A DNA stretch of 64,000 nucleotides from Sanguibacter sp. HDW7. Lineage in GTDB: Bacteria > Actinomycetota > Actinomycetes > Actinomycetales > Cellulomonadaceae. A program made the translations under genes and the position numbers. Shown here piece by piece: positions 1-64,000 of the stretch (the first letter of the stretch is position 1; each line of letters starts with the position of its first letter). The notes under the pieces were generated by a model. It saw only the letters and a program-made list of their open reading frames with translations. It ran no database searches and was not told the DNA's origin. Location: assembly GCF_011300875.1 (NCBI RefSeq), contig NZ_CP049862.1, forward strand, positions 1,550,001-1,614,000. The letters are read 5' to 3'.

Positions 1-2
1 CG

Positions 3-620
3 ACGCTCGCGAAGCTCGTCGCGCGGCTCATGTACCCGAGCGCGGGGGAGATCCTCCTCGACGGGACGGACCTGCGCCGGCTGCGCGCGGCGAGCCTGCG
101 GGCACGGATCGTCCTCGTGCCTCAGGAGGGCTTCCTCTTCGACGGGACCCTCGCGGACAACATCGCGTACGGTGCGCGGGACCTCGCTCCGGGCGAGAAT
201 GCGCGGCCGCTCGTCGAGGAGGCCGTCACGGCGCTGGGACTCGGCGACTGGCTCGCGGACCGTCCGGGCGGCCTCGACGCCCCGGTCGGTCAGCGGGGCG
301 AGGCGCTCTCGGCGGGGGAGCGGCAGCTCGTCGCGCTCGCGCGCGCCTACCTCGCGCGCGCCGACCTCCTCGTGCTCGACGAGGCGACGAGCGCAGTCGA
401 TCCCGCGACGGAGGTCCGGGTCGCTCGCGCGTTCGAGCAGCTCGCGGCCGGGCGCTCGACGATGACGATCGCCCACCGGCTCTCGACGGCCGAGTCCGCC
501 GACCTCGTCGTCGTCGTCGACGCGGGTCGCGTCGTCGAGGTGGGACCCCACCGCGAGCTCGTCGGTGCGGGCGGGGTCTATGCGCGCATGCACGAGGCGT
601 GGATCGCGCAGACGCGCTGA
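3..620 (+). CDS. ABC exporter, C-terminal part of the ATP-binding domain (5' truncated)
   Basis: This is the 3' end of an ABC exporter gene; the frame is open from the first bases and the start lies outside the window. What remains is most of a nucleotide-binding domain: a Q-loop region ([15 protein letters not shown]), the ABC signature ([13 protein letters not shown]), Walker B ([12 protein letters not shown]) and the H-loop (MTIAHRLS). The Walker A motif would lie just upstream. The order and the exporter-style phrase after the Q-loop match type IV fused permease-ATPase exporters, usually encoded as TMD-NBD polypeptides and often working as heterodimers with a neighbouring half-transporter. 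The substrate cannot be told from this fragment. It ends 25 bases before hisI. Confidence 0.9.
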
Positions 621-645
621 ACGAGCCCGTGGGATGATCCGACGC

Positions 646-1029
646 GTGACCGACCAGAACGCTTCCGTACCTCAGCTCGACCTCGCCGTCGCGAGCCGCC
701 TCAAGCGCGATGACGCGGGTCTCGTCGCCGCCATCGTCCAGCAGCACGACACGGGCGAGGTGCTCATGCTCGGCTGGATGGACGACGAGGCGCTGCGCCG
801 CACGCTCAGGGAGGGCCGCGTGACGTTCTGGTCGCGCTCGCGCCAGGAGTACTGGCGCAAGGGCGACACGTCGGGCCACGTCCAGCACGTGCGTTCGGTC
901 GCGCTCGACTGCGACGGCGACGCGCTGCTCGTGCGCGTCGACCAGGTCGGCGCCGCGTGCCACACGGGCGCACGTACGTGCTTCGAGGCCGGGGGCGACC
1001 TCGGCGCCGTCGTCGGGGGCGCCGCGTGA
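646..1029 (+). CDS. hisI: Phosphoribosyl-AMP cyclohydrolase
   Basis: Opens the purine ring of phosphoribosyl-AMP in the third step of histidine synthesis, in the cytoplasm. The 127-residue product carries the family's WMDDEAL segment (about residue 44), a metal-binding DCDGDALL motif (about 88) and a cysteine cluster CHTGARTCF (about 105) that supplies zinc ligands. This is the stand-alone form without a fused HisE domain. GTG 646 is preferred over the in-frame ATG 634 because a -10-like GATGAT (633-638) sits seven bases before it, the leaderless spacing seen repeatedly in this window; ATG 634 would lie inside that box. The stop overlaps the GTG of trpE, so the two genes are probably co-transcribed, joining histidine and tryptophan synthesis. 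Confidence 0.95.
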
Positions 1030-2597
1030 GCGCCGTCCGGGGCCCGGGCGAGCAGCTCGCGTGGGGCACGACCTGGCCCGCGCGCGAGGACTTCGTCGCG
1101 CTCGCCGCGGAGCACCACCGCGTCATCCCTGTCGTGCGACGCCTCCTCGTCGACGACGTCACACCCGTGTCGCTCTACCGCACCCTCGCGGAGGGCCGAC
1201 CGGGCACGTTCATCATGGAGTCCGCCCCCATCGGCGGCGGCTGGTCGCGCTGGTCGTTCGTCGGTGTGCGCTCGCGCGCGACGCTCACCGTCGCGGGCGA
1301 CGAGGCTCGCTGGATCGGCGACGTCCCCGACGGGGTGCCGACGCACGGTGACGTGCTCGACGTCCTCGGGCGGACGCTCGAGGTCCTCGCGACGCCACGG
1401 ATCGAGGGCCTTCCTCCGTTCACGGGCGGGCTCGCGGGCTCGCTCGGCTGGGACGTCGTGCGTCACTGGGAGCCGACGCTCGTCCGGACGACGCCGACGG
1501 AGATCGACGTCCCGGAGGTCTCGCTGTGCCTGGCCTCGGACGTCGCGGCGGTCGACCACCTCACCGGCTCGGTGTGGCTCGTCGCGAACGCGATCAACTA
1601 CGACGCGACGGACGAGCGGGTCGAGGAGGCGTACGCGGACGCGGTCGCACGGCTCGACGCGATGGAACGGCGGCTCGTCGAGGGCCGTGCCGCGGGCGCC
1701 GAGATTCCCGTCGCCCTCGGCGACGGGCCCGAGCCGCAGCTCGAGTTCCGCACTGCGCGTGCCGACTTCGAGGCCGCGGTCGACGCGGCGAAGGTCGCGA
1801 TCGTCGACGGCGAGGTCTTCCAGGTGGTCCTCTCGCAGCGGCTCGACCTCGACTGCCCGGCGTCGCCGCTCGACGTCTACCGCACACTGCGCACGATCAA
1901 CCCGAGCCCGTACATGTACTGCTTCGAGCTCACGGACGCGGACGGGGGCCGGTTCGCGGTCGTCGGATCGAGCCCGGAGACGCTCGTCAGCGTCCAGGAC
2001 GGTCGCGTGACGACCTACCCCATCGCGGGCTCACGACCGCGCGGCGCGACACCCGAGGAGGACCTCGTGCTCGAGAAGGAGCTGCTCGCGGACCCCAAGG
2101 AGCGTTCGGAGCACGTCATGCTCGTCGATCTCTCGCGCAACGACCTCGTCAAGGTGTGCGAGCCGACGTCGGTCGAGGTCGTCGAGCTCATGGCGGTCCG
2201 GCGCTTCAGCCACATCATGCACATCTGCTCGACGGTCGTCGGTCGCCTGCGCGAGGGCGCGACGGCCCTGCAGGCGTTCATGGCGACGTTCCCGGCCGGT
2301 ACCCTCTCGGGCGCTCCCAAGCCGCGCGCGATCGCGCTCATCGACGAGCTCGAGCCGGCGGCGCGCGGCGTCTACGGCGGCTGCGTCGGCTACCTCGACC
2401 TCGCGGGCAACATGGACATGGCGATCGCGATCCGTACGGCCGTCGTGCGCGACGGCCGCGCGAGCGTGCAGGCGGGCGCGGGGATCGTCGCGGACTCGGT
2501 CCCGGCGACGGAGTACGAGGAGACGCGGTCGAAGGCGGCCGCCGCCGTCCGCGCGGTCCAGCTCGCGTCGCGTCTCGTGCCGGTGCGTCGTGGCTGA
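1026..2597 (+). CDS. trpE: Anthranilate synthase component I
   Basis: Converts chorismate and ammonia to anthranilate, the first committed step of tryptophan synthesis. The 523-residue product shows the chorismate-binding domain motifs in order: [10 protein letters not shown] (about 292), [10 protein letters not shown] (about 332), [11 protein letters not shown] (about 368) and [12 protein letters not shown] (about 425). Near residue 63 the segment [15 protein letters not shown] corresponds to the tryptophan-binding feedback site (LLES in E. coli). The GTG start overlaps the hisI stop in a GTGA junction, implying translational coupling. Its glutaminase partner TrpG is not in the window. No leader peptide with tandem Trp codons is visible upstream, so regulation is probably enzymatic or by a distant promoter. 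Confidence 0.97.
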
Positions 2598-3240
2598 GCG
2601 CGTGCGTGGTGCGTCGCGGCGCACGACGGTGCTGGCGTCGGTTCTGCTCGGCACCGGCCTCCTCGCGGTGTCGGCCCCGGTGTGGGTGTCGGCGGTAGGA
2701 ACGAGTGCGCTGTCGTCGTCGGTCGCGGTGACGGTGACGGGTGGGACGGCTGCACCGGGCGTGCAGGCTGCGGGCCTCGTGCTGCTCGCTGCGGCCGCCG
2801 CGTCACTGCTCGTCGGACGCCTGGGCGGCTGGGTCGTCGCGGGTGTCGTCGCGCTGGGCGGCGTCGTCGCGCTCGCCTCGTCGCTCCCGGTGCTCTTGTC
2901 ACCGGCAGGTGTCGCGCGTGCGGCCGCGTCGAGCGCCACGGGGGTCGACGTCCTCGTCGGGGAGCCGCAGGTCGCCGCGGTCGCGTGGGCGGCGCCGTCG
3001 CTCGGCGCGCTCGCGCTCGTGCTCGCGGCGGCTGCGGCTGCCGGCACGCGCGACTGGCGCACGGGCTCGCGTCGCCACGAGCGCGGCACCCCGTCTCGCG
3101 AGACGGTCCCCGCCGTCGCGGGGAACGCCCCGGACCTCGCAGATCTCTGGGACGCGCCCGAGGACGACGGGCACGAGGCTGACGCCTCTGAGGACGATGG
3201 GCACGAGGCCGCCGACGGGTCGACGCACTCCCGTCCGTGA
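2590..3240 (+). CDS. Trp-associated membrane protein family (TIGR02234-like)
   Basis: A 216-residue integral membrane protein overlapping the end of trpE by eight bases. Four hydrophobic stretches are visible (about residues 13-35, 53-73, 77-100 and 130-150), followed by a charged cytosolic tail with a TRDWRTGSRR segment and an acidic duplicated end (DDGHEADASEDDGHEA). Its place directly after trpE and its length match the actinobacterial Trp-associated transmembrane family. The family's biochemical role is unknown; a link to tryptophan or aromatic transport is only suggested by position. The GTG start at 2590 fits the overlap; no separate promoter is visible. Confidence 0.85.
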   Translation: MAERVRGASRRTTVLASVLLGTGLLAVSAPVWVSAVGTSALSSSVAVTVTGGTAAPGVQAAGLVLLAAAAASLLVGRLGGWVVAGVVALGGVVALASSLPVLLSPAGVARAAASSATGVDVLVGEPQVAAVAWAAPSLGALALVLAAAAAAGTRDWRTGSRRHERGTPSRETVPAVAGNAPDLADLWDAPEDDGHEADASEDDGHEAADGSTHSRP

Positions 3241-3300
3241 GCATGCGCGATCGGCGCGGACGCGACGACGGGGCGGCCGTCCGCGCGCTACCCTGTGCCC

Positions 3301-3570
3301 ATGGCTGACAACAACTCGTCGGGTGCCTCCGAGCACCTGTACCTCCCCCCGGCGCCGCCGAACGACAACCACGGCCACACGACCGCGTCGTGGACCCTCG
3401 TCGTGCTCGTGCTCCTCGGCGTCCTCGTCGCGGCCGGCGGCGTCCTCGTCTCCAAGCCCGCGATCTTCTGGGTCGGTCTCGGCGTCATCGCGCTCGGCAT
3501 CGTCGTCGGCAAGGTGCTCCAGGTCCTCGGCCACGGTCAGAAGTCCGAGATCGAGCGGGCTCGCGCGTGA
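3301..3570 (+). CDS. Small HGxxPAAW-like membrane protein
   Basis: An 89-residue protein with a polar N-terminus, a HGHTTASW segment (about 27) and two hydrophobic helices (about 35-51 and 55-74). The HG-x-x-x-ASW motif before a first helix resembles the actinobacterial HGxxPAAW family found next to trp genes; the function is not known. ATG 3301 is chosen: a TACCCT -10-like box at 3290-3295 lies five bases before it, so the gene may have its own leaderless transcript. An in-frame GTG at 3295 would overlap that box. It overlaps the next gene by four bases, so both are probably co-expressed inside the trp cluster. Confidence 0.75.
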   Translation: MADNNSSGASEHLYLPPAPPNDNHGHTTASWTLVVLVLLGVLVAAGGVLVSKPAIFWVGLGVIALGIVVGKVLQVLGHGQKSEIERARA

Positions 3571-4088
3571 CGTCGTCTGGCTGGTCCGGCGGGGACACCT
3601 CGAGCAGCGGGTCGCTGCCTGACCCGTACAGCACGCCGTCCTCCTCGGGCCTCCAGCCCGACGGCCAGCAGCAGCCGTACGGACAGCAGCCGTACGGCCA
3701 GCAGCAGCCCTACGGCCAGCCTGCATATGGTCAGCAGCCGTACGGCCAGCCCGCCTACGGCCAGCCTTACATGGCGACCTCCAGCCAGGAGAAGAACTCC
3801 CTCGGGACGACCGCACTCATCCTCGGGATCATCTCCTTCGTCGTCGGCGGACTGCTCACGTCGATCCCCGCCATCATCGTGGGGGTGAAGTCCCGTCGGG
3901 CCGCAGCAGAGGGTCGTGCGGACAACGGGAACGTCGGGACGGTCGGGATGTGGCTCGGCATCGTCGCGACCGTCCTCTTCGTCCTCGGCATCGCCTTCTT
4001 TGCCGTCCTCATCGTCCTGGCGCTCCAGGGTGACGGCGACCTGAGCGGGTTCTTCGAGTCGCTGGACGCCGGCTACACGACGTCCTGA
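3567..4088 (+). CDS. DUF4190-type membrane protein with QPYG repeat N-terminus
   Basis: A 173-residue protein starting at the GTG of a GTGA overlap with the preceding gene. Residues about 30-68 are a low-complexity tract of repeated QQPYGQ / QPAYGQ units, likely disordered. Two long hydrophobic helices follow (about 79-102 and 126-152), separated by a cytosolic loop with [11 protein letters not shown], the arrangement typical of actinobacterial DUF4190 proteins. No catalytic residues are evident and the function is unknown. The Tyr/Gln/Gly-rich tract is repetitive at DNA level too (about 3660-3770), so its length may vary between strains. A terminator-like hairpin follows at 4106-4138. Confidence 0.85.
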
Positions 4089-4105
4089 CGCCGAGCCATC
4101 CCGCC

Positions 4106-4138
4106 ACGCGCGGCCGCCGGACCACGGTGGCCGCGCGT
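4106..4138 (+). terminator. Hairpin terminator candidate after the DUF4190 gene
   Basis: Positions 4106-4118 and 4126-4138 form a 13-pair stem (one G-T) with a seven-base loop. No T-tract follows. It separates the first part of the trp cluster from the trpC promoter. Confidence 0.6.
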
Positions 4139-4182
4139 CGGCGTTCCACGGGGACGGTGGTTCCCGGCAGGCGGACGGTGGC

Positions 4183-4210
4183 GTGGACCACTCCCGTCCG
4201 GCCCTACGAT
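4183..4210 (+). promoter_or_regulatory. Candidate promoter for trpCBA-lgt
   Basis: GTGGAC at 4183-4188 and TACGAT at 4205-4210 are separated by 16 bases, a weak -35 with a good -10. Transcription would start near 4217, about 26 bases before the trpC start and upstream of its Shine-Dalgarno sequence. It would make trpCBA-lgt partly independent of trpE. Confidence 0.5.
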
Positions 4211-4242
4211 GGGGCCATCATCCGCCGAGGGAAGGGGTCGAC

Positions 4243-5067
4243 ATGTCGGACGGACGGACCGTGCTCGACGACATCGTCGCGGGCGTCCGGGAGGACCTCG
4301 CCGCTCGTGAGGCGCTGACGACGCTCGACCAGCTCAAGGAGCGCGCGGCGCGCCAGCCGGGCGCGATCGACTGCGTGCCTCGCCTGCGGCTCGAGGACGG
4401 TGTCGCGGTCATCAGCGAGGTCAAGCGTTCGAGCCCGTCGAAGGGCGCGCTCGCACAGATCTCCGACCCCGCGGCCCTCGCCGCGGAGTACGAGGCCGGC
4501 GGCGCGTCGGCTATCTCGGTGCTCACCGAGGAGCGACGCTTCAAGGGCACGCTCGCCGACCTCGCTGCGGTGCGCGCGAAGGTCGATGTCCCGGTGCTGC
4601 GCAAGGACTTTGTCGTCACGCCCTACCAGGTGTGGGAGGCCCGGGCGTACGGTGCCGACATGGTGCTGCTCATCGTCGCGGCGCTCGAGCAGACGGTTCT
4701 CGAGTCGCTCACGGAGCGCATCCACTCGCTCGGCATGACCGCGCTCGTCGAGGTCCACGACGCCGACGAGGTCGCGCGTGCCGCCGACGCGGGCGCCCGC
4801 GTCATCGGCGTCAACGCCCGCAACCTCAAGACCCTCGAGGTCGACCGCGACACGTTCGCTCGTGTCGTTCCGTCGATCCCCGACGGCATCGTCCGCATCG
4901 CCGAGTCCGGTGTGCGGGGCCCGCACGACGTCGTCGACTACGCCCGTGCCGGCGCGGACGCGGTCCTCGTCGGTGAGGCGCTCGTCACCGACGCGTCGCC
5001 GCGCTCGTCGGTCGCGGCTCTCGTCGCCGCAGGCACGCACCCGTCGGTGCGCGCGCTGCGTCACTGA
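4243..5067 (+). CDS. trpC: Indole-3-glycerol phosphate synthase
   Basis: Closes the indole ring from carboxyphenylamino-deoxyribulose phosphate. The 274-residue TIM-barrel carries the diagnostic strands: [13 protein letters not shown] (catalytic lysine region, about 63), [10 protein letters not shown] (about 95), [18 protein letters not shown] (about 119), [13 protein letters not shown] (about 190) and IAESGVRG (about 220). ATG 4243 has a purine-rich Shine-Dalgarno (GAGGGAAGGGG, about 4227-4237). A plausible promoter lies at 4183-4210. It is separated from trpB by 89 bases. This is the monofunctional form, without a fused phosphoribosylanthranilate isomerase. Confidence 0.97.
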
Positions 5068-5156
5068 TCTTCCGTCCCGGCGCCGCGCCGGAACGGCTCG
5101 GCACGCACCTGTGCCGCGCGGCCACGGCCGCACCCGCCCTGGAGGAAGGAACCGAC

Positions 5157-6401
5157 GTGCCCCCGTCGCTGCAGAACCTGCCCGGCCCGTACTTCGGGGA
5201 GTTCGGCGGCCGATGGGTGCCCGAGGCCCTCGTCGCGGCGCTCGACGAGCTGAGTGCCGCGTACGCGGAGGCGAAGGTCGACCCGGCCTTCCAGGCCGAG
5301 CTCACGGAGCTGCACCGCAGCTACTCGGGCCGTCCGTCGATCCTCACCGAGGTGCCGCGGTTCGCTGCGCACGCGGGCGGCGTCCGGATCGTCCTCAAGC
5401 GCGAGGACCTCAACCACACGGGCTCGCACAAGATCAACAACGTCCTCGGCCAGGCGCTCCTCACCAAGCGCATCGGCAAGACGCGGATCATCGCGGAGAC
5501 GGGCGCGGGCCAGCACGGTGTCGCCTCGGCGACCGCAGCCGCGCTGTTCGACCTCGAGTGCGTCGTCTACATGGGCGAGGAGGACACGCGTCGGCAGGCT
5601 CTCAACGTCGCCCGCATGAAGCTCCTCGGCGCGACCGTCATCCCGGTGACGTCGGGCTCACGGACCCTCAAGGACGCGATCAACGAGGCGCTCCGCGACT
5701 GGGTGACGAACGTCGAGTCGACGAACTACCTCTTCGGCACGGCCGCAGGCCCGCACCCGTTCCCCGAGCTCGTGCGCGACTTCCAGCGGATCATCGGCGT
5801 CGAGGCGCGCGAGCAGATGCTCGCGCTCACCGGCCGCCTGCCCGACGCGGTGCTCGCGTGCGTCGGTGGCGGCTCGAACGCGATCGGCATCTTTGACGCG
5901 TTCCTCGACGACGCGGACGTGCGGCTCCTCGGCCTCGAGGCCGGAGGCGACGGCGTCGAGACCGGACGGCACGCCTCGTCGATCACGGGCGGCGTCCCGG
6001 GCGTGCTCCACGGAGCGCGGTCCTACCTGCTGCAGGACGAGGACGGCCAGACGAAGGAGTCCCACTCGATCTCCGCGGGCCTCGACTACCCGGGCGTCGG
6101 CCCGGAGCACTCCTACCTCGCGAGCATCGGACGGGCCCAGTACGAGCCCGTGACGGACGCGGAGGCGATGGAGGCGCTGCGGCTGCTCTCGCAGACGGAG
6201 GGCATCATCCCCGCGATCGAGTCGGCGCACGCGCTCGCCGGGGCGCTTCGCCTCGGCCGTGAGCTCGCGGCTCAGGGGAGGCAGGACGCGATCCTCCTCG
6301 TCAACCTGTCCGGCCGCGGCGACAAGGACGTGGCGACGGCGGCACGGTGGTTCGACCTCGTCGACGCCGGCGCCGACCTCACCGAAGGAGGGGCGCAGTG
6401 A
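5157..6401 (+). CDS. trpB: Tryptophan synthase beta chain
   Basis: Joins indole and serine to give tryptophan, with pyridoxal phosphate bound to the lysine of HTGSHKINN (about residue 91). The phosphate-binding [10 protein letters not shown] loop lies near 238, and the typical opening [16 protein letters not shown] marks this as the TrpB1 type that pairs with TrpA. The length, 414 residues, is normal. The GTG start has a strong GGAGGAAGGA Shine-Dalgarno at 5141-5150. The stop overlaps the trpA start (GTGA), the usual coupled arrangement for subunits needed in equal amounts. Confidence 0.98.
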
Positions 6402-7213
6402 GCGCGACCGCACGACGTATCGCCGAGCTCCGCGCCGAGGGTCGCCCTGCGCTCATCGGCTACCTGCCCGTCGGGTTCCCCGACGTCGAGGGCTCGCTCC
6501 GGGCCGCCCGTGCGCTGGTCGAGGCAGGCGCCGACATCCTCGAGATCGGCGTGCCGTACTCGGACCCCGTCATGGACGGCAGCACGATCCAGGCGGCCGC
6601 GACGCGCGCGCTCGAGGGTGGCGTCCGACTCACCGACGTCTTCCGTGTCGTCGAGGGTCTCGCAGATCTGGGTGCCCCGACGCTCGTCATGACGTACTTC
6701 AACCCGGTGCTCCGCTACGGGGTCGAGCGCTTCGCCTCCGACCTCGCCTCGGCGGGTGGTGCGGGCCTCATCACGCCTGACCTCATTCCTGACGAGGCGT
6801 CGGAGTGGATCTCTGCCGCGGACGCGCACGGCCTCGACAAGGTGTTCCTCGTCGCCCCGAGCTCGACCGACGAGCGACTCGTCGAGACGGCGGCCGCGTC
6901 GCGCGGCTTCGTCTACGCCGCGTCGACCATGGGCGTGACGGGTGAGCGCGCGACCGTCGGGCCCCGGGCCGCCGAGCTCGTCGCGCGCACACGTGCCGCG
7001 GGCGCGGAGAACGTCTGCGTCGGCCTCGGCGTCTCGCGCGCCGAGCAGGCCGCAGAGGTCGGCGCGTACGCCGACGGCGTCATCGTCGGGTCGGCGTTCG
7101 TGCGCCCGCTCCTCGAGGCGACGTCGATCGACGAGGGCATCGCCGCGATGTCGGCGGTCGCCCGCTCGATCGCGGGCGGCGTGCGCTCCGCGCGCACGGG
7201 CGGTACGGCATGA
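6398..7213 (+). CDS. trpA: Tryptophan synthase alpha chain
   Basis: Cleaves indole-3-glycerol phosphate and channels indole to TrpB. The 271-residue barrel retains the catalytic glutamate and aspartate in [13 protein letters not shown] (about 49-61), the substrate-binding [13 protein letters not shown] (about 169-181) and GLGVSRAEQ (about 209-217). The GTG 6398 start overlaps the trpB stop. Its end overlaps the lgt start by four bases (ATGA), so lgt is very likely on the same transcript. Confidence 0.97.
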
Positions 7214-8229
7214 CGCTCGCCGGGACGCTCGTCGCGTCGATCCCCTCACCGTCCCGCGGCGTCTGGCACCTCGGGCCGCTCCCGCTGCGCGCGTACGCGC
7301 TCGCGATCATCCTCGGCATCGTCGTCGCGACGTGGCTGACGATGCGCCGCTGGAAGGAGCGCGGGGGAGACCCCGACCAGGTCCTCGACATCGTCATGTG
7401 GGCGGTGCCGTTCGGCATCGTCGGCGGGCGCATCTATCACGTCATCAGCTCGCCGGACGCCTACTGGGGTCCGGGTGGTGACCCGATCTCGGCGCTCTAC
7501 ATCTGGAACGGCGGCCTCGGCATCTGGGGCGCGATCGCGCTCGGCGCGGTCGGCGCGTACATCGGCTGCCGGCGCGCGGGCGTGTCGTTCGCGGTGTTCG
7601 CCGACGCGGTCGCGCCAGGTCTGCTCGTCGCGCAGGCGATCGGTCGTGTCGGGAACTGGTTCAACCAGGAGCTCTTCGGCGCGGTGACGACGCTCCCGTG
7701 GGGCCTCGAGATCGATCCCGCGATCTCCGGGTACCCGGCGGGCACGCTCTTCCACCCGACGTTCCTCTACGAGCTTCTGTGGAACCTCGCGGCAGCCGCG
7801 CTTCTGCTCTGGCTCGACCGGCGGTTCCGGCTCGGCCACGGGCGCGTCTTCTGGCTGTACGTCGTCACGTACACGCTCGGACGCGTGTGGATCGAGATGC
7901 TCCGCATCGACGATGCCGAGCTCGTGCTCGGTCTGCGCCTCAACGTGTGGACGTCGCTCGCGCTGTTCCTCCTGGGCGCGATCGCTTTCGTCGTCGTGGG
8001 CCGGCGCACCCCGGGCCGCGAGGACGGGGTCCTCACTGCCCGCGGCCGGGCGGCTGATGCTGCGACCGCCGAGGCCGAAGCGTCCGATCCTGAGGCGTCC
8101 GACGCCGAGGCGTCCGACGACGCTGTCGCGACCGACGAGACGTCCGAGGGAACAGAGCCCTCCGACGCCGCCGACGAGTCGTCGGTGTCGGGTGCCGACG
8201 ACAGCTCCGGCACCTCCCGCGACGTCTGA
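7210..8229 (+). CDS. lgt: Phosphatidylglycerol-prolipoprotein diacylglyceryl transferase
   Basis: Attaches diacylglycerol to the lipobox cysteine of prolipoproteins in the cytoplasmic membrane. The 339-residue protein has about seven hydrophobic helices and the family signatures NGGLGIWG (about 99), GRVGNWFNQELFG (about 146-158) and FHPTFLYELLWN (about 181-192). After the last helix (about residue 265) comes a roughly 70-residue acidic, Ser/Asp/Glu-rich tail with EASD-type repeats, probably cytosolic and disordered. Linkage of lgt to trpA is common in Actinobacteria. The start overlaps trpA by four bases. The tail is much longer than in E. coli Lgt and is likely dispensable for catalysis. Confidence 0.97.
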   Translation: MTLAGTLVASIPSPSRGVWHLGPLPLRAYALAIILGIVVATWLTMRRWKERGGDPDQVLDIVMWAVPFGIVGGRIYHVISSPDAYWGPGGDPISALYIWNGGLGIWGAIALGAVGAYIGCRRAGVSFAVFADAVAPGLLVAQAIGRVGNWFNQELFGAVTTLPWGLEIDPAISGYPAGTLFHPTFLYELLWNLAAAALLLWLDRRFRLGHGRVFWLYVVTYTLGRVWIEMLRIDDAELVLGLRLNVWTSLALFLLGAIAFVVVGRRTPGREDGVLTARGRAADAATAEAEASDPEASDAEASDDAVATDETSEGTEPSDAADESSVSGADDSSGTSRDV

Positions 8230-8293
8230 CGCACGGCAGGGGGTCGTAAACCCGTCAGGGGTCACGCCCCCGTCACCCGCGGACCTCCTCCTC

Positions 8294-8322
8294 TTGTCCT
8301 CAGGGTCAAGGGAGTGTAATAT
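8294..8322 (+). promoter_or_regulatory. Strong sigma-70-type promoter upstream of the gltB leader
   Basis: TTGTCC at 8294-8299 and TAATAT at 8317-8322 are separated by exactly 17 bases. This is the best consensus promoter in the window. The transcript would begin near 8329 and run through a 57-codon gene before gltB, giving a leader of about 395 bases. Confidence 0.85.
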
Positions 8323-8390
8323 GGGCCACCGCGGGCCGATGTCGTCCTACAACTCCAGTTCCCGGCGTTGCGCCCTGCCGCAGCACGAAC

Positions 8391-8722
8391 CTCGAGGACG
8401 GTCCTCATGAGCCTCTCGCCGAGCAGCACCCCCGCAGCACGCCTGCGCGCGCGTCGTGCTTTCGCCGGGCTCGAGCCGGTCCGCATCGACGTCCTGCCGG
8501 TGCATGAGGTCCCGGACGCCAAGGAGACCCGTCGCGCCCAGGTCGACGACAACCGGGGCGCCGACTTCGGGCTTCCGTGAGCGCCTGACGTCCACCTCCC
8601 GTCGCGCCTGACCCGCCCTCGTCGAGGGTGCGGTCGCTGCGTCGGCGGGTCGTGGGCGACCGTGCTCACCCATCAGCTCCGCGGCCCGGCACGTGCCGGC
8701 CGCGTCCCCGAGGACGGATCCC

Positions 8723-8730
<8 letters not shown>
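8391..8730 (+). repeat. Duplicated initiation region (8393-8418 and 8709-8734)
   Basis: CGAGGACGG, five bases, ATG, then codons for Met-Ser-Leu-Ser occur at 8393 (small gene) and again at 8709 (gltB). The similarity covers the Shine-Dalgarno, the spacing and the first four codons, then fades. Confidence 0.5.
8407..8580 (+). CDS. Small protein of unknown function in the gltB leader
   Basis: A 57-residue reading frame downstream of the strong promoter at 8294-8322. Its ATG is preceded by GAGGA (8394-8398) at ideal spacing, and codon bias looks like that of neighbouring genes. The product is basic in its first third (LRARRAF) and more acidic later (VHEVPDAKET, QVDDNRGADFGLP); there is no membrane segment, signal peptide or recognised domain. 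The ribosome-binding site lies in a small hairpin (8394-8398 with 8402-8406), so translation could be modulated. The first codons (MSLS) and 5' flank resemble those of gltB 316 bases downstream. It may be a regulatory leader peptide or an independent small protein; I do not recognise it. Confidence 0.6.
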   Translation: MSLSPSSTPAARLRARRAFAGLEPVRIDVLPVHEVPDAKETRRAQVDDNRGADFGLP

Positions 8731-13313
<4,583 letters not shown>

Positions 13314-13321
<8 letters not shown>

Positions 13322-14789
13322 CCCGCGTGGTTTTCTCAAGGTCCGGGAGCGGGAGCTCCCGGCGGACCGTGCCGTGGCCGTGCGGCTCATGGACTGGCGC
13401 GAGGTGCACGAGTACCGCGCCAGCAACCCGGACGACCAGCAGATGCTGCGCCGGCAGGCGGGGCGCTGCATGGACTGCGGCGTGCCGTTCTGCCACCAGG
13501 GCTGCCCGCTGGGCAACCTCGTCCCGGAGTGGAACGACCTCGTGCGACGCGGTCGGTACCAGGAGGCGGCGGAGCGCCTGCACGCGACGAACAACTTCCC
13601 GGAGTTCACGGGGCGCATCTGCCCGGCCCCGTGCGAGTCGGCCTGCGTCCTCGGCATCAACCAGGACCCGGTGACGATTAAGTCGGTCGAGGTCTCGATC
13701 ATCGACGAGGCGTTCGCGCGCGGCTTCGTGCAGCCGGTCGTGCCGCAGCGGCTCACCGGCCACACGGTCGCGGTCGTCGGCTCGGGCCCTGCGGGCCTCG
13801 CGGCGGCGCAGCAGCTGACGCGTGCGGGACACACGGTCGTCGTCCTCGAGCGGGACGACGAGCCGGGCGGCCTGCTGCGCTACGGCGTGCCGGACTTCAA
13901 GCTCGAGAAGGTCCACGTCGAGCGGCGCATCGAGCAGATGAAGGCCGAGGGCACGCGCTTCCGGTGCGGCGTCGAGGTCGGGACCGACATCACGTGGGAC
14001 GAGCTGCACGCGCGGTACGACGCGGTCGTCGTCGCGACGGGCGCGACCGTCCCGCGCGACCTGGGCGTCCCGGGCGCGCAGCTCACGGGCGTCCATGCCG
14101 CGATGGAGTACCTCCACCAGGGCAACGAGGCGGCGGCGGGCCGTTCGGTGCCGAACCAGATCACGGCGACGGGCAAGCACGTCATCGTCATCGGCGGAGG
14201 CGACACGGGCTCGGACTGCGTGGGCACGGCGCTGCGCCAGGGTGCGGCGTACGTGACGACGCTCGCGATCGGCAAGCAGCCTCCCACGGCGCGCCCCGAG
14301 CACCAGCCGTGGCCGACGACGCCGACGCTCTTCGAGGTGTCGTCCTCCCACGCCGAGGGTGGTGAGCGGTCGTACCTCGCGTCGACCGTCGAGCTCCAGG
14401 GCGACCCGCACGGCAACGTCACGGGGCTCGTCGTCGCGACGACCGAGTACCTTGCAGACGGCCGCCGCGTGCCGACCGCCGGCACGGAGCGGATCATCCC
14501 GGCGGACCTCGTGCTCGTCGCGATGGGCTTCACCGGGCCGGAGACCGCCGCGCTGAGCGGGCAGACGGGTGTCGATCTCACGGGTCGTGGGCTCGTCGCG
14601 CGCGGTGACGACTACGCGACGAGCGTGCCTGGCGTGTTCGTCGCGGGCGACGCGGGACGTGGTCAGTCGCTCGTCGTCTGGGCGATCGCGGAGGGCCGCG
14701 CGGCGGCCGCCTCGGTCGACGCCTTCCTCCAGGGATCGACAGAGCTTCCGTCCCCCGTCAAGGCCTCGAACACCTCGCTGCGAGCCTGA
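13314..14789 (+). CDS. gltD: Glutamate synthase small (beta) subunit
   Basis: Passes electrons from NADPH through FAD and Fe-S clusters to GltB. The 491-residue protein begins with two cysteine clusters that bind 4Fe-4S centres ([17 protein letters not shown], about 50-66, and [12 protein letters not shown], about 103-114), then an FAD fingerprint ([15 protein letters not shown], about 155) and an NADPH-binding fold ([15 protein letters not shown], about 288). The GTG start inside the gltB end suggests translational coupling and equal synthesis of the subunits. A palindrome at 14797-14822 probably ends the operon. Confidence 0.97.
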
Positions 14790-14796
14790 CACGGTC

Positions 14797-14822
14797 GGCC
14801 CCGGGCATGTGTCCGGGGCCGG
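14797..14822 (+). terminator. Hairpin terminator candidate after gltD
   Basis: A nine-pair GC stem (14797-14805 with 14814-14822) around an eight-base loop begins eight bases after the gltD stop. No T-tract. Confidence 0.65.
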
Positions 14823-14929
14823 CGTGCGCCAGGTTCCTCAGCCCCTGTGCGCACCGCCCACATGTCGGGACCGTCCCGACCGCCAGACGTCCTACAACCA
14901 ACCTCCCCACGTGAACTAGGCTTGGAGCC

Positions 14930-16360
14930 ATGCGCAGAGCGAAGATTGTTTGCACCATCGGTCCCGCGACCGCCTCCGCGGACCAGATCCAGAACCTCGT
15001 CGACGCCGGCATGGACGTCGCCCGAATCAACAGGAGCCACGGAGCTCCGGACGAGCACGAGCTCGTCTACCACAACGTGCGGGCCGCTGCGGCGTCCGCG
15101 AACCGCCCCGTCGCGGTGCTCGTCGATCTCCAGGGCCCCAAGATCCGTCTCGGCAAGTTCGAGAAGGACGAGAAGTACTGGCTCGAAGAGGGCGACATCT
15201 TCACGATCACGACGGACGACGTCGTGGGCACCAAGGAGCTCGTCTCGACGACCCACAAGGGCCTTCCGGGCGACGCCCGTGTCGGCGACCCGATGCTCAT
15301 CGACGACGGCCGTGTCCTCGTCCGCATCATCGAGGTCGAGGGCCCGCGTGTCGTCACGCGTGTCGAGGTCGCTGGTCCCGTCTCCAACAACAAGGGCATC
15401 AACCTGCCCGGCGTCGCCGTCTCCGTCCCCGCCATGTCCGAGAAGGACGAGGAGGACCTCCGCTGGGCGATCCGCCTCGGTGCCGACATCATCGCCCTGT
15501 CGTTCGTCCGCAACGCGGCCGACTACAACGACGTGCGTCGCATCATGGAGGAGGAGGGTCGCATCCTCCCCGTCATCGCCAAGGTCGAGAAGCCGCAGGC
15601 GGTCGACAACCTCGAGGAGATCGTCGACGCGTTCGACGGCATCATGGTCGCCCGTGGCGACCTGGGCGTCGAGCTCCCGCTCGAGCAGGTCCCGCTCGTC
15701 CAGAAGCGCGCTGTCGAGCTCGCCCGCCGCAACGCGAAGCCGGTCATCGTCGCGACGCAGGTCCTCGAGTCGATGATCTCGGCGCCGCGTCCGACGCGTG
15801 CCGAGGCCTCCGACTGCGCGAACGCCGTCCTCGACGGTGCTGACGCGGTCATGCTCTCGGGCGAGACGTCGGTCGGCGACTACCCGATCGAGGCCGTGCG
15901 CACGATGGCCCGCATCATCGAGTCGACCGAGGAGCACGGCCGGGAGCGCATCGCGCCCCTCGGCTCGACGCCTCACACGCGCGGTGGCGCCATCACGCGT
16001 GCCGCTGCCGAGATCGGTGAGCGCGTGGGCGTGAAGTACCTCGCGACGTTCACGCAGTCGGGTGACTCGGCGCGTCGTATGTCGCGCCTGCGCTCGTCGA
16101 TCCCGCTCATCGCGTTCACGCCCGACGCGTCGGTCCGCAACGTCCTCGCGCTCAGCTGGGGCGTGCAGGCCGAGCTCGTCGACCAGGTGGCGAACACCGA
16201 CGCGATGGTGCAGCTCGTCGACCAGACGCTCCGCTCGAAGGAGCTCGTCGAGGACGGCGAGTACGTCGTCGTCGTCTCGGGCGCCCCGGTCGGCGTCATC
16301 GGTTCGACGAACAACATCACGGTCCACAAGATCGGTGAGTCGACGGGCCGCATCGCCTGA
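14930..16360 (+). CDS. pyk: Pyruvate kinase
   Basis: Transfers phosphate from phosphoenolpyruvate to ADP, the last step of glycolysis. The 476-residue protein has the expected barrel motifs: KIVCTIGPA (4-12), LVDLQGPKIRLG (about 64), the catalytic MVARGDLGVELPLEQVP (about 240-256) and LDGADAVMLSGETSVGDYP (about 302-320). The usual N-F-S-H-G near residue 29 is N-R-S-H-G here, an odd substitution beside the active site. Start ATG 14930 follows TAGGCT (14917-14922) by seven bases, so the mRNA is probably leaderless. A 19-pair hairpin follows at 16373-16414. Confidence 0.97.
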   Translation: MRRAKIVCTIGPATASADQIQNLVDAGMDVARINRSHGAPDEHELVYHNVRAAAASANRPVAVLVDLQGPKIRLGKFEKDEKYWLEEGDIFTITTDDVVGTKELVSTTHKGLPGDARVGDPMLIDDGRVLVRIIEVEGPRVVTRVEVAGPVSNNKGINLPGVAVSVPAMSEKDEEDLRWAIRLGADIIALSFVRNAADYNDVRRIMEEEGRILPVIAKVEKPQAVDNLEEIVDAFDGIMVARGDLGVELPLEQVPLVQKRAVELARRNAKPVIVATQVLESMISAPRPTRAEASDCANAVLDGADAVMLSGETSVGDYPIEAVRTMARIIESTEEHGRERIAPLGSTPHTRGGAITRAAAEIGERVGVKYLATFTQSGDSARRMSRLRSSIPLIAFTPDASVRNVLALSWGVQAELVDQVANTDAMVQLVDQTLRSKELVEDGEYVVVVSGAPVGVIGSTNNITVHKIGESTGRIA

Positions 16361-16372
16361 CGCACCGCACTG

Positions 16373-16414
16373 ACGACGAAGGCCCCGGACCTCACGGTCC
16401 GGGGCCTTCGTCGT
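16373..16414 (+). terminator. Strong hairpin terminator after pyk
   Basis: A perfect 19-pair stem (16373-16391 with 16396-16414) closes a TCAC loop 13 bases after the pyk stop. Very stable; no long T-run. Confidence 0.85.
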
Positions 16415-16507
16415 CCTGCCTGCACCGCGCGGTCGGGACCTCGGTCACTTTCGGGCGTTCCGGACTGCGCCTAGCGTGACGTCGTCGGACGAGGTGAGGA
16501 GAAGGAC

Positions 16508-16987
16508 ATGGCGCGGACGAGCGAGTTTGACGAGGCAGGTGCACGGTTCCTCGCGGCCGGGCGCATCGCGGTGACGGGCGTGTCACGCACGCCGGGCTCG
16601 CACGGCGGCAACGCCGTGTACGTCGGGCTGCGCAAGGCGGGGTTCGACGTCGTCCCGATCAACCCGGCTGCGACCGAGGTCGAGGGGGACCCTGCGTATC
16701 CCGACCTGGCTGCGGTGCCCGGCGGGGTGGCGGCCGTCGTCGTGGCGACCGCGCCCTCGCAGGTGGCGGCCACCGTCGATCAGGCTGTCCGCCTCGGCGT
16801 CGGATACCTGTGGATGCACAGGACGATCGATGCGGGCAGCGTCGACGAGGCGGCGGCGGCCCGTGCGCGGGAGGCGGGCATCGAGGTGCTCGTCGGGGGC
16901 TGCCCGCTCATGCACCGCGATGCTGGGGACCGGGGCCACCGGGTGATGTGTGGCGTTCTCCGCGTGCTGGGGCGCGTGCCGCGCTGA
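16508..16987 (+). CDS. CoA-binding domain protein (YccU-like)
   Basis: A 159-residue single-domain protein with a Rossmann-type CoA-binding fold: IAVTGVSRTPGSHGGNAVY (about 19-37) for nucleotide binding, VVPINPAATEVEG (about 49-61), VVVATAPSQVAATVDQAV (about 79-96) and GCPLMHRD (about 134) at the end. Proteins of this kind resemble the CoA-binding part of succinyl-CoA synthetase, but their role is unproven. ATG 16508 is preceded by an AGGAGAAGG Shine-Dalgarno. It is monocistronic, convergent with the tRNA-like gene, and shares the palindrome at 17019-17041. Confidence 0.85.
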   Translation: MARTSEFDEAGARFLAAGRIAVTGVSRTPGSHGGNAVYVGLRKAGFDVVPINPAATEVEGDPAYPDLAAVPGGVAAVVVATAPSQVAATVDQAVRLGVGYLWMHRTIDAGSVDEAAAARAREAGIEVLVGGCPLMHRDAGDRGHRVMCGVLRVLGRVPR

Positions 16988-17018
16988 GCGACGGTCCCGT
17001 CCCGTGGACGGCTCACGA

Positions 17019-17041
17019 CCCGGCCACCTGAGGCGGCCGGG
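17019..17041. terminator. Bidirectional hairpin between the CoA-binding gene and the tRNA-like gene
   Basis: CCCGGCCACC pairs with GGCGGCCGGG around TGA, with one A-C mismatch. It lies between convergent genes, so it could stop both. Confidence 0.6.
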
Positions 17042-17069
17042 CCGTGCCGGCGCCGACGGGCGCCGCGGG

Positions 17070-17143
17070 TGCCCCGAGTGGGATTCGAACCCACACTGGA
17101 TCGGGTTTGAGCCGAACGCCTCTGCCGGTTGGGCTATCGGGGC
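17070..17143 (-). tRNA. tRNA with anticodon CAA (Leu-like) but a short, class I variable loop
   Basis: Read on the minus strand the 74-base gene folds as a cloverleaf: acceptor GCCCCGA/TCGGGGC (seven pairs), a three-pair D stem GCC/GGC with a ten-to-eleven-base loop containing GG, anticodon arm TTCGG-CTCAAAC-CCGAT (anticodon CAA; top pair T27-T43 mismatched), variable loop CCAGT (five bases), T arm GTGGG-TTCGAAT-CCCAC and discriminator A73. CCA is not encoded. CAA reads the leucine codon UUG and the D arm and A73 look leucine-like, yet true leucine tRNAs have a long variable arm. A TATGCT box (complement 17159-17164) places a start about eight bases before the 5' end. It may be a specialised tRNA or a decayed one. 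Confidence 0.85.
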
Positions 17144-17158
17144 CGGGACGGGCGCCCC

Positions 17159-17164
17159 AGCATA
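17159..17164 (-). promoter_or_regulatory. -10 box for the CAA tRNA gene
   Basis: TATGCT on the minus strand ends 15 bases before the mature tRNA 5' end; a start about seven bases downstream of the box gives a leader of about eight bases. No convincing -35 is seen. Confidence 0.5.
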
Positions 17165-17177
17165 TCGCCCGCAACGT

Positions 17178-17223
17178 GGTGCGACGCACCTTGTGGTCCT
17201 GCGCCGCTGCGGAGCGCGACCAC
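17178..17223. repeat. Inverted repeats before the pdtaR promoter
   Basis: GGTGC-GAC-GCACC at 17178-17190 (with one extra base) and a larger inverted repeat with arms GTGGTC (17193-17198) and GACCAC (17218-17223), containing nested GCGC arms, lie just before the TAGGAT box of pdtaR. They could be operator sites. Confidence 0.4.
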
Positions 17224-17236
17224 GTAGGATGTGGGC

Positions 17237-17902
17237 GTGACCGAGAACGAGAAGAGCCCCGAGAAGATCGAGCTGGACCTGCCGCCCCTCCTCGAGCCGG
17301 AGGCGGAGAAGCCGGCCGCTGCCGGTCGTGTCCGTCGTGCGGTCGTGGCGGAGGACGAGGCGCTCATCCGCATGGACGTCGTCGAGACGCTCCGCGAGGC
17401 GGGCTTCGACGTCGTCGGTGAGGCGGGTGACGGTGAGACCGCGGTCGCGCTCGCGATCGAGCACAAGCCGGACGTCGTCGTCATGGACGTGAAGATGCCC
17501 GAGCTCGACGGCATCTCGGCAGCCGAGCGGATCGCGAAGGCGCACGCTGCGCCGGTCGTGCTGCTCACGGCCTTCTCGCAGACGGAGCTCGTCGAGCGGG
17601 CGCGTGACGCAGGCGCGATGGCGTACGTCGTCAAGCCGTTCAGCCCTGCTGACCTGCTTCCGGCCGTCGAGATCGCGATCTCGCGCTACACGCAGATCTC
17701 GGCGCTCCAGGACGAGGTCGCAGACCTGCAGGAGCGCTTCGAGACGCGCAAGCACGTCGACCGTGCCAAGGGTCTGCTCATGACGAAGATGGGTCTGTCG
17801 GAGCCGGAGTCGTTCCGCTGGATCCAGAAGACGTCGATGGACCGTCGTCTCACGATGCGTGAGGTCGCGGACGCTGTCATCGACCAGGTCGGCAAGGACT
17901 GA
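17237..17902 (+). CDS. pdtaR: Response regulator with ANTAR RNA-binding domain (PdtaR type)
   Basis: A 221-residue two-component regulator. After a 35-residue acidic leader comes a receiver domain with the phosphorylation pocket (VVAEDEALIR, VVVMDVKMPELDG with the acceptor aspartate about 83, LLTAF and VVKPF), then a short coiled coil (about 155-175) and a C-terminal ANTAR domain (RAKGLLMTKMGLSEPESFRWIQKTSM split over about 176-205). ANTAR domains bind paired hairpins in mRNA and act as antiterminators. The position before polA matches the actinobacterial PdtaR locus; its sensor kinase is elsewhere. GTG 17237 follows TAGGAT (17225-17230) by six bases, so the transcript is probably leaderless. 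Confidence 0.95.
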   Translation: MTENEKSPEKIELDLPPLLEPEAEKPAAAGRVRRAVVAEDEALIRMDVVETLREAGFDVVGEAGDGETAVALAIEHKPDVVVMDVKMPELDGISAAERIAKAHAAPVVLLTAFSQTELVERARDAGAMAYVVKPFSPADLLPAVEIAISRYTQISALQDEVADLQERFETRKHVDRAKGLLMTKMGLSEPESFRWIQKTSMDRRLTMREVADAVIDQVGKD

Positions 17903-17911
17903 CAACGTGAC

Positions 17912-17940
17912 GAGGGGCCCGGCGTGAAGCCGGGCCTCTC
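17912..17940 (+). terminator. Hairpin terminator after pdtaR
   Basis: A 12-pair stem (one G-T), 17912-17923 with 17929-17940, around GTGAA, begins ten bases after the pdtaR stop. Confidence 0.75.
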
Positions 17941-17945
17941 GCATG

Positions 17946-17974
17946 TTGTGACCTGACCGTGACCTGAGTACATT
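17946..17974 (+). promoter_or_regulatory. Promoter of the GNAT acetyltransferase gene
   Basis: TTGTGA (17946-17951) and TACATT (17969-17974) with a 17-base spacer. Transcription would begin near 17981, giving a leader of about 63 bases. Confidence 0.75.
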
Positions 17975-18043
17975 CGGTTGCGCGCCCCCGTCCGGGTCGC
18001 GCGTCATGGGTCAAGCAGGGGACTCGATGAAGGAGGTGCGTCG

Positions 18044-18763
18044 ATGGTGAGGGCTTCGATCGACGTACGGCATGCGGTGGCCGAGGATCTCCTCGAGGTC
18101 GCGGGCCTCTGCCTGACAGCGCGCGACGAGTCGTCGACACCGACGCAGCTGTGCTCGTCGGACGCGGAACGCGTCCGGAGCCAGATCGGGGTGCTGCTCT
18201 CGGTCCCCGGGGGGCGGGTGCTCGTGGCCCGGCAGGACGGCGAGGCCGTCGGCTTCCTCCTCGGTCGGATCGTCGAGGCGAACATCTACCACGACTCGCC
18301 CGTGCTCTACGTCGAGGCCCTGTTCGTCGCCCCGGCCTTCCGCAGGCGCGGCGCTGGGCACGCGCTCATGGGCGTCGCTGCGGAGATCGCGGTCGAGGTC
18401 GGGGCGGACGAGGTCTACTCGGTCCCGCTGCCAGGATCCCGCGGCGTGCAGCGCTTCCTCCTGCGGCTCGGGTTCGCGCCGGCTGCCGCGCACCGCGTCG
18501 TGCAGACGGCCACGCTCCTCCGTCGGCTCGAGGGCGAGCCTGCGGCGCGCCGTGGGTCGCGCGGTCTCGAGGACCTCATCGCTCGCCGGCGCAAGGCGCG
18601 CATCGAGACGCACTCGGGTCCCGTGGACCTGCGTGAGCTCCAGGCGCGGCTGCGTGCGGAGCGGACGGGGCTCGGCTCCCCGTCGACGCCCGGCGTGGGC
18701 GTGCCCCTAGTCGACGGCGGCGTCGACACGCGGACCCGTCGCCGTCTGACCTCCGCGGGCTGA
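18044..18763 (+). CDS. GNAT-family N-acetyltransferase
   Basis: A 239-residue protein whose first 160 residues form a GNAT fold: a central YVEALFVAPAFRRRGAGHAL segment (about 86-105) gives the acetyl-CoA-binding R-x-x-G-x-G/A loop. After residue about 170 comes a basic tail (LEDLIARRRKARIE, LQARLRAER, DTRTRRR), unusual for the family and possibly for nucleic-acid or partner binding. The substrate is unknown. ATG 18044 has a perfect AGGAGG (18031-18036) at seven bases, in contrast to the leaderless genes around it, and a good promoter at 17946-17974. Confidence 0.85.
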   Translation: MVRASIDVRHAVAEDLLEVAGLCLTARDESSTPTQLCSSDAERVRSQIGVLLSVPGGRVLVARQDGEAVGFLLGRIVEANIYHDSPVLYVEALFVAPAFRRRGAGHALMGVAAEIAVEVGADEVYSVPLPGSRGVQRFLLRLGFAPAAAHRVVQTATLLRRLEGEPAARRGSRGLEDLIARRRKARIETHSGPVDLRELQARLRAERTGLGSPSTPGVGVPLVDGGVDTRTRRRLTSAG

Positions 18764-18793
18764 GCCTCGCGGCTGCGGCCGTCGGCCCCGTGC

Positions 18794-18811
18794 CCCGCGC
18801 TGCGGCGCGGG
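18794..18811. terminator. Short hairpin between the acetyltransferase and thioesterase genes
   Basis: CCCGCGC-TGCG-GCGCGGG lies between the convergent stops. Only seven pairs, no T-tract. Confidence 0.4.
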
Positions 18812-18852
18812 ACGCGACCGCCACGGCAGCCGCGTCGGCGCTGCCGGTCCTG

Positions 18853-19293
18853 TCAGCGCTCGTCGAGGATCATGCACGTGAGCCGTGCCGTGCAGACGCG
18901 CCGCTCGGCGTCGTCGTGGACCGTGATCTCGTAGCTCGCGAGCGTGCGGCCCAGGTGGATCGCGGTCGCGACGGCCGTGACCGTCCCCGTCCGGACGCCC
19001 TTGTGGTGGGTCGCGTTGAGGTCGAGCCCGACGACACCCTTGCCGCGACCGGCGTGGGCGATCGCGGCGTAGGAGGCGAGGGTCTCGGCGAGCGCGGCGG
19101 ACGCACCGCCGTGGAGGAGGCCAGCGGGCTGCGTGTTGCCCTCGACGGGCATGGTTGCGACGGCGCGCTCGGCGGTGAGCTCGAGGATCTCGATCCCCAT
19201 CCGCTCGATGAGCGTGCCGTGCGTCGAGCGCACGACCTGCTCGCGCTGCGCGTCGGTGAGGGGGGTGCGGACGTCCGGGTGAGTGTCGGTCAT
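18853..19293 (-). CDS. Hotdog-fold thioesterase (PaaI-like)
   Basis: A 146-residue hotdog-fold protein with the typical sequence LLHGGASAALAETLAS (about 63-78), where the HGG loop and following acid serve acyl-CoA hydrolysis, and a second hydrophobic strand block (GTVTAVATAIHLGRTLASYEITV). Family members cleave acyl-CoA or aryl-CoA thioesters; the substrate here is unknown. The chosen ATG (MTDTHPD) leaves only 19 bases to the polA start on the other strand. A -10-like CAACCT (minus strand of 19301-19306) lies seven bases upstream of it, so the mRNA is probably leaderless. A longer frame upstream would run into polA and is rejected. Confidence 0.85.
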   Translation of the reverse strand: MTDTHPDVRTPLTDAQREQVVRSTHGTLIERMGIEILELTAERAVATMPVEGNTQPAGLLHGGASAALAETLASYAAIAHAGRGKGVVGLDLNATHHKGVRTGTVTAVATAIHLGRTLASYEITVHDDAERRVCTARLTCMILDER

Positions 19294-19299
19294 GGGAGA

Positions 19300-19306
19300 T
19301 AGGTTG
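19300..19306. promoter_or_regulatory. Overlapping divergent -10 boxes of polA and the thioesterase gene
   Basis: TAGGTT (19300-19305, plus) stands seven bases before polA GTG 19313; its complement CAACCT (19306-19301, minus) stands seven bases before the thioesterase ATG. The two -10 elements share five base pairs, so both promoters cannot be occupied at once. Confidence 0.55.
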
Positions 19307-19312
19307 TCAGGT

Positions 19313-22000
19313 GTGACGGACAACGTGCGACCCCGCCTCCTGCTCATCGACGGACACTCCATGGCGTTCCGCGCGTTCTTCGCGCTGCCCGCGGACAAGT
19401 TCACGACGACGGGGGGCCAGCACACCAACGCGGTGCACGGCTTCGTGTCGATGCTCGCGAACCTCATCAAGAACGAGCAGCCGACGCACGTCGCCGTGGC
19501 GTTCGACGCGGGCTCGACGACGTTTCGCACCGAGCGCTTCCCGGAGTACAAGGGCGGGCGCGACGCGACGCCGGAGCCGTTCAAGGGCCAGGTGCCGCTC
19601 ATCCGCGAGGTGCTCGACGCGCTGCGGATCACTCACTACGAGCGCGAGATGATCGAGGCCGACGACATCCTCGCGACGTGGTCGTTCGAGGCAGGCCGGC
19701 GCGGCTGGGACGTCCTCGTGTGCTCGGGGGACCGCGACTCGCTGCAGTTCGTCACGGACACGGTGACTGTCCTCTACCCGGTCAAGGGCGTCTCGGAGCT
19801 CGCGCGTATGACTCCCGAGGCCGTCGAGGCCAAGTACGGTGTGCGCCCCGAGCGCTACCCGGACCTTGCGGCGCTCGTGGGAGAGTCCGCGGACAACATC
19901 CCTGGCGTGCCGAAGGTCGGCCCGAAGACGGCCGCGAAGTGGATCACGCAGTATGGCGACCTCGAGGGCGTGCTCGCGCACGCGGACGAGATCACGGGTG
20001 TCGCGGGCCAGAACCTGCGCGACCACCTCGACCAGGTGCGCCTCAACCGGGAGCTCAACCACCTGCTCACGGACCTCGACCTGCCGTACGCTCCCGAGGA
20101 CCTCGAGGCCAGGCCGTGGGACCGCGAGGCGATGCACACGATCTTCGACGCGCTCCAGTTCCGGACGCTGCGCGACCGTCTGCTCGCGATGATGCCGGCG
20201 GAGGAGCGTGGCGACGACGTCGCGGCAGGGCCCGAGACCGAGGTCGAGGACCTTGCGGCGGGTGCGCTCGGCGCGTGGCTCGCCGCGCGGGCGGGGCAGC
20301 GGCTCGGGCTCGAGGTGCGGGGACGCGCTGTCCCGGGCTCGGGCGACGCGGACCTGCTCGCGCTCGGCGACGCGGCCGGAGCGGCGGTCGTCGTCGACCT
20401 CACGACGATCGACCCGGCCGACGACGCGGCGCTCGGTGCGTGGCTCGGGGACGCGGACGAGCCCAAGGTCGTCCACGGCGGCAAGGCGCGCTGGCACGAG
20501 CTTGCGGGCCGGGGGTACGCGCTGCTCGGCGTCACGCTGGACACGGAACTTGCGGCGTACCTGTGCCACCCGGACCAGCGGACGTTCGACCTCGAGGACC
20601 TCGCGATCCGCTCGCTGCACCGTGAGATCGGAGCGGCGGCTGGAGGCGGCACGCAGGGCGCGCTCGACCTCGACCTCGAGGGTGACGGCGGGGAGGGTGC
20701 GGTGCTCGCGGAGCGTGCGTCGGTCCTCGTGCCGCTTGGTGAGGCGCTCGCCGACGACCTCGCGGACCGCAACGCAACGAAGCTGCTCGGGATGCTCGAG
20801 CTGCCCCTCGCGGACGTCCTCGCGCTCATGGAGGACACGGGCGTCGCGGTCGACGTCGACCTGCTCCGCGAGCTCGACGCGGAGTTCGGCGAGCAGGCTC
20901 GGCACGCGGCTGAGGAGGCCTACGCGGTCATCGGCCGCGAGGTGAACCTCGGTTCTCCCAAGCAGCTCCAGGAGGTCCTCTTCGACCAGCTGGACATGCC
21001 GCGGACCAAGAAGATCAAGACGGGCTACACGACGGACGCGGCAGCGCTCACCGAGCTCTTCGCGAAGACGCAGCACCCGTTCCTCGAGCACCTGCTCGCG
21101 CACCGTGACGTGACCAAGCTCCGCCAGACGGTGGAGACGCTCCTGCGGTACGTCGCACCGGACGGACGCATCCGCACGACGTTCCAGCAGACGGTCGCCG
21201 CCACGGGCCGTCTGAGCTCCGCGGACCCCAACCTCCAGAACATCCCGATCCGCACGGCGGCCGGGCGACGGATCCGTCGCGCCTTCGTCGTGGGAGAGGG
21301 CTACGAGACGCTCCTCACGGCGGACTACTCCCAGATCGAGATGCGCATCATGGCGCACCTCTCGGGCGACGAGGGGCTCATCGAGGCCTTCCGCTCGGGG
21401 GAGGACCTCCACAACTACGTCGCCTCGCGCGTCTTCGGTGTCGCGACGACGGACGTGAGCCCCGCGCAGCGCTCGAAGATCAAGGCGATGAGCTACGGCC
21501 TCGCGTACGGACTCTCGGCGTTCGGCCTCTCGAAGCAGCTCAGCATCGAGGTCGGCGAGGCACAGGCACTCATGGACGACTATTTCACGCGCTTCGGCGG
21601 CGTGCGGACGTACCTCCACGAGGTCGTCGAGACTGCGCGTGCGACGGGCTACACCGAGACCATCCTCGGCCGCCGCCGCTACCTGCCGGACCTCACGAGC
21701 GACAACCGGCAGCGCCGCGAGATCGCGGAGCGGGTCGCGCTCAACTCTCCGATCCAGGGCTCGGCGGCGGACATCATCAAGATCGCGATGCTCGAGGTCC
21801 GCAAGGAGCTCGAGGCCCGGGGACTCGGCTCGCGACTGCTGCTCCAGGTGCACGACGAGCTCGTGCTCGAGGTCGCCCCGGGCGAGCTCGCCGAGGTCGA
21901 GGCGCTCCTTCGTGCCGCGATGGGCGGTGCGGCGAAGCTCTCGGTGCCGCTCGAGGTCTCGGTGGGCACGGGGCCGAACTGGCACGACGCGGGTCACTGA
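19313..22000 (+). CDS. polA: DNA polymerase I
   Basis: Gap-filling and repair polymerase of 895 residues. The N-terminal 5' nuclease (about 1-300) has LLIDGHSMAFRAFFALP, the metal-site acids around YEREMIEADDILA and DRDSLQFV, and the helix-hairpin-helix LVGESADNIPGVPKVG. The middle domain (about 305-500) keeps the proofreading fold, but the DxE metal motif reads GLEVRGR, so 3'-5' exonuclease is probably lost, as in mycobacterial PolA. The polymerase domain has motif A DYSQIEMRIMAHLS (about 672), motif B RSKIKAMSYGLAYGLSAFG (about 720) and motif C QVHDELVLEV (about 845). GTG 19313 is likely leaderless. A perfect hairpin ends the gene. Confidence 0.97.
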   Translation: MTDNVRPRLLLIDGHSMAFRAFFALPADKFTTTGGQHTNAVHGFVSMLANLIKNEQPTHVAVAFDAGSTTFRTERFPEYKGGRDATPEPFKGQVPLIREVLDALRITHYEREMIEADDILATWSFEAGRRGWDVLVCSGDRDSLQFVTDTVTVLYPVKGVSELARMTPEAVEAKYGVRPERYPDLAALVGESADNIPGVPKVGPKTAAKWITQYGDLEGVLAHADEITGVAGQNLRDHLDQVRLNRELNHLLTDLDLPYAPEDLEARPWDREAMHTIFDALQFRTLRDRLLAMMPAEERGDDVAAGPETEVEDLAAGALGAWLAARAGQRLGLEVRGRAVPGSGDADLLALGDAAGAAVVVDLTTIDPADDAALGAWLGDADEPKVVHGGKARWHELAGRGYALLGVTLDTELAAYLCHPDQRTFDLEDLAIRSLHREIGAAAGGGTQGALDLDLEGDGGEGAVLAERASVLVPLGEALADDLADRNATKLLGMLELPLADVLALMEDTGVAVDVDLLRELDAEFGEQARHAAEEAYAVIGREVNLGSPKQLQEVLFDQLDMPRTKKIKTGYTTDAAALTELFAKTQHPFLEHLLAHRDVTKLRQTVETLLRYVAPDGRIRTTFQQTVAATGRLSSADPNLQNIPIRTAAGRRIRRAFVVGEGYETLLTADYSQIEMRIMAHLSGDEGLIEAFRSGEDLHNYVASRVFGVATTDVSPAQRSKIKAMSYGLAYGLSAFGLSKQLSIEVGEAQALMDDYFTRFGGVRTYLHEVVETARATGYTETILGRRRYLPDLTSDNRQRREIAERVALNSPIQGSAADIIKIAMLEVRKELEARGLGSRLLLQVHDELVLEVAPGELAEVEALLRAAMGGAAKLSVPLEVSVGTGPNWHDAGH

Positions 22001-22026
22001 TCCGAGCCGTCGGCGCGCCCGCGCCT

Positions 22027-22054
22027 CCGCACGGCGCCTTGGGGCGCCGTGCGG
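22027..22054. terminator. Bidirectional hairpin between polA and the methyltransferase gene
   Basis: A perfect 12-pair stem (22027-22038 with 22043-22054) with a TTGG loop lies between convergent stops. Confidence 0.8.
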
Positions 22055-22837
22055 TCAGCGGCGTCGCGTCACGAAGATCGCGGTGCCGGGCAGCACGCGG
22101 CCGCGCACGGGGCTCCAGCCGCCCCACGCGCGGTCGTGGCCCTCGGGCCACTCGGGCTCGACGACGTCGAGGATCTCGAGGCCCGCAGCGACGACGTCCC
22201 GCACGTGGTCGCCGAGCGTGCGGTGGTACTCGACGTACGTGACGCGTCCGGCGTCGTCGCGCTCGGCGTACGGCGTCCGGTCGAAGTACGACGACGTCGC
22301 GGTGAGACCTCGCTCCGAGGGATCGTCGGGGAACGCCCAGCGGATCGGGTGCGTGACGGAGAAGACCCAGCGGCCTCCGGGCCGCAGGACGCGCGCGGCC
22401 TCGGCGTGCACGGTGCGGGCGTCGGGCACGAACGGGATCGCGCCGTAGGCCGTGAAGACAGCGTCGAAGCTTGCGTCGGCGAACGGCAGGGCCCGGGCGT
22501 CGGCCTGGACGAGAGGGGGCGTGCCGGGCAGCGCACGCCGGGCGGCGAGCATGCCCCCCGAGATGTCGGTCGCGACCGCGCGGGCCCCGTGGGCACGGAG
22601 CCAGCGCGAGCACTGGGCGGCGCCGGCCCCGATCTCGAGGACGTCCGCGCCGACGACCTCGCCGAGCAGCCGCGCCTCGGCCTCACGGAGCCCCTCGGGG
22701 CACCAGCAGAAGTCGTCGTCGCCGAGGAACGTCCCGTGCTCGTCGAGGTACTCCGCGGCGTTCTCGTCCCACCAGCCCCGACCCGCAGGCCCGGCCGACT
22801 CGGGCGGGACGTCCTGATACCCGGCACGCTGCTGCAT
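22055..22837 (-). CDS. Class I SAM-dependent methyltransferase
   Basis: A 260-residue protein. After an N-terminal segment with WWDENAAEYLDEHG (about 22-35) comes the SAM-binding fold: motif I VLEIGAGAAQCSRWL (about 68), motif II VATDISGGML (about 90), DARALPFADASFDAVF (about 116-131) and the post-motif RVLRPGGRWVFSVTHP (about 156). This resembles small-molecule methyltransferases of the Methyltransf_11/25 type common in this genomic position in Actinobacteria; the substrate is unknown. The ATG at 22837 follows GACGAT by six bases on the minus strand, so the mRNA is probably leaderless. A longer reading frame upstream overlaps pfkA and is not used. Confidence 0.85.
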   Translation of the reverse strand: MQQRAGYQDVPPESAGPAGRGWWDENAAEYLDEHGTFLGDDDFCWCPEGLREAEARLLGEVVGADVLEIGAGAAQCSRWLRAHGARAVATDISGGMLAARRALPGTPPLVQADARALPFADASFDAVFTAYGAIPFVPDARTVHAEAARVLRPGGRWVFSVTHPIRWAFPDDPSERGLTATSSYFDRTPYAERDDAGRVTYVEYHRTLGDHVRDVVAAGLEILDVVEPEWPEGHDRAWGGWSPVRGRVLPGTAIFVTRRR

Positions 22838-22997
22838 CCCGCCATCGTCCCACGGTGCGGGACACGGGCGCGGCAAGGACCTTCGGCGCCGGAGATCGGT
22901 CTCCACCGTGGGTAATGTGGGAGGCACGAACGGCGTGAGGACGCGACCCGGCGCCCCGCCGGTCGTGCCCGCGCACAACGCGAGGGAGTTTGCTCTG

Positions 22998-24023
22998 ATG
23001 CGCATCGGCCTTCTCACGGGTGGCGGCGACTGCCCCGGCCTCAACGCTGCGATCCGCGCGATCGTCAAGCAGGGGCTCGGAGAGTACGGGCACCAGATCA
23101 TCGGCTTCCGCAACGGGTGGAAGGGCGTCGTCGACGGCGACATCCAGCCCCTCGAGCGCCAGCACATCCGCAACGTCCTCTCGATGGGCGGCACGCTGCT
23201 CTCGACCGCGCGGTTCCACCCGCGTGAGGAGGACGGCTCGATGGACGCGGTCCTCCAGACGCTCGAGGCCGAGAACATCGAGGCGCTCATCTGCATCGGT
23301 GGCGACGGCACGCTGCACGCGGCCAGCAAGGTCGCCGAGGCCGGGGTGAAGATCGTCGCGATCCCCAAGACGATCGACAACGACGTCGCGGGCACGGACC
23401 TCTCGATCGGCTTCCACACCGCGGTGAACATCGCGACGGAGGCGATCGACCGGATCCACACGACCGCCGAGTCGCACAACCGCGTCATGGTCGTCGAGGT
23501 CATGGGACGCCACGCTGGCTGGATCGCCGTGAACTCCGGCATCGCCGGCGGCGCGGAGATCGTCCTGGCTCCCGAGGAGCCGTTCGACATGGACCGCGTC
23601 GTGAAGTTCCTCCAGCACCGCCACAAGGCGCACGCGAACTTCTCGATCGTCGTCGTCGCCGAGGGTGCGCACGCCAAGCCCGGCTCGTCGATGGAGTACG
23701 AGGTCCAGCTCGGCAAGTACGGCGAGATCGTCGCCGGCGCGATCGGCGAGCGCGTCGCCGCCGAGATCCAGGCCCGGACGGGCTTCGACACGCGACTCAC
23801 GGTGCTCGGGCACGTCCAGCGCGGCGGCACGCCCACCCCGACGGACCGCATCCTCGGCTCGCGCTTCGGCGTCGCTGCCGTCGACGCGATCACGGCGGGG
23901 GAGACGAACGTCATGACGGCGCTCCAGGGTGAGGAGGTCGTGCTCGTGCCGCTCCCGGAGATCGCCGGCCGCGTCAAGCAGGTTCCCGAGGACCTCCTTC
24001 GCGTGGCGCGCGTCCTCGCCTGA
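22998..24023 (+). CDS. pfkA: 6-phosphofructokinase
   Basis: Phosphorylates fructose 6-phosphate in glycolysis. The 341-residue protein has the standard motifs: GGGDCPGLNAAIRA (8-21), GGDGT (101-105), PKTIDND (123-129), MGRHAGW (about 167) and HVQRGGTPTPTDR (about 271-283). Donor choice is ambiguous: Gly104 is typical of ATP enzymes, whereas Lys124 is typical of pyrophosphate enzymes; many actinobacterial group III enzymes show this mix. The start MRIGLLTGGG is at ATG 22998, with GAGGGAG about nine bases before it. A TAATGT -10-like box at 22913-22918 is a candidate promoter. A 15-16-pair terminator follows at 24031-24065. Confidence 0.96.
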   Translation: MRIGLLTGGGDCPGLNAAIRAIVKQGLGEYGHQIIGFRNGWKGVVDGDIQPLERQHIRNVLSMGGTLLSTARFHPREEDGSMDAVLQTLEAENIEALICIGGDGTLHAASKVAEAGVKIVAIPKTIDNDVAGTDLSIGFHTAVNIATEAIDRIHTTAESHNRVMVVEVMGRHAGWIAVNSGIAGGAEIVLAPEEPFDMDRVVKFLQHRHKAHANFSIVVVAEGAHAKPGSSMEYEVQLGKYGEIVAGAIGERVAAEIQARTGFDTRLTVLGHVQRGGTPTPTDRILGSRFGVAAVDAITAGETNVMTALQGEEVVLVPLPEIAGRVKQVPEDLLRVARVLA

Positions 24024-24030
24024 TCTACCT

Positions 24031-24065
24031 CGGAGCCCCTCCCGACGCCGTCGGGAGGGGCTCCG
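24031..24065 (+). terminator. Strong hairpin terminator after pfkA
   Basis: An uninterrupted stem of 15-16 pairs (24031-24046 with 24050-24065) starts eight bases after the pfkA stop. Confidence 0.85.
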
Positions 24066-24200
24066 TCGCGCTCCGGGAGAGATGGTAGGGTTGACGAGGT
24101 CTCTCGTGGGTGAGCCATGTCCTCCGTGAGGAGCGACGGGTTCGCGGGAGATCCACAACCATCCGTACTACTTCCTGTCCGCATCGGAGCACCTGACTCA

Positions 24201-25664
24201 ATGACCACCCCCACCACCAAGCAGATCGCTGTCAACGACATCGGTTCTGCCGAGGACTTCCTCGCCGCCGTCGACGCCACCATCAAGTACTTCAACGATG
24301 GCGACATCGTCGAGGGCATCATCGTCAAGGTCGACCGTGACGAGGTCCTTCTCGACATCGGCTACAAGACCGAGGGCGTCATCCCCTCCCGCGAGCTTTC
24401 GATCAAGCACGACGTCGACCCGGGCGAGGTCGTCCAGGTCGGTGACGCTGTCGAGGCTCTCGTCCTCCAGAAGGAGGACAAGGAGGGTCGCCTCATCCTG
24501 TCCAAGAAGCGCGCCCAGTACGAGCGCGCGTGGGGCACGATCGAGAAGGTCAAGGAGGAGGACGGCGTCGTCACCGGTACCGTCATCGAGGTCGTCAAGG
24601 GTGGACTCATCCTCGACATCGGCCTCCGTGGCTTCCTCCCGGCGTCGCTCGTCGAGATGCGTCGCGTCCGCGACCTCCAGCCGTACGTCGGCAAGGAGAT
24701 CGAGGCGAAGATCATCGAGCTCGACAAGAACCGCAATAACGTCGTCCTCTCGCGCCGTGCCTGGCTCGAGCAGACGCAGTCCGAGGTTCGCTCGACCTTC
24801 CTGCAGACGCTGCAGAAGGGCCAGGTCCGCCCCGGTGTCGTCTCGTCGATCGTCAACTTCGGTGCGTTCGTCGACCTCGGTGGCGTCGACGGTCTCGTCC
24901 ACGTCTCCGAGCTCTCGTGGAAGCACATCGACCACCCGTCCGAGGTCGTCGAGGTCGGTCAGGAGGTCACCGTCGAGGTTCTCGACGTCGACTTCGACCG
25001 CGAGCGTGTCTCGCTGTCGCTCAAGGCGACGCAGGAGGACCCGTGGCAGGCGTTCGCCCGGACGCACGCCATCGGCCAGGTCGTCCCGGGTAAGGTCACC
25101 AAGCTCGTCCCGTTCGGTGCGTTCGTGCGCGTCGAGGACGGCATCGAGGGCCTCGTCCACATCTCCGAGCTTGCTCAGCGCCACGTCGAGCTCCCGGAGC
25201 AGGTCGTCCAGGTCGGCGACTCCGCGTTCGTCAAGGTCATCGACATCGACCTCGAGCGTCGCCGCATCTCGCTCTCGCTCAAGCAGGCCAACGAGGGTGT
25301 GGACCCGGAGTCCGAGGACTTCGACCCCGCGCTCTACGGCATGGCTGCCGACTACGACGAGCAGGGCAACTACAAGTTCCCCGAGGGCTTCGACCCCGAG
25401 ACGCAGGAGTGGCTCGAGGGCTTCGAGGCGCAGCGTGAGACCTGGGAGGCGCAGTACGCCCAGGCCCACGAGCGCTGGGAGGCTCACCGCAAGCAGGTTG
25501 CCGACGCGATCACGGCTGACGCCGAGGCCGCGGCCGGTGGCTCCAGCTCGTCCGAGTCGGCACCGTCGACCTACTCCTCGGCTCCGGCCCAGGACGAGGC
25601 TGCGGGCACGCTCGCGTCCGACGAGGCTCTCGCCGCTCTGCGCGAGAAGCTCACGGGCAACTGA
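24201..25664 (+). CDS. rpsA: 30S ribosomal protein S1
   Basis: Helps mRNA bind the 30S ribosome. The 487-residue protein has four S1 repeats (about residues 33-105, 120-190, 208-277 and 294-365), the third and fourth showing the full GAFV-x-V/L-x(4-6)-GLVH-S-EL pattern, then an acidic, Glu/Gln/Ala-rich tail ending in a Ser/Ala-rich segment. Four repeats and a divergent tail are typical of Actinobacteria, against six in E. coli. ATG 24201 (MTTPTTKQIAVNDIG) matches family starts; a longer frame from 24117 does not. A TAGGGT box (24086-24091) would give a leader of about 100 bases, which could allow autoregulation. Confidence 0.97.
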   Translation: MTTPTTKQIAVNDIGSAEDFLAAVDATIKYFNDGDIVEGIIVKVDRDEVLLDIGYKTEGVIPSRELSIKHDVDPGEVVQVGDAVEALVLQKEDKEGRLILSKKRAQYERAWGTIEKVKEEDGVVTGTVIEVVKGGLILDIGLRGFLPASLVEMRRVRDLQPYVGKEIEAKIIELDKNRNNVVLSRRAWLEQTQSEVRSTFLQTLQKGQVRPGVVSSIVNFGAFVDLGGVDGLVHVSELSWKHIDHPSEVVEVGQEVTVEVLDVDFDRERVSLSLKATQEDPWQAFARTHAIGQVVPGKVTKLVPFGAFVRVEDGIEGLVHISELAQRHVELPEQVVQVGDSAFVKVIDIDLERRRISLSLKQANEGVDPESEDFDPALYGMAADYDEQGNYKFPEGFDPETQEWLEGFEAQRETWEAQYAQAHERWEAHRKQVADAITADAEAAAGGSSSSESAPSTYSSAPAQDEAAGTLASDEALAALREKLTGN

Positions 25665-25689
25665 TCGAGCACCGTCCCTGACGGTTCTT

Positions 25690-25727
25690 CGGAGGCCGGT
25701 CACCGCTCACGCGGTGGCCGGCCTCCG
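25690..25727. terminator. Bidirectional hairpin between rpsA and the ABC exporter gene
   Basis: A 17-pair stem (one G-T), 25690-25706 with 25711-25727, around a TCAC loop, lies between convergent stops. Confidence 0.85.
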
Positions 25728-25734
25728 GCGTTCT

Positions 25735-27648
25735 TCAGACTGTGGGGTCGGCGCCGGCCTCGTCGCGGCCGGGTGCGAGCTGCGTGTCGTAGAGGTCCGC
25801 GTAGAGCCCGCCCTGGGCGAGGAGCTCGGTGTGCGTGCCGTGCGCGACGATGCGCCCGGCGTCGACGACGAGGATCGCGTCAGCGTCGCGCACGGTCGAG
25901 AGACGGTGCGCGATGACGAGCGCGGTCCGACCCTCGAGCGCGTGGTCGAACGCCCGCTGCACCGCGGCCTCGGACTCGGAGTCGAGGTGCGCGGTCGCCT
26001 CGTCGAGGATGACGACCGCAGGGGCCTTGAGCAGGAGGCGGGCGATCGCGAGACGCTGTCGCTCGCCGCCCGAGAGCCGGTAGCCGCGGTCGCCGACGAC
26101 CGTGTCGATGCCGTCGGGCAGGGACTCGACGAGGTCGAGGACGTGCGCCGCGCGGAGTGCCTCGAGGATCTCGTCATCGGTCGCGCCGGGCTTCGCGTAG
26201 CGGAGGTTCCCCGCGATCGTGTCGTGGAACATGTGGGAGTCCTGCGGCACGGTGCCGACGGCCCCCCGCAGCGAGGCGAGCGTGACGTCCCGCAGGTCTT
26301 CTCCTGCGATGCGCACGGCGCCGACCGACGGGTCGTACATGCGCGTGACGAGGTGCGTGATCGTCGTCTTGCCGGCTCCTGAAGGCCCGACGATCGCGAC
26401 CGTCTGGCCGGGCTCGACGCGGAACGTCATGCCGACGAGAGTGTCGGTCTCAGGGTCGTTCGTGAGCGTCGCCACGGACTCGAGCGACGCGAGCGACACC
26501 TCGGCGGCGGTGGGGTAGCGGAACGTCACGTCGTCGAGCTCGACCGACGCACCCTGTGCGGCGATCGCGGGCGCGAGGTCGCGCGCATCGTCGGCGTCGC
26601 GGACGCTCGGCTCGAGGTCGAGGACCTCGAGGACGCGCTCGAAGCTCACGAGCGCCGTGAGGACGTCGACCTGGACGTTCGACAGGGACGTCAGCGGCCC
26701 GTAGAGGCGGGTGAGGTAGCTCGTGAGGGCGACGAGCACGCCGACCGTGAGCGAGCCCGAGATGGTCGCGAGGCCACCGAGCGCATAGACGACGGCGACG
26801 GCGACGGCCGCGACGGTGACGAGCGAGACGCGGAAGATCGTGTTGTACATCGTGAGCCGGACGCCGATGTCCCGGACGCGCGACGCCTGCGTGCGGTAGG
26901 TCCGCGACTCGTCCTCGGGGCGTCCATAGATCTTCGCGAGCTGCGCGCCCGCGACGTTGAAGCGCTCCGTCATCGTCTGGGCGGCGTCGGCGTTGAGCCC
27001 GTAGGACTCGCGCGTCACCCGGGCGATGCGCGGGCCGATCCACCGTGCCGGCACGACGAACGCCGGCACGAGCGCGAAAGAGACGAGCGTGAGCTGCCAC
27101 GACATGGTGAGCATCGCGGCGAGCACGAAGACGACGGTGAGGACGTTGGAGACGACGTTCTGGAGCGTCGACGTGAAGGCCTGCTGCGCACCGAGCACGT
27201 CGCCGTTGAGGCGCTGCACGAGCGCACCGGTGCGCGTGCGGGAGAAGAACGCGAGGGGCATCGACTGCACATGGTCGAAGACGGCGGTCCTCAGGTCGAG
27301 GATGAGGCCCTCGCCGATGCTCGAGGACAGCCACCGTTGGACGAGCACGAGGCCGCCCGAGACGAGGGAGACGACGCCGACGCCCACGGAGAACCAGATG
27401 ACCAGGTCGCGGCGGCCCGCGGTGATGCCGTCGTCGATGATCGCGCGGTAGAGCAGGGGAGTGACGGCGCCGAGCGCCGCGTCGACCGCGATGATGCCGA
27501 GGAACACGGCGAGCCGCGCCCGGTAGGGTCGCGCGAACTCGAGGACCCGCCGGAACGTCCCGGACCGGAGTCGCGTGCCGCGTACGGACGCGTCCTGCCG
27601 GAACGACCGGAACTGGCCGCCTCCCATGCCCGCGTGCATCCCCGACAT
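25735..27648 (-). CDS. ABC exporter, fused permease and ATPase
   Basis: A 637-residue half-transporter. A short polar N-terminus is followed by six predicted membrane helices (about 47-335; for example [56 protein letters not shown]). The ATPase domain has an A-loop tyrosine (VTFRYP), Walker A (VGPSGAGKTT, about 431), signature LSGGERQRLAIAR (about 534), Walker B (VVILDEATAHLD) and H-loop (VIAHRLSTV). It should act as a homodimer or with a partner; the substrate is unknown and MDR-type export is likely. The ATG at 27648 is preceded by a GAGGAGGAGG ribosome site. It is divergent from coaE; longer upstream frames overlap coaE and are not used. Confidence 0.93.
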   Translation of the reverse strand: MSGMHAGMGGGQFRSFRQDASVRGTRLRSGTFRRVLEFARPYRARLAVFLGIIAVDAALGAVTPLLYRAIIDDGITAGRRDLVIWFSVGVGVVSLVSGGLVLVQRWLSSSIGEGLILDLRTAVFDHVQSMPLAFFSRTRTGALVQRLNGDVLGAQQAFTSTLQNVVSNVLTVVFVLAAMLTMSWQLTLVSFALVPAFVVPARWIGPRIARVTRESYGLNADAAQTMTERFNVAGAQLAKIYGRPEDESRTYRTQASRVRDIGVRLTMYNTIFRVSLVTVAAVAVAVVYALGGLATISGSLTVGVLVALTSYLTRLYGPLTSLSNVQVDVLTALVSFERVLEVLDLEPSVRDADDARDLAPAIAAQGASVELDDVTFRYPTAAEVSLASLESVATLTNDPETDTLVGMTFRVEPGQTVAIVGPSGAGKTTITHLVTRMYDPSVGAVRIAGEDLRDVTLASLRGAVGTVPQDSHMFHDTIAGNLRYAKPGATDDEILEALRAAHVLDLVESLPDGIDTVVGDRGYRLSGGERQRLAIARLLLKAPAVVILDEATAHLDSESEAAVQRAFDHALEGRTALVIAHRLSTVRDADAILVVDAGRIVAHGTHTELLAQGGLYADLYDTQLAPGRDEAGADPTV

Positions 27649-27733
27649 CGTGCCTCCTCCTCGTGCGGGGCTGGACACCCTCGCACCCTCCGACCCTAGT
27701 CGCGCGGGTACGCCCGGGCGCGCACCGTGCTGG

Positions 27734-27762
27734 TTGCCGCCCGACGGCGTCGGGGGCAGGAT
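27734..27762 (+). promoter_or_regulatory. Promoter of coaE (leaderless)
   Basis: TTGCCG (27734-27739), 17 bases, CAGGAT (27757-27762), then six bases to ATG 27769. A clear case of both promoter boxes followed at once by the start codon. Confidence 0.7.
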
Positions 27763-27768
27763 GTGGAC

Positions 27769-28389
27769 ATGACGCGCATCGGACTCACAGGCGGTATCGC
27801 GGCCGGCAAGTCGGTCGTCGCGACGCGCTTGCGCGAGCTCGGCGCCGTCGTCATCGACCACGACGTCATCGCGCGTCAGGTCGTCGAGCCCGGCTCCGTG
27901 GGCCTTGCGGCCGTCGTCGAACGCTTCGGGGACGGGGTGCTCGACGAGAACGAGGCCCTCGACCGCGCGGCGCTCGGACACATCGTCTTCAACGACCCGC
28001 AGGCCCGTGGCGATCTCGAGGCGATCCTCCACCCGCAGATCGCGCGCGTGGCTGCCGAGGACGAGGCGAGGGCCGTCGCGACGAACCCCCGGGTGGTCAT
28101 CGTGCACGACGTGCCGTTGCTCGTCGAGACGGGGCAGTCCGACGACTTCCACGTGCTCGTCGTCGTCCACGCGCCCGCGGACCTCCGCATCGCACGTCTC
28201 GTCGAGACTCGGGGCACGACGCTTCCCGAGGCCCGCAGGCGCCTCGCCGCGCAGGCGAGCGACGAGGTGCGGCTCGCAGCGGCCGACGTCGTCCTCGACG
28301 GGTCGGGCAGCGTCGAGCACCTGCGCGACCAGGTCGACGAGCTGTGGCGCCGACTGGACGAGCAGATGCTCCAGGAGCAGGAAGGCTGA
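27769..28389 (+). CDS. coaE: Dephospho-CoA kinase
   Basis: Phosphorylates the 3'-hydroxyl of dephospho-CoA, the last step of coenzyme A synthesis. The 206-residue P-loop protein has Walker A GLTGGIAAGKS (5-15), the conserved HD region after LGAVVIDHDVIAR, HIVFNDPQAR (about 78) and VHDVPLLVETG (about 109-119). The normal length shows it lacks the long C-terminal extension found in mycobacterial CoaE. ATG 27769 is probably leaderless. It follows rpsA and an inserted ABC gene in the conserved polA-rpsA-coaE-uvrB order. Confidence 0.95.
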   Translation: MTRIGLTGGIAAGKSVVATRLRELGAVVIDHDVIARQVVEPGSVGLAAVVERFGDGVLDENEALDRAALGHIVFNDPQARGDLEAILHPQIARVAAEDEARAVATNPRVVIVHDVPLLVETGQSDDFHVLVVVHAPADLRIARLVETRGTTLPEARRRLAAQASDEVRLAAADVVLDGSGSVEHLRDQVDELWRRLDEQMLQEQEG

Positions 28390-28434
28390 CAGGAGCAGGA
28401 CCGCTGCCGCCGCCGGCGCGCTCGAGACGAACGC

Positions 28435-28471
28435 CTGAGGGGCACCGACCGTGACGGTCGGTGCCCCTCAG
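28435..28471. terminator. Bidirectional hairpin between coaE and the surface-protein gene
   Basis: A perfect stem of 16-17 pairs (28435-28451 with 28455-28471) with a very short loop separates convergent genes. Confidence 0.85.
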
Positions 28472-28493
28472 TCGTGATGCTTCAGTGCTGTGC

Positions 28494-30077
28494 TCAGGCG
28501 TTGCGGCGACGCACTGCCAGGAGGGCGATGCCCCCGAGGATGAGCACGAGCGCGATGCCCGAGCCGAGTGCTGCCTGGGCGCCGGTGACGGGGAGACCGC
28601 CCTCGGGCGACTCGTCGCCGTCAGGTGTCGTGCCGTCGGTGGGCTCGCCCTCCTCGGACCCGACACCACCGTCGGGGTCGTCCGTGGTCGTGCCGTCGGT
28701 CGGCTCCTCGGTGGACTCGCCCGTGGTCGGGTCGTCCGTGGGGCTGCCGGTGGCCGTGGGCGTCGGGGTGGGCGTGCCCGTGCTGGTGGCCGTGGGCGTC
28801 GGGGTGGGCGTGCCCGTGCTGGTGGCCGTGGGCGTCGGGGTGGGCGTGCCCGTGCTGGTGGCCGTGGGCGTCGGGGTGGGCGTGCCCGTGCTGGTGGCCG
28901 TGGGCGTCGGGGTCGACGTGCCCGTGGGGGTGACCGTCGGCGTGGGGCTCGAACCCGGGAGCGTGCCGGTGAACGGGTACGCGTGAAGCTCGTTGCCGCC
29001 GCTGCCCGCGTGGACGAGGTTGCCCGCGACGAAGATACGGCCGTTGGCGCCCGGGATGGTGATCGTCGTCGTCGACGCAGGGTTGCCGACCATGATCGAG
29101 CCGGTCGTCTGTGCGCTGCCCGAGAAGGCGACGGTCGTCGCGTCGGGAACATTCCACAGGATGTTACGTGAGACGCGGGCCGTGGCCGTGGTGGCGCTGT
29201 CCACACCGTTGAGCTTGACGTCGACGGTGCCCGTGCCGGGGACGTTGATGATGACCGTCGCGCCCGCGGGGATGCCACCGAAGGTGAGGTCCTGGGCAGG
29301 GGCCGCGCCGGTCCCGGTGTGGACCGGGTAGGTGAAGACCTGCAGCATCGAGGTGCCGTCGCCCGTCGCCTTGAGGTAGGGCCCGTCCGGGGCGATGGTT
29401 CCCGTCGTGGGCAGCGCCTTGAGGGAGGCGGAGCGGGCCGTGAGGTTCGTCACCGCGTTGTCGTACAGCGCGCCGATACCGGCGCGCTTGACGACGCCGC
29501 CAGCAGGCTGGCCCGGAAGGGACTGGAAGCTTGGCGTGCCCGTGAGCGTGCCGCTGTGGGCGATCCAGTAGGGGTAGTTGGTGGAGCCCGCGAAGCTCAC
29601 GACCGTGAGCTTCGTCGTCACCGTGAGGTTGCCGCCGACCTGGAGGACCTCGGTGCCGGGAGGGGCCACGATGCGCGAGCCGACGCCTGCGATGCCGAAG
29701 TAGTAGTCGGGATTCTGCGCGAACGTCGCATTGCCCCGCACGATCATGCGGCCCTCGGCCTCGGTCGCGCCCGCGGTTGCCGTGAAGTCTCCGCCGACGA
29801 ACGTGTTGATCGCGTTGTCGTTGTGGATCGGGTTGCCGTTGGAGTTGATGATCGTGTCGAGCTCCGCGCTCGTCGGGCACGGGAACAGCGCGTCCGTCGA
29901 GGTGATGCATCCACCCGGCGTGCCGTCGGTCTCGGCGGCGGGGGCTGCGAAGGCGTCGGTCACGGCGATCGAGCCGAGGGCCCCACCGACGGCGAGTGCC
30001 ACGACGCCCACGGCGGCGAGTGCTCGTCGGGTGGTCTGCCAGCGGGAGGTGCGCAGGTTTGTGGTGAGGGTGCTCAT
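28494..30077 (-). CDS. Choice-of-anchor A family surface protein with LPVTG sorting signal
   Basis: A 527-residue secreted wall protein. It has a signal peptide (TRRALAAVGVVALAVGGALG, then an AFA-A type cleavage site about 44), a choice-of-anchor A domain (about 90-385; INTFVGGDFTATAG near the start, GNLTV, GRIFVAGNLVHAG at the end), a Thr/Pro stalk with repeated GTPTPTPTATST units (about 395-450), an acidic Thr/Glu/Asp segment and a sortase signal LPVTG followed by a membrane helix and RRRNA tail. Such proteins sit in the cell wall and often act in adhesion or ice/sugar binding; this is inferred. The ATG at 30077 has a GGAG site. It looks like an accessory gene placed between coaE and uvrB; composition does not differ obviously from the core. 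Confidence 0.9.
   Translation of the reverse strand: MSTLTTNLRTSRWQTTRRALAAVGVVALAVGGALGSIAVTDAFAAPAAETDGTPGGCITSTDALFPCPTSAELDTIINSNGNPIHNDNAINTFVGGDFTATAGATEAEGRMIVRGNATFAQNPDYYFGIAGVGSRIVAPPGTEVLQVGGNLTVTTKLTVVSFAGSTNYPYWIAHSGTLTGTPSFQSLPGQPAGGVVKRAGIGALYDNAVTNLTARSASLKALPTTGTIAPDGPYLKATGDGTSMLQVFTYPVHTGTGAAPAQDLTFGGIPAGATVIINVPGTGTVDVKLNGVDSATTATARVSRNILWNVPDATTVAFSGSAQTTGSIMVGNPASTTTITIPGANGRIFVAGNLVHAGSGGNELHAYPFTGTLPGSSPTPTVTPTGTSTPTPTATSTGTPTPTPTATSTGTPTPTPTATSTGTPTPTPTATSTGTPTPTPTATGSPTDDPTTGESTEEPTDGTTTDDPDGGVGSEEGEPTDGTTPDGDESPEGGLPVTGAQAALGSGIALVLILGGIALLAVRRRNA
28750..28929 (-). repeat. 36-bp tandem repeat encoding the Thr-Pro stalk
   Basis: Four identical 36-base units (28750-28785, 28786-28821, 28822-28857, 28858-28893) and one diverged unit (28894-28929) lie in frame inside the surface-protein gene. 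Each encodes GTPTPTPTATST. Copy number is likely to vary by slippage without breaking the frame. Confidence 0.95.
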
Positions 30078-30300
30078 CGTGCTCCGGGGTGGTCGGCGTT
30101 GGTAAGGAAGGATAACTAAGTCAAGGGTAGTGAGAGTTCGTCTGGTTGCGCTAGATGCTGACGCTGCGTCTCGGGTGATGTTTGACCAGCGACCCGACGC
30201 GGAGCCGGTGCTGCGACGCGCAGTTGTGTCACCACGGGTCGTCGAACGTCGTTCGCGGGCGTCAGGCGGGATTGTCGGAGGCTCGGCGTACCGTTGCACC

Positions 30301-32382
30301 ATGCGCCCCAAGACCGATCTGCAGCGGACCGTCGCCCCCTTCGAGGTCGTGTCCGAGTACACGCCCGCGGGGGACCAGCCGACGGCGATCGCGCAGCTGA
30401 CGGAGCGGCTCAACGCAGGGGAGAAGGACATCGTCCTGCTCGGCGCGACCGGCACGGGCAAGAGCGCGACGACCGCCTGGCTCATCGAGCAGGTGCAGCG
30501 CCCGACGCTCGTCATGGCACCCAACAAGACGCTCGCTGCTCAGCTCGCGACGGAGTTCCGCGAGCTGCTCCCCAACAACGCGGTCGAGTACTTCGTCTCG
30601 TACTACGACTACTACCAGCCCGAGGCGTACATCGCGCAGACGGACACCTATATCGAAAAGGACTCCGCGATCAACGACGAGGTCGAGCGGCTGCGCCACT
30701 CGGCCACGAACTCGCTGCTCACGCGGCGTGACGTCATCGTCGTCGCGTCCGTCTCCTGCATCTACGGCCTCGGCACGCCCCAGGAGTACGTCGAGCGTAT
30801 GCAACGGCTCGACGTCGGCGACCAGATCGACCGTGACGGCCTCCTGCGGCGGTTCGTCGAGATGCAGTACACGCGCAACGACCTCGCCTTCACGCGCGGC
30901 ACGTTCCGCGTCCGCGGCGACACGGTCGAGATCATCCCCGTCTACGAGGAGCTTGCGATCCGCATCGAGTTCTTCGGCGACGAGATCGAGGCGATCCACA
31001 CGCTGCACCCGCTCACGGGCGACATCGTCACGACCGTCCCGTCGATCCACATCTTCCCCGCGACCCACTACGTCGCCGGGCCCGAGCGCATGGAGCGCGC
31101 GATCGCCGGCATCGAGTCCGAGCTCGAGGCGCGACTTGCCGACCTCGAACGTCAGGGCAAGCTCCTCGAGGCCCAGCGCCTGCGCATGCGCACGACGTAC
31201 GACATCGAGATGATGCGCCAGGTCGGCAGCTGCTCCGGCATCGAGAACTACTCGCGGCACATCGACGGCCGCGAGGCGGGCACGCCGCCGCACACGCTCC
31301 TCGACTACTTCCCCGACGACTTCCTCCTCGTCATCGACGAGTCGCACGTCACCGTCCCGCAGATCGGCGCGATGTACGAGGGCGACATGTCGCGCAAGCG
31401 CAACCTCGTCGACTTCGGCTTCCGCCTCCCGAGCGCGATGGACAACCGGCCCCTGCGCTGGGAGGAGTTCGTCGACCGGATCGGCCAGACCGTCTATCTC
31501 TCGGCGACCCCGGGCGACTACGAGCTCGGACTCTCCGACGGCGTCGTCGAGCAGATCATCCGCCCGACGGGCCTCATCGACCCCGAGGTCGTCGTCAAGC
31601 CCACCAAGGGGCAGATCGACGACCTCCTCGAGGAGATCCGCACGCGCGTCGAGAAGGAGGAGCGCGTCCTCGTCACGACGCTCACCAAGAAGATGGCCGA
31701 GGACCTCACCGACTACTTCCTCGACAAGGGCGTGCGGGTCCGGTACCTCCACTCCGAGGTGGACACGCTCGCGCGCGTCGAGCTGCTGCGCGACCTCCGC
31801 CTCGGCGTCTACGACGTCCTCGTCGGCATCAACCTCCTGCGCGAGGGCCTCGACCTGCCCGAGGTCTCGCTCGTCGCGATCCTCGACGCCGACAAGGAAG
31901 GCTTCCTGCGCTCCGCGAAGTCCCTCATCCAGACGATCGGCCGCGCGGCCCGCAACGTCTCCGGCCAGGTCCACATGTATGCGGACAAGATCACGCCCGC
32001 CATGCAGACCGCCCTCGAGGAGACCGAACGCCGCCGCGAGAGGCAGATCGCCTACAACACCGAGCGCGGCATCGACCCGCAGCCTCTCCGCAAGAAGATC
32101 GCCGACGTCACCGACATGCTCGCGCGCGAGGACCTCGACACCGCCGAGCTCCTCGCCGGCGGCTACCGCAAGACGCCCGCCGGCCGCGGCAAGAACGCCG
32201 CAGCGAGCTCGGAGCGCCCCGCGGTCTCCGCGGCGGGCGACCTCGCAAGCCTCGTCCAGGAGCTCACCGACCAGATGCACGCAGCGGCTGGCGAGCTCCA
32301 GTTCGAGCTCGCCGCACGGCTGCGCGACGAGATCTCCGGGCTCAAGAAGGAGCTGCGCCAGATGCGGGCCGCGACCGAGTGA
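30301..32382 (+). CDS. uvrB: Excinuclease ABC subunit B
   Basis: Damage-verifying helicase of nucleotide excision repair. The 693-residue protein has Walker [12 protein letters not shown] (about 43), the damage-probing beta-hairpin region [20 protein letters not shown] (about 101-120), DESHVT (about 346), the helicase motif [15 protein letters not shown] (about 508-522) and a C-terminal UVR domain (about 643-683) that contacts UvrC. ATG 30301 follows TACCGT (30289-30294) by six bases, so the mRNA is probably leaderless. No LexA-type SOS box was recognised in the 223-base region shared with the divergent surface-protein gene. Confidence 0.98.
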
Positions 32383-32440
32383 GGCTGGCGCCACGCCGGC
32401 CGTGACGCGGCTCATGCCGCGCGGGACCAAGGTCACCGGT

Positions 32441-32446
32441 TAGCAT
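32441..32446 (+). promoter_or_regulatory. -10 box of the terC riboswitch transcript
   Basis: TAGCAT, with transcription expected near 32453, exactly at the edge of the aptamer's first helix. No good -35 is seen. Confidence 0.55.
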
Positions 32447-32453
32447 GGACGAG

Positions 32454-32598
32454 TTGGAGGGGAGTATCCCCATCACGATGGTGTCGTCATCACGGCAGGC
32501 TCCGTAGCCTCCCCGGTGCCATCGGTCCGGACTCAGCGCATGCGCGCCGGGCGGGAGAGACCTCCGGTACATCGTGCTACGTACCGGAGGAAAACTCG
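32454..32598 (+). ncRNA. Manganese riboswitch (yybP-ykoY type) with translational expression platform
   Basis: The leader of the TerC-family gene has the hallmarks of the yybP-ykoY family: GGGGAGTA at 32459-32466, a second helix, a CGTCATCACGG internal segment (32485-32495) and GAGACC at 32557-32562. The aptamer is closed by P1, 32454-32460 pairing with 32561-32567. The P1 3' strand (CCTCCGG) also starts a perfect ten-pair hairpin, 32561-32570 with 32581-32590, whose second arm holds the GGAGG ribosome site. So P1 formation (metal bound) should free the ribosome site, and the unbound form should hide it: an ON switch for metal export. The fold was done by eye. Confidence 0.85.
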
Positions 32599-33717
32599 GT
32601 GCTCGACATCCATATGTCCGTGTGGCTCATCTCCGCAGCCGCTGTCCTCGGCCTCATCATCTTCGACTTCTACGCGCACGTCCGGACGCCCCACGCGCCG
32701 ACGTTCAAGGAGTCGGCGATCTGGTCCGCCGTCTACATCGCGCTCGCGATCGTCTTCGGCATCGTCTTCATGGTCATCGTCGGCCCCGAGCACGGCGGTG
32801 AGTTCTTCGCGGGCTACATCACCGAGAAGAGCCTCTCGGTCGACAACCTCTTCGTCTTCCTGCTCATCATGACGTCGTTCCGCGTGCCGCGGGAGAACCA
32901 GCAGAAGGTCCTCCTCGTCGGCGTCGCGATCGCCCTCATCATGCGGACGATCTTCATCCTCCTCGGCGCAGCCGCGCTCAACGCCTGGTCCTGGGTCTTC
33001 TACCTCTTCGGCGCGATCCTCCTGTGGACCGCCTGGAAGCAGGTCCAGCCCGAGTCCGACCACGAGGACAAGGTCCCCGGCGGAGCAATCGTCGCTCTCT
33101 TCAAGAAGATGGTCCCGACCGTCGACGAGTACAACTCCGACAAGCTCACCGTGAAGAAGAACGGCAAGCGCTTCCTCACGCCGATGTTCCTCGTCATGGT
33201 CGCGATCGGCTTCACCGACCTCCTCTTCGCGCTCGACTCGATCCCCGCGATCTACGGCCTCACGCAGGAGCCCTACGTCGTCTTCATGGCGAACGCGCTC
33301 GCGCTCCTGGGCCTACGCCAGCTCTACTTCCTCATCGGCGGGCTCCTGGACAGGCTCGTCTACCTTGCCCAGGGCCTCGGCGTCATCCTCGCGTTCATCG
33401 GCTTCAAGCTCATCTTCCACGCGATGCACGTCAACGAGCTCCCCTTCATCAACGGCGGCAAGCACATCGAGTGGGCCCCAGAGATCGGCATCGCGACCTC
33501 GCTGACCGTCATCATCGGCACCCTCGTCATCGTCACCGTCGCGAGCCTCTGGAAGACGCGCCGCGACGCGGCCAAGGGCACCACCGACTCCGACGGCAAG
33601 CCCCACCTGCCTGCGCCTGCCCACGAGGGCGAGGCCGCGCCTGTCACGGCAGGGACGGCCGCGACGGAGGCGTCAGGCACGTCGGCCGAAACCCCGGACG
33701 ACACAGACGCGCGCTGA
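32599..33717 (+). CDS. TerC family membrane protein (Alx/YkoY-like, probable manganese exporter)
   Basis: A 372-residue protein with about nine hydrophobic helices and the two acidic family motifs, EKSLSVDNLFVFL (about 77-89) and FTDLLFALDSIPA (about 204-216), whose carboxylates are thought to bind metal. A cytosolic loop after helix five carries VDEYNSDKLTVKKNGKR; the C-terminal 50 residues are a polar Ala/Thr/Glu tail. TerC proteins under yybP-ykoY control export manganese in other bacteria, so this role is inferred here. GTG 32599 is chosen because GGAGG (32586-32590) is eight bases away, whereas ATG 32614 would be 23. A 23-pair terminator follows. Confidence 0.93.
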   Translation: MLDIHMSVWLISAAAVLGLIIFDFYAHVRTPHAPTFKESAIWSAVYIALAIVFGIVFMVIVGPEHGGEFFAGYITEKSLSVDNLFVFLLIMTSFRVPRENQQKVLLVGVAIALIMRTIFILLGAAALNAWSWVFYLFGAILLWTAWKQVQPESDHEDKVPGGAIVALFKKMVPTVDEYNSDKLTVKKNGKRFLTPMFLVMVAIGFTDLLFALDSIPAIYGLTQEPYVVFMANALALLGLRQLYFLIGGLLDRLVYLAQGLGVILAFIGFKLIFHAMHVNELPFINGGKHIEWAPEIGIATSLTVIIGTLVIVTVASLWKTRRDAAKGTTDSDGKPHLPAPAHEGEAAPVTAGTAATEASGTSAETPDDTDAR

Positions 33718-33728
33718 CCTGTCGCACG

Positions 33729-33778
33729 CACGAACGCCGGAGGGCGGTGGCTTGTGCCACCGCCCTCCGGCGTTCGTG
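33729..33778. terminator. Long bidirectional hairpin between terC and the YciI-like gene
   Basis: A perfect stem of 22-23 pairs (33729-33751 with 33756-33778) between convergent stops, the longest in the window. Confidence 0.88.
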
Positions 33779-33793
33779 TGCTGCGAGGCGGGC

Positions 33794-34078
33794 TCAGGCG
33801 AGCTCTGCCCACGGGCCGATCACGGGGTTCCACGTCGCGGACTCGACGGACGCGATGACGCCCGCTGCCGCGAACGGGTCGCGCGCGAGGAGCGCGTCGA
33901 GCGCGTCGACGTCCGGCGCGACGAGCAGGAGCAGCGCGCGGCCGCCCTCGAGCGGCCCCGATGCGAGGAGCGACCCGGCGTCGAGGCACGAGCGCAGGAA
34001 TGCGCGGTGCTCAGGGCGCACGGCGTCGAGCGTCGGCGTGTCGTCGGTATACGTGTACTGCACGGCGTAGACGGTCAT
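33794..34078 (-). CDS. YciI family protein
   Basis: A 94-residue protein with the dimeric alpha-beta-barrel pattern of YciI: a first strand (MTVYAVQYTYTDD), R-x-x-H (RPEHRAFL, about 21) with the conserved histidine, SLLASGPLEGG (about 36-46) and DPFAAAGVIASVE (about 67-79), where the D-P-F-x-x-A motif is diagnostic. The function of most members is unknown. ATG 34078 follows CAGGAT by six bases on the minus strand, so it is probably leaderless. It is divergent from uvrA. Confidence 0.88.
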   Translation of the reverse strand: MTVYAVQYTYTDDTPTLDAVRPEHRAFLRSCLDAGSLLASGPLEGGRALLLLVAPDVDALDALLARDPFAAAGVIASVESATWNPVIGPWAELA

Positions 34079-34184
34079 CCCGCCATCCTGGCAGGGGAGC
34101 TGTCGACGTGGTGGACGCGTCCGCGGTGCGACGTGACGTCGAACACGTGTGCGAAAGTGCGGTTCTCTGCACTACGATGGCGGG

Positions 34185-37166
<2,982 letters not shown>

Positions 37167-37172
37167 CGGTCC

Positions 37173-39218
37173 ATGGCCGACCCGACGAGCTACCGGCCGC
37201 GGCCGGGGGAGATCCCGACCGACCCGGGCGTCTACCGCTTCCGTGACGAGCACGGTCGGGTGGTCTACGTCGGCAAGGCCAAGAACCTCCGCCAGCGTCT
37301 CGCGAACTACTTCCAGCCTCTCGCGTCGCTCCACCCGCGCACGCAGCAGATGGTGACGACCGCGGCGAGCGTCCAATGGACGGTCGTGCGCACGGAGGTC
37401 GAGGCGCTCGCGCTCGAGTACTCGTGGATCAAGGAGTTCGACCCACGGTTCAACGTCAAGTACCGCGACGACAAGTCCTACCCGTACCTCGCGGTGACGC
37501 TGGGAGAGGCCTACCCGCGGGCGCAGGTCCTGCGCGGGGCCAAGCGCCCGGGCACGCGCTACTTCGGCCCCTTCGGCCACGCGTGGGCCATCCGTGAGAC
37601 GCTCGACCTCCTGCTGCGGGTCTTCCCCGTGCGGACGTGCTCGGCCGGCGTCTATCGACGCGCGGAGCAGAGCGGCCGCCCCTGCCTGCTCGGGTATATC
37701 GACAAGTGCTCGGCACCCTGCGTCGGTCGCATCAGCCAGTCCGACCACCGTGAGCTCGCCGAGGACCTCTGCGCGTTCATGGCAGGCGACGCGGCTCGCT
37801 TCCTCGGTCCGCTCACCGCGCAGATGCGCGAGGCGTCCGCAGACCTCGAGTTCGAGCGTGCTGCGCGGCTGCGTGACGACATCGCGGCGCTCGAGAAGGT
37901 CGTCGAGCGCAACGCGGTCGTGCTCGACGACGGCACGGACGCCGACATCTTCGCGCTCTCGGGCGACGAGCTCGAGGCAGCCGTCCAGGTCTTCCACGTC
38001 CGCGGCGGACGCATCCGCGGCCAGCGCGGATGGGTCGTCGAGAAGGTCGAAGAGATCTCCGACGAGGGCCTCGTCGCGCAGCTGCTCGCACAGGTCTACG
38101 GCGAGGCCGCGGAGTCCGACGACCGCGACGCGCGGCGCGAGGGCGTCCCGCGTGAGGTCCTCGTGCCGACGATCCCCGACGACGCCGCAGGGCTCGCGGA
38201 ATGGCTCACGGGTGTCCGCGGCTCGAAGGTCGAGATCCGGGTTCCGCAGCGCGGCGCCAAGGCGACGCTCGCGGAGACGGTGCTGAAGAACGCCGAGCAC
38301 GCGCTCGCGCTCCACCGCAGCCGCCGTACGGGCGACCTCACGACGCGGTCGCAGGCCCTGCGCGAGATCCAGGAGGCCCTCGACCTCGACTCCGCGCCGC
38401 TGCGCATCGAGTGCTTCGACATCTCGACGACCCAGGGCACGCACCAGGTCGCGTCGATGGTCGTCTTCGAGGACGGGCTGGCCCGCAAGAGCGAGTACCG
38501 GACGTTCGCGATCAAGGGTCCCGACGGCAACGGCGTGCCCGACGACACCGCGGCGATGCACGAGGCCATCACGCGCCGGTTCCGGCGCTACCTCGCCGAC
38601 CGTGCGAACGTGGGGGAGCCCGAGCTTGCGACCGGCGCGCTCGACGACGACGACGCGATGCCCGCCGAGGACCGCAAGCGCTTCGCGTACCCGCCGAACC
38701 TCGTCGTCGTCGACGGCGGGCAGCCGCAGGTCGCCGCGGCACGGCGGGCGCTCGACGAGCTCGGCGTCACGGACGTCGCCCTGTGCGGGCTCGCCAAGCG
38801 TCTCGAGGAGGTGTGGCTGCCCGACGACGACTACCCGGTCATCATGGAGCGCACCTCGGAAGGTCTCTACCTCCTGCAGCGCGTGCGCGACGAGGCGCAC
38901 CGCTTCGCCATCACGGCGCACCGCAAGCGTCGAGGGCGTGCCATGACGGCATCGGTGCTCGACGGGGTCCCGGGCGTCGGTCCGGCACGCGCGAAGAAGC
39001 TGCTCACGCACTTCGGGTCGGTCAAGCGGCTGCGCGCCGCGAGCGTCGACGAGATCGCGACGGTCCCGGGCATGGGCCCGCAGACCGCCGCGGCGGTCGT
39101 CGCGGCTCTCGTGCAGTCCGGCGGCGCGCCGTCCGCCGACGCCGGTGCGGCGGCTGAGAGCGTGCCGGTGGAGACACCTCTCACGGAGGCGTCGGGGCAG
39201 AGCGCTCCCACGCCGTGA
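37173..39218 (+). CDS. uvrC: Excinuclease ABC subunit C
   Basis: Dual-incision nuclease of excision repair. The 681-residue protein has an N-terminal GIY-YIG domain (PGVYRFRD ... [14 protein letters not shown], about 18-46) for the 3' cut, the cysteine region CSAPCVG (about 180), a UVR motif (about 208-242) for UvrB, an RNase H-like domain ([21 protein letters not shown], about 412-432, and [11 protein letters not shown]) for the 5' cut, and two helix-hairpin-helices (about 590-650). It is six bases downstream of uvrA, so the two are surely one operon. An Ala/Glu/Ser tail of about 35 residues follows. Confidence 0.98.
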
Positions 39219-39252
39219 CGTCGATGTGACCCGGGGCTGGCATGCTGGGGTC

Positions 39253-40215
39253 ATGAGCACCGACGGACCCCGCGAGCCCGCCGACCAGCACGCCCCGCCG
39301 ACCGTCCCCGAGGACATACCCGCCCTTGAGGCGTCCGCGCACGCACCGCGCCTCGAGCGCACGCAGGTCGTCATCATCACCGGCATGTCGGGGGCCGGGC
39401 GGTCGCGCGCAGCGGCCGAGCTCGAGGACCTCGGCTGGTACGTCGTCGACAACATGCCGCCGCAGATGCTGCTCCCGCTCATCGAGATGTCCGCGCACGC
39501 GGGCGACACGCTCTCGCGTTTCGCCGCCGTCGTCGACGTACGTGGTCGGCAGTTCTTCGACCACCTGGAGGCGTTCCTCGCGGACGTCAAGAAGCTCGAC
39601 GTCGACTATCGCGTGATGTTCCTCGACGCGTCGGACGAGGTGCTCGTGCGCCGCTACGAGTCCGTGCGGCGGCCGCACCCGGTCCAGGGCGACGGCAGGC
39701 TCACGGACGGCATCGCGCAGGAGCGCGAGATGCTCCGTTCGCTGCGCGCCGAGGCGGACATCGTCATCGACACGAGCGAGCTTTCGGTGCACGACCTCGG
39801 CCGTGAGGTGCGCCAGGCGATCCACGCGGACCTCGACCACCACCTGCGCGTGCACATCGTGTCGTTCGGCTTCAAGTACGGGCTGCCGCTCGACGCCGAC
39901 CAGGTCGTGGACATGCGCTTCCTGCCGAACCCGTACTGGGTGACCGAGCTCCGAGCTCTCAACGGTCGCGACGCGCCGGTGCGGGACTACGTGCTCGGCC
40001 AGGTACCCGCGCAGACCTTCATCGACAGGTACCTCGAGGCGCTCGAGCCTGTGCTCGCAGGCTATCTCGCCGAGGAGAAGACCTACGCGACGATCGCGGT
40101 GGGCTGCACGGGTGGCAAGCACCGCTCGGTCGCGGTGTCCGAGGAGCTCGGGCGCAGGCTGCGCCAGGCTGGGCACCGCGTGGTGGTGACGGCTCGTGAC
40201 CTCGGCAAGGAGTAG
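39253..40215 (+). CDS. rapZ: RapZ-family nucleotide-binding protein
   Basis: A 320-residue P-loop protein: a polar N-terminus of about 38 residues, Walker A GMSGAGRS (about 42-49), VVDNMPPQML (about 63), VDVRGRQFF (about 95), RRPHPVQGD (about 140) and the C-terminal domain with VSFGFKYGLP (about 203), DMRFLPNP and GCTGGKHRSV (about 285). In E. coli RapZ regulates a sugar-phosphate RNA and its metabolism; in Actinobacteria the role is unclear. ATG 39253 follows CATGCT (39241-39246) by six bases and is probably leaderless. The rapZ-yvcK-whiA order is conserved in Gram-positives. Confidence 0.94.
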   Translation: MSTDGPREPADQHAPPTVPEDIPALEASAHAPRLERTQVVIITGMSGAGRSRAAAELEDLGWYVVDNMPPQMLLPLIEMSAHAGDTLSRFAAVVDVRGRQFFDHLEAFLADVKKLDVDYRVMFLDASDEVLVRRYESVRRPHPVQGDGRLTDGIAQEREMLRSLRAEADIVIDTSELSVHDLGREVRQAIHADLDHHLRVHIVSFGFKYGLPLDADQVVDMRFLPNPYWVTELRALNGRDAPVRDYVLGQVPAQTFIDRYLEALEPVLAGYLAEEKTYATIAVGCTGGKHRSVAVSEELGRRLRQAGHRVVVTARDLGKE

Positions 40216-40222
40216 CGACGCG

Positions 40223-41194
40223 GTGCGGGTCGCACGCACGCCGCACGGCCCGCGCATCGTCGCGCTCGGCGGCGGCCACGGCCTGTCGGCGAGCCTCGGT
40301 GCGCTGCGGCTCATGTCGGAGCAGCTCACGGCGATCGTCACGGTCGCCGACGACGGCGGGTCCTCCGGCCGGTTGCGCGAGGAGCTCGGTGTGCTGCCGC
40401 CCGGCGACCTGCGCATGGCGCTGGCCGCTCTGTGCGACGAGAACGAGTGGGGACGCACGTGGCGCGACGTGCTGCAGCACCGTTTCGTGTCCGACGGTGA
40501 GCTCGACCGGCACGCTGTCGGCAACCTTCTCATCGCAGCCGTGTGGGACATCCTCGGCGACACGGTCGACGGGCTGGACTGGGTCGGGCGCCTGCTCGGG
40601 GCACGGGGTCGCGTCCTGCCGATGGCGTCGGTGCCGCTCGCGATCGAGGCCGACGTGCGTGCCGTCGACGGCAGCGTCGGGATCGTCACGGGGCAGTCGC
40701 ACGTCGCGGTCGTGCACGGGCGCATCGAGCAGGTCCGCATCGTCCCTGCGGACCCGCCAGCGTGCCCCGAGTCCGTCGAGGCTGTCCGTGCCGCCGACTG
40801 GGTCGTCCTCGGGCCGGGGTCGTGGTTCACGTCGGTCCTGCCGCACCTGCTCGTCCCCGAGCTGTCCGAGGCGCTCCACTCGACGGACGCGCGCCGGTGC
40901 GTGACTCTCAACCTCGCGGCAGAGGAGGGGGAGACCGAGGGGCTCACCGCGACGGACCACCTCGACGTCCTGCACCAGCACGCGCCGGGGCTGCGGGTCG
41001 ACGTGGTCCTCGCGGACCCGTCGTCGGTCGAGGACGTCGAGCAGCTGACGCGGGTCGCGCGGGCCATGGGTGCGCGCACCGTCATGCGGCAGGTGCGCGT
41101 CGGTGACGGCAGCCCGCGGCACGACACGTTGCGGCTCGCCGCGGCGTACCGTGACGTGTTCGACGGCGTGCTCGGCGACGTGTCCCCTCGTTGA
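40223..41194 (+). CDS. yvcK: YvcK/CuvA family protein (UDP-sugar binding, cell-shape and carbon-metabolism factor)
   Basis: A 323-residue protein of the CofD/YvcK fold. It opens with IVALGGGHGLSASLGALR (about 12-29) and VTVADDGGSSGRLREELGVLPPGDLR (about 38-63), both typical, then HAVGNLLI (about 97) and VVLGPGSWFTSVLPHLLV (about 194). In B. subtilis and mycobacteria such proteins are needed for growth on gluconeogenic carbon and for wall shape. GTG 40223 is preferred: AGGAG (40208-40212) lies ten bases ahead; an in-frame GTG 40196 would overlap rapZ by 20 bases. It is followed by a separate promoter for whiA. Confidence 0.92.
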   Translation: MRVARTPHGPRIVALGGGHGLSASLGALRLMSEQLTAIVTVADDGGSSGRLREELGVLPPGDLRMALAALCDENEWGRTWRDVLQHRFVSDGELDRHAVGNLLIAAVWDILGDTVDGLDWVGRLLGARGRVLPMASVPLAIEADVRAVDGSVGIVTGQSHVAVVHGRIEQVRIVPADPPACPESVEAVRAADWVVLGPGSWFTSVLPHLLVPELSEALHSTDARRCVTLNLAAEEGETEGLTATDHLDVLHQHAPGLRVDVVLADPSSVEDVEQLTRVARAMGARTVMRQVRVGDGSPRHDTLRLAAAYRDVFDGVLGDVSPR

Positions 41195-41272
41195 GGCCGG
41201 GTCCGCACGTCGCTCGTCCTCCGGGACGGGCACGGGGCCGGGCACGTCCCCGCAGATGGCAGGATGGTCCGC

Positions 41273-42253
41273 ATGGCACTGACCGCACAGGTGAAGGACG
41301 AGCTCGCGCGGCTCCGGGTCGACAGGACGAGCTGCCGCAAGGCGGAGGTCTCGTCGCTCCTGCGTTTCGCGGGTGGGCTCCACATCGTCTCGGGACGCAT
41401 CGTCGTCGAGGCCGAGGTGGACACGGGGGTCGTCGCGAGGCGGCTCAAGACGTCGATCGCTGAGGTGTACGGCCACCAGAGCGAGGTCGTCGTCATCGCC
41501 CCGGGCGGGCTGCGTCGGGGGCAGCGCTACGTCGTCCGCGTCGTGCGCGAGGGCGAGTCGCTCGCCCGGCAGACAGGCTTGCTCGACAACCGGGGTCGGC
41601 CCGTGCGCGGGCTGCCGCCGCAGGTCGTCGCGGGCGGCACCGAGGAGTCGGCCGCCGCGTGGCGCGGGGCGTTCCTCGCGCACGGCTCGCTCACGGAACC
41701 GGGGCGCTCGTCGTCCCTCGAGATCACGTGCCCAGGCCCCGAGGCCGCGCTCGCGCTCGTCGGCGCAGCGCGACGCCTCGGGGTGCAGTCGAAGGCCCGC
41801 GAGGTCCGCGGCGTCGACCGCGTCGTCGTGCGCGACGGCGAGGCGATCTCCCAGCTGCTCGTGCAGATGGGAGCGCCCGAGGTTGCGGTCGTGTGGGACG
41901 AGCGTCGGGCACGCCGGGAGGTGCGGGGCACAGCGAACCGGCTCGCGAACTTCGACGACGCCAACCTGCGTCGCTCCGCGCGCGCCGCCGTCGCGGCGGG
42001 CGCGCGCGTCGAGCGTGCGTTCGAGATCCTCGGCGCTGACCTGCCCGAGCACCTGCGCGAGGCCGGTGAGCTGCGGCTCGCGCACAAGCAGGCGTCGCTC
42101 GAGGAGCTCGGCCAGATCGCCGACCCGCCGCTCACGAAGGACGCTGTTGCCGGCCGCATCCGGCGGCTGCTCGCGACCGCGGACAAGCGCGCCGAGGAGC
42201 TCGGGATCCCCGACACCGAGGCGGGTCTTGCCCCGGAGCTGCTCGATCCGTGA
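41273..42253 (+). CDS. whiA: DNA-binding protein WhiA
   Basis: A 326-residue regulator. The N-terminal part is a degenerate LAGLIDADG homing-endonuclease fold ([17 protein letters not shown], about 20-36; [13 protein letters not shown], about 130-142). The C-terminal helix-turn-helix is diagnostic: [15 protein letters not shown] (about 225-239), [20 protein letters not shown] (about 262-281) and a last [15 protein letters not shown] (about 284-298). WhiA controls sporulation-linked division in Streptomyces and division in other Gram-positives. ATG 41273 follows CAGGAT (41260-41265) by seven bases, so it has its own leaderless transcript although it sits behind yvcK. Confidence 0.96.
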
Positions 42254-42306
42254 GAAGGACGGCGTCCGCTCGGACGTTCGTCCCATCGAAGGACCCCCGG
42301 ACGGTA

Positions 42307-43455
<1,149 letters not shown>

Positions 43456-43484
43456 CGCTCCCTGCGCACGCACGATGAGCGCCT

Positions 43485-43538
43485 GACGTCCGCGTGCGCG
43501 CCCCGGCACCGGGGCGCGCACGCGGACGTCTCGCTTTT
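43485..43538 (+). terminator. Intrinsic terminator after gap
   Basis: A 21-pair stem (43485-43505 with 43510-43530) followed by TCGCTTTT. This is the only terminator in the window with a clear T-run. Confidence 0.9.
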
Positions 43539-43596
43539 CCGGCGCCCGTGCGAGCCGTCCCACCCCCTTCCATCCAGCACGAATCAGGAGCACCTG

Positions 43597-44796
43597 GTGA
43601 AGACCATCGCTGACCTCGGCGACCTGCGCGGCAAGCGCGTCCTCGTCCGTTCCGACTTCAACGTGCCGCTCGACGGCACGACCATCACCGACGACGGCCG
43701 CATCCGCGCCGCGCTGCCGACGCTCAAGCGACTCGTCGACGCCGGTGCGAAGGTCGTCGTGACGGCCCACCTCGGCCGCCCCAAGGGCGCCCCCGAGGAC
43801 AAGTACTCGCTCGCGCCCGTCGCCGCCCGCCTCGGCGAGCTGCTCGGCGCGAAGGTCACGCTCGCGTCCGACACCGTCGGCGAGGGTGCGAAGGCCGCCG
43901 TCGCAGCCCTCGGCGAGGGCGAGGTCGTCCTCCTCGAGAACATCCGCTTCGACGCGCGCGAGACGTCCAAGGTCGAGGAGGAGCGCCAGTCGCTCGCCGC
44001 CGACCTCGCGGAGCTCGCGGACGCGTACGTGTCCGACGGCTTCGGCGTCGTCCACCGCAAGCAGGCGTCGGTCTACGACATCGCGCAGGTCCTGCCGGCC
44101 GCTGTCGGTGAGCTCGTCCTCAAGGAGGTCGACTCCCTCAAGAAGGCGACCGAGGACCCGGCCCGCCCGTACGCGGTCGTCCTCGGTGGCTCGAAGGTCT
44201 CCGACAAGCTCGGCGTCATCGCCAACCTCCTCGAGAAGGCTGACCGCCTCCTCATCGGTGGCGGCATGGTCTTCACGTTCCTCGCCGCGCAGGGCCACTC
44301 CGTGGGCAAGTCGCTCCTCGAGGTCGACCAGATCGACACCGTCAAGGGCTACCTCGCGACGGCTGCCGAGCGCGGCGTCGAGATCGTCCTGCCCGTCGAC
44401 ATCGTCGCGGCCGACGGCTTCGCCGCCGACGCCCCGCACGACGTCGTCGCCGCCGACGCGATCCCGGCCGAGCGCATGGGTCTCGACATCGGCCCCGAGT
44501 CGCAGAAGCTCTTCGCCGCGAAGCTTGCGGACGCGAAGACGATCGTCTGGAACGGCCCCATGGGCGTCTTCGAGTTCGACGCGTTCGCCGGCGGCACGCG
44601 TGCCGTCGCGCAGGCGATGGTCGACGCGACCGCGGACGGCGCGTTCTCGATCGTCGGAGGTGGCGACTCCGCCGCGGCCGTGCGCATCCTCGGCTTCGAC
44701 GAGGCCGGCTTCTCCCACATCTCGACCGGTGGTGGCGCGAGCCTCGAGTTCCTCGAGGGCAAGTCGCTCCCCGGCATCGCCGTCCTCGACGCCTGA
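43597..44796 (+). CDS. pgk: Phosphoglycerate kinase
   Basis: Makes ATP from 1,3-bisphosphoglycerate. The 399-residue two-domain protein has [12 protein letters not shown] (about 16-27), HLGRPKG (about 57), LLENIRF (about 109), the nucleotide-binding [14 protein letters not shown] (about 190-203) and GGGDSAAAV (about 353). GTG 43597 has AGGAG at 43586-43590. It is 18 bases upstream of tpiA and cotranscribed with it. Confidence 0.98.
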
Positions 44797-44814
44797 ACCC
44801 CTAGGAGACCCATC

Positions 44815-45597
44815 ATGGCTACCCGTACCCCGCTCATCGCGGGCAACTGGAAGATGAACAAGGACCACCTCGAGGGCATCGACCTGGTCCAGAAGCTCGA
44901 CTGGCACCTCAAGGACGGCAAGCACGACTTCGCCGCCGCCGAGGTCACCGTCCTCGTCCCGTTCACGGACCTGCGCTCGGTGCAGACGTTCGTCGATGCC
45001 GAGAAGTCCGGCCTCTCCTACGGCGCGCAGGATGTGTCCGCGCACGTGTCCGGCGCCTACACGGGCGAGATCTCGCCCGTGTTCCTCGCGCGTCTCGGCG
45101 TCACGTACGTCGCGATCGGCCACTCCGAGCGTCGTCAGTTCCACGGTGAGGACGACGCGCTCGTCAACGCCAAGACGAAGAACGCCCTCGCGCACGGCCT
45201 CGTGCCGATCGTGTGCGTCGGCGAGGGCCTCGACGTCCGCAAGGCCGGCGAGCAGGTCTCGTACACGCTCGCACAGGTCGACGGTGCGTTCGAGGGCATC
45301 TCGGCCGAGGACGCGGCCAAGGTCGTCGTCGCGTACGAGCCCGTCTGGGCCATCGGCACGGGCGAGGTCGCGACCCCGGCCGACGCCCAGGAGGTCAACG
45401 GCGCGATCCGTGCGCGCCTCGCCGAGCTCTACTCGGCCGAGGTCGCCGACGCCGTGCGCGTCCTCTACGGCGGTTCCGTGAAGTCGAGCTCGATCGTCGA
45501 GCTCATGGCCGAGCAGGACGTCGACGGGGCTCTCGTCGGGGGCGCCTCGCTCGACCCCGAGGAGTTCGCGAAGATCGCGCGTTTCCAGCAGGCCTGA
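44815..45597 (+). CDS. tpiA: Triose-phosphate isomerase
   Basis: Interconverts dihydroxyacetone phosphate and glyceraldehyde 3-phosphate. The 260-residue barrel has GNWKMNKD (10-17; Asn and Lys), the catalytic histidine in IGHSERRQ (about 101), the catalytic glutamate and flexible loop [16 protein letters not shown] (about 174-189) and [10 protein letters not shown] (about 218). ATG 44815 follows AGGAGAC. It ends the pgk-tpiA unit; a nested hairpin lies just downstream. Confidence 0.98.
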
Positions 45598-45604
45598 CCG
45601 GTCT

Positions 45605-45652
45605 CCGGAGAGGTCCGCGTCCCGCCTGTCGGCGGGGCGTTGGCCTCTCCGG
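45605..45652 (+). terminator. Nested hairpin after tpiA
   Basis: Outer arms CCGGAGAGG (45605-45613) and CCTCTCCGG (45644-45652) enclose CCCGCC-TGTC-GGCGGG (45621-45636). A probable terminator before the secG promoter (TACTCT at 45665-45670). Confidence 0.6.
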
Positions 45653-45727
45653 GACCCCCTGGCCTACTCTTGACCCCGGTGGCAGACGCCACCGCATCAC
45701 GCACAGACGAACAGGACCCTTCCGCTC

Positions 45728-45967
45728 GTGGACATTCTCAAGATCATCCTCCAGGTCATCCTGGTCATCACGAGCCTCGCGAACGTCATGCTCGTCCTCA
45801 TGCACAAGGGCAAGGGCGGCGGCCTCTCCGACATGTTCGGTGGTGGCATGACCGCCTCGGTCGGCAGCTCCGGCGTCGCCGAGCGCAACCTCAACCGCCT
45901 CACCGTCGGGTTCGTCGTCGTCTGGGTCCTGACGATCGTCGCACTCGGCCTCATCGCCAAGCTCTGA
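45728..45967 (+). CDS. secG: Preprotein translocase subunit SecG
   Basis: A 79-residue subunit of the SecYEG channel. Two hydrophobic helices (about 2-24 and 58-77) flank a cytosolic Gly-rich loop, KGKGGGLSDMFGGG (about 28-41), which is the family signature. GTG 45728 gives the standard start MDILKIILQVILV. Its position after tpiA is conserved in Actinobacteria. TACTCT (45665-45670) is a candidate -10 giving a leader of about 50 bases. Confidence 0.95.
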   Translation: MDILKIILQVILVITSLANVMLVLMHKGKGGGLSDMFGGGMTASVGSSGVAERNLNRLTVGFVVVWVLTIVALGLIAKL

Positions 45968-46018
45968 ACCGGGCCGCCACCGGGCGGCTCACGCACCACG
46001 ACGACAGGGGAGTCTCAC

Positions 46019-46366
46019 GTGGCTGGTGGTAACGCGATCCGCGGTTCGCGCGTCGGCGCAGGGCCGATGGGCGAGGCCGAGCGAGGAGACCTCGCAGATC
46101 GGCACGCAGTGTCCTACTGGTGCGCCAACGGCCACCAGACCCGTGCGACGTTCGCCATAGGCCCGTCGACCGAGATCCCGGCGCAGTGGGACTGCAAGCG
46201 CTGCGGCTACCCCGCAGGGCTCGACGCCGACGCCCCGCCGTCGCCCGTGCGCAACGAGCCGTACAAGACCCACCTCGCGTACGTCAAGGAGCGGCGGACC
46301 GACGAGGACGGCACGGCCCTCCTCGACGAGGCGCTCGCCGCGCTGCGGGCGCGCCGAGGCGGCTGA
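46019..46366 (+). CDS. rbpA: RNA polymerase-binding protein RbpA
   Basis: A 115-residue actinobacterial transcription factor that stabilises the initiating polymerase with the main sigma factor. It has the N-terminal GNAIRGSRVGAGPM (about 4-17) that contacts promoter complexes, a zinc-ribbon-like core (YWCANGH about 38, WDCKRCGYPAG about 60) and a C-terminal sigma-interaction helix (TDEDGTALLDEALAALR). GTG 46019 has GGGGAG eight bases ahead. It lies 51 bases after secG and probably shares its transcript. Confidence 0.97.
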   Translation: MAGGNAIRGSRVGAGPMGEAERGDLADRHAVSYWCANGHQTRATFAIGPSTEIPAQWDCKRCGYPAGLDADAPPSPVRNEPYKTHLAYVKERRTDEDGTALLDEALAALRARRGG

Positions 46367-46403
46367 GCCGCCTCTCGTCCCTGGCACGGAACGGGTCTGC
46401 ATC

Positions 46404-46449
46404 CACGCAGAAGGCCGGCACCCCCGCGGGGGTGCCGGCCTTCTGCGTG
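46404..46449. terminator. Bidirectional hairpin between rbpA and pgl
   Basis: A perfect 21-pair stem, 46404-46424 with 46429-46449, around a CGCG loop lies between convergent genes. Confidence 0.88.
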
Positions 46450-46466
46450 AAGCCTCAGGAGCCGCG

Positions 46467-47225
46467 TCAGGCGTCCGTGGCCGCGGTCCCGGCGGCCGCG
46501 GCGTCGACGAGCCACAGCGTGCGCTCTGTGCCGTGCACGTGTGCCGCTGATGACTCAGGGTCGCCGGCAAGGCCCGCAGCCACCGCGTCGGCCTTCTCCG
46601 CGCCCGCGGCGACGACCCAGACCTCACGGGCCCCGTTGATCGCCTCGAAGGTGAGCGAGACGCGCGATGGCGGCGGCTTGGGGGAGTCGTGGACGCCGAC
46701 GGTCGGGGTGCCGACTGCGTCGCGGGCCGGGTGACCCGGGAAGAGCGACGCGACGTGCATGTCAGGGCCCATGCCGAGGAGCACGACGTCGAAGACGGGC
46801 GTCGCCGCCCCCTCGGGCGCGTAGCGGGCGAGCTCGGCAGCGTGCTCGGCCGCGGCCTCGTCGGGCCCGAACGACGGGTCCTCAGGGCGTGCAGCCGGCA
46901 TCTCGTGGACGTTGCCGGGGGGCAGCGGGAGCGAGTCGAGGAGCGCCGTGCGCGCCTGGAGCGCGTTGCGGTCCGCGTCGGACGCACCGACGAAGCGCTC
47001 ATCACCCCACCACACGTGGACGTCCGACCAGTCGACGAGGTCGCGCAGAGGGTTGCGCGCGGCCTCGGCGAGGAGCCGGATGCCGACCGTGCCGCCCGTG
47101 AGGACGACGTGGACGGGTGCGCGGACGGCCTGCGCGTCAAGGACCTGGAGGAGGAGACGGGCCCCCGTCGTCACGGCGAGCGCGTCGGCGTCAGGGTGGA
47201 CGACGACCGTGCGCACTGCGCTCAC
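46467..47225 (-). CDS. pgl: 6-phosphogluconolactonase
   Basis: Hydrolyses 6-phosphogluconolactone in the oxidative pentose phosphate pathway. The 252-residue protein has the SugI/NagB-like fold: VVLTGGTVGIRLL (about 38-50), VHVWWGDERFVG (about 66-77), DVVLLGMGPDMHVASLFPGHP (split, about 146-166) and a conserved VSLTFEAINGAREVW (about 188-202). The GTG start (complement 47223-47225) overlaps the opcA stop, so the genes are coupled. It is the last gene of the minus-strand operon. Confidence 0.95.
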   Translation of the reverse strand: MSAVRTVVVHPDADALAVTTGARLLLQVLDAQAVRAPVHVVLTGGTVGIRLLAEAARNPLRDLVDWSDVHVWWGDERFVGASDADRNALQARTALLDSLPLPPGNVHEMPAARPEDPSFGPDEAAAEHAAELARYAPEGAATPVFDVVLLGMGPDMHVASLFPGHPARDAVGTPTVGVHDSPKPPPSRVSLTFEAINGAREVWVVAAGAEKADAVAAGLAGDPESSAAHVHGTERTLWLVDAAAAGTAATDA

Positions 47226-48133
47226 GGCGCGACCCGCACGAGGCCGAGCGTGAGGACCTCGCCGTACATCTCGTCCTCGTCGAGGCGACGGAGCTCCTCG
47301 GCGACGCACTCGTGCAGCTGCCGGACCGGCAGCGCGATGCGGTGGTCGGGCTGCCCGGGCTGCGAGAGCACCGCGATCTTGCCGGTAGGACGCGCGAGCG
47401 TGATGTCGCCCGACGGGCGCGTGAGCGTCACGGCCGTGACGGCCTGGGCGCCGGGCGTGCGGACGATCTCGACCTCGCAGTCGAGCTCCTCACCGAGCCA
47501 CGCGCCGAGCAGGTCGAGCGAGCTGTGGTCGTCCTGTCCCGTGACCGTCACCTTCGTGACGGGCTCGAACGGCGGCTGGTCGAGGGTCGAGGTCAGCAGC
47601 CCGCGCCAGATCGTCGTGCGCGTCCAGGCGAGGTCCGTGTCGCCGGGCCGGTAGGACCGGGCAAGCGTACGGATCGTGGCGCGCGGGTCCGTCGACCGGT
47701 AGGAGTCCGTGATGCGGCGGTGCGCCATCGAACCGATGACGTCCTTGCCGGGGTTCGCGGGAGCCTCCCGCGGCCACCACGCGACGATCGGTGCGTCGGG
47801 CAGGAGCAGCGGCATGATGAGCGTGTCCGCGTGCTCGAACGCGGCCGCCGGGCCCGTGAGGATGATGACCTCGCTCGCACCGGCGTCGCCGCCGATGCGG
47901 ATCTGCGCGTCCACGCCGGTCGTCGTCGTGCTCGACGCAAGGACGATGATGCGGCACGGGTGCTCGCGCGACGCGACGTTCGCGGCGTCGATCGCCTCGG
48001 TCGTCGCGGCCTCGTCGGTGACGATGATGAGGGTGAGGACGCGCCCGAGGGCGACGGCACCACCCTCCTGGCGCAGCTTGATGAGCTTCTTCGCGACGGC
48101 GGTCGTCGTCGTGCTCGGCATGTCGATGATCAT
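47222..48133 (-). CDS. opcA: Glucose-6-phosphate dehydrogenase assembly protein OpcA
   Basis: A 303-residue protein required for full activity of glucose-6-phosphate dehydrogenase in cyanobacteria and Actinobacteria. Family features are an LTLIIVTDE strand (about 33-41), HPCRIIVLA (about 57-65), LIMPLLLPDAPIVAWWP (about 103-119) and a DLAWTRTTIWRGLL segment (about 164-177). ATG 48133 (MIIDMPST) follows GAGGAG by eight bases. It is 70 bases downstream of zwf and overlaps pgl. Confidence 0.95.
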   Translation of the reverse strand: MIIDMPSTTTTAVAKKLIKLRQEGGAVALGRVLTLIIVTDEAATTEAIDAANVASREHPCRIIVLASSTTTTGVDAQIRIGGDAGASEVIILTGPAAAFEHADTLIMPLLLPDAPIVAWWPREAPANPGKDVIGSMAHRRITDSYRSTDPRATIRTLARSYRPGDTDLAWTRTTIWRGLLTSTLDQPPFEPVTKVTVTGQDDHSSLDLLGAWLGEELDCEVEIVRTPGAQAVTAVTLTRPSGDITLARPTGKIAVLSQPGQPDHRIALPVRQLHECVAEELRRLDEDEMYGEVLTLGLVRVAP

Positions 48134-48203
48134 GCGTGGCTCTCCTCGCTCGAGGCGGTCGAGGCGCGGACGGCGCCGGGGGTCACGGTCGGTGCGGAGA
48201 GGG

Positions 48204-49760
48204 TCACGGGCGTCGCCAGACGCGACCGTCGCGGGCGAGCATCTCGTCCGCCGACGTAGGACCCCACGTGCCCGAGCGGTAGGCCTCGGGGGCACCCTCC
48301 GCGGCCCACATCGCGGTGATGGGGTCGAGGATCTTCCACGAGAGCTCGACCTCCTCGTGGCGCGGGAACAGCGGCGGCTCGCCGAGGAGCACCGAGAGGA
48401 TGAGGCGCTCGTAGGCCTCGGGGGACGACTGCGTGAAGGCGTGGCCGTAGCCGAAGTCCATCGTCACGTCGCGCACCTCCATCGCGGTGCCAGGGACCTT
48501 CGCGCCGAACCGGATGGTCACGCCCTCGTCCGGCTGGACGCGGATGACGATCGCGTTGTTGCCGAGGTCGCTCGTCTCGGTCGAGTCGAACGGCAGGTGC
48601 GGCGCCGACTTGAAGACGACGGCGATCTCCGTGACGCGGCGGCCGAGCCGCTTGCCGGCGCGCAGGTAGAACGGCACGCCCGCCCAGCGGCGGTTGTCGA
48701 TGTCGACACGGATCGCCGCGTACGTCTCGGTCGTCGACGCGGGGTCGGTGCCGTCCTCGTCGAGGTAGCCCTTGACCTCCTCGCCAGCCTGCCAGCCGGC
48801 GGCGTACTGGCCGCGGGCCGTGTGCTCGCCGAGGTTCTCGGGCAGGCGCATCGCGCTGAGAACCTTGATCTTCTCGGCGACGAGGTCGTCGGCCGCGAAC
48901 GATGCAGGCTCCTCCATCGCGGTGAGCGCAAGGAGCTGCAGCAGGTGGTTCTGGATGACGTCGCGCGCCGCGCCGATGCCGTCGTAGTAGCCGGCACGGC
49001 CACCGATGCCGATGTCCTCGGCCATCGTGATCTGCACGTGGTCGACGTAGTGGTTGTTCCAGATCGGCTCGTACATCTGGTTGGCGAAGCGCAGCGCGAG
49101 GAGGTTGAGGACCGTCTCCTTGCCGAGGTAGTGGTCGATGCGGAACACCGACGACTGGTCGAAGACCTCGGAGACGACGTCGTTGAGCTCACGTGCCGAG
49201 GCGAGGTCGTGCCCGAAGGGCTTCTCGATGACGACGCGGCGCCACGGCTGGGCGTCGTCCTCAGCGACCTGCGGCTTCGAGAGACCCGAGCGCGCGAGCT
49301 GACGGCACACCGTCGGGAACGCGCTCGGCGGGACGGAGAGGTAGAACGCGTGGTTGCCGCGCGTCCCGCGCTGCACGTCGAGCTCCTGGACGGTGCGGGC
49401 GAGCTCCTCGAACGCGGACTCGTCGTCGAAGGAGCCCTGGACGAAGCGGATGCCCTCGGCGAGCTGCTCCCAGGCCTCCTCGCGGAACGGCGTCCGTGCG
49501 TACTGCTTGACGGCGTCGTGGACGACCTGCGCGAAGTCCTGGTCGTCCCAGTCGCGCCGTGCGAAGCCCGTGAGCGCGAAGCCGGGCGGCAGCAGGCCAC
49601 GGTTCGACAGGTCGTACACCGCGGGCATGAGCTTCTTGCGGGCGAGGTCGCCCGTGACGCCGAAGATCACGAGGCTGCACGGTCCCGCGATGTGGGGCAG
49701 GCGCAGGTCGCGGCTGTCGCGCAGTGGGTTGTGCTCGGCGGTGACCTCGGTGGGGCTCAC
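48204..49760 (-). CDS. zwf: Glucose-6-phosphate 1-dehydrogenase
   Basis: First enzyme of the oxidative pentose phosphate pathway. The 518-residue protein has the NADP-binding [18 protein letters not shown] (about 30-47), the substrate-binding and catalytic [19 protein letters not shown] (about 207-225; the histidine is the substrate contact) and [11 protein letters not shown] (about 180). The GTG start overlaps the tal stop. Length is normal. Confidence 0.97.
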
Positions 49761-50896
49761 TGGGCGTCCTCCTGGGATGCGTCGGTCGGGGAGATCTTCG
49801 TCGCGACGGTCGCGAGGAGGTCGTCCCAGCTGGCGGCGAACTTCGCCACGCCCTCACGCTCGAGCGTGTCTGTCACCGCGTCGAGGTCGATACCGACCTC
49901 GCGGAGCAGGGCGAGACGGTCGAGGGCGTCCTCGATCGCCGGGGTGATCGTGTCGGTCGTGTTCGTGGACGTCGAGCCGTGGTCGGCGACGGCGTCGAGC
50001 GTGGCCCGGGGCATCGTGTTGACCGTGCCGTCGGCGACGAGCGCGTCGACGTAGAGCGTGTCGGGCAGCGACGGGTCCTTGACGCCCGTCGAGGCCCACA
50101 GCGGGCGCTGAGGGTGAGCACCGAGGGCCGCAAGAGCCGCCCAACGCGGCGAGGCGAGCGTCTCGAGGTGCACCTGGTATGCGCGCCGCGCGTTCGCGAG
50201 CGCGATCGTGCCGCGCAGGCCCGGGGCGCGCGGGTCGTCCGACGCGTCGAGCAGGGGATCGACCGCGGTGTCGACGCGGGAGACGAAGAAAGAGGCGACC
50301 GAGCGGAGGCCGGCGAGGTCGTGCCCGGCCGCGCGCGCGAGCTCGAGGCCCGTGAGGTAGGCGTCGATGACCGCGAGGTAGCGCTCGATCGAGAAGATCA
50401 GCGTGACGTTGACGGAGATGCCGGCGGCGATCGTGCGCGTGATCGCGTCGATGCCCTCGACGGTCGCGGGGATCTTCACGAGCAGCCCGGGCCGGTCGAT
50501 GATCGCGGCGAGCTCGGCCGCCTGCGCGACCGTGCCGTCGGCGTCATGCGCGAGGCGCGGGTCGACCTCGATCGACACGCGGCCGTCGCGGCCGCCCGTC
50601 GCCGCGTGGACGGGAGCGAGGACGTCGAGCGCGGCGCGCACGTCGTCCGTCGTGAGCCGTGTGATCGCGGCCTCGACGTCCGCGCCCTCGTGGGCGAGCG
50701 CGTGGAGGTCGGTGTCGTACGCGTCCGAGCCCGAGATGGCGCCCGCGAAGATCGTGGGGTTCGTCGTCACGCCGACGACGGAGCTCTCCCGGACGAGATC
50801 GGCGAGGCCGCCGCCCGTGAGCAGGGGCCGCGAGAGGTCGTCGAGCCAGACGGCGACTCCCGAGCCGGAGAGGTGGGTGAGAGGGGATGAGCTCAT
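49757..50896 (-). CDS. tal: Transaldolase
   Basis: Transfers dihydroxyacetone units between sugar phosphates. The 379-residue protein shows [14 protein letters not shown] (about 41-54), the Schiff-base lysine in [15 protein letters not shown] (about 137-151), [13 protein letters not shown] (about 157) and [21 protein letters not shown] (split, about 278-298), the long bacterial TalAB-type form found in Actinobacteria. ATG 50896 follows GAGGAG. Its end overlaps zwf by four bases; tkt is 148 bases upstream, with a hairpin between. Confidence 0.97.
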
Positions 50897-50997
50897 GGCT
50901 GCTCCTCAGGGTTGCGACGTGTACCCGACGTCGCGGGTCGGCCTGGTTCCAGCGGCCGGGGCTGCGTGACACGTCCCGCGTGGCGGGGGTGCGAACG

Positions 50998-51030
50998 CCC
51001 GGTGCGCGGCCACGAGGGCCGCGCACCGGG
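50998..51030 (-). terminator. Hairpin between tkt and tal
   Basis: A 14-pair stem, 50998-51011 with 51017-51030, around ACGAG lies just after the tkt stop. It may reduce read-through into tal or process the message. Confidence 0.7.
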
Positions 51031-51044
51031 TGGGGTGCGGAGCG

Positions 51045-53159
51045 TCAGCGCGCGGCGGCCGCGAGGGACTCGCGGGCCTTCGCGACGACGTTCTCCGTGG
51101 TGAAGCCGTACTCCTCGAAGAGCTTCTCGGCCGAGGCCGAGGCGCCGTAGTGCTCGAGGGACACGGCGCGGCCGGCGTCGCCCAGGTAGCGGTACCAGCT
51201 GAGCGCGAGGCCCGCCTCGACCGAGACACGGGCGCGGACGGCAGCGGGGAGCACCGACTCGCGGTACGCCTCGTCCTGCTCGTCGAACCACTCGAGGCAC
51301 GGCGCCGAGACGACGCGCGTCGGGGTGCCCTCGGCCTCGAGAACCTCGCGTGCGGCGACCGCGACGTGGACCTCGGAGCCCGTCGCGAGCAGCACGACCT
51401 CAGGTGCGCCGTTGCTCGCGTCGAGCAGCGTGTAGGCGCCGCGTGCGAGGCCCTCGGCGGGCGCGTAGCCCTCGGTCCCGCGGGGGAACGTCGGGACGTT
51501 CTGGCGCGTGAGGATGAGGCCGACGGGGCCGTTGTCGCGCTCGAGGATCGCCTGCCACGCGGCCGCGGTCTCGTTGGCGTCCGCAGGACGGACGATCGAG
51601 AGGCCGGGGATCGCGCGGGTCGCCGCGAGGTGCTCGACGGGCTGGTGCGTCGGGCCGTCCTCGCCGAGGCCGATCGAGTCGTGCGTCCACACGTAGGTGG
51701 GGGAGCACTGCGCCATCGTCCCCATGAGCGACGCGAGACGGACCGCACCACGCATGTAGTCGGAGAACTGGAAGAACGTGCCGCCGTACGGGCGCGTGAG
51801 GCCGTAGAGGGCGATGCCCGCGAGGATCGCGCCCATGCCGTGCTCACGGATGCCGAAGTGGAGCGTGCGGCCGTAGGAGTCGCCCGCGAACTCGTGGCTC
51901 GAGCGGTGGGCGGGGAGGAACGACGGCTCGCCGGACATCGTCGTGTTGTTCGAGCCCGCGAGGTCGGCCGAGCCGCCCCAGAGCTCGGGGAGCACGTCGG
52001 CGAGCGCCGTGAGGACCTTGCCCGAGGCGGCGCGCGTCGCGACGGCCTTGCCGGCCTCGAACACGGGGAGGGCGTCGGCCCAGCCCTCGGGAAGCTCGCG
52101 TGAGGAGAGGCGGTCGAGGAGCGCGGAACGCTCCGGGCTCGCGGCTCGCCACTCGGCGAGGCGGACGTCCCAACCAGCGTGGGCCTCGGCACCGCGCGTC
52201 TGCAGGCCGCGGGAGTGCGCGACGACCTCGTCCGCGACGCCGAACGCGACGTCGGTCGGGAAGCCGAGCACCTCCTTGAGGGACGCGACCTCGGCTCCGC
52301 CGAGCTTCGAGCCGTGCGAGGAGTGGTCGCCCTGCTTCGTGGGCGACGGCCACGCGATGATCGTGCGCAGGCGGATGAACGACGGCTTCGACGACTCGGC
52401 GACGGCCGCGGCGATCGCGGCGTCGAGCGCCGCGACGTCCTCGTGGTACTCGCCGCCGGCGGTCCAGTCGACGTCCTGCACGTGCCAGCCGTAGGCCGCG
52501 TAGCGGGCCGCGACGTCCTCGGTGAACGCGATCGACGTGTCGCCCTCGATCGAGATGCGGTTGTCGTCCCAGATGACGACGAGGTTGCCGAGCTCCTGCG
52601 TGCCGGCGATCGAGCCGGCCTCGCTCGTCACGCCTTCCTGGAGGTCACCGTCCGACGCGATGACGAACACGCGCTGGTCGAAGAGGCTCTCGCCGGGGGC
52701 GGCGTCAGGGTCGAGGAGGCCGCGCACGCGGCGCTGCGCCATGGCCATGCCGACCGCGGACGCGAGGCCCTGGCCGAGCGGGCCCGTCGTGATCTCGACG
52801 CCCTGCGTGTGGCCGACCTCGGGGTGGCCCGGCGTGAGGGAGCCCCACGTGCGGAGCGCCTCGAGGTCGCCGAGCTCGAGGCCGAAGCCGCCGAGGTAGA
52901 GCTGGATGTACTGCGTGAGGCTCGAGTGGCCCGCGGAGAGCACGAAGCGGTCGCGACCGAGCCAGCTCGAGTCCGTCGGGTCGTGGCGCAGCCAGTTCTG
53001 GTAGAGCAGGTACGCGACGGGGGCGAGCGAGATGGCGGTGCCGGGGTGCCCGTTGCCGACCTTCTCGACCGCGTCGGCGGCCAGGACGCGCGCCGTGTCG
53101 ACGGCGCGTCGGTCAAGGTCGTTCCACGCGAAGGGGTGGGCGGGGGTGAACGCGTTCAC
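51045..53159 (-). CDS. tkt: Transketolase
   Basis: Thiamine-diphosphate enzyme moving two-carbon units in the pentose phosphate pathway. The 704-residue protein has the start-region [19 protein letters not shown] (about 31-49), [17 protein letters not shown] (about 116-132), the thiamine-binding GDGDLQEGV-like [18 protein letters not shown] (about 161) with DDNRISIEG, and the pyrimidine-domain [18 protein letters not shown] (about 485). The GTG at 53159 gives [15 protein letters not shown] stands four to five bases ahead. The TAGTCT box (complement 53234-53239) is a candidate promoter for the operon. Confidence 0.97.
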
Positions 53160-53475
53160 CGGACCTCTTTCCTGCGGCGCGTCGGGGCGCGCCACATCAT
53201 CGTGACGGTGGTGGTCTGGGGCTCGACCCTTCCAGACTAGTTCCCTGGGGCCTGTTCTGCGGTCGACGATCCGAACGGTGGGCATCGAGGCCGCGTGGGT
53301 CGGACGCCGCCGGCCCGCGTTGCCCGACCTGCTGTGGCGCATCTGACGTGCGAGGCAGCGCCCGGGGAGGCCCCGCGGGACTAGCATGGGTCGCATCCCT
53401 CACACCCGGGACCATCGGCCCGCGCCCTCGCGAGAGCCGCCCGGAGCGGACCACGACGAACGGACCCGATCCCGC
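53160..53475. other. Divergent intergenic region between tkt and ctaB
   Basis: These 316 bases hold no convincing gene. They contain a minus-strand -10 box TAGTCT (complement 53234-53239) for tkt and a plus-strand TAGCAT (53382-53387) for ctaB. The latter would give ctaB a leader of about 80 bases. No clear -35 boxes or operators were recognised. Confidence 0.6.
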
Positions 53476-54411
53476 GTGTCTTCCTCGACCTCGACCCCGA
53501 GCGCCGTCCCCGAGACCTCCCCGGCGGTCTGGCGCGCGTCGGTCGGTGCGTACGTCGCTCTGACGAAGCCGAGGATCATCGAGCTCCTCCTCGTCACGAC
53601 GATCCCCACGCTGTTCCTCGCGCAGGGTGGCGTCCCGGACCTTGTGCTCGCGTTCAACACGCTGTTCGGCGGCACGCTCGCCGCAGCGAGCGCCAACGTC
53701 TACAACTGCATCTTCGACCGCGACATCGACGCGGTGATGAACCGCACGAAGAAGCGTCCGCTCGTGACGGGCGAGGTCTCGGTCAGGGGCGCGTGGATCT
53801 TCGCGACGGTGCTCGGCGTGCTGTCGTTCGTGTGGCTCGCCGCGTTCGTCAACATGCTCTCCGCGCTGCTCGGGTTCGCGGCGATCCTCCTCTACGTCGT
53901 GTTCTACACGCTCATCCTCAAGCGGCGGACGTCGCAGAACATCGTGTGGGGCGGCGTCGCGGGCTGCATGCCTGTGCTCATCGGCTGGTCCGCCGTGACG
54001 AACAGCCTCGACTGGGCGCCGTTCCTCCTCTTCGGCGTCGTCTTCTTCTGGACGCCCCCGCACTACTGGCCGCTCTCGATGAAGTTCCGCAAGGACTACG
54101 CCACCGCCGGCGTGCCGATGCTCCCCGTCGTCGCCAGCGACCGCCGCGTGGCCGTCGAGATGGTCCTCTACACGCTCGCGATGATCGCGTGCTCGGTCGC
54201 GCTGTGGCCCGTCGCGGGCCTCACCTTCGTCTACGGCATCGCGTCGATCGTCCTGGGCGGCTGGTTCCTCCTCGAGTGCGTGACGCTCCTGCGCCGCCTC
54301 CAGGACCCGACGCTCGGCAAGCCGCGTGCGATGCGCGTCTTCCACGCGTCGATCACGTACCTCACGCTCCTGTCCGTCGCGATCGTCGTCGACGTCCTCC
54401 TGCCGCTCTGA
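53476..54411 (+). CDS. ctaB: Protoheme IX farnesyltransferase
   Basis: Adds a farnesyl group to heme B to form heme O for the terminal oxidase. The 311-residue UbiA-type prenyltransferase has about nine membrane helices, the first Asp-rich motif in NVYNCIFDRDIDAVMNRT (about 74-91), KRPLVTGEVS (about 93) and the second acidic loop KFRKDYATAGVPMLPVV (about 203-219). GTG 53476 (VSSSTSTPSAV) is favoured since residues before it are not family-like; an ATG at 53386 would overlap the -10 box TAGCAT. ctaB-tkt divergence is standard in Actinobacteria. Confidence 0.96.
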   Translation: MSSSTSTPSAVPETSPAVWRASVGAYVALTKPRIIELLLVTTIPTLFLAQGGVPDLVLAFNTLFGGTLAAASANVYNCIFDRDIDAVMNRTKKRPLVTGEVSVRGAWIFATVLGVLSFVWLAAFVNMLSALLGFAAILLYVVFYTLILKRRTSQNIVWGGVAGCMPVLIGWSAVTNSLDWAPFLLFGVVFFWTPPHYWPLSMKFRKDYATAGVPMLPVVASDRRVAVEMVLYTLAMIACSVALWPVAGLTFVYGIASIVLGGWFLLECVTLLRRLQDPTLGKPRAMRVFHASITYLTLLSVAIVVDVLLPL

Positions 54412-54458
54412 CGCGGGCCTCGACCCAGGCCCGGACGCGATCCGCGTAGCCTGTGCGC

Positions 54459-55457
54459 ATGCAGACGACGCCCGGCACCGAGGCCTCCCGCGGGGCAGGT
54501 GCCCGCGCGGACGTCGAGGTCCCGCGCGGCCTGTCGGTGCCTCTTGCGGGCTATCTCGCGCACCTGCGCGTCGAGCGAGGCCTGACGGACAACACCCTCG
54601 GCGCCTACCGGCGCGACCTCGAGCGCTTCGTCGCGCACGTCGCCGCCGAGGGGGCGACGAGCCCGCGCGACCTCACGCGCGAGCTCGTCGAGGGGTACGT
54701 CGAGGTCGTGCGGACCGGCGCGGACGGACGGACGCCGCTCGCCGCGTCGTCGACCGCGCGGACCGTCGCGTCGGTGCGTGGCTGGACCCGCTTCTGCGAG
54801 GCAGAAGGCCTTGCGGGGGCTGACCCGGCCTCGGGCCTCAAGCCGCCGGCGCGCCCGCGACTGCTGCCGCGCGCGATCCCCGTCGACGACGTCCTCGCGA
54901 TCCTCGAGGCCGCGGGCGCGGTCGGCGGCGAGCGCGGGCTGCGCGACAGGGCGCTGCTCGAGCTCGTCTACGCGACGGGCGCCCGCATCTCGGAGGCCGT
55001 CGGCCTCGACCTCGACGACCTCGAGCTCGACGCGCGAGGCTCGGCCGTGCGCCTCTTCGGCAAGGGCCGCAAGGAGCGCGTCGTCCCGCTCGGCTCGTAC
55101 GCGCGCGACGCGGTCGAGGCGTACGTCGTGCGGGCGCGGCCAGGGTTCGCCGCTCATGGCACAGGAACGCCCGCGCTCTTCCTCAACTCGCGCGGACGCC
55201 GGCTCTCGCGCCAGAGCGCGTGGGCCGTCCTTCGGGAGGCCGCGCAGCGCGCGGGCCTCGCGCAGGCCGACGAGATCTCGCCGCACACGCTGCGGCACTC
55301 GTTCGCGACCCACCTGCTGCAGGGCGGCGCGGACGTGCGTGTCGTCCAGGAGCTGCTCGGGCACGCCTCGGTGACGACGACGCAGATCTACACGCTCGTC
55401 ACGCCCGACGCCCTGCGCGAGATGTACCTCACGTCGCACCCTCGGGCGCGCGGCTGA
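54459..55457 (+). CDS. xerD: Tyrosine recombinase XerD
   Basis: Resolves chromosome dimers at dif. The 332-residue protein has an N-terminal core-binding domain (LAGYLAHLRVERGLTDNTLGAYRRD, split over about 29-54) and the catalytic domain with R in YATGARISEAVGL (about 176), K in GKGRKERVVPLG (about 202), H-x-x-R in HTLRHSFATHLLQGG (about 277-291), H in LGHASVTTTQIYT (about 303) and the tyrosine nucleophile there. Position ahead of parA-scpAB matches the actinobacterial xerD locus. ATG 54459 follows TAGCCT (54447-54452) by six bases: leaderless. Confidence 0.95.
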   Translation: MQTTPGTEASRGAGARADVEVPRGLSVPLAGYLAHLRVERGLTDNTLGAYRRDLERFVAHVAAEGATSPRDLTRELVEGYVEVVRTGADGRTPLAASSTARTVASVRGWTRFCEAEGLAGADPASGLKPPARPRLLPRAIPVDDVLAILEAAGAVGGERGLRDRALLELVYATGARISEAVGLDLDDLELDARGSAVRLFGKGRKERVVPLGSYARDAVEAYVVRARPGFAAHGTGTPALFLNSRGRRLSRQSAWAVLREAAQRAGLAQADEISPHTLRHSFATHLLQGGADVRVVQELLGHASVTTTQIYTLVTPDALREMYLTSHPRARG

Positions 55458-55542
55458 GGCGTCGCGTCCGTCACGCGATCGACCGGCGTGGCGGGCCGCG
55501 TGGCATCCGGGGCGGCGGGCGCCGCTGCGTTACCGTGGGGAC

Positions 55543-56424
55543 GTGAGCAGCCAGGAGCCCGGGACCAGCACGACGACGACCGACGAGACGGACGCCGTCG
55601 GACGGCCCATGCCCCGGTTCCCCGAGCCCGCTGTGCTCTTCGGCCACGGCCCCGCGCGCATCATCGCGATGTGCAACCAGAAGGGCGGCGTCGGCAAGAC
55701 GACGACGACGATCAACCTCGGCGCGTGCCTCGCAGAGCTCGGCCGTCGCGTGCTCGTCGTCGACTTCGACCCGCAGGGTGCCGCCTCCGTCGGCCTGGGA
55801 GTCAACGCCAACGAGCTCGACCTCACGGTCTACAACCTCCTCATGGACCGCTCCGCGGACATCACGCAGATCATCCAGCGGACGTCCGTCGAGAACCTCG
55901 ACGTGCTGCCCGCCAACATCGACCTCTCGGCGGCCGAGGTCCAGCTCGTCGGCGAGGTCGCCCGCGAGTCGGTCCTCGCGCGCGTCCTGCGGCCCGTGCT
56001 CGACGACTACGACGTCGTGCTCGTCGACTGCCAGCCGTCGCTGGGTCTCCTCACGGTCAACGCGCTCACGGCCGCGCACGGTGTGCTCATCCCGCTCGAG
56101 TGCGAGTTCTTCGCGCTGCGCGGCGTCGCGCTGCTCATCGAGACGATCGAGAAGGTCCGTGACCGTCTCAACCCGCGCCTCGAGATCGACGGCATCGTCG
56201 CGACGATGTACGACGCCCGCACGCTCCACGCGCGGGAGGTCGTCGAGCGTGTCCACGAGGCCTTCGGCGACAACCTGCTCCACACCGTCATCTCGCGGAC
56301 CGTGAAGTTCCCGGACGCGTCGGTCGCGGCCGAGCCGATCACGACGTACGCGCCGTCGCACGCGGGTGCGCAGGCCTACCGTCAGCTTGCGCGCGAGCTC
56401 ATCGCGCGCGGCGACGCCGCCTGA
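55543..56424 (+). CDS. ParA-family ATPase next to scpAB
   Basis: A 293-residue ParA/Soj-type ATPase: a 40-residue polar N-terminus, the deviant Walker A KGGVGKTTTTINLGA (about 47-61), Walker A' VDFDPQGAAS (about 74), Walker B VVLVDCQPSLGLLTVNAL (about 159) and a normal length. No ParB or parS cluster is beside it, unlike the ParAB locus near oriC; the gene belongs to the parA-scpA-scpB-rluB-cmk-der set of Actinobacteria and so may aid condensin loading or segregation. This is inferred. GTG 55543 follows TACCGT (55531-55536) by six bases: leaderless. scpA starts four bases after its stop. Confidence 0.93.
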   Translation: MSSQEPGTSTTTTDETDAVGRPMPRFPEPAVLFGHGPARIIAMCNQKGGVGKTTTTINLGACLAELGRRVLVVDFDPQGAASVGLGVNANELDLTVYNLLMDRSADITQIIQRTSVENLDVLPANIDLSAAEVQLVGEVARESVLARVLRPVLDDYDVVLVDCQPSLGLLTVNALTAAHGVLIPLECEFFALRGVALLIETIEKVRDRLNPRLEIDGIVATMYDARTLHAREVVERVHEAFGDNLLHTVISRTVKFPDASVAAEPITTYAPSHAGAQAYRQLARELIARGDAA

Positions 56425-56428
56425 GCGC

Positions 56429-57421
56429 GTGACGCGCGGCGTGGGCGACGTCGCCGACGTCCCGGTCGCCGGCGCGGCGGACCCCGCGCCCGCCGACGGT
56501 GCGCCTGCCGACGGTGCCTTCCACGTCCGGCTCGACAACTTCGAGGGGCCGTTCGACCTCCTGCTGTCGCTCATCTCCAAGCACCGGCTCGACATCACGG
56601 AGGTCGCGCTCGCGCGCGTGACGGACGAGTTCATCGCGTACATCCGCGCGCAGGACTCCGCCGCCCGCGACGTCGAGGACGCGGGCGGGTCGGTGCGCGG
56701 CTGGGACCTGTCGACCGCGTCGGAGTTCCTCGTCGTCGCCGCGACCCTCCTCGACCTCAAGGCGGCGCGCCTGCTGCCGTCGGGCGAGGTCGAGGACGCG
56801 GAGGACCTCGAGCTGCTCGAGGCGCGAGACCTGCTCTTCGCACGCCTGCTGCAGTATCGCGCGTACAAGGACGTCTCCAGGGCGTTCGCGGAGCGACTCG
56901 TGCGCGAGGGACGCAGCGTGCCCCGATCGGTCGGGCTCGAGCCCGAGCACGCGGCGCTCCTGCCCGAGCTCGTGTGGACGCTCGGGCCCGAGGGGCTCGC
57001 GCTGCTCGCCGCGCGGGCGCTCGCGCCCAAGGCGCCTCCGCCCGGTGTCGACGTGTCGCACCTGCACGGCTCGATCGTCTCGGTGCGCGATCAGGCGGCA
57101 GTGCTCGTCGAGCGTCTCCAGCGCGCGGGCACGCTGTCGTTCCGGACGCTCACCCAGGACGCAGAAGGCACGCTCGTCGTCGTCGTGCGGTTCCTCGCCC
57201 TGCTCGAGCTGTTCCGCGACGGGGTGGTCGGGCTCGACCAGGCCGGAGCGCTCGGCGAGCTCACGGTGCGCTGGCTCGGGGGCACGGACGGACCGGGGGC
57301 CGACGACGTCGTCGCGGCCATGTCGATCGATGAGTTCGACGGGGTGCGCGACGACGACGCGCCGGGGGCGAGCGCCGCGGCCGCGGCGGAGGACATCACG
57401 ACGACGGAGGAGCAGCGATGA
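56429..57421 (+). CDS. scpA: Segregation and condensation protein A
   Basis: Kleisin subunit of the bacterial SMC complex. The 330-residue protein has an Ala/Asp-rich leader (about 1-28), then the family opening FHVRLDNFEGPFDLLLSLISKHRLDI (about 31-56, split), the helical FLVVAATLLDLKAARLLP (about 103-120) and a C-terminal winged helix that binds SMC (VVVVRFLALLELFRDGVV, about 252-269), ending in an acidic tail. GTG 56429 is four bases after parA. The stop overlaps scpB (ATGA). Confidence 0.95.
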   Translation: MTRGVGDVADVPVAGAADPAPADGAPADGAFHVRLDNFEGPFDLLLSLISKHRLDITEVALARVTDEFIAYIRAQDSAARDVEDAGGSVRGWDLSTASEFLVVAATLLDLKAARLLPSGEVEDAEDLELLEARDLLFARLLQYRAYKDVSRAFAERLVREGRSVPRSVGLEPEHAALLPELVWTLGPEGLALLAARALAPKAPPPGVDVSHLHGSIVSVRDQAAVLVERLQRAGTLSFRTLTQDAEGTLVVVVRFLALLELFRDGVVGLDQAGALGELTVRWLGGTDGPGADDVVAAMSIDEFDGVRDDDAPGASAAAAAEDITTTEEQR

Positions 57422-58110
57422 CGGCGGGACAGACGGCGAGCCCGGCGACGGGTCCGGCGAGCGACGATGCTGCGGAGACACCCGAGCTCGACGTCCACGA
57501 CCTGCCCGGCGGGGCACGCGCGGCCCTCGAGGCCGTCCTCATGGTCGTCGACGAGCCCGTGAGCACCGTGAGGCTCGCCACGTCGACGGGCCTTCCTGTC
57601 GACGAGGTCCGGGCGCTGCTCGACGATCTCGCGGCGGAGTACCTCGACCCCGCAGCACCCCGAGGCTTCGTGCTCCGCGAGGTCGCGGGAGGCTGGCGGA
57701 TGTTCTCCTCGCCAGTGTTCGCCGACGTCGTCGGGCGCTTCGTCCTCGAGGGCCAGACGGCCCGTCTCACGCAGGCTGCGCTCGAGACGCTCGCGATCGT
57801 CGCCTACCGACAGCCGGTGACGCGCGGCCAGGTCTCGGCGGTGCGGGGTGTGAACGTCGACGGTGTCATGCGTACCCTGGTAGCGCGAGGTCTCGTCGAC
57901 GAGGTCGGCACCGACCCCACGACGGGCGCCCACCACTACGGGACGACCGGCTCCTTCCTGGAGCGGATGGGGCTGACCTCGCTCGACGATCTTCCGCCGC
58001 TAGCGCCCTACCTGCCGGATCTCGACGGTCTTGACGACGTCGACGGCACGGGTCGCGCGGCGACACCGGTCGGCACCGTGCCGACCACCCAGGACGAGGA
58101 GCAGCAGTGA
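57418..58110 (+). CDS. scpB: Segregation and condensation protein B
   Basis: Dimeric winged-helix partner of ScpA in the SMC complex. The 230-residue protein has ALEAVLMVVDEPVSTVRLA (about 37-55), GFVLREVAGGWRMFS (about 82), ARLTQAALETLAIVAYRQPVTR (about 117-138) and the typical VRGVNVDGVMRTLVARGLVDEVG (about 142-164), with LTSLDDLPPLAPYLPD near the end. The ATG start overlaps scpA and the end overlaps rluB, so all three are translationally coupled. Confidence 0.95.
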   Translation: MTAGQTASPATGPASDDAAETPELDVHDLPGGARAALEAVLMVVDEPVSTVRLATSTGLPVDEVRALLDDLAAEYLDPAAPRGFVLREVAGGWRMFSSPVFADVVGRFVLEGQTARLTQAALETLAIVAYRQPVTRGQVSAVRGVNVDGVMRTLVARGLVDEVGTDPTTGAHHYGTTGSFLERMGLTSLDDLPPLAPYLPDLDGLDDVDGTGRAATPVGTVPTTQDEEQQ

Positions 58111-59168
58111 GCAGCAGCAGCACGGGTCGCGGCGGACGCGGCCACGCCGGCGGGGCCGGCGGCGGTCGCGGCGCAGGTCGTGGCCAGGGCGGCGCAGGTC
58201 GTCAGGGTGGCGGACAGGGCGGTCAGGGCGGCCAGGGACGTGGCGGCGCGCAGGGCGGACGCCCCGCACCGCAGGGCGGACGCCCGGGGCAGCCGGGCCG
58301 ACCCGGGCAGCAGGGTGGACGGCCGGGTCAGCCGGGCCGTGCGGGCGCGCCCGCACGCGGCCAGCGCAACGCGTCCCCCGTCGGGGAGCGTCGCGCCCCC
58401 GCCGAGCGTGAGCGTCCGACCCCCGTGAGCGACGTCCACGTCGCCGACGGCGTGCGCCTGCAGAAGGTCCTCGCGGACGCGGGCCTCGGCTCCCGTCGCG
58501 CGTGCGAGCGCCTCATCGAGGAAGGCCGCGTCGAGGTCGACGGCCAGATCGTCATGGAGCTCGGCGTCCGCATCGACCCCGCGCGCCAGAGCGTGCACGT
58601 CGACGGCCTGCGCCTCGAGCTCGACACCGAGAAGGTGACGATCGTCTTCAACAAGCCCAAGCACGTCGTCTCCTCGATGGACGACCCCGAGGGTCGCCGC
58701 AGCCTCGCCGAGTTCTTCGCGAACCGCACCGAGCGGCTCTTCCACGTGGGACGTCTCGACTACGACTCCGAAGGTCTCCTGCTCCTCACGAACGACGGCG
58801 AGCTCGCCAACCGCCTCACGCACCCGCGCTACGGCGTCGACAAGACCTACGTCGTCGAGGTCCAGGGTCGGTTGACGCCCAAGGTGGGGGAGATGCTCGT
58901 CCACGGCGTCGACCTCGAGGACGGCTTCGCGCGGCTCGACCGCTTCCAGGTGCTCGACTCGACCCCGCAGGCGAGCCTCGTCGAGGTCGTGCTGCACGAG
59001 GGACGCAACCGCATCGTGCGCCGCATGTTCGACGAGGTCGGCTTCCCCGTGACGCGCCTCGTGCGCACGCAGATGGGCCCGATCCGCCTCGCTGACCTCC
59101 CGCCGGGGCGTCACCGCGTGCTCGGCCAGGTCGAGCTCGGCACCCTCATGAAGGCCGTCGGGCTCTGA
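58107..59168 (+). CDS. rluB: Pseudouridine synthase (RluB type) with long Gly/Arg/Gln-rich N-terminus
   Basis: A 353-residue protein. Residues 1 to about 108 are a Gly/Arg/Gln/Pro-rich low-complexity region (GGRGAGRGQGG, GGRPGQPGRPGQQGG), probably disordered and RNA-binding. An S4 domain (about 113-160; RLQKVLADAGLGSRRACE) and the catalytic domain follow, with the active-site aspartate in VGRLDYDSEGLLLLTNDGEL (about 214-233) and HEGRNRIVRRMFDEVG (about 297). The enzyme should modify a uridine in 23S rRNA. The GTG start overlaps scpB by four bases, so the long N-terminus is translated in the operon; it is not a mis-called start. Confidence 0.93.
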   Translation: MSSSSTGRGGRGHAGGAGGGRGAGRGQGGAGRQGGGQGGQGGQGRGGAQGGRPAPQGGRPGQPGRPGQQGGRPGQPGRAGAPARGQRNASPVGERRAPAERERPTPVSDVHVADGVRLQKVLADAGLGSRRACERLIEEGRVEVDGQIVMELGVRIDPARQSVHVDGLRLELDTEKVTIVFNKPKHVVSSMDDPEGRRSLAEFFANRTERLFHVGRLDYDSEGLLLLTNDGELANRLTHPRYGVDKTYVVEVQGRLTPKVGEMLVHGVDLEDGFARLDRFQVLDSTPQASLVEVVLHEGRNRIVRRMFDEVGFPVTRLVRTQMGPIRLADLPPGRHRVLGQVELGTLMKAVGL

Positions 59169-59246
59169 CCCTCGCGTCCTGAGCCGTCGCACCACCCCGC
59201 CATCAGCGTGCTCCGCACGTGCCCGCACCACCACGTGGAGATCCTC

Positions 59247-59963
59247 ATGTCCCAGCCCGTCGTCGTCGCGATCGACGGACCCTCCGGGTCCGGCAAGTCG
59301 AGCGTCTCGCGCGAGGTGGCCCGCCGCCTCGGTCTCGCGTACCTCGACACGGGCGCGATGTACCGGGCCGCGACGTGGTGGTGCCTGCGTTCCGAGCTCG
59401 ACCTCACCGACCAGGCTGCGGTCGCTGACGCCGTGCGGGCGATGCCGCTCGACCAGGGCGTCGACCCGACGATCGAGAAGCTCGACGTCGACGGCACGGA
59501 CGTGCGCGCGGACATCCGCGAGACGTGGATCTCCGAGCGGGTGAGCGCGGTCGCGACGAACCTCGACGTGCGCGCCGAGCTGCGTCGCCTGCAGCGCGAG
59601 GTCATCGCGGGCCAGACGGTCGCGGGCTCCTTCTCCGAGGGGCGCGGCATCGTCGCGGAGGGCCGCGACATCACGACGGTCGTCGCACCCGACGCCGACG
59701 TGCGCGTGCTGCTCACGGCGAGCGAGGAGGCGCGTCTCGCGCGCCGTGCGACGGAGCTGCACGGAGCTGCCGACGAGGCTTCCGTCGCCGCGACGCGCGA
59801 CCAGGTGCTGCGCCGCGACCGCGACGACTCGACGGTCGTCGAGTTCCAGGTCGCGGCCGACGGCGTCGTCACTGTCGACTCCTCCGACCTCGACTTCGAG
59901 CAGACTGTCGAGGCGGTGCTCGAGGTCGTCGCGCGGCTCACGGGCGCGCGTCCGCAGGCGTGA
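59247..59963 (+). CDS. cmk: Cytidylate kinase
   Basis: Phosphorylates CMP and dCMP. The 238-residue P-loop kinase has AIDGPSGSGKSSVSREVA (7-24), GLAYLDTGAMYRAATWW (about 29-45), the SERVSAVATNLDVRAELR segment (about 96-113) and the lid sequence EGRDITTVVAPDADVRVLLTA (split, about 138-158). ATG 59247 has GGAG six bases ahead. It is 78 bases after rluB in the same unit. Confidence 0.96.
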   Translation: MSQPVVVAIDGPSGSGKSSVSREVARRLGLAYLDTGAMYRAATWWCLRSELDLTDQAAVADAVRAMPLDQGVDPTIEKLDVDGTDVRADIRETWISERVSAVATNLDVRAELRRLQREVIAGQTVAGSFSEGRGIVAEGRDITTVVAPDADVRVLLTASEEARLARRATELHGAADEASVAATRDQVLRRDRDDSTVVEFQVAADGVVTVDSSDLDFEQTVEAVLEVVARLTGARPQA

Positions 59964-60011
59964 TCCGGGCTGGCAGCGTGGCCGGGGCCCGAGCGTGACG
60001 GCGGTCCCGGC

Positions 60012-60704
60012 GTGACCGCGGCCCAGGGCGCTCCGTCGCCTGCCACCGCGCGTCGCGCGCGGCCCATCGGCTGGCTCATCACGCACGGGCTGTGGTCGAC
60101 GGACGTCGTCGGCGCGCAGCACGTGCCCGCGACGGGTCCGGTGATCCTCGCGGCCAACCACATCGGGCTGCTCGACGGCCCCGTGCTCTACGGTGCCTCG
60201 CCGCGTCCCGCGCACCTGCTCGTCAAGCAGTCGGCATTCCGTGGGCCTGTCGGCGGGATCCTGCGCTGGTCGGGCCAGATCCCCGTCGACGCCGACGCCG
60301 GCGGGCGCGCTGCGCTCGCGCTCGGGCTCGAGGTGCTGCGTCGCGGCGACGTGCTCGGCATCTTCCCGGAGGGGCACCGTGGCCGTGGCGACGCCGGGGC
60401 GCTGCGTGGCGGCGCGGTGTGGCTCGCGCTCACCTCGGGCGCTCCAGTCGTGCCCGTCGCGATCCTCGGGACTCGCCGCACCGGGCGTGGCGCGGGCTCG
60501 TTGCCGAGGCCGCGGGCCCGGCTCGTCGTCGAGATGGGCGAGGCGGTCGCCGTCGTGCGCGAGCCCGGACGCAGCGGGCGCGAGGCGCTCGACGACGGCA
60601 CGCGAGCCGTCGCGGACGCGCTGCGCGCGACGGTCGCTCGTGCGGTGGCCCGCAGCGGGATCGCGCTCCCCGGCGACGAACCGGTCCCGCCGCCCGCGTC
60701 CTGA
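60012..60704 (+). CDS. 1-acyl-glycerol-3-phosphate acyltransferase family protein
   Basis: A 230-residue PlsC-type acyltransferase that should acylate lysophosphatidate or a similar lipid at the membrane. Motif I is [15 protein letters not shown] (about 48-62; the H-x4-D pair), motif II has [11 protein letters not shown] (about 88), motif [13 protein letters not shown] (about 118-127) and motif [10 protein letters not shown] (about 149). GTG 60012 is the only in-frame start after a stop. It sits between cmk and der, in the position used by plsC-like genes in several Actinobacteria. Confidence 0.9.
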
Positions 60705-60873
60705 CGCGTCACCCGCCCCTTTTCCGACTCGTAGCGGTTCTGCAGGTCGGAGGAGCGTGCGGGGGTGCTACCAGACGGAGGGGACGTCGGGGATGGGCGC
60801 TCGACGCGCGATGTGGCGCAGTGTGGCGCGGTCGACGGTCGTGCGCGGTCCCCAAGCCTGGGACAATGGATCC
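60705..60873 (+). other. Intergenic region before der
   Basis: Holds the GACAAT box of der at its end and a weak inverted repeat (CCGAC and GTCGG about 60725-60751). No gene, tRNA or convincing terminator was recognised. Confidence 0.5.
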
Positions 60874-62391
60874 ATGACCACTCCCGAGCAGACGCTGCCC
60901 GACCCCGACGAGACCCCGCAGGACGCGTTCCTCGCCGACGACCCGGGTGACGTCGAGGCCGACGAACAGCGCGCCTCCGCGCTGCGTGCAGGCCTCGAGG
61001 AGTACGACCTCGCCGACGAGGACCGCGCGCTCCTCGGCCTCGACGACGACGACCTCGCGGCGGTCGAGGCCGCCAAGGCGCATCCCGTCCTCGCCGTCGT
61101 CGGCCGCCCGAACGTCGGCAAGTCGACCCTCGTCAACCGCATCCTCGGCCGCCGTGAGGCCGTCGTCGAGGACAAGCCCGGCGTGACGCGCGACCGCGTG
61201 AGCTACGAGGCCGAGTGGTCCGGGCGCGAGTTCACGCTCGTCGACACGGGCGGCTGGGAGACCGACGTCGCAGGCATCGACGCGGCCGTCGCCCGCCAGG
61301 CCGAGGTCGCGGTCGAGCTCGCCGACGCCGTCGTCTTCGTCGTCGACGCGTCCGTCGGCGCGACCGCGACCGACGAGCACGTCGTGCGCCTGCTGCGCCG
61401 CGCCGGCAAGCCCGTCGTCCTCGCGGCGAACAAGGTCGACGGACCCCGTGGCGAGGCCGACGCGGCCGCGCTGTGGAGCCTCGGCCTCGGCGAGCCCCAC
61501 CCCGTCTCCGCGCTCCACGGGCGCGGCACGGGCGACCTCCTCGACGCCGCGATGCGCAAGCTCCCGCTCGAGACCCAGCACGGCGTCGTGCGCCCCGACG
61601 GGCCGCGCCGCGTGGCGCTCGTCGGCCGCCCCAACGTCGGCAAGTCCTCGCTCCTCAACAAGGTTGCGGGCAGCCAGCGCGTCGTCGTCGACGAGACCGC
61701 TGGCACGACGCGCGACCCGGTCGACGAGCTCATCGAGCTCAAGGGCCGCACCTGGTGGTTCGTCGACACCGCAGGCATCCGTCGTCGCGTCCACCAGACG
61801 TCGGGCGCCGACTTCTACGCGTCGCTGCGCACGCAGGCCGCGATCGAGAAGGCGGAGGTCGCCGTCGTGCTCGTCGACGCGTCCGTCGAGATGAGCGAGC
61901 AGGACATCCGCGTCGTCCAGCAGGTCATCGACGCGGGCCGCGCGCTCGTCGTCGCCTACAACAAGTGGGACCTCATGGAGGACGAGCGACGCAAGTACCT
62001 CGAGCGTGAGATCGAGCGCGAGCTCGTCCAGGTGACCTGGGCGCCGCGCGTCAACATCTCGGCGAGGACGGGCTGGCACGCCGACAAGCTCGTGCCCGCG
62101 CTCGAGACCGCGCTCGAGAGCTGGGACAAGCGCATCCCGACGGGCCGCCTCAACGCGTTCCTCGGCGAGCTCGTCGCGGCGCACCCGCACCCGCTGCGGG
62201 GAGGCAAGCAGCCGCGTGTGCTCTTCGCGACGCAGGTGTCGTCGCGTCCGCCTCGCTTCGTCATCTTCGCGTCGGGCTTCATCGAGGCCGGCTACCGCCG
62301 GTACATCGAGAGGAAGCTCCGCGAGACCTTCGGCTTCGAGGGCACTCCGATCGAGATCTCGGTGCGCGTGCGCGAGAAGCGCAAGCACTGA
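60874..62391 (+). CDS. der: GTPase Der (EngA) with acidic N-terminal extension
   Basis: A tandem GTPase needed for 50S ribosome assembly. The 505-residue protein has two G domains: G1 motifs [12 protein letters not shown] (about 76) and [12 protein letters not shown] (about 250), G3 VDTGGWE and VDTAGIR, G4 AANKVD and YNKWD, and a C-terminal KH-like domain (about 410-500, with [12 protein letters not shown]). Residues 1-69 are an acidic extension ([13 protein letters not shown]) missing from E. coli Der. ATG 60874 follows GACAAT (60862-60867) by six bases: leaderless, so transcription is partly separate from cmk. Confidence 0.96.
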
Positions 62392-62402
62392 CGCGGTGAC
62401 GT

Positions 62403-62446
62403 ACGACGGGGCCCGTGGCTGCAGCAGCAGCCACGGGCTCTGTCGT
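62403..62446. terminator. Bidirectional hairpin between der and the reductase gene
   Basis: A 20-pair stem with two G-T pairs (62403-62422 with 62427-62446), AGCA loop, between convergent stops. Confidence 0.85.
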
Positions 62447-62453
62447 CCGTCCC

Positions 62454-63683
62454 TCAGTCGGTCGTCGTGATGCGGCCGCGGAGCGCGGCCGGGTCCGGGA
62501 CGCTGCCGGGGGAGCCGAGCTCGGCGAGCAGCTCGGTGGCGCGGGCGGCACGGTCCCAGACGTTCCACAGCATGACGCCGCGCAGCGCCCCGTCGTCGGA
62601 GACGTGGTAGACGACGCCGGCGGCACCGGGCGTGCCGGGTGCCCAGTCCTCGACGACCGTGAGCCGCATGTCGAGCGTGCCGACCGCCTCCCAGCCGTCG
62701 TCGAACCAGTCGGAGTAGAAGAACGGCGTGTGGGTGTGCGGCTCCGCCGGCTGCCCGAGGCGCTCGGCCGCGTTCGCACGACCCGCGCTGCGGCCCGTCG
62801 CATGTGCGTTGTCGACGTGCTCGATGCGCACGAGGCCGAGGACCGGGTCGGGGTAGCGAGCGACGTCACCGGCGGCGCGGACGTACGGGTCCGACGTACG
62901 CAGGGTCTCGTCGACGACGATCCCGCCGTCGACGTCGAGCCCCGCGTCGCGCGCGAGCCCGTCGGCCGGCACGACGCCGAGCCCGACGACGATCGCGTCG
63001 GACTCGACCCAGGAGGAGTCGTCGAGCACGAGGACCGGGCCCGTGCCGGGCGCACCCGGCTCGGCCGTCACAGCGCGGCGGTGCGTGAGGATCTCGACGC
63101 CGCGCGAGCGCAGACCCTCCTCGAGCCTGTCGACGAGGACCTGCGGCACGAGGTGCTCGGCCGGACGGTCCTGGGTGATGACGAGCGTGACGCGCGCGGC
63201 CGAGCCCGCGAGCCCGCACGCGAGCTCGAGCCCGACGAACCCGCCGCCCACGACGACGACGTGGTTGCCTGCGTCAGCGAGCACGCGCACGCGACGGTAG
63301 TCCTCGAGCGAGCGGAACGTGCCGACTCCCGCGACCGGCTCGGGGGTGAGCGTGCGCGGCGTGCCGCCCGTCGCGAGCACGAGCCGCTCGTAGCCGATCG
63401 TCGTGCCGTCGTCGGTCGTCACGGTGCGGGCGGCCGTGTCGAGCGCGGTGACCGCGCGGCCCGTGCGGACGGTCACTCCCGTCGCGGCAGCGGTGCCGAG
63501 GTCGATCGACGCAGGCGGGTCCGGTCGCCACAGGTCCTTCGTCAGGGGTGGTCGGTCGTAGGGCTCGTCGGGCTCGGGCCCGAGGACGAGGATCGTCGCG
63601 TCCGGGTCCACCTCGCGGATGCCACGCGCGGCGGCGTCGGCCGCGACACCGGCCCCGACGATGACGTGGTCGAAGCTCTCCAT
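62454..63683 (-). CDS. FAD-dependent NAD(P)H reductase, ferredoxin reductase type
   Basis: A 409-residue flavoprotein with an N-terminal FAD fingerprint (VIVGAGVAADAAARGI, about 7-22), YDRPPLTKDLW (about 42-52) typical of rubredoxin/ferredoxin/AIF-like reductases, an NAD(P)H-binding VVVVGGGFVGLELACGL (about 143-159), the FAD-contacting VRAAGDVARYP (about 268-278) and a C-terminal reductase domain (about 320-400; HTPFFYSDWFDDGWEAVG). The redox partner is unknown; no ferredoxin or oxygenase gene is adjacent. ATG 63683 has a GGAGG site. It is divergent from the MFS gene. Confidence 0.93.
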   Translation of the reverse strand: MESFDHVIVGAGVAADAAARGIREVDPDATILVLGPEPDEPYDRPPLTKDLWRPDPPASIDLGTAAATGVTVRTGRAVTALDTAARTVTTDDGTTIGYERLVLATGGTPRTLTPEPVAGVGTFRSLEDYRRVRVLADAGNHVVVVGGGFVGLELACGLAGSAARVTLVITQDRPAEHLVPQVLVDRLEEGLRSRGVEILTHRRAVTAEPGAPGTGPVLVLDDSSWVESDAIVVGLGVVPADGLARDAGLDVDGGIVVDETLRTSDPYVRAAGDVARYPDPVLGLVRIEHVDNAHATGRSAGRANAAERLGQPAEPHTHTPFFYSDWFDDGWEAVGTLDMRLTVVEDWAPGTPGAAGVVYHVSDDGALRGVMLWNVWDRAARATELLAELGSPGSVPDPAALRGRITTTD

Positions 63684-63816
63684 CGTGCACCTCCATCGGT
63701 TCGTCCCTGCTCGTCACCGTACGCCCCACCTGCGGACCTCGCGAGGCCCGGTGACGTGGCCCACTCAGGGCCTTCGTCGTCCCCTGGAGGCCTGAGCGGG
63801 TGGGACCATGGAGGGC

Positions 63817-64000
63817 GTGGCCAGCACACCCCGGCAGAGCCTCGTCCACCATCCCGACTTCCGACGGCTGTGGGCGGCCGACGCCCTTGCACAGGTCGGC
63901 GCCCAGCTGACCGCTCTCGCGCTGCCCGTCTACGCCGTGACGACGCTCGGCGCGTCCGCCCTCCAGATGGGCTACCTCACCTCTGCGCAGACCGCGGCGT
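63817..64000 (+). CDS. MFS transporter, N-terminal part (3' truncated)
   Basis: The frame opens at GTG 63817 and runs off the window. The 61 visible residues include FRRLWAADALAQVGAQLTAL (about 15-34) and LPVYAVTTLGASALQMGYL (about 36-54), the first helix and loop of MFS exporters of the enterobactin-exporter/macrolide-efflux type. Upstream GACCAT (63804-63809) stands seven bases before the GTG, giving a leaderless start; an in-frame ATG at 63808 overlaps that box and is less likely. The substrate is unknown. Confidence 0.8.
   Translation, partial: MASTPRQSLVHHPDFRRLWAADALAQVGAQLTALALPVYAVTTLGASALQMGYLTSAQTAA

Follow-up and report, generated by a model that had tools for sequence, protein, structure and literature searches.

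The gene on the reverse strand at 17070-17143 of the window (the whole stretch of 64,000 nucleotides that was analysed) raises the question of how a tRNA with the leucine anticodon CAA comes to have the short variable loop of a class I tRNA. An earlier note had taken known bacterial leucine tRNAs to be class II, and had offered as explanations a special-purpose or regulated tRNA, a non-ribosomal use of its charged form, or a decayed copy. The analysis leads to a different answer: the gene very probably encodes an ordinary UUG-reading tRNALeu, in the short-arm class I form common to many Actinomycetota, and a presumed substrate of LeuRS. The argument draws on what the gene looks like and how many copies there are, on the conservation of its locus, on covariation in its stems, on the almost complete absence of genomes with both short and class II forms, and on the leucine meaning of UUG. 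The features of the locus are as follows.

14930 to 16360, forward strand: pyruvate kinase (pyk; Pfam PK and PK_C), the second neighbour in many loci.
16508 to 16987, forward strand: CoA-binding domain protein of 159 aa (Pfam CoA_binding_2), between pyk and the tRNA gene and converging on the latter.
17019 to 17041, reverse strand: G+C-rich hairpin without a U run, read by eye, downstream of the tRNA gene and before the converging gene; a possible terminator.
17070 to 17143, reverse strand: tRNA-Leu(CAA), 74 nt, with the class I variable loop CCAGU (direct reading, ARAGORN and RF00005).
17159 to 17164, reverse strand: TATGCT, a putative -10-like hexamer read by eye, 15 nt upstream of the tRNA gene.
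17231 to 17902, forward strand: ANTAR-domain response regulator of the pdtaR type (Pfam Response_reg and ANTAR), the divergent neighbour and a conserved marker of the tRNA.

ARAGORN reports a tRNA-Leu(CAA) at 17068-17143 on the minus strand, and Rfam RF00005 matches the gene over its full length (17070-17143, minus strand) with 54.3 bits against a gathering score of 29 (E = 6.4e-9), well above what chance would give, which bears out the nearly complete leucine-type cloverleaf described by the earlier note. Read directly, the acceptor and T stems are perfect, the D stem of 3 bp (GCC/GGC) is intact and the CAA anticodon stands in a 7-nt loop, CUCAAAC, the direct reading, ARAGORN and RF00005 all giving a full cloverleaf. 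The variable loop has 5 nt, short of the 10 nt or more of a class II arm, while position 73 is A, U27 and U43 face each other unpaired and CCA is not encoded, all as had been noted. The missing CCA is usual here, since only 7 of 46 distinct tRNA sequences read in this genome encode it. Folding of the unmodified single strand was of little help: at the predicted energy minimum the acceptor stem, the T stem and the greater part of the anticodon stem form, though not the D arm, and the fold z-score is modest (-1.93). As for the -10 box said to stand about 15 bases upstream, TATGCT is indeed found 15 nt from the gene, but a consensus scan of 16950-17300 gave no sigma-70 promoter, so that the box counts as a by-eye feature only; a scan of the same interval for terminators was also negative. 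The gene is carried by a prokaryote-genome contig of 3351553 bases rather than by an organelle genome of the animal mitochondrial type.

A search of the whole genome with RF00005, with anticodons read by ARAGORN, gave 52 tRNA genes, an inventory limited to the genes which that model detects. Apart from the short gene, none of these has the anticodon CAA, and the single UAA tRNA, encoded outside this locus, also has the short form. Conversely, the four CUN leucine tRNA genes (CAG, TAG and two with GAG) are class II and 83-86 nt long. The normal class II CAA copy for which the earlier note had proposed to look was not found among the 52 genes.

The premise that bacterial leucine tRNAs are class II does not hold in this phylum, as the short form is widespread in Actinomycetota. 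A covariance model built from five short sequences, R1, gave a match above 85 bits in all 19 of a set of genomes comprising this one and 18 relatives, the other reported matches reaching at most 63.3 bits; at E<=1e-13 it matched 102 of 396 genomes of the phylum (this one included), the anticodon being TAG in a few. When short UUR-Leu tRNAs were sought by sequence pattern, 119 genomes matched, from which 21 were removed as spurious, namely 20 of family f17, whose 52-nt matches are read as GTTC inside a class II arm (some of these genomes having AT-rich chance matches in addition), and G065, a chance match alone. A short UUR-Leu tRNA is thus present in 98 of the 396 genomes, with CAA in 29, UAA in 85 and both in 16. 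Six genomes of genus g20 carry a short CAA gene beside pdtaR and pyk with D-loop variants that were missed by both patterns and found by R1.

Short and long forms of one isoacceptor hardly ever share a genome. Among the 396, UAA is short in 85 and long in 167, with no genome holding both against 35.8 expected; CAA is short in 29 and long in 269 (the 297 with any CAA match minus the 28 with a short one alone), with one genome, G284, holding both against 19.7 expected. These tests treat related genomes as independent, and some tRNAs escape the patterns, so that the p-values serve as a rough guide and the near-zero overlap is the main point: the short UUR-Leu tRNA replaces, rather than joins, the class II isoacceptor. 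Alone among the 29 short-CAA genomes, G284 also has a long CAA; its short copy (G284:C1:2228435-2228483) is atypical and possibly part of a mobile element. Shortening is not strictly limited to UUR, since short class I tRNA-Leu(TAG) genes exist in genomes of family f34; a short CUN tRNA is a rarity, met with in 6 of 296 genomes (L345-L350), all with TAG and five from this one family, and R1 found a further short tRNA-Leu(TAG) in G329 (L156), also of f34.

The locus itself is conserved in named organisms. At least 119 stretches from genomes of named species were retrieved, with a short tRNA-Leu(CAA) called by ARAGORN in all 119 among the matches listed; by record title at least 109 are actinobacterial, from genera such as Mycobacterium, Corynebacterium, Rhodococcus, Streptomyces, Bifidobacterium, Gardnerella, Micromonospora, Nocardioides and Cellulomonas. 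The comparison of the same locus across Actinobacteria that the earlier note had recommended came out in favour of conservation: among the matches listed, 86 of the 109 actinobacterial loci have pdtaR no more than 1 kb away, 1 has pyk alone and 22 have neither. Those 22 comprise 11 Corynebacterium loci, some others near the end of a stretch, and four with several tRNAs (L211, L231, L239 and L283), again among the matches listed. Outside the class of the present organism, pdtaR is nearby in 4 of 5 CAA loci. A few record labels look doubtful: the tRNA of Sphaerisporangium L199 is identical to that of Cellulosimicrobium L234 and its PdtaR is 84% identical to the one in the window; one and the same tRNA sequence is found in Xylanimonas L247, the Propionibacterium MAG L291 and Actinomyces L293; and the tRNA of the B. 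breve MAG L227 is unlike those of the other bifidobacteria compared.

Could the short gene have been gained horizontally, a phage or mobile tRNA-array gene having replaced the host tRNA? Short tRNA-Leu genes do occur in phages, and ten non-actinobacterial records among the matches listed (Elusimicrobia, Chloroflexaceae, Microcoleus, Nostoc, Synechococcales, Acidobacteria, Pyrinomonadaceae, Phycisphaeraceae, Phycisphaera and Sandaracinaceae) hold it in stretches with 3 to 31 tRNAs, at least 13 in nine of the ten. Moreover, some species of genera g123 and g130 have a short UAA and others a long one, so that the state does change, and the two genera offer a good system for dating arm loss or exchange. 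Against such a gain stands the pdtaR neighbourhood of the CAA gene, which is kept both within the class and in the loci outside it and which favours old vertical descent at this locus; here, the gene is the sole tRNA of the 64-kb window, with neither a dense tRNA cluster nor an integrase nearby. A horizontal origin is on balance unlikely, an ancient gain being possible. Nine of the non-actinobacterial stretches (L209, L224, L236, L269, L271, L276, L279, L281 and L286), with 13-31 tRNAs, carry class I tRNALeu genes, several of the records with more than one anticodon.

The use of UUG bears on a second alternative, that of a regulated tRNA reserved for a rare codon or a leucine donor to non-ribosomal enzymes. 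UUG makes up 15 of the 1820 leucine codons in the 44 predicted genes of the window and UUA none, so the short tRNA does serve a rare codon here. Of those 15, 6 fall in the 119-codon ORF at 29746-30105, which may have been predicted wrongly as a gene. Both UUG and UUA are nevertheless used in the aligned genes of relatives that have the short tRNA (664 and 321 codons respectively), the same form is carried by Gardnerella, Bifidobacterium and Corynebacterium, and the neighbours pyk, the CoA-binding protein and pdtaR form no obvious biosynthetic cluster. A special purpose is accordingly highly improbable, although the tRNA may have an additional regulatory role beside UUG decoding.

What UUG means in these relatives was read from eight window proteins compared with the 109 actinobacterial loci among the matches listed, UUG being present in 88 of them. 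It fell at window leucines in 438 of 664 cases (66%), compared with 67% for CUG, 66% for CUC and 68% of 321 for UUA. Since this alignment itself read UUG as leucine, it was redone with all six leucine codons masked, giving 436 of 664 (66%) for UUG, 66% for CUG, 65% for CUC and 65% for UUA. Judged from these alignments, UUG is leucine in the relatives that have the short tRNA.

Comparison of the leucine tRNAs reveals both constraint and a change of the core. The set comprised 278 distinct sequences, of which 273 were parsed and 5 were unreadable by the parser; non-actinobacterial, phage and plasmid loci and the actinobacterial multi-tRNA loci L231, L239 and L283 were left out of the tallies. 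All 107 distinct actinobacterial short CAA sequences have A73, U8, A9, C13 and C12-G23, and 104 have U48, with the reservation that U8, a purine at 9, A14-A15, GGNAGA and GTTC are not independent evidence in pattern-selected loci, the search patterns having required T8, R9, A14-A15, GGNAGA and GTTC. Their variable loop is of 5 nt throughout (107 of 107), with CAG in the middle in 95. The D stem is fully paired in all 107 while 10-25 and 11-24 vary widely (10-25 is G-C in 60, U-A in 30, C-G in 14 and A-U in 3), and hence covaries. Long CAA sequences (n = 23) invariably have G9 and G12-C23, and 22 of them have G13, while short UAA sequences (n = 61) all have C13 and C12-G23, with A9 in 56, G9 in the other 5 and a loop of 6 or 7 nt in 9, and long UAA sequences (n = 29) have G9 and G12-C23 throughout; the variable arms of the long CAA and UAA forms that were measured span 13-19 nt. 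On this comparison several core positions change together with the loss of the arm, with few exceptions: A9, C13, C12-G23 and a compact loop that is mostly NCAGU. Over 42 positions outside the D and variable regions, the nearest-neighbour value of short CAA is 0.83 to short UAA and 0.80 to long CAA, which as a hint of its origin places it closer to short UAA by a slight margin.

Such constraint is hard to reconcile with a pseudogene of a class II tRNA-Leu that decayed after losing its arm. Features that could hint at decay are the unpaired U27-U43, the missing CCA and a low Rfam score, within roughly the bottom ten for the 52 tRNA genes of this genome. However, the conserved stems of the gene are retained with one anticodon-stem mismatch, and relaxed constraint is not seen. 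One unpaired anticodon-stem position occurs in 50 of the 107 short CAA sequences, and U27-U43 itself recurs in relatives (5 of 107); the lack of CCA is shared with most tRNAs of the genome, the locus is conserved outside the class, and decay would have befallen the sole CAA tRNA found, in a family whose D stems covary and whose A73 is invariant. Decay is therefore barely credible. Charging by a synthetase other than LeuRS, with UUG reassigned, can be given next to no credence: a class I shape is unusual for leucine, but UUG aligns to leucine at the rate of CUG and CUC, masked or not, the D loop AAYYGGCAGA, A73 and A15-U48 match those of class II leucine tRNAs, and the phage that, in the accessible text of PMC10865867, is reported to interrupt a mycobacterial CAA gene carries a class II tRNA-Leu(CAA).

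The preferred reading, that of an ordinary UUG-reading tRNALeu, requires LeuRS to accept a substrate that lacks the long arm. As far as the available text of PMC9976931 goes, leucine identity in E. coli resides in A73, A15-U48, G18G19 and A20a and not in the long arm, and a tRNALeu truncated to remove this arm stays active. The whole of that identity set is present in the short tRNA-Leu(CAA). LeuRS would recognise A73, the elbow of the D and T loops (G18-G19 and A20a) and the A14 and A15-U48 core and, since all of these elements are present, the long arm would be dispensable. The short tRNA would then be charged by LeuRS and handled by the translation machinery like other class I tRNAs, with UUG being read, while absence of the arm should remove a SerRS contact and the core change (A9, C12-G23, C13 and the compact loop) may compensate for the lost arm.

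One LeuRS exceeds the family cut-off in this genome, and its alignment with solved bacterial LeuRS reaches the C-terminal end. In this enzyme (L188:1501-4407, minus strand), some 50 residues (around 180-232) lie between the pieces that match the solved bacterial LeuRS. Of 30 genomes chosen for comparison, 29 gave a match at 1e-60 and G284 gave none. The match was nearly full-length in 17 of the 29 (13 with a short tRNA and 4 without) and partial, starting near residue 231-235, in the other 12 (8 with and 4 without). The stretch of about 50 residues ahead of that start is thus unrelated to tRNA class in these 29 genomes. As the extent of the match, the sole feature compared, did not track the class, no adaptation of LeuRS was found.

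The short tRNA-Leu(CAA) shares A73, a 3-bp D stem, the AA..GGCAGA D loop and A15-U48 with bacterial class II tRNALeu, such as the CUN tRNAs of this genome and the long CAA of relatives, likewise a presumed substrate of LeuRS; it differs in having a loop of 5 nt instead of 13-19 nt, A9 instead of G9, C12-G23 instead of G12-C23 and C13 where G13 is mostly found. With the animal mitochondrial tRNALeu(UUR), described in the accessible part of PMC9976931, it has in common the reading of UUR and a leucine identity without the long arm, but the present gene is chromosomal and bacterial, faces a bacterial LeuRS and coexists with CUN isoacceptors that keep the arm. Short-loop tRNALeu of phages and tRNA clusters are also class I tRNALeu, and similar genes occur in phages; the tRNALeu(TAG) which the available text of PMC6582537 places in a mycobacterial tRNA cluster is an extra gene beside a class II isoacceptor, whereas here the short tRNA is the sole CAA decoder found and occupies a conserved chromosomal locus. 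Loss of the long arm from a tRNA family is described in the same portion of PMC9976931 for tRNATyr outside Bacteria, where the tyrosine family has changed and not, as here, mainly the UUR half of a leucine set.

In the accessible part of that 2023 review (PMC9976931) tRNALeu is long-armed everywhere except in animal mitochondria, and in that of a review of unusual tRNAs (PMC7609411) it is placed in class II; PMC4932002 lists the Streptomyces CAA gene, and the word 'variable' was not found in its main text. In the open-licence PMC literature, part of whose text was covered, we found no report of a chromosomal short tRNALeu(UUR) as sole decoder in Actinomycetota, although an earlier one may exist. 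A tRNALeu without the long arm is already known from animal mitochondria and, with TAG, from the mycobacterial cluster, so that it is the phylum-wide UUR form that may be new.

Phages add a possible natural experiment. According to the available text of PMC10865867, the attB of phages Omega and Gaia lies at the tRNA-Leu-CAA gene of M. smegmatis; Omega rebuilds the tRNA, whereas Gaia does not and carries its own copy. This copy, a tRNA-Leu(CAA) next to the Gaia integrase (L353:11121-11204), belongs to class II, its variable arm of 15 nt reading UGUCCGCAAGGACGU. In Baka (Omegavirus) a presumed, unannotated attP beside the integrase matches the 3' part of a mycobacterial short tRNA, including the loop ACAGU. 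Judging from this presumed attP and from the other mycobacteria compared, whose CAA genes are class I, the M. smegmatis CAA gene is probably short. If so, Gaia lysogeny would replace a class I by a class II tRNA in living cells, a possible natural swap.

At its widest, the analysis suggests a tentative picture, possible rather than probable, in which the UUR half of the Actinomycetota leucine set has moved to a distinct architecture (A9, C13, C12-G23, NCAGU), with recurrent exchange between it and class II forms as well as tRNA arrays of phages or mobile elements. UUR and CUN decoding would then be structurally separate, and arm-sensing toxins, modification enzymes and regulators could hit one half alone. 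Many actinobacterial records, for example those of Mycobacterium, Corynebacterium, Bifidobacterium and Streptomyces, contradict the long-arm rule for leucine of the review. They supply natural paired substrates, class I and class II tRNALeu for one LeuRS, with which to test the role of the arm, and the linked core positions provide a set for class switching. At the same time they are a warning for annotation and for genetic-code engineering, where the long arm is the presumed hallmark of leucine.
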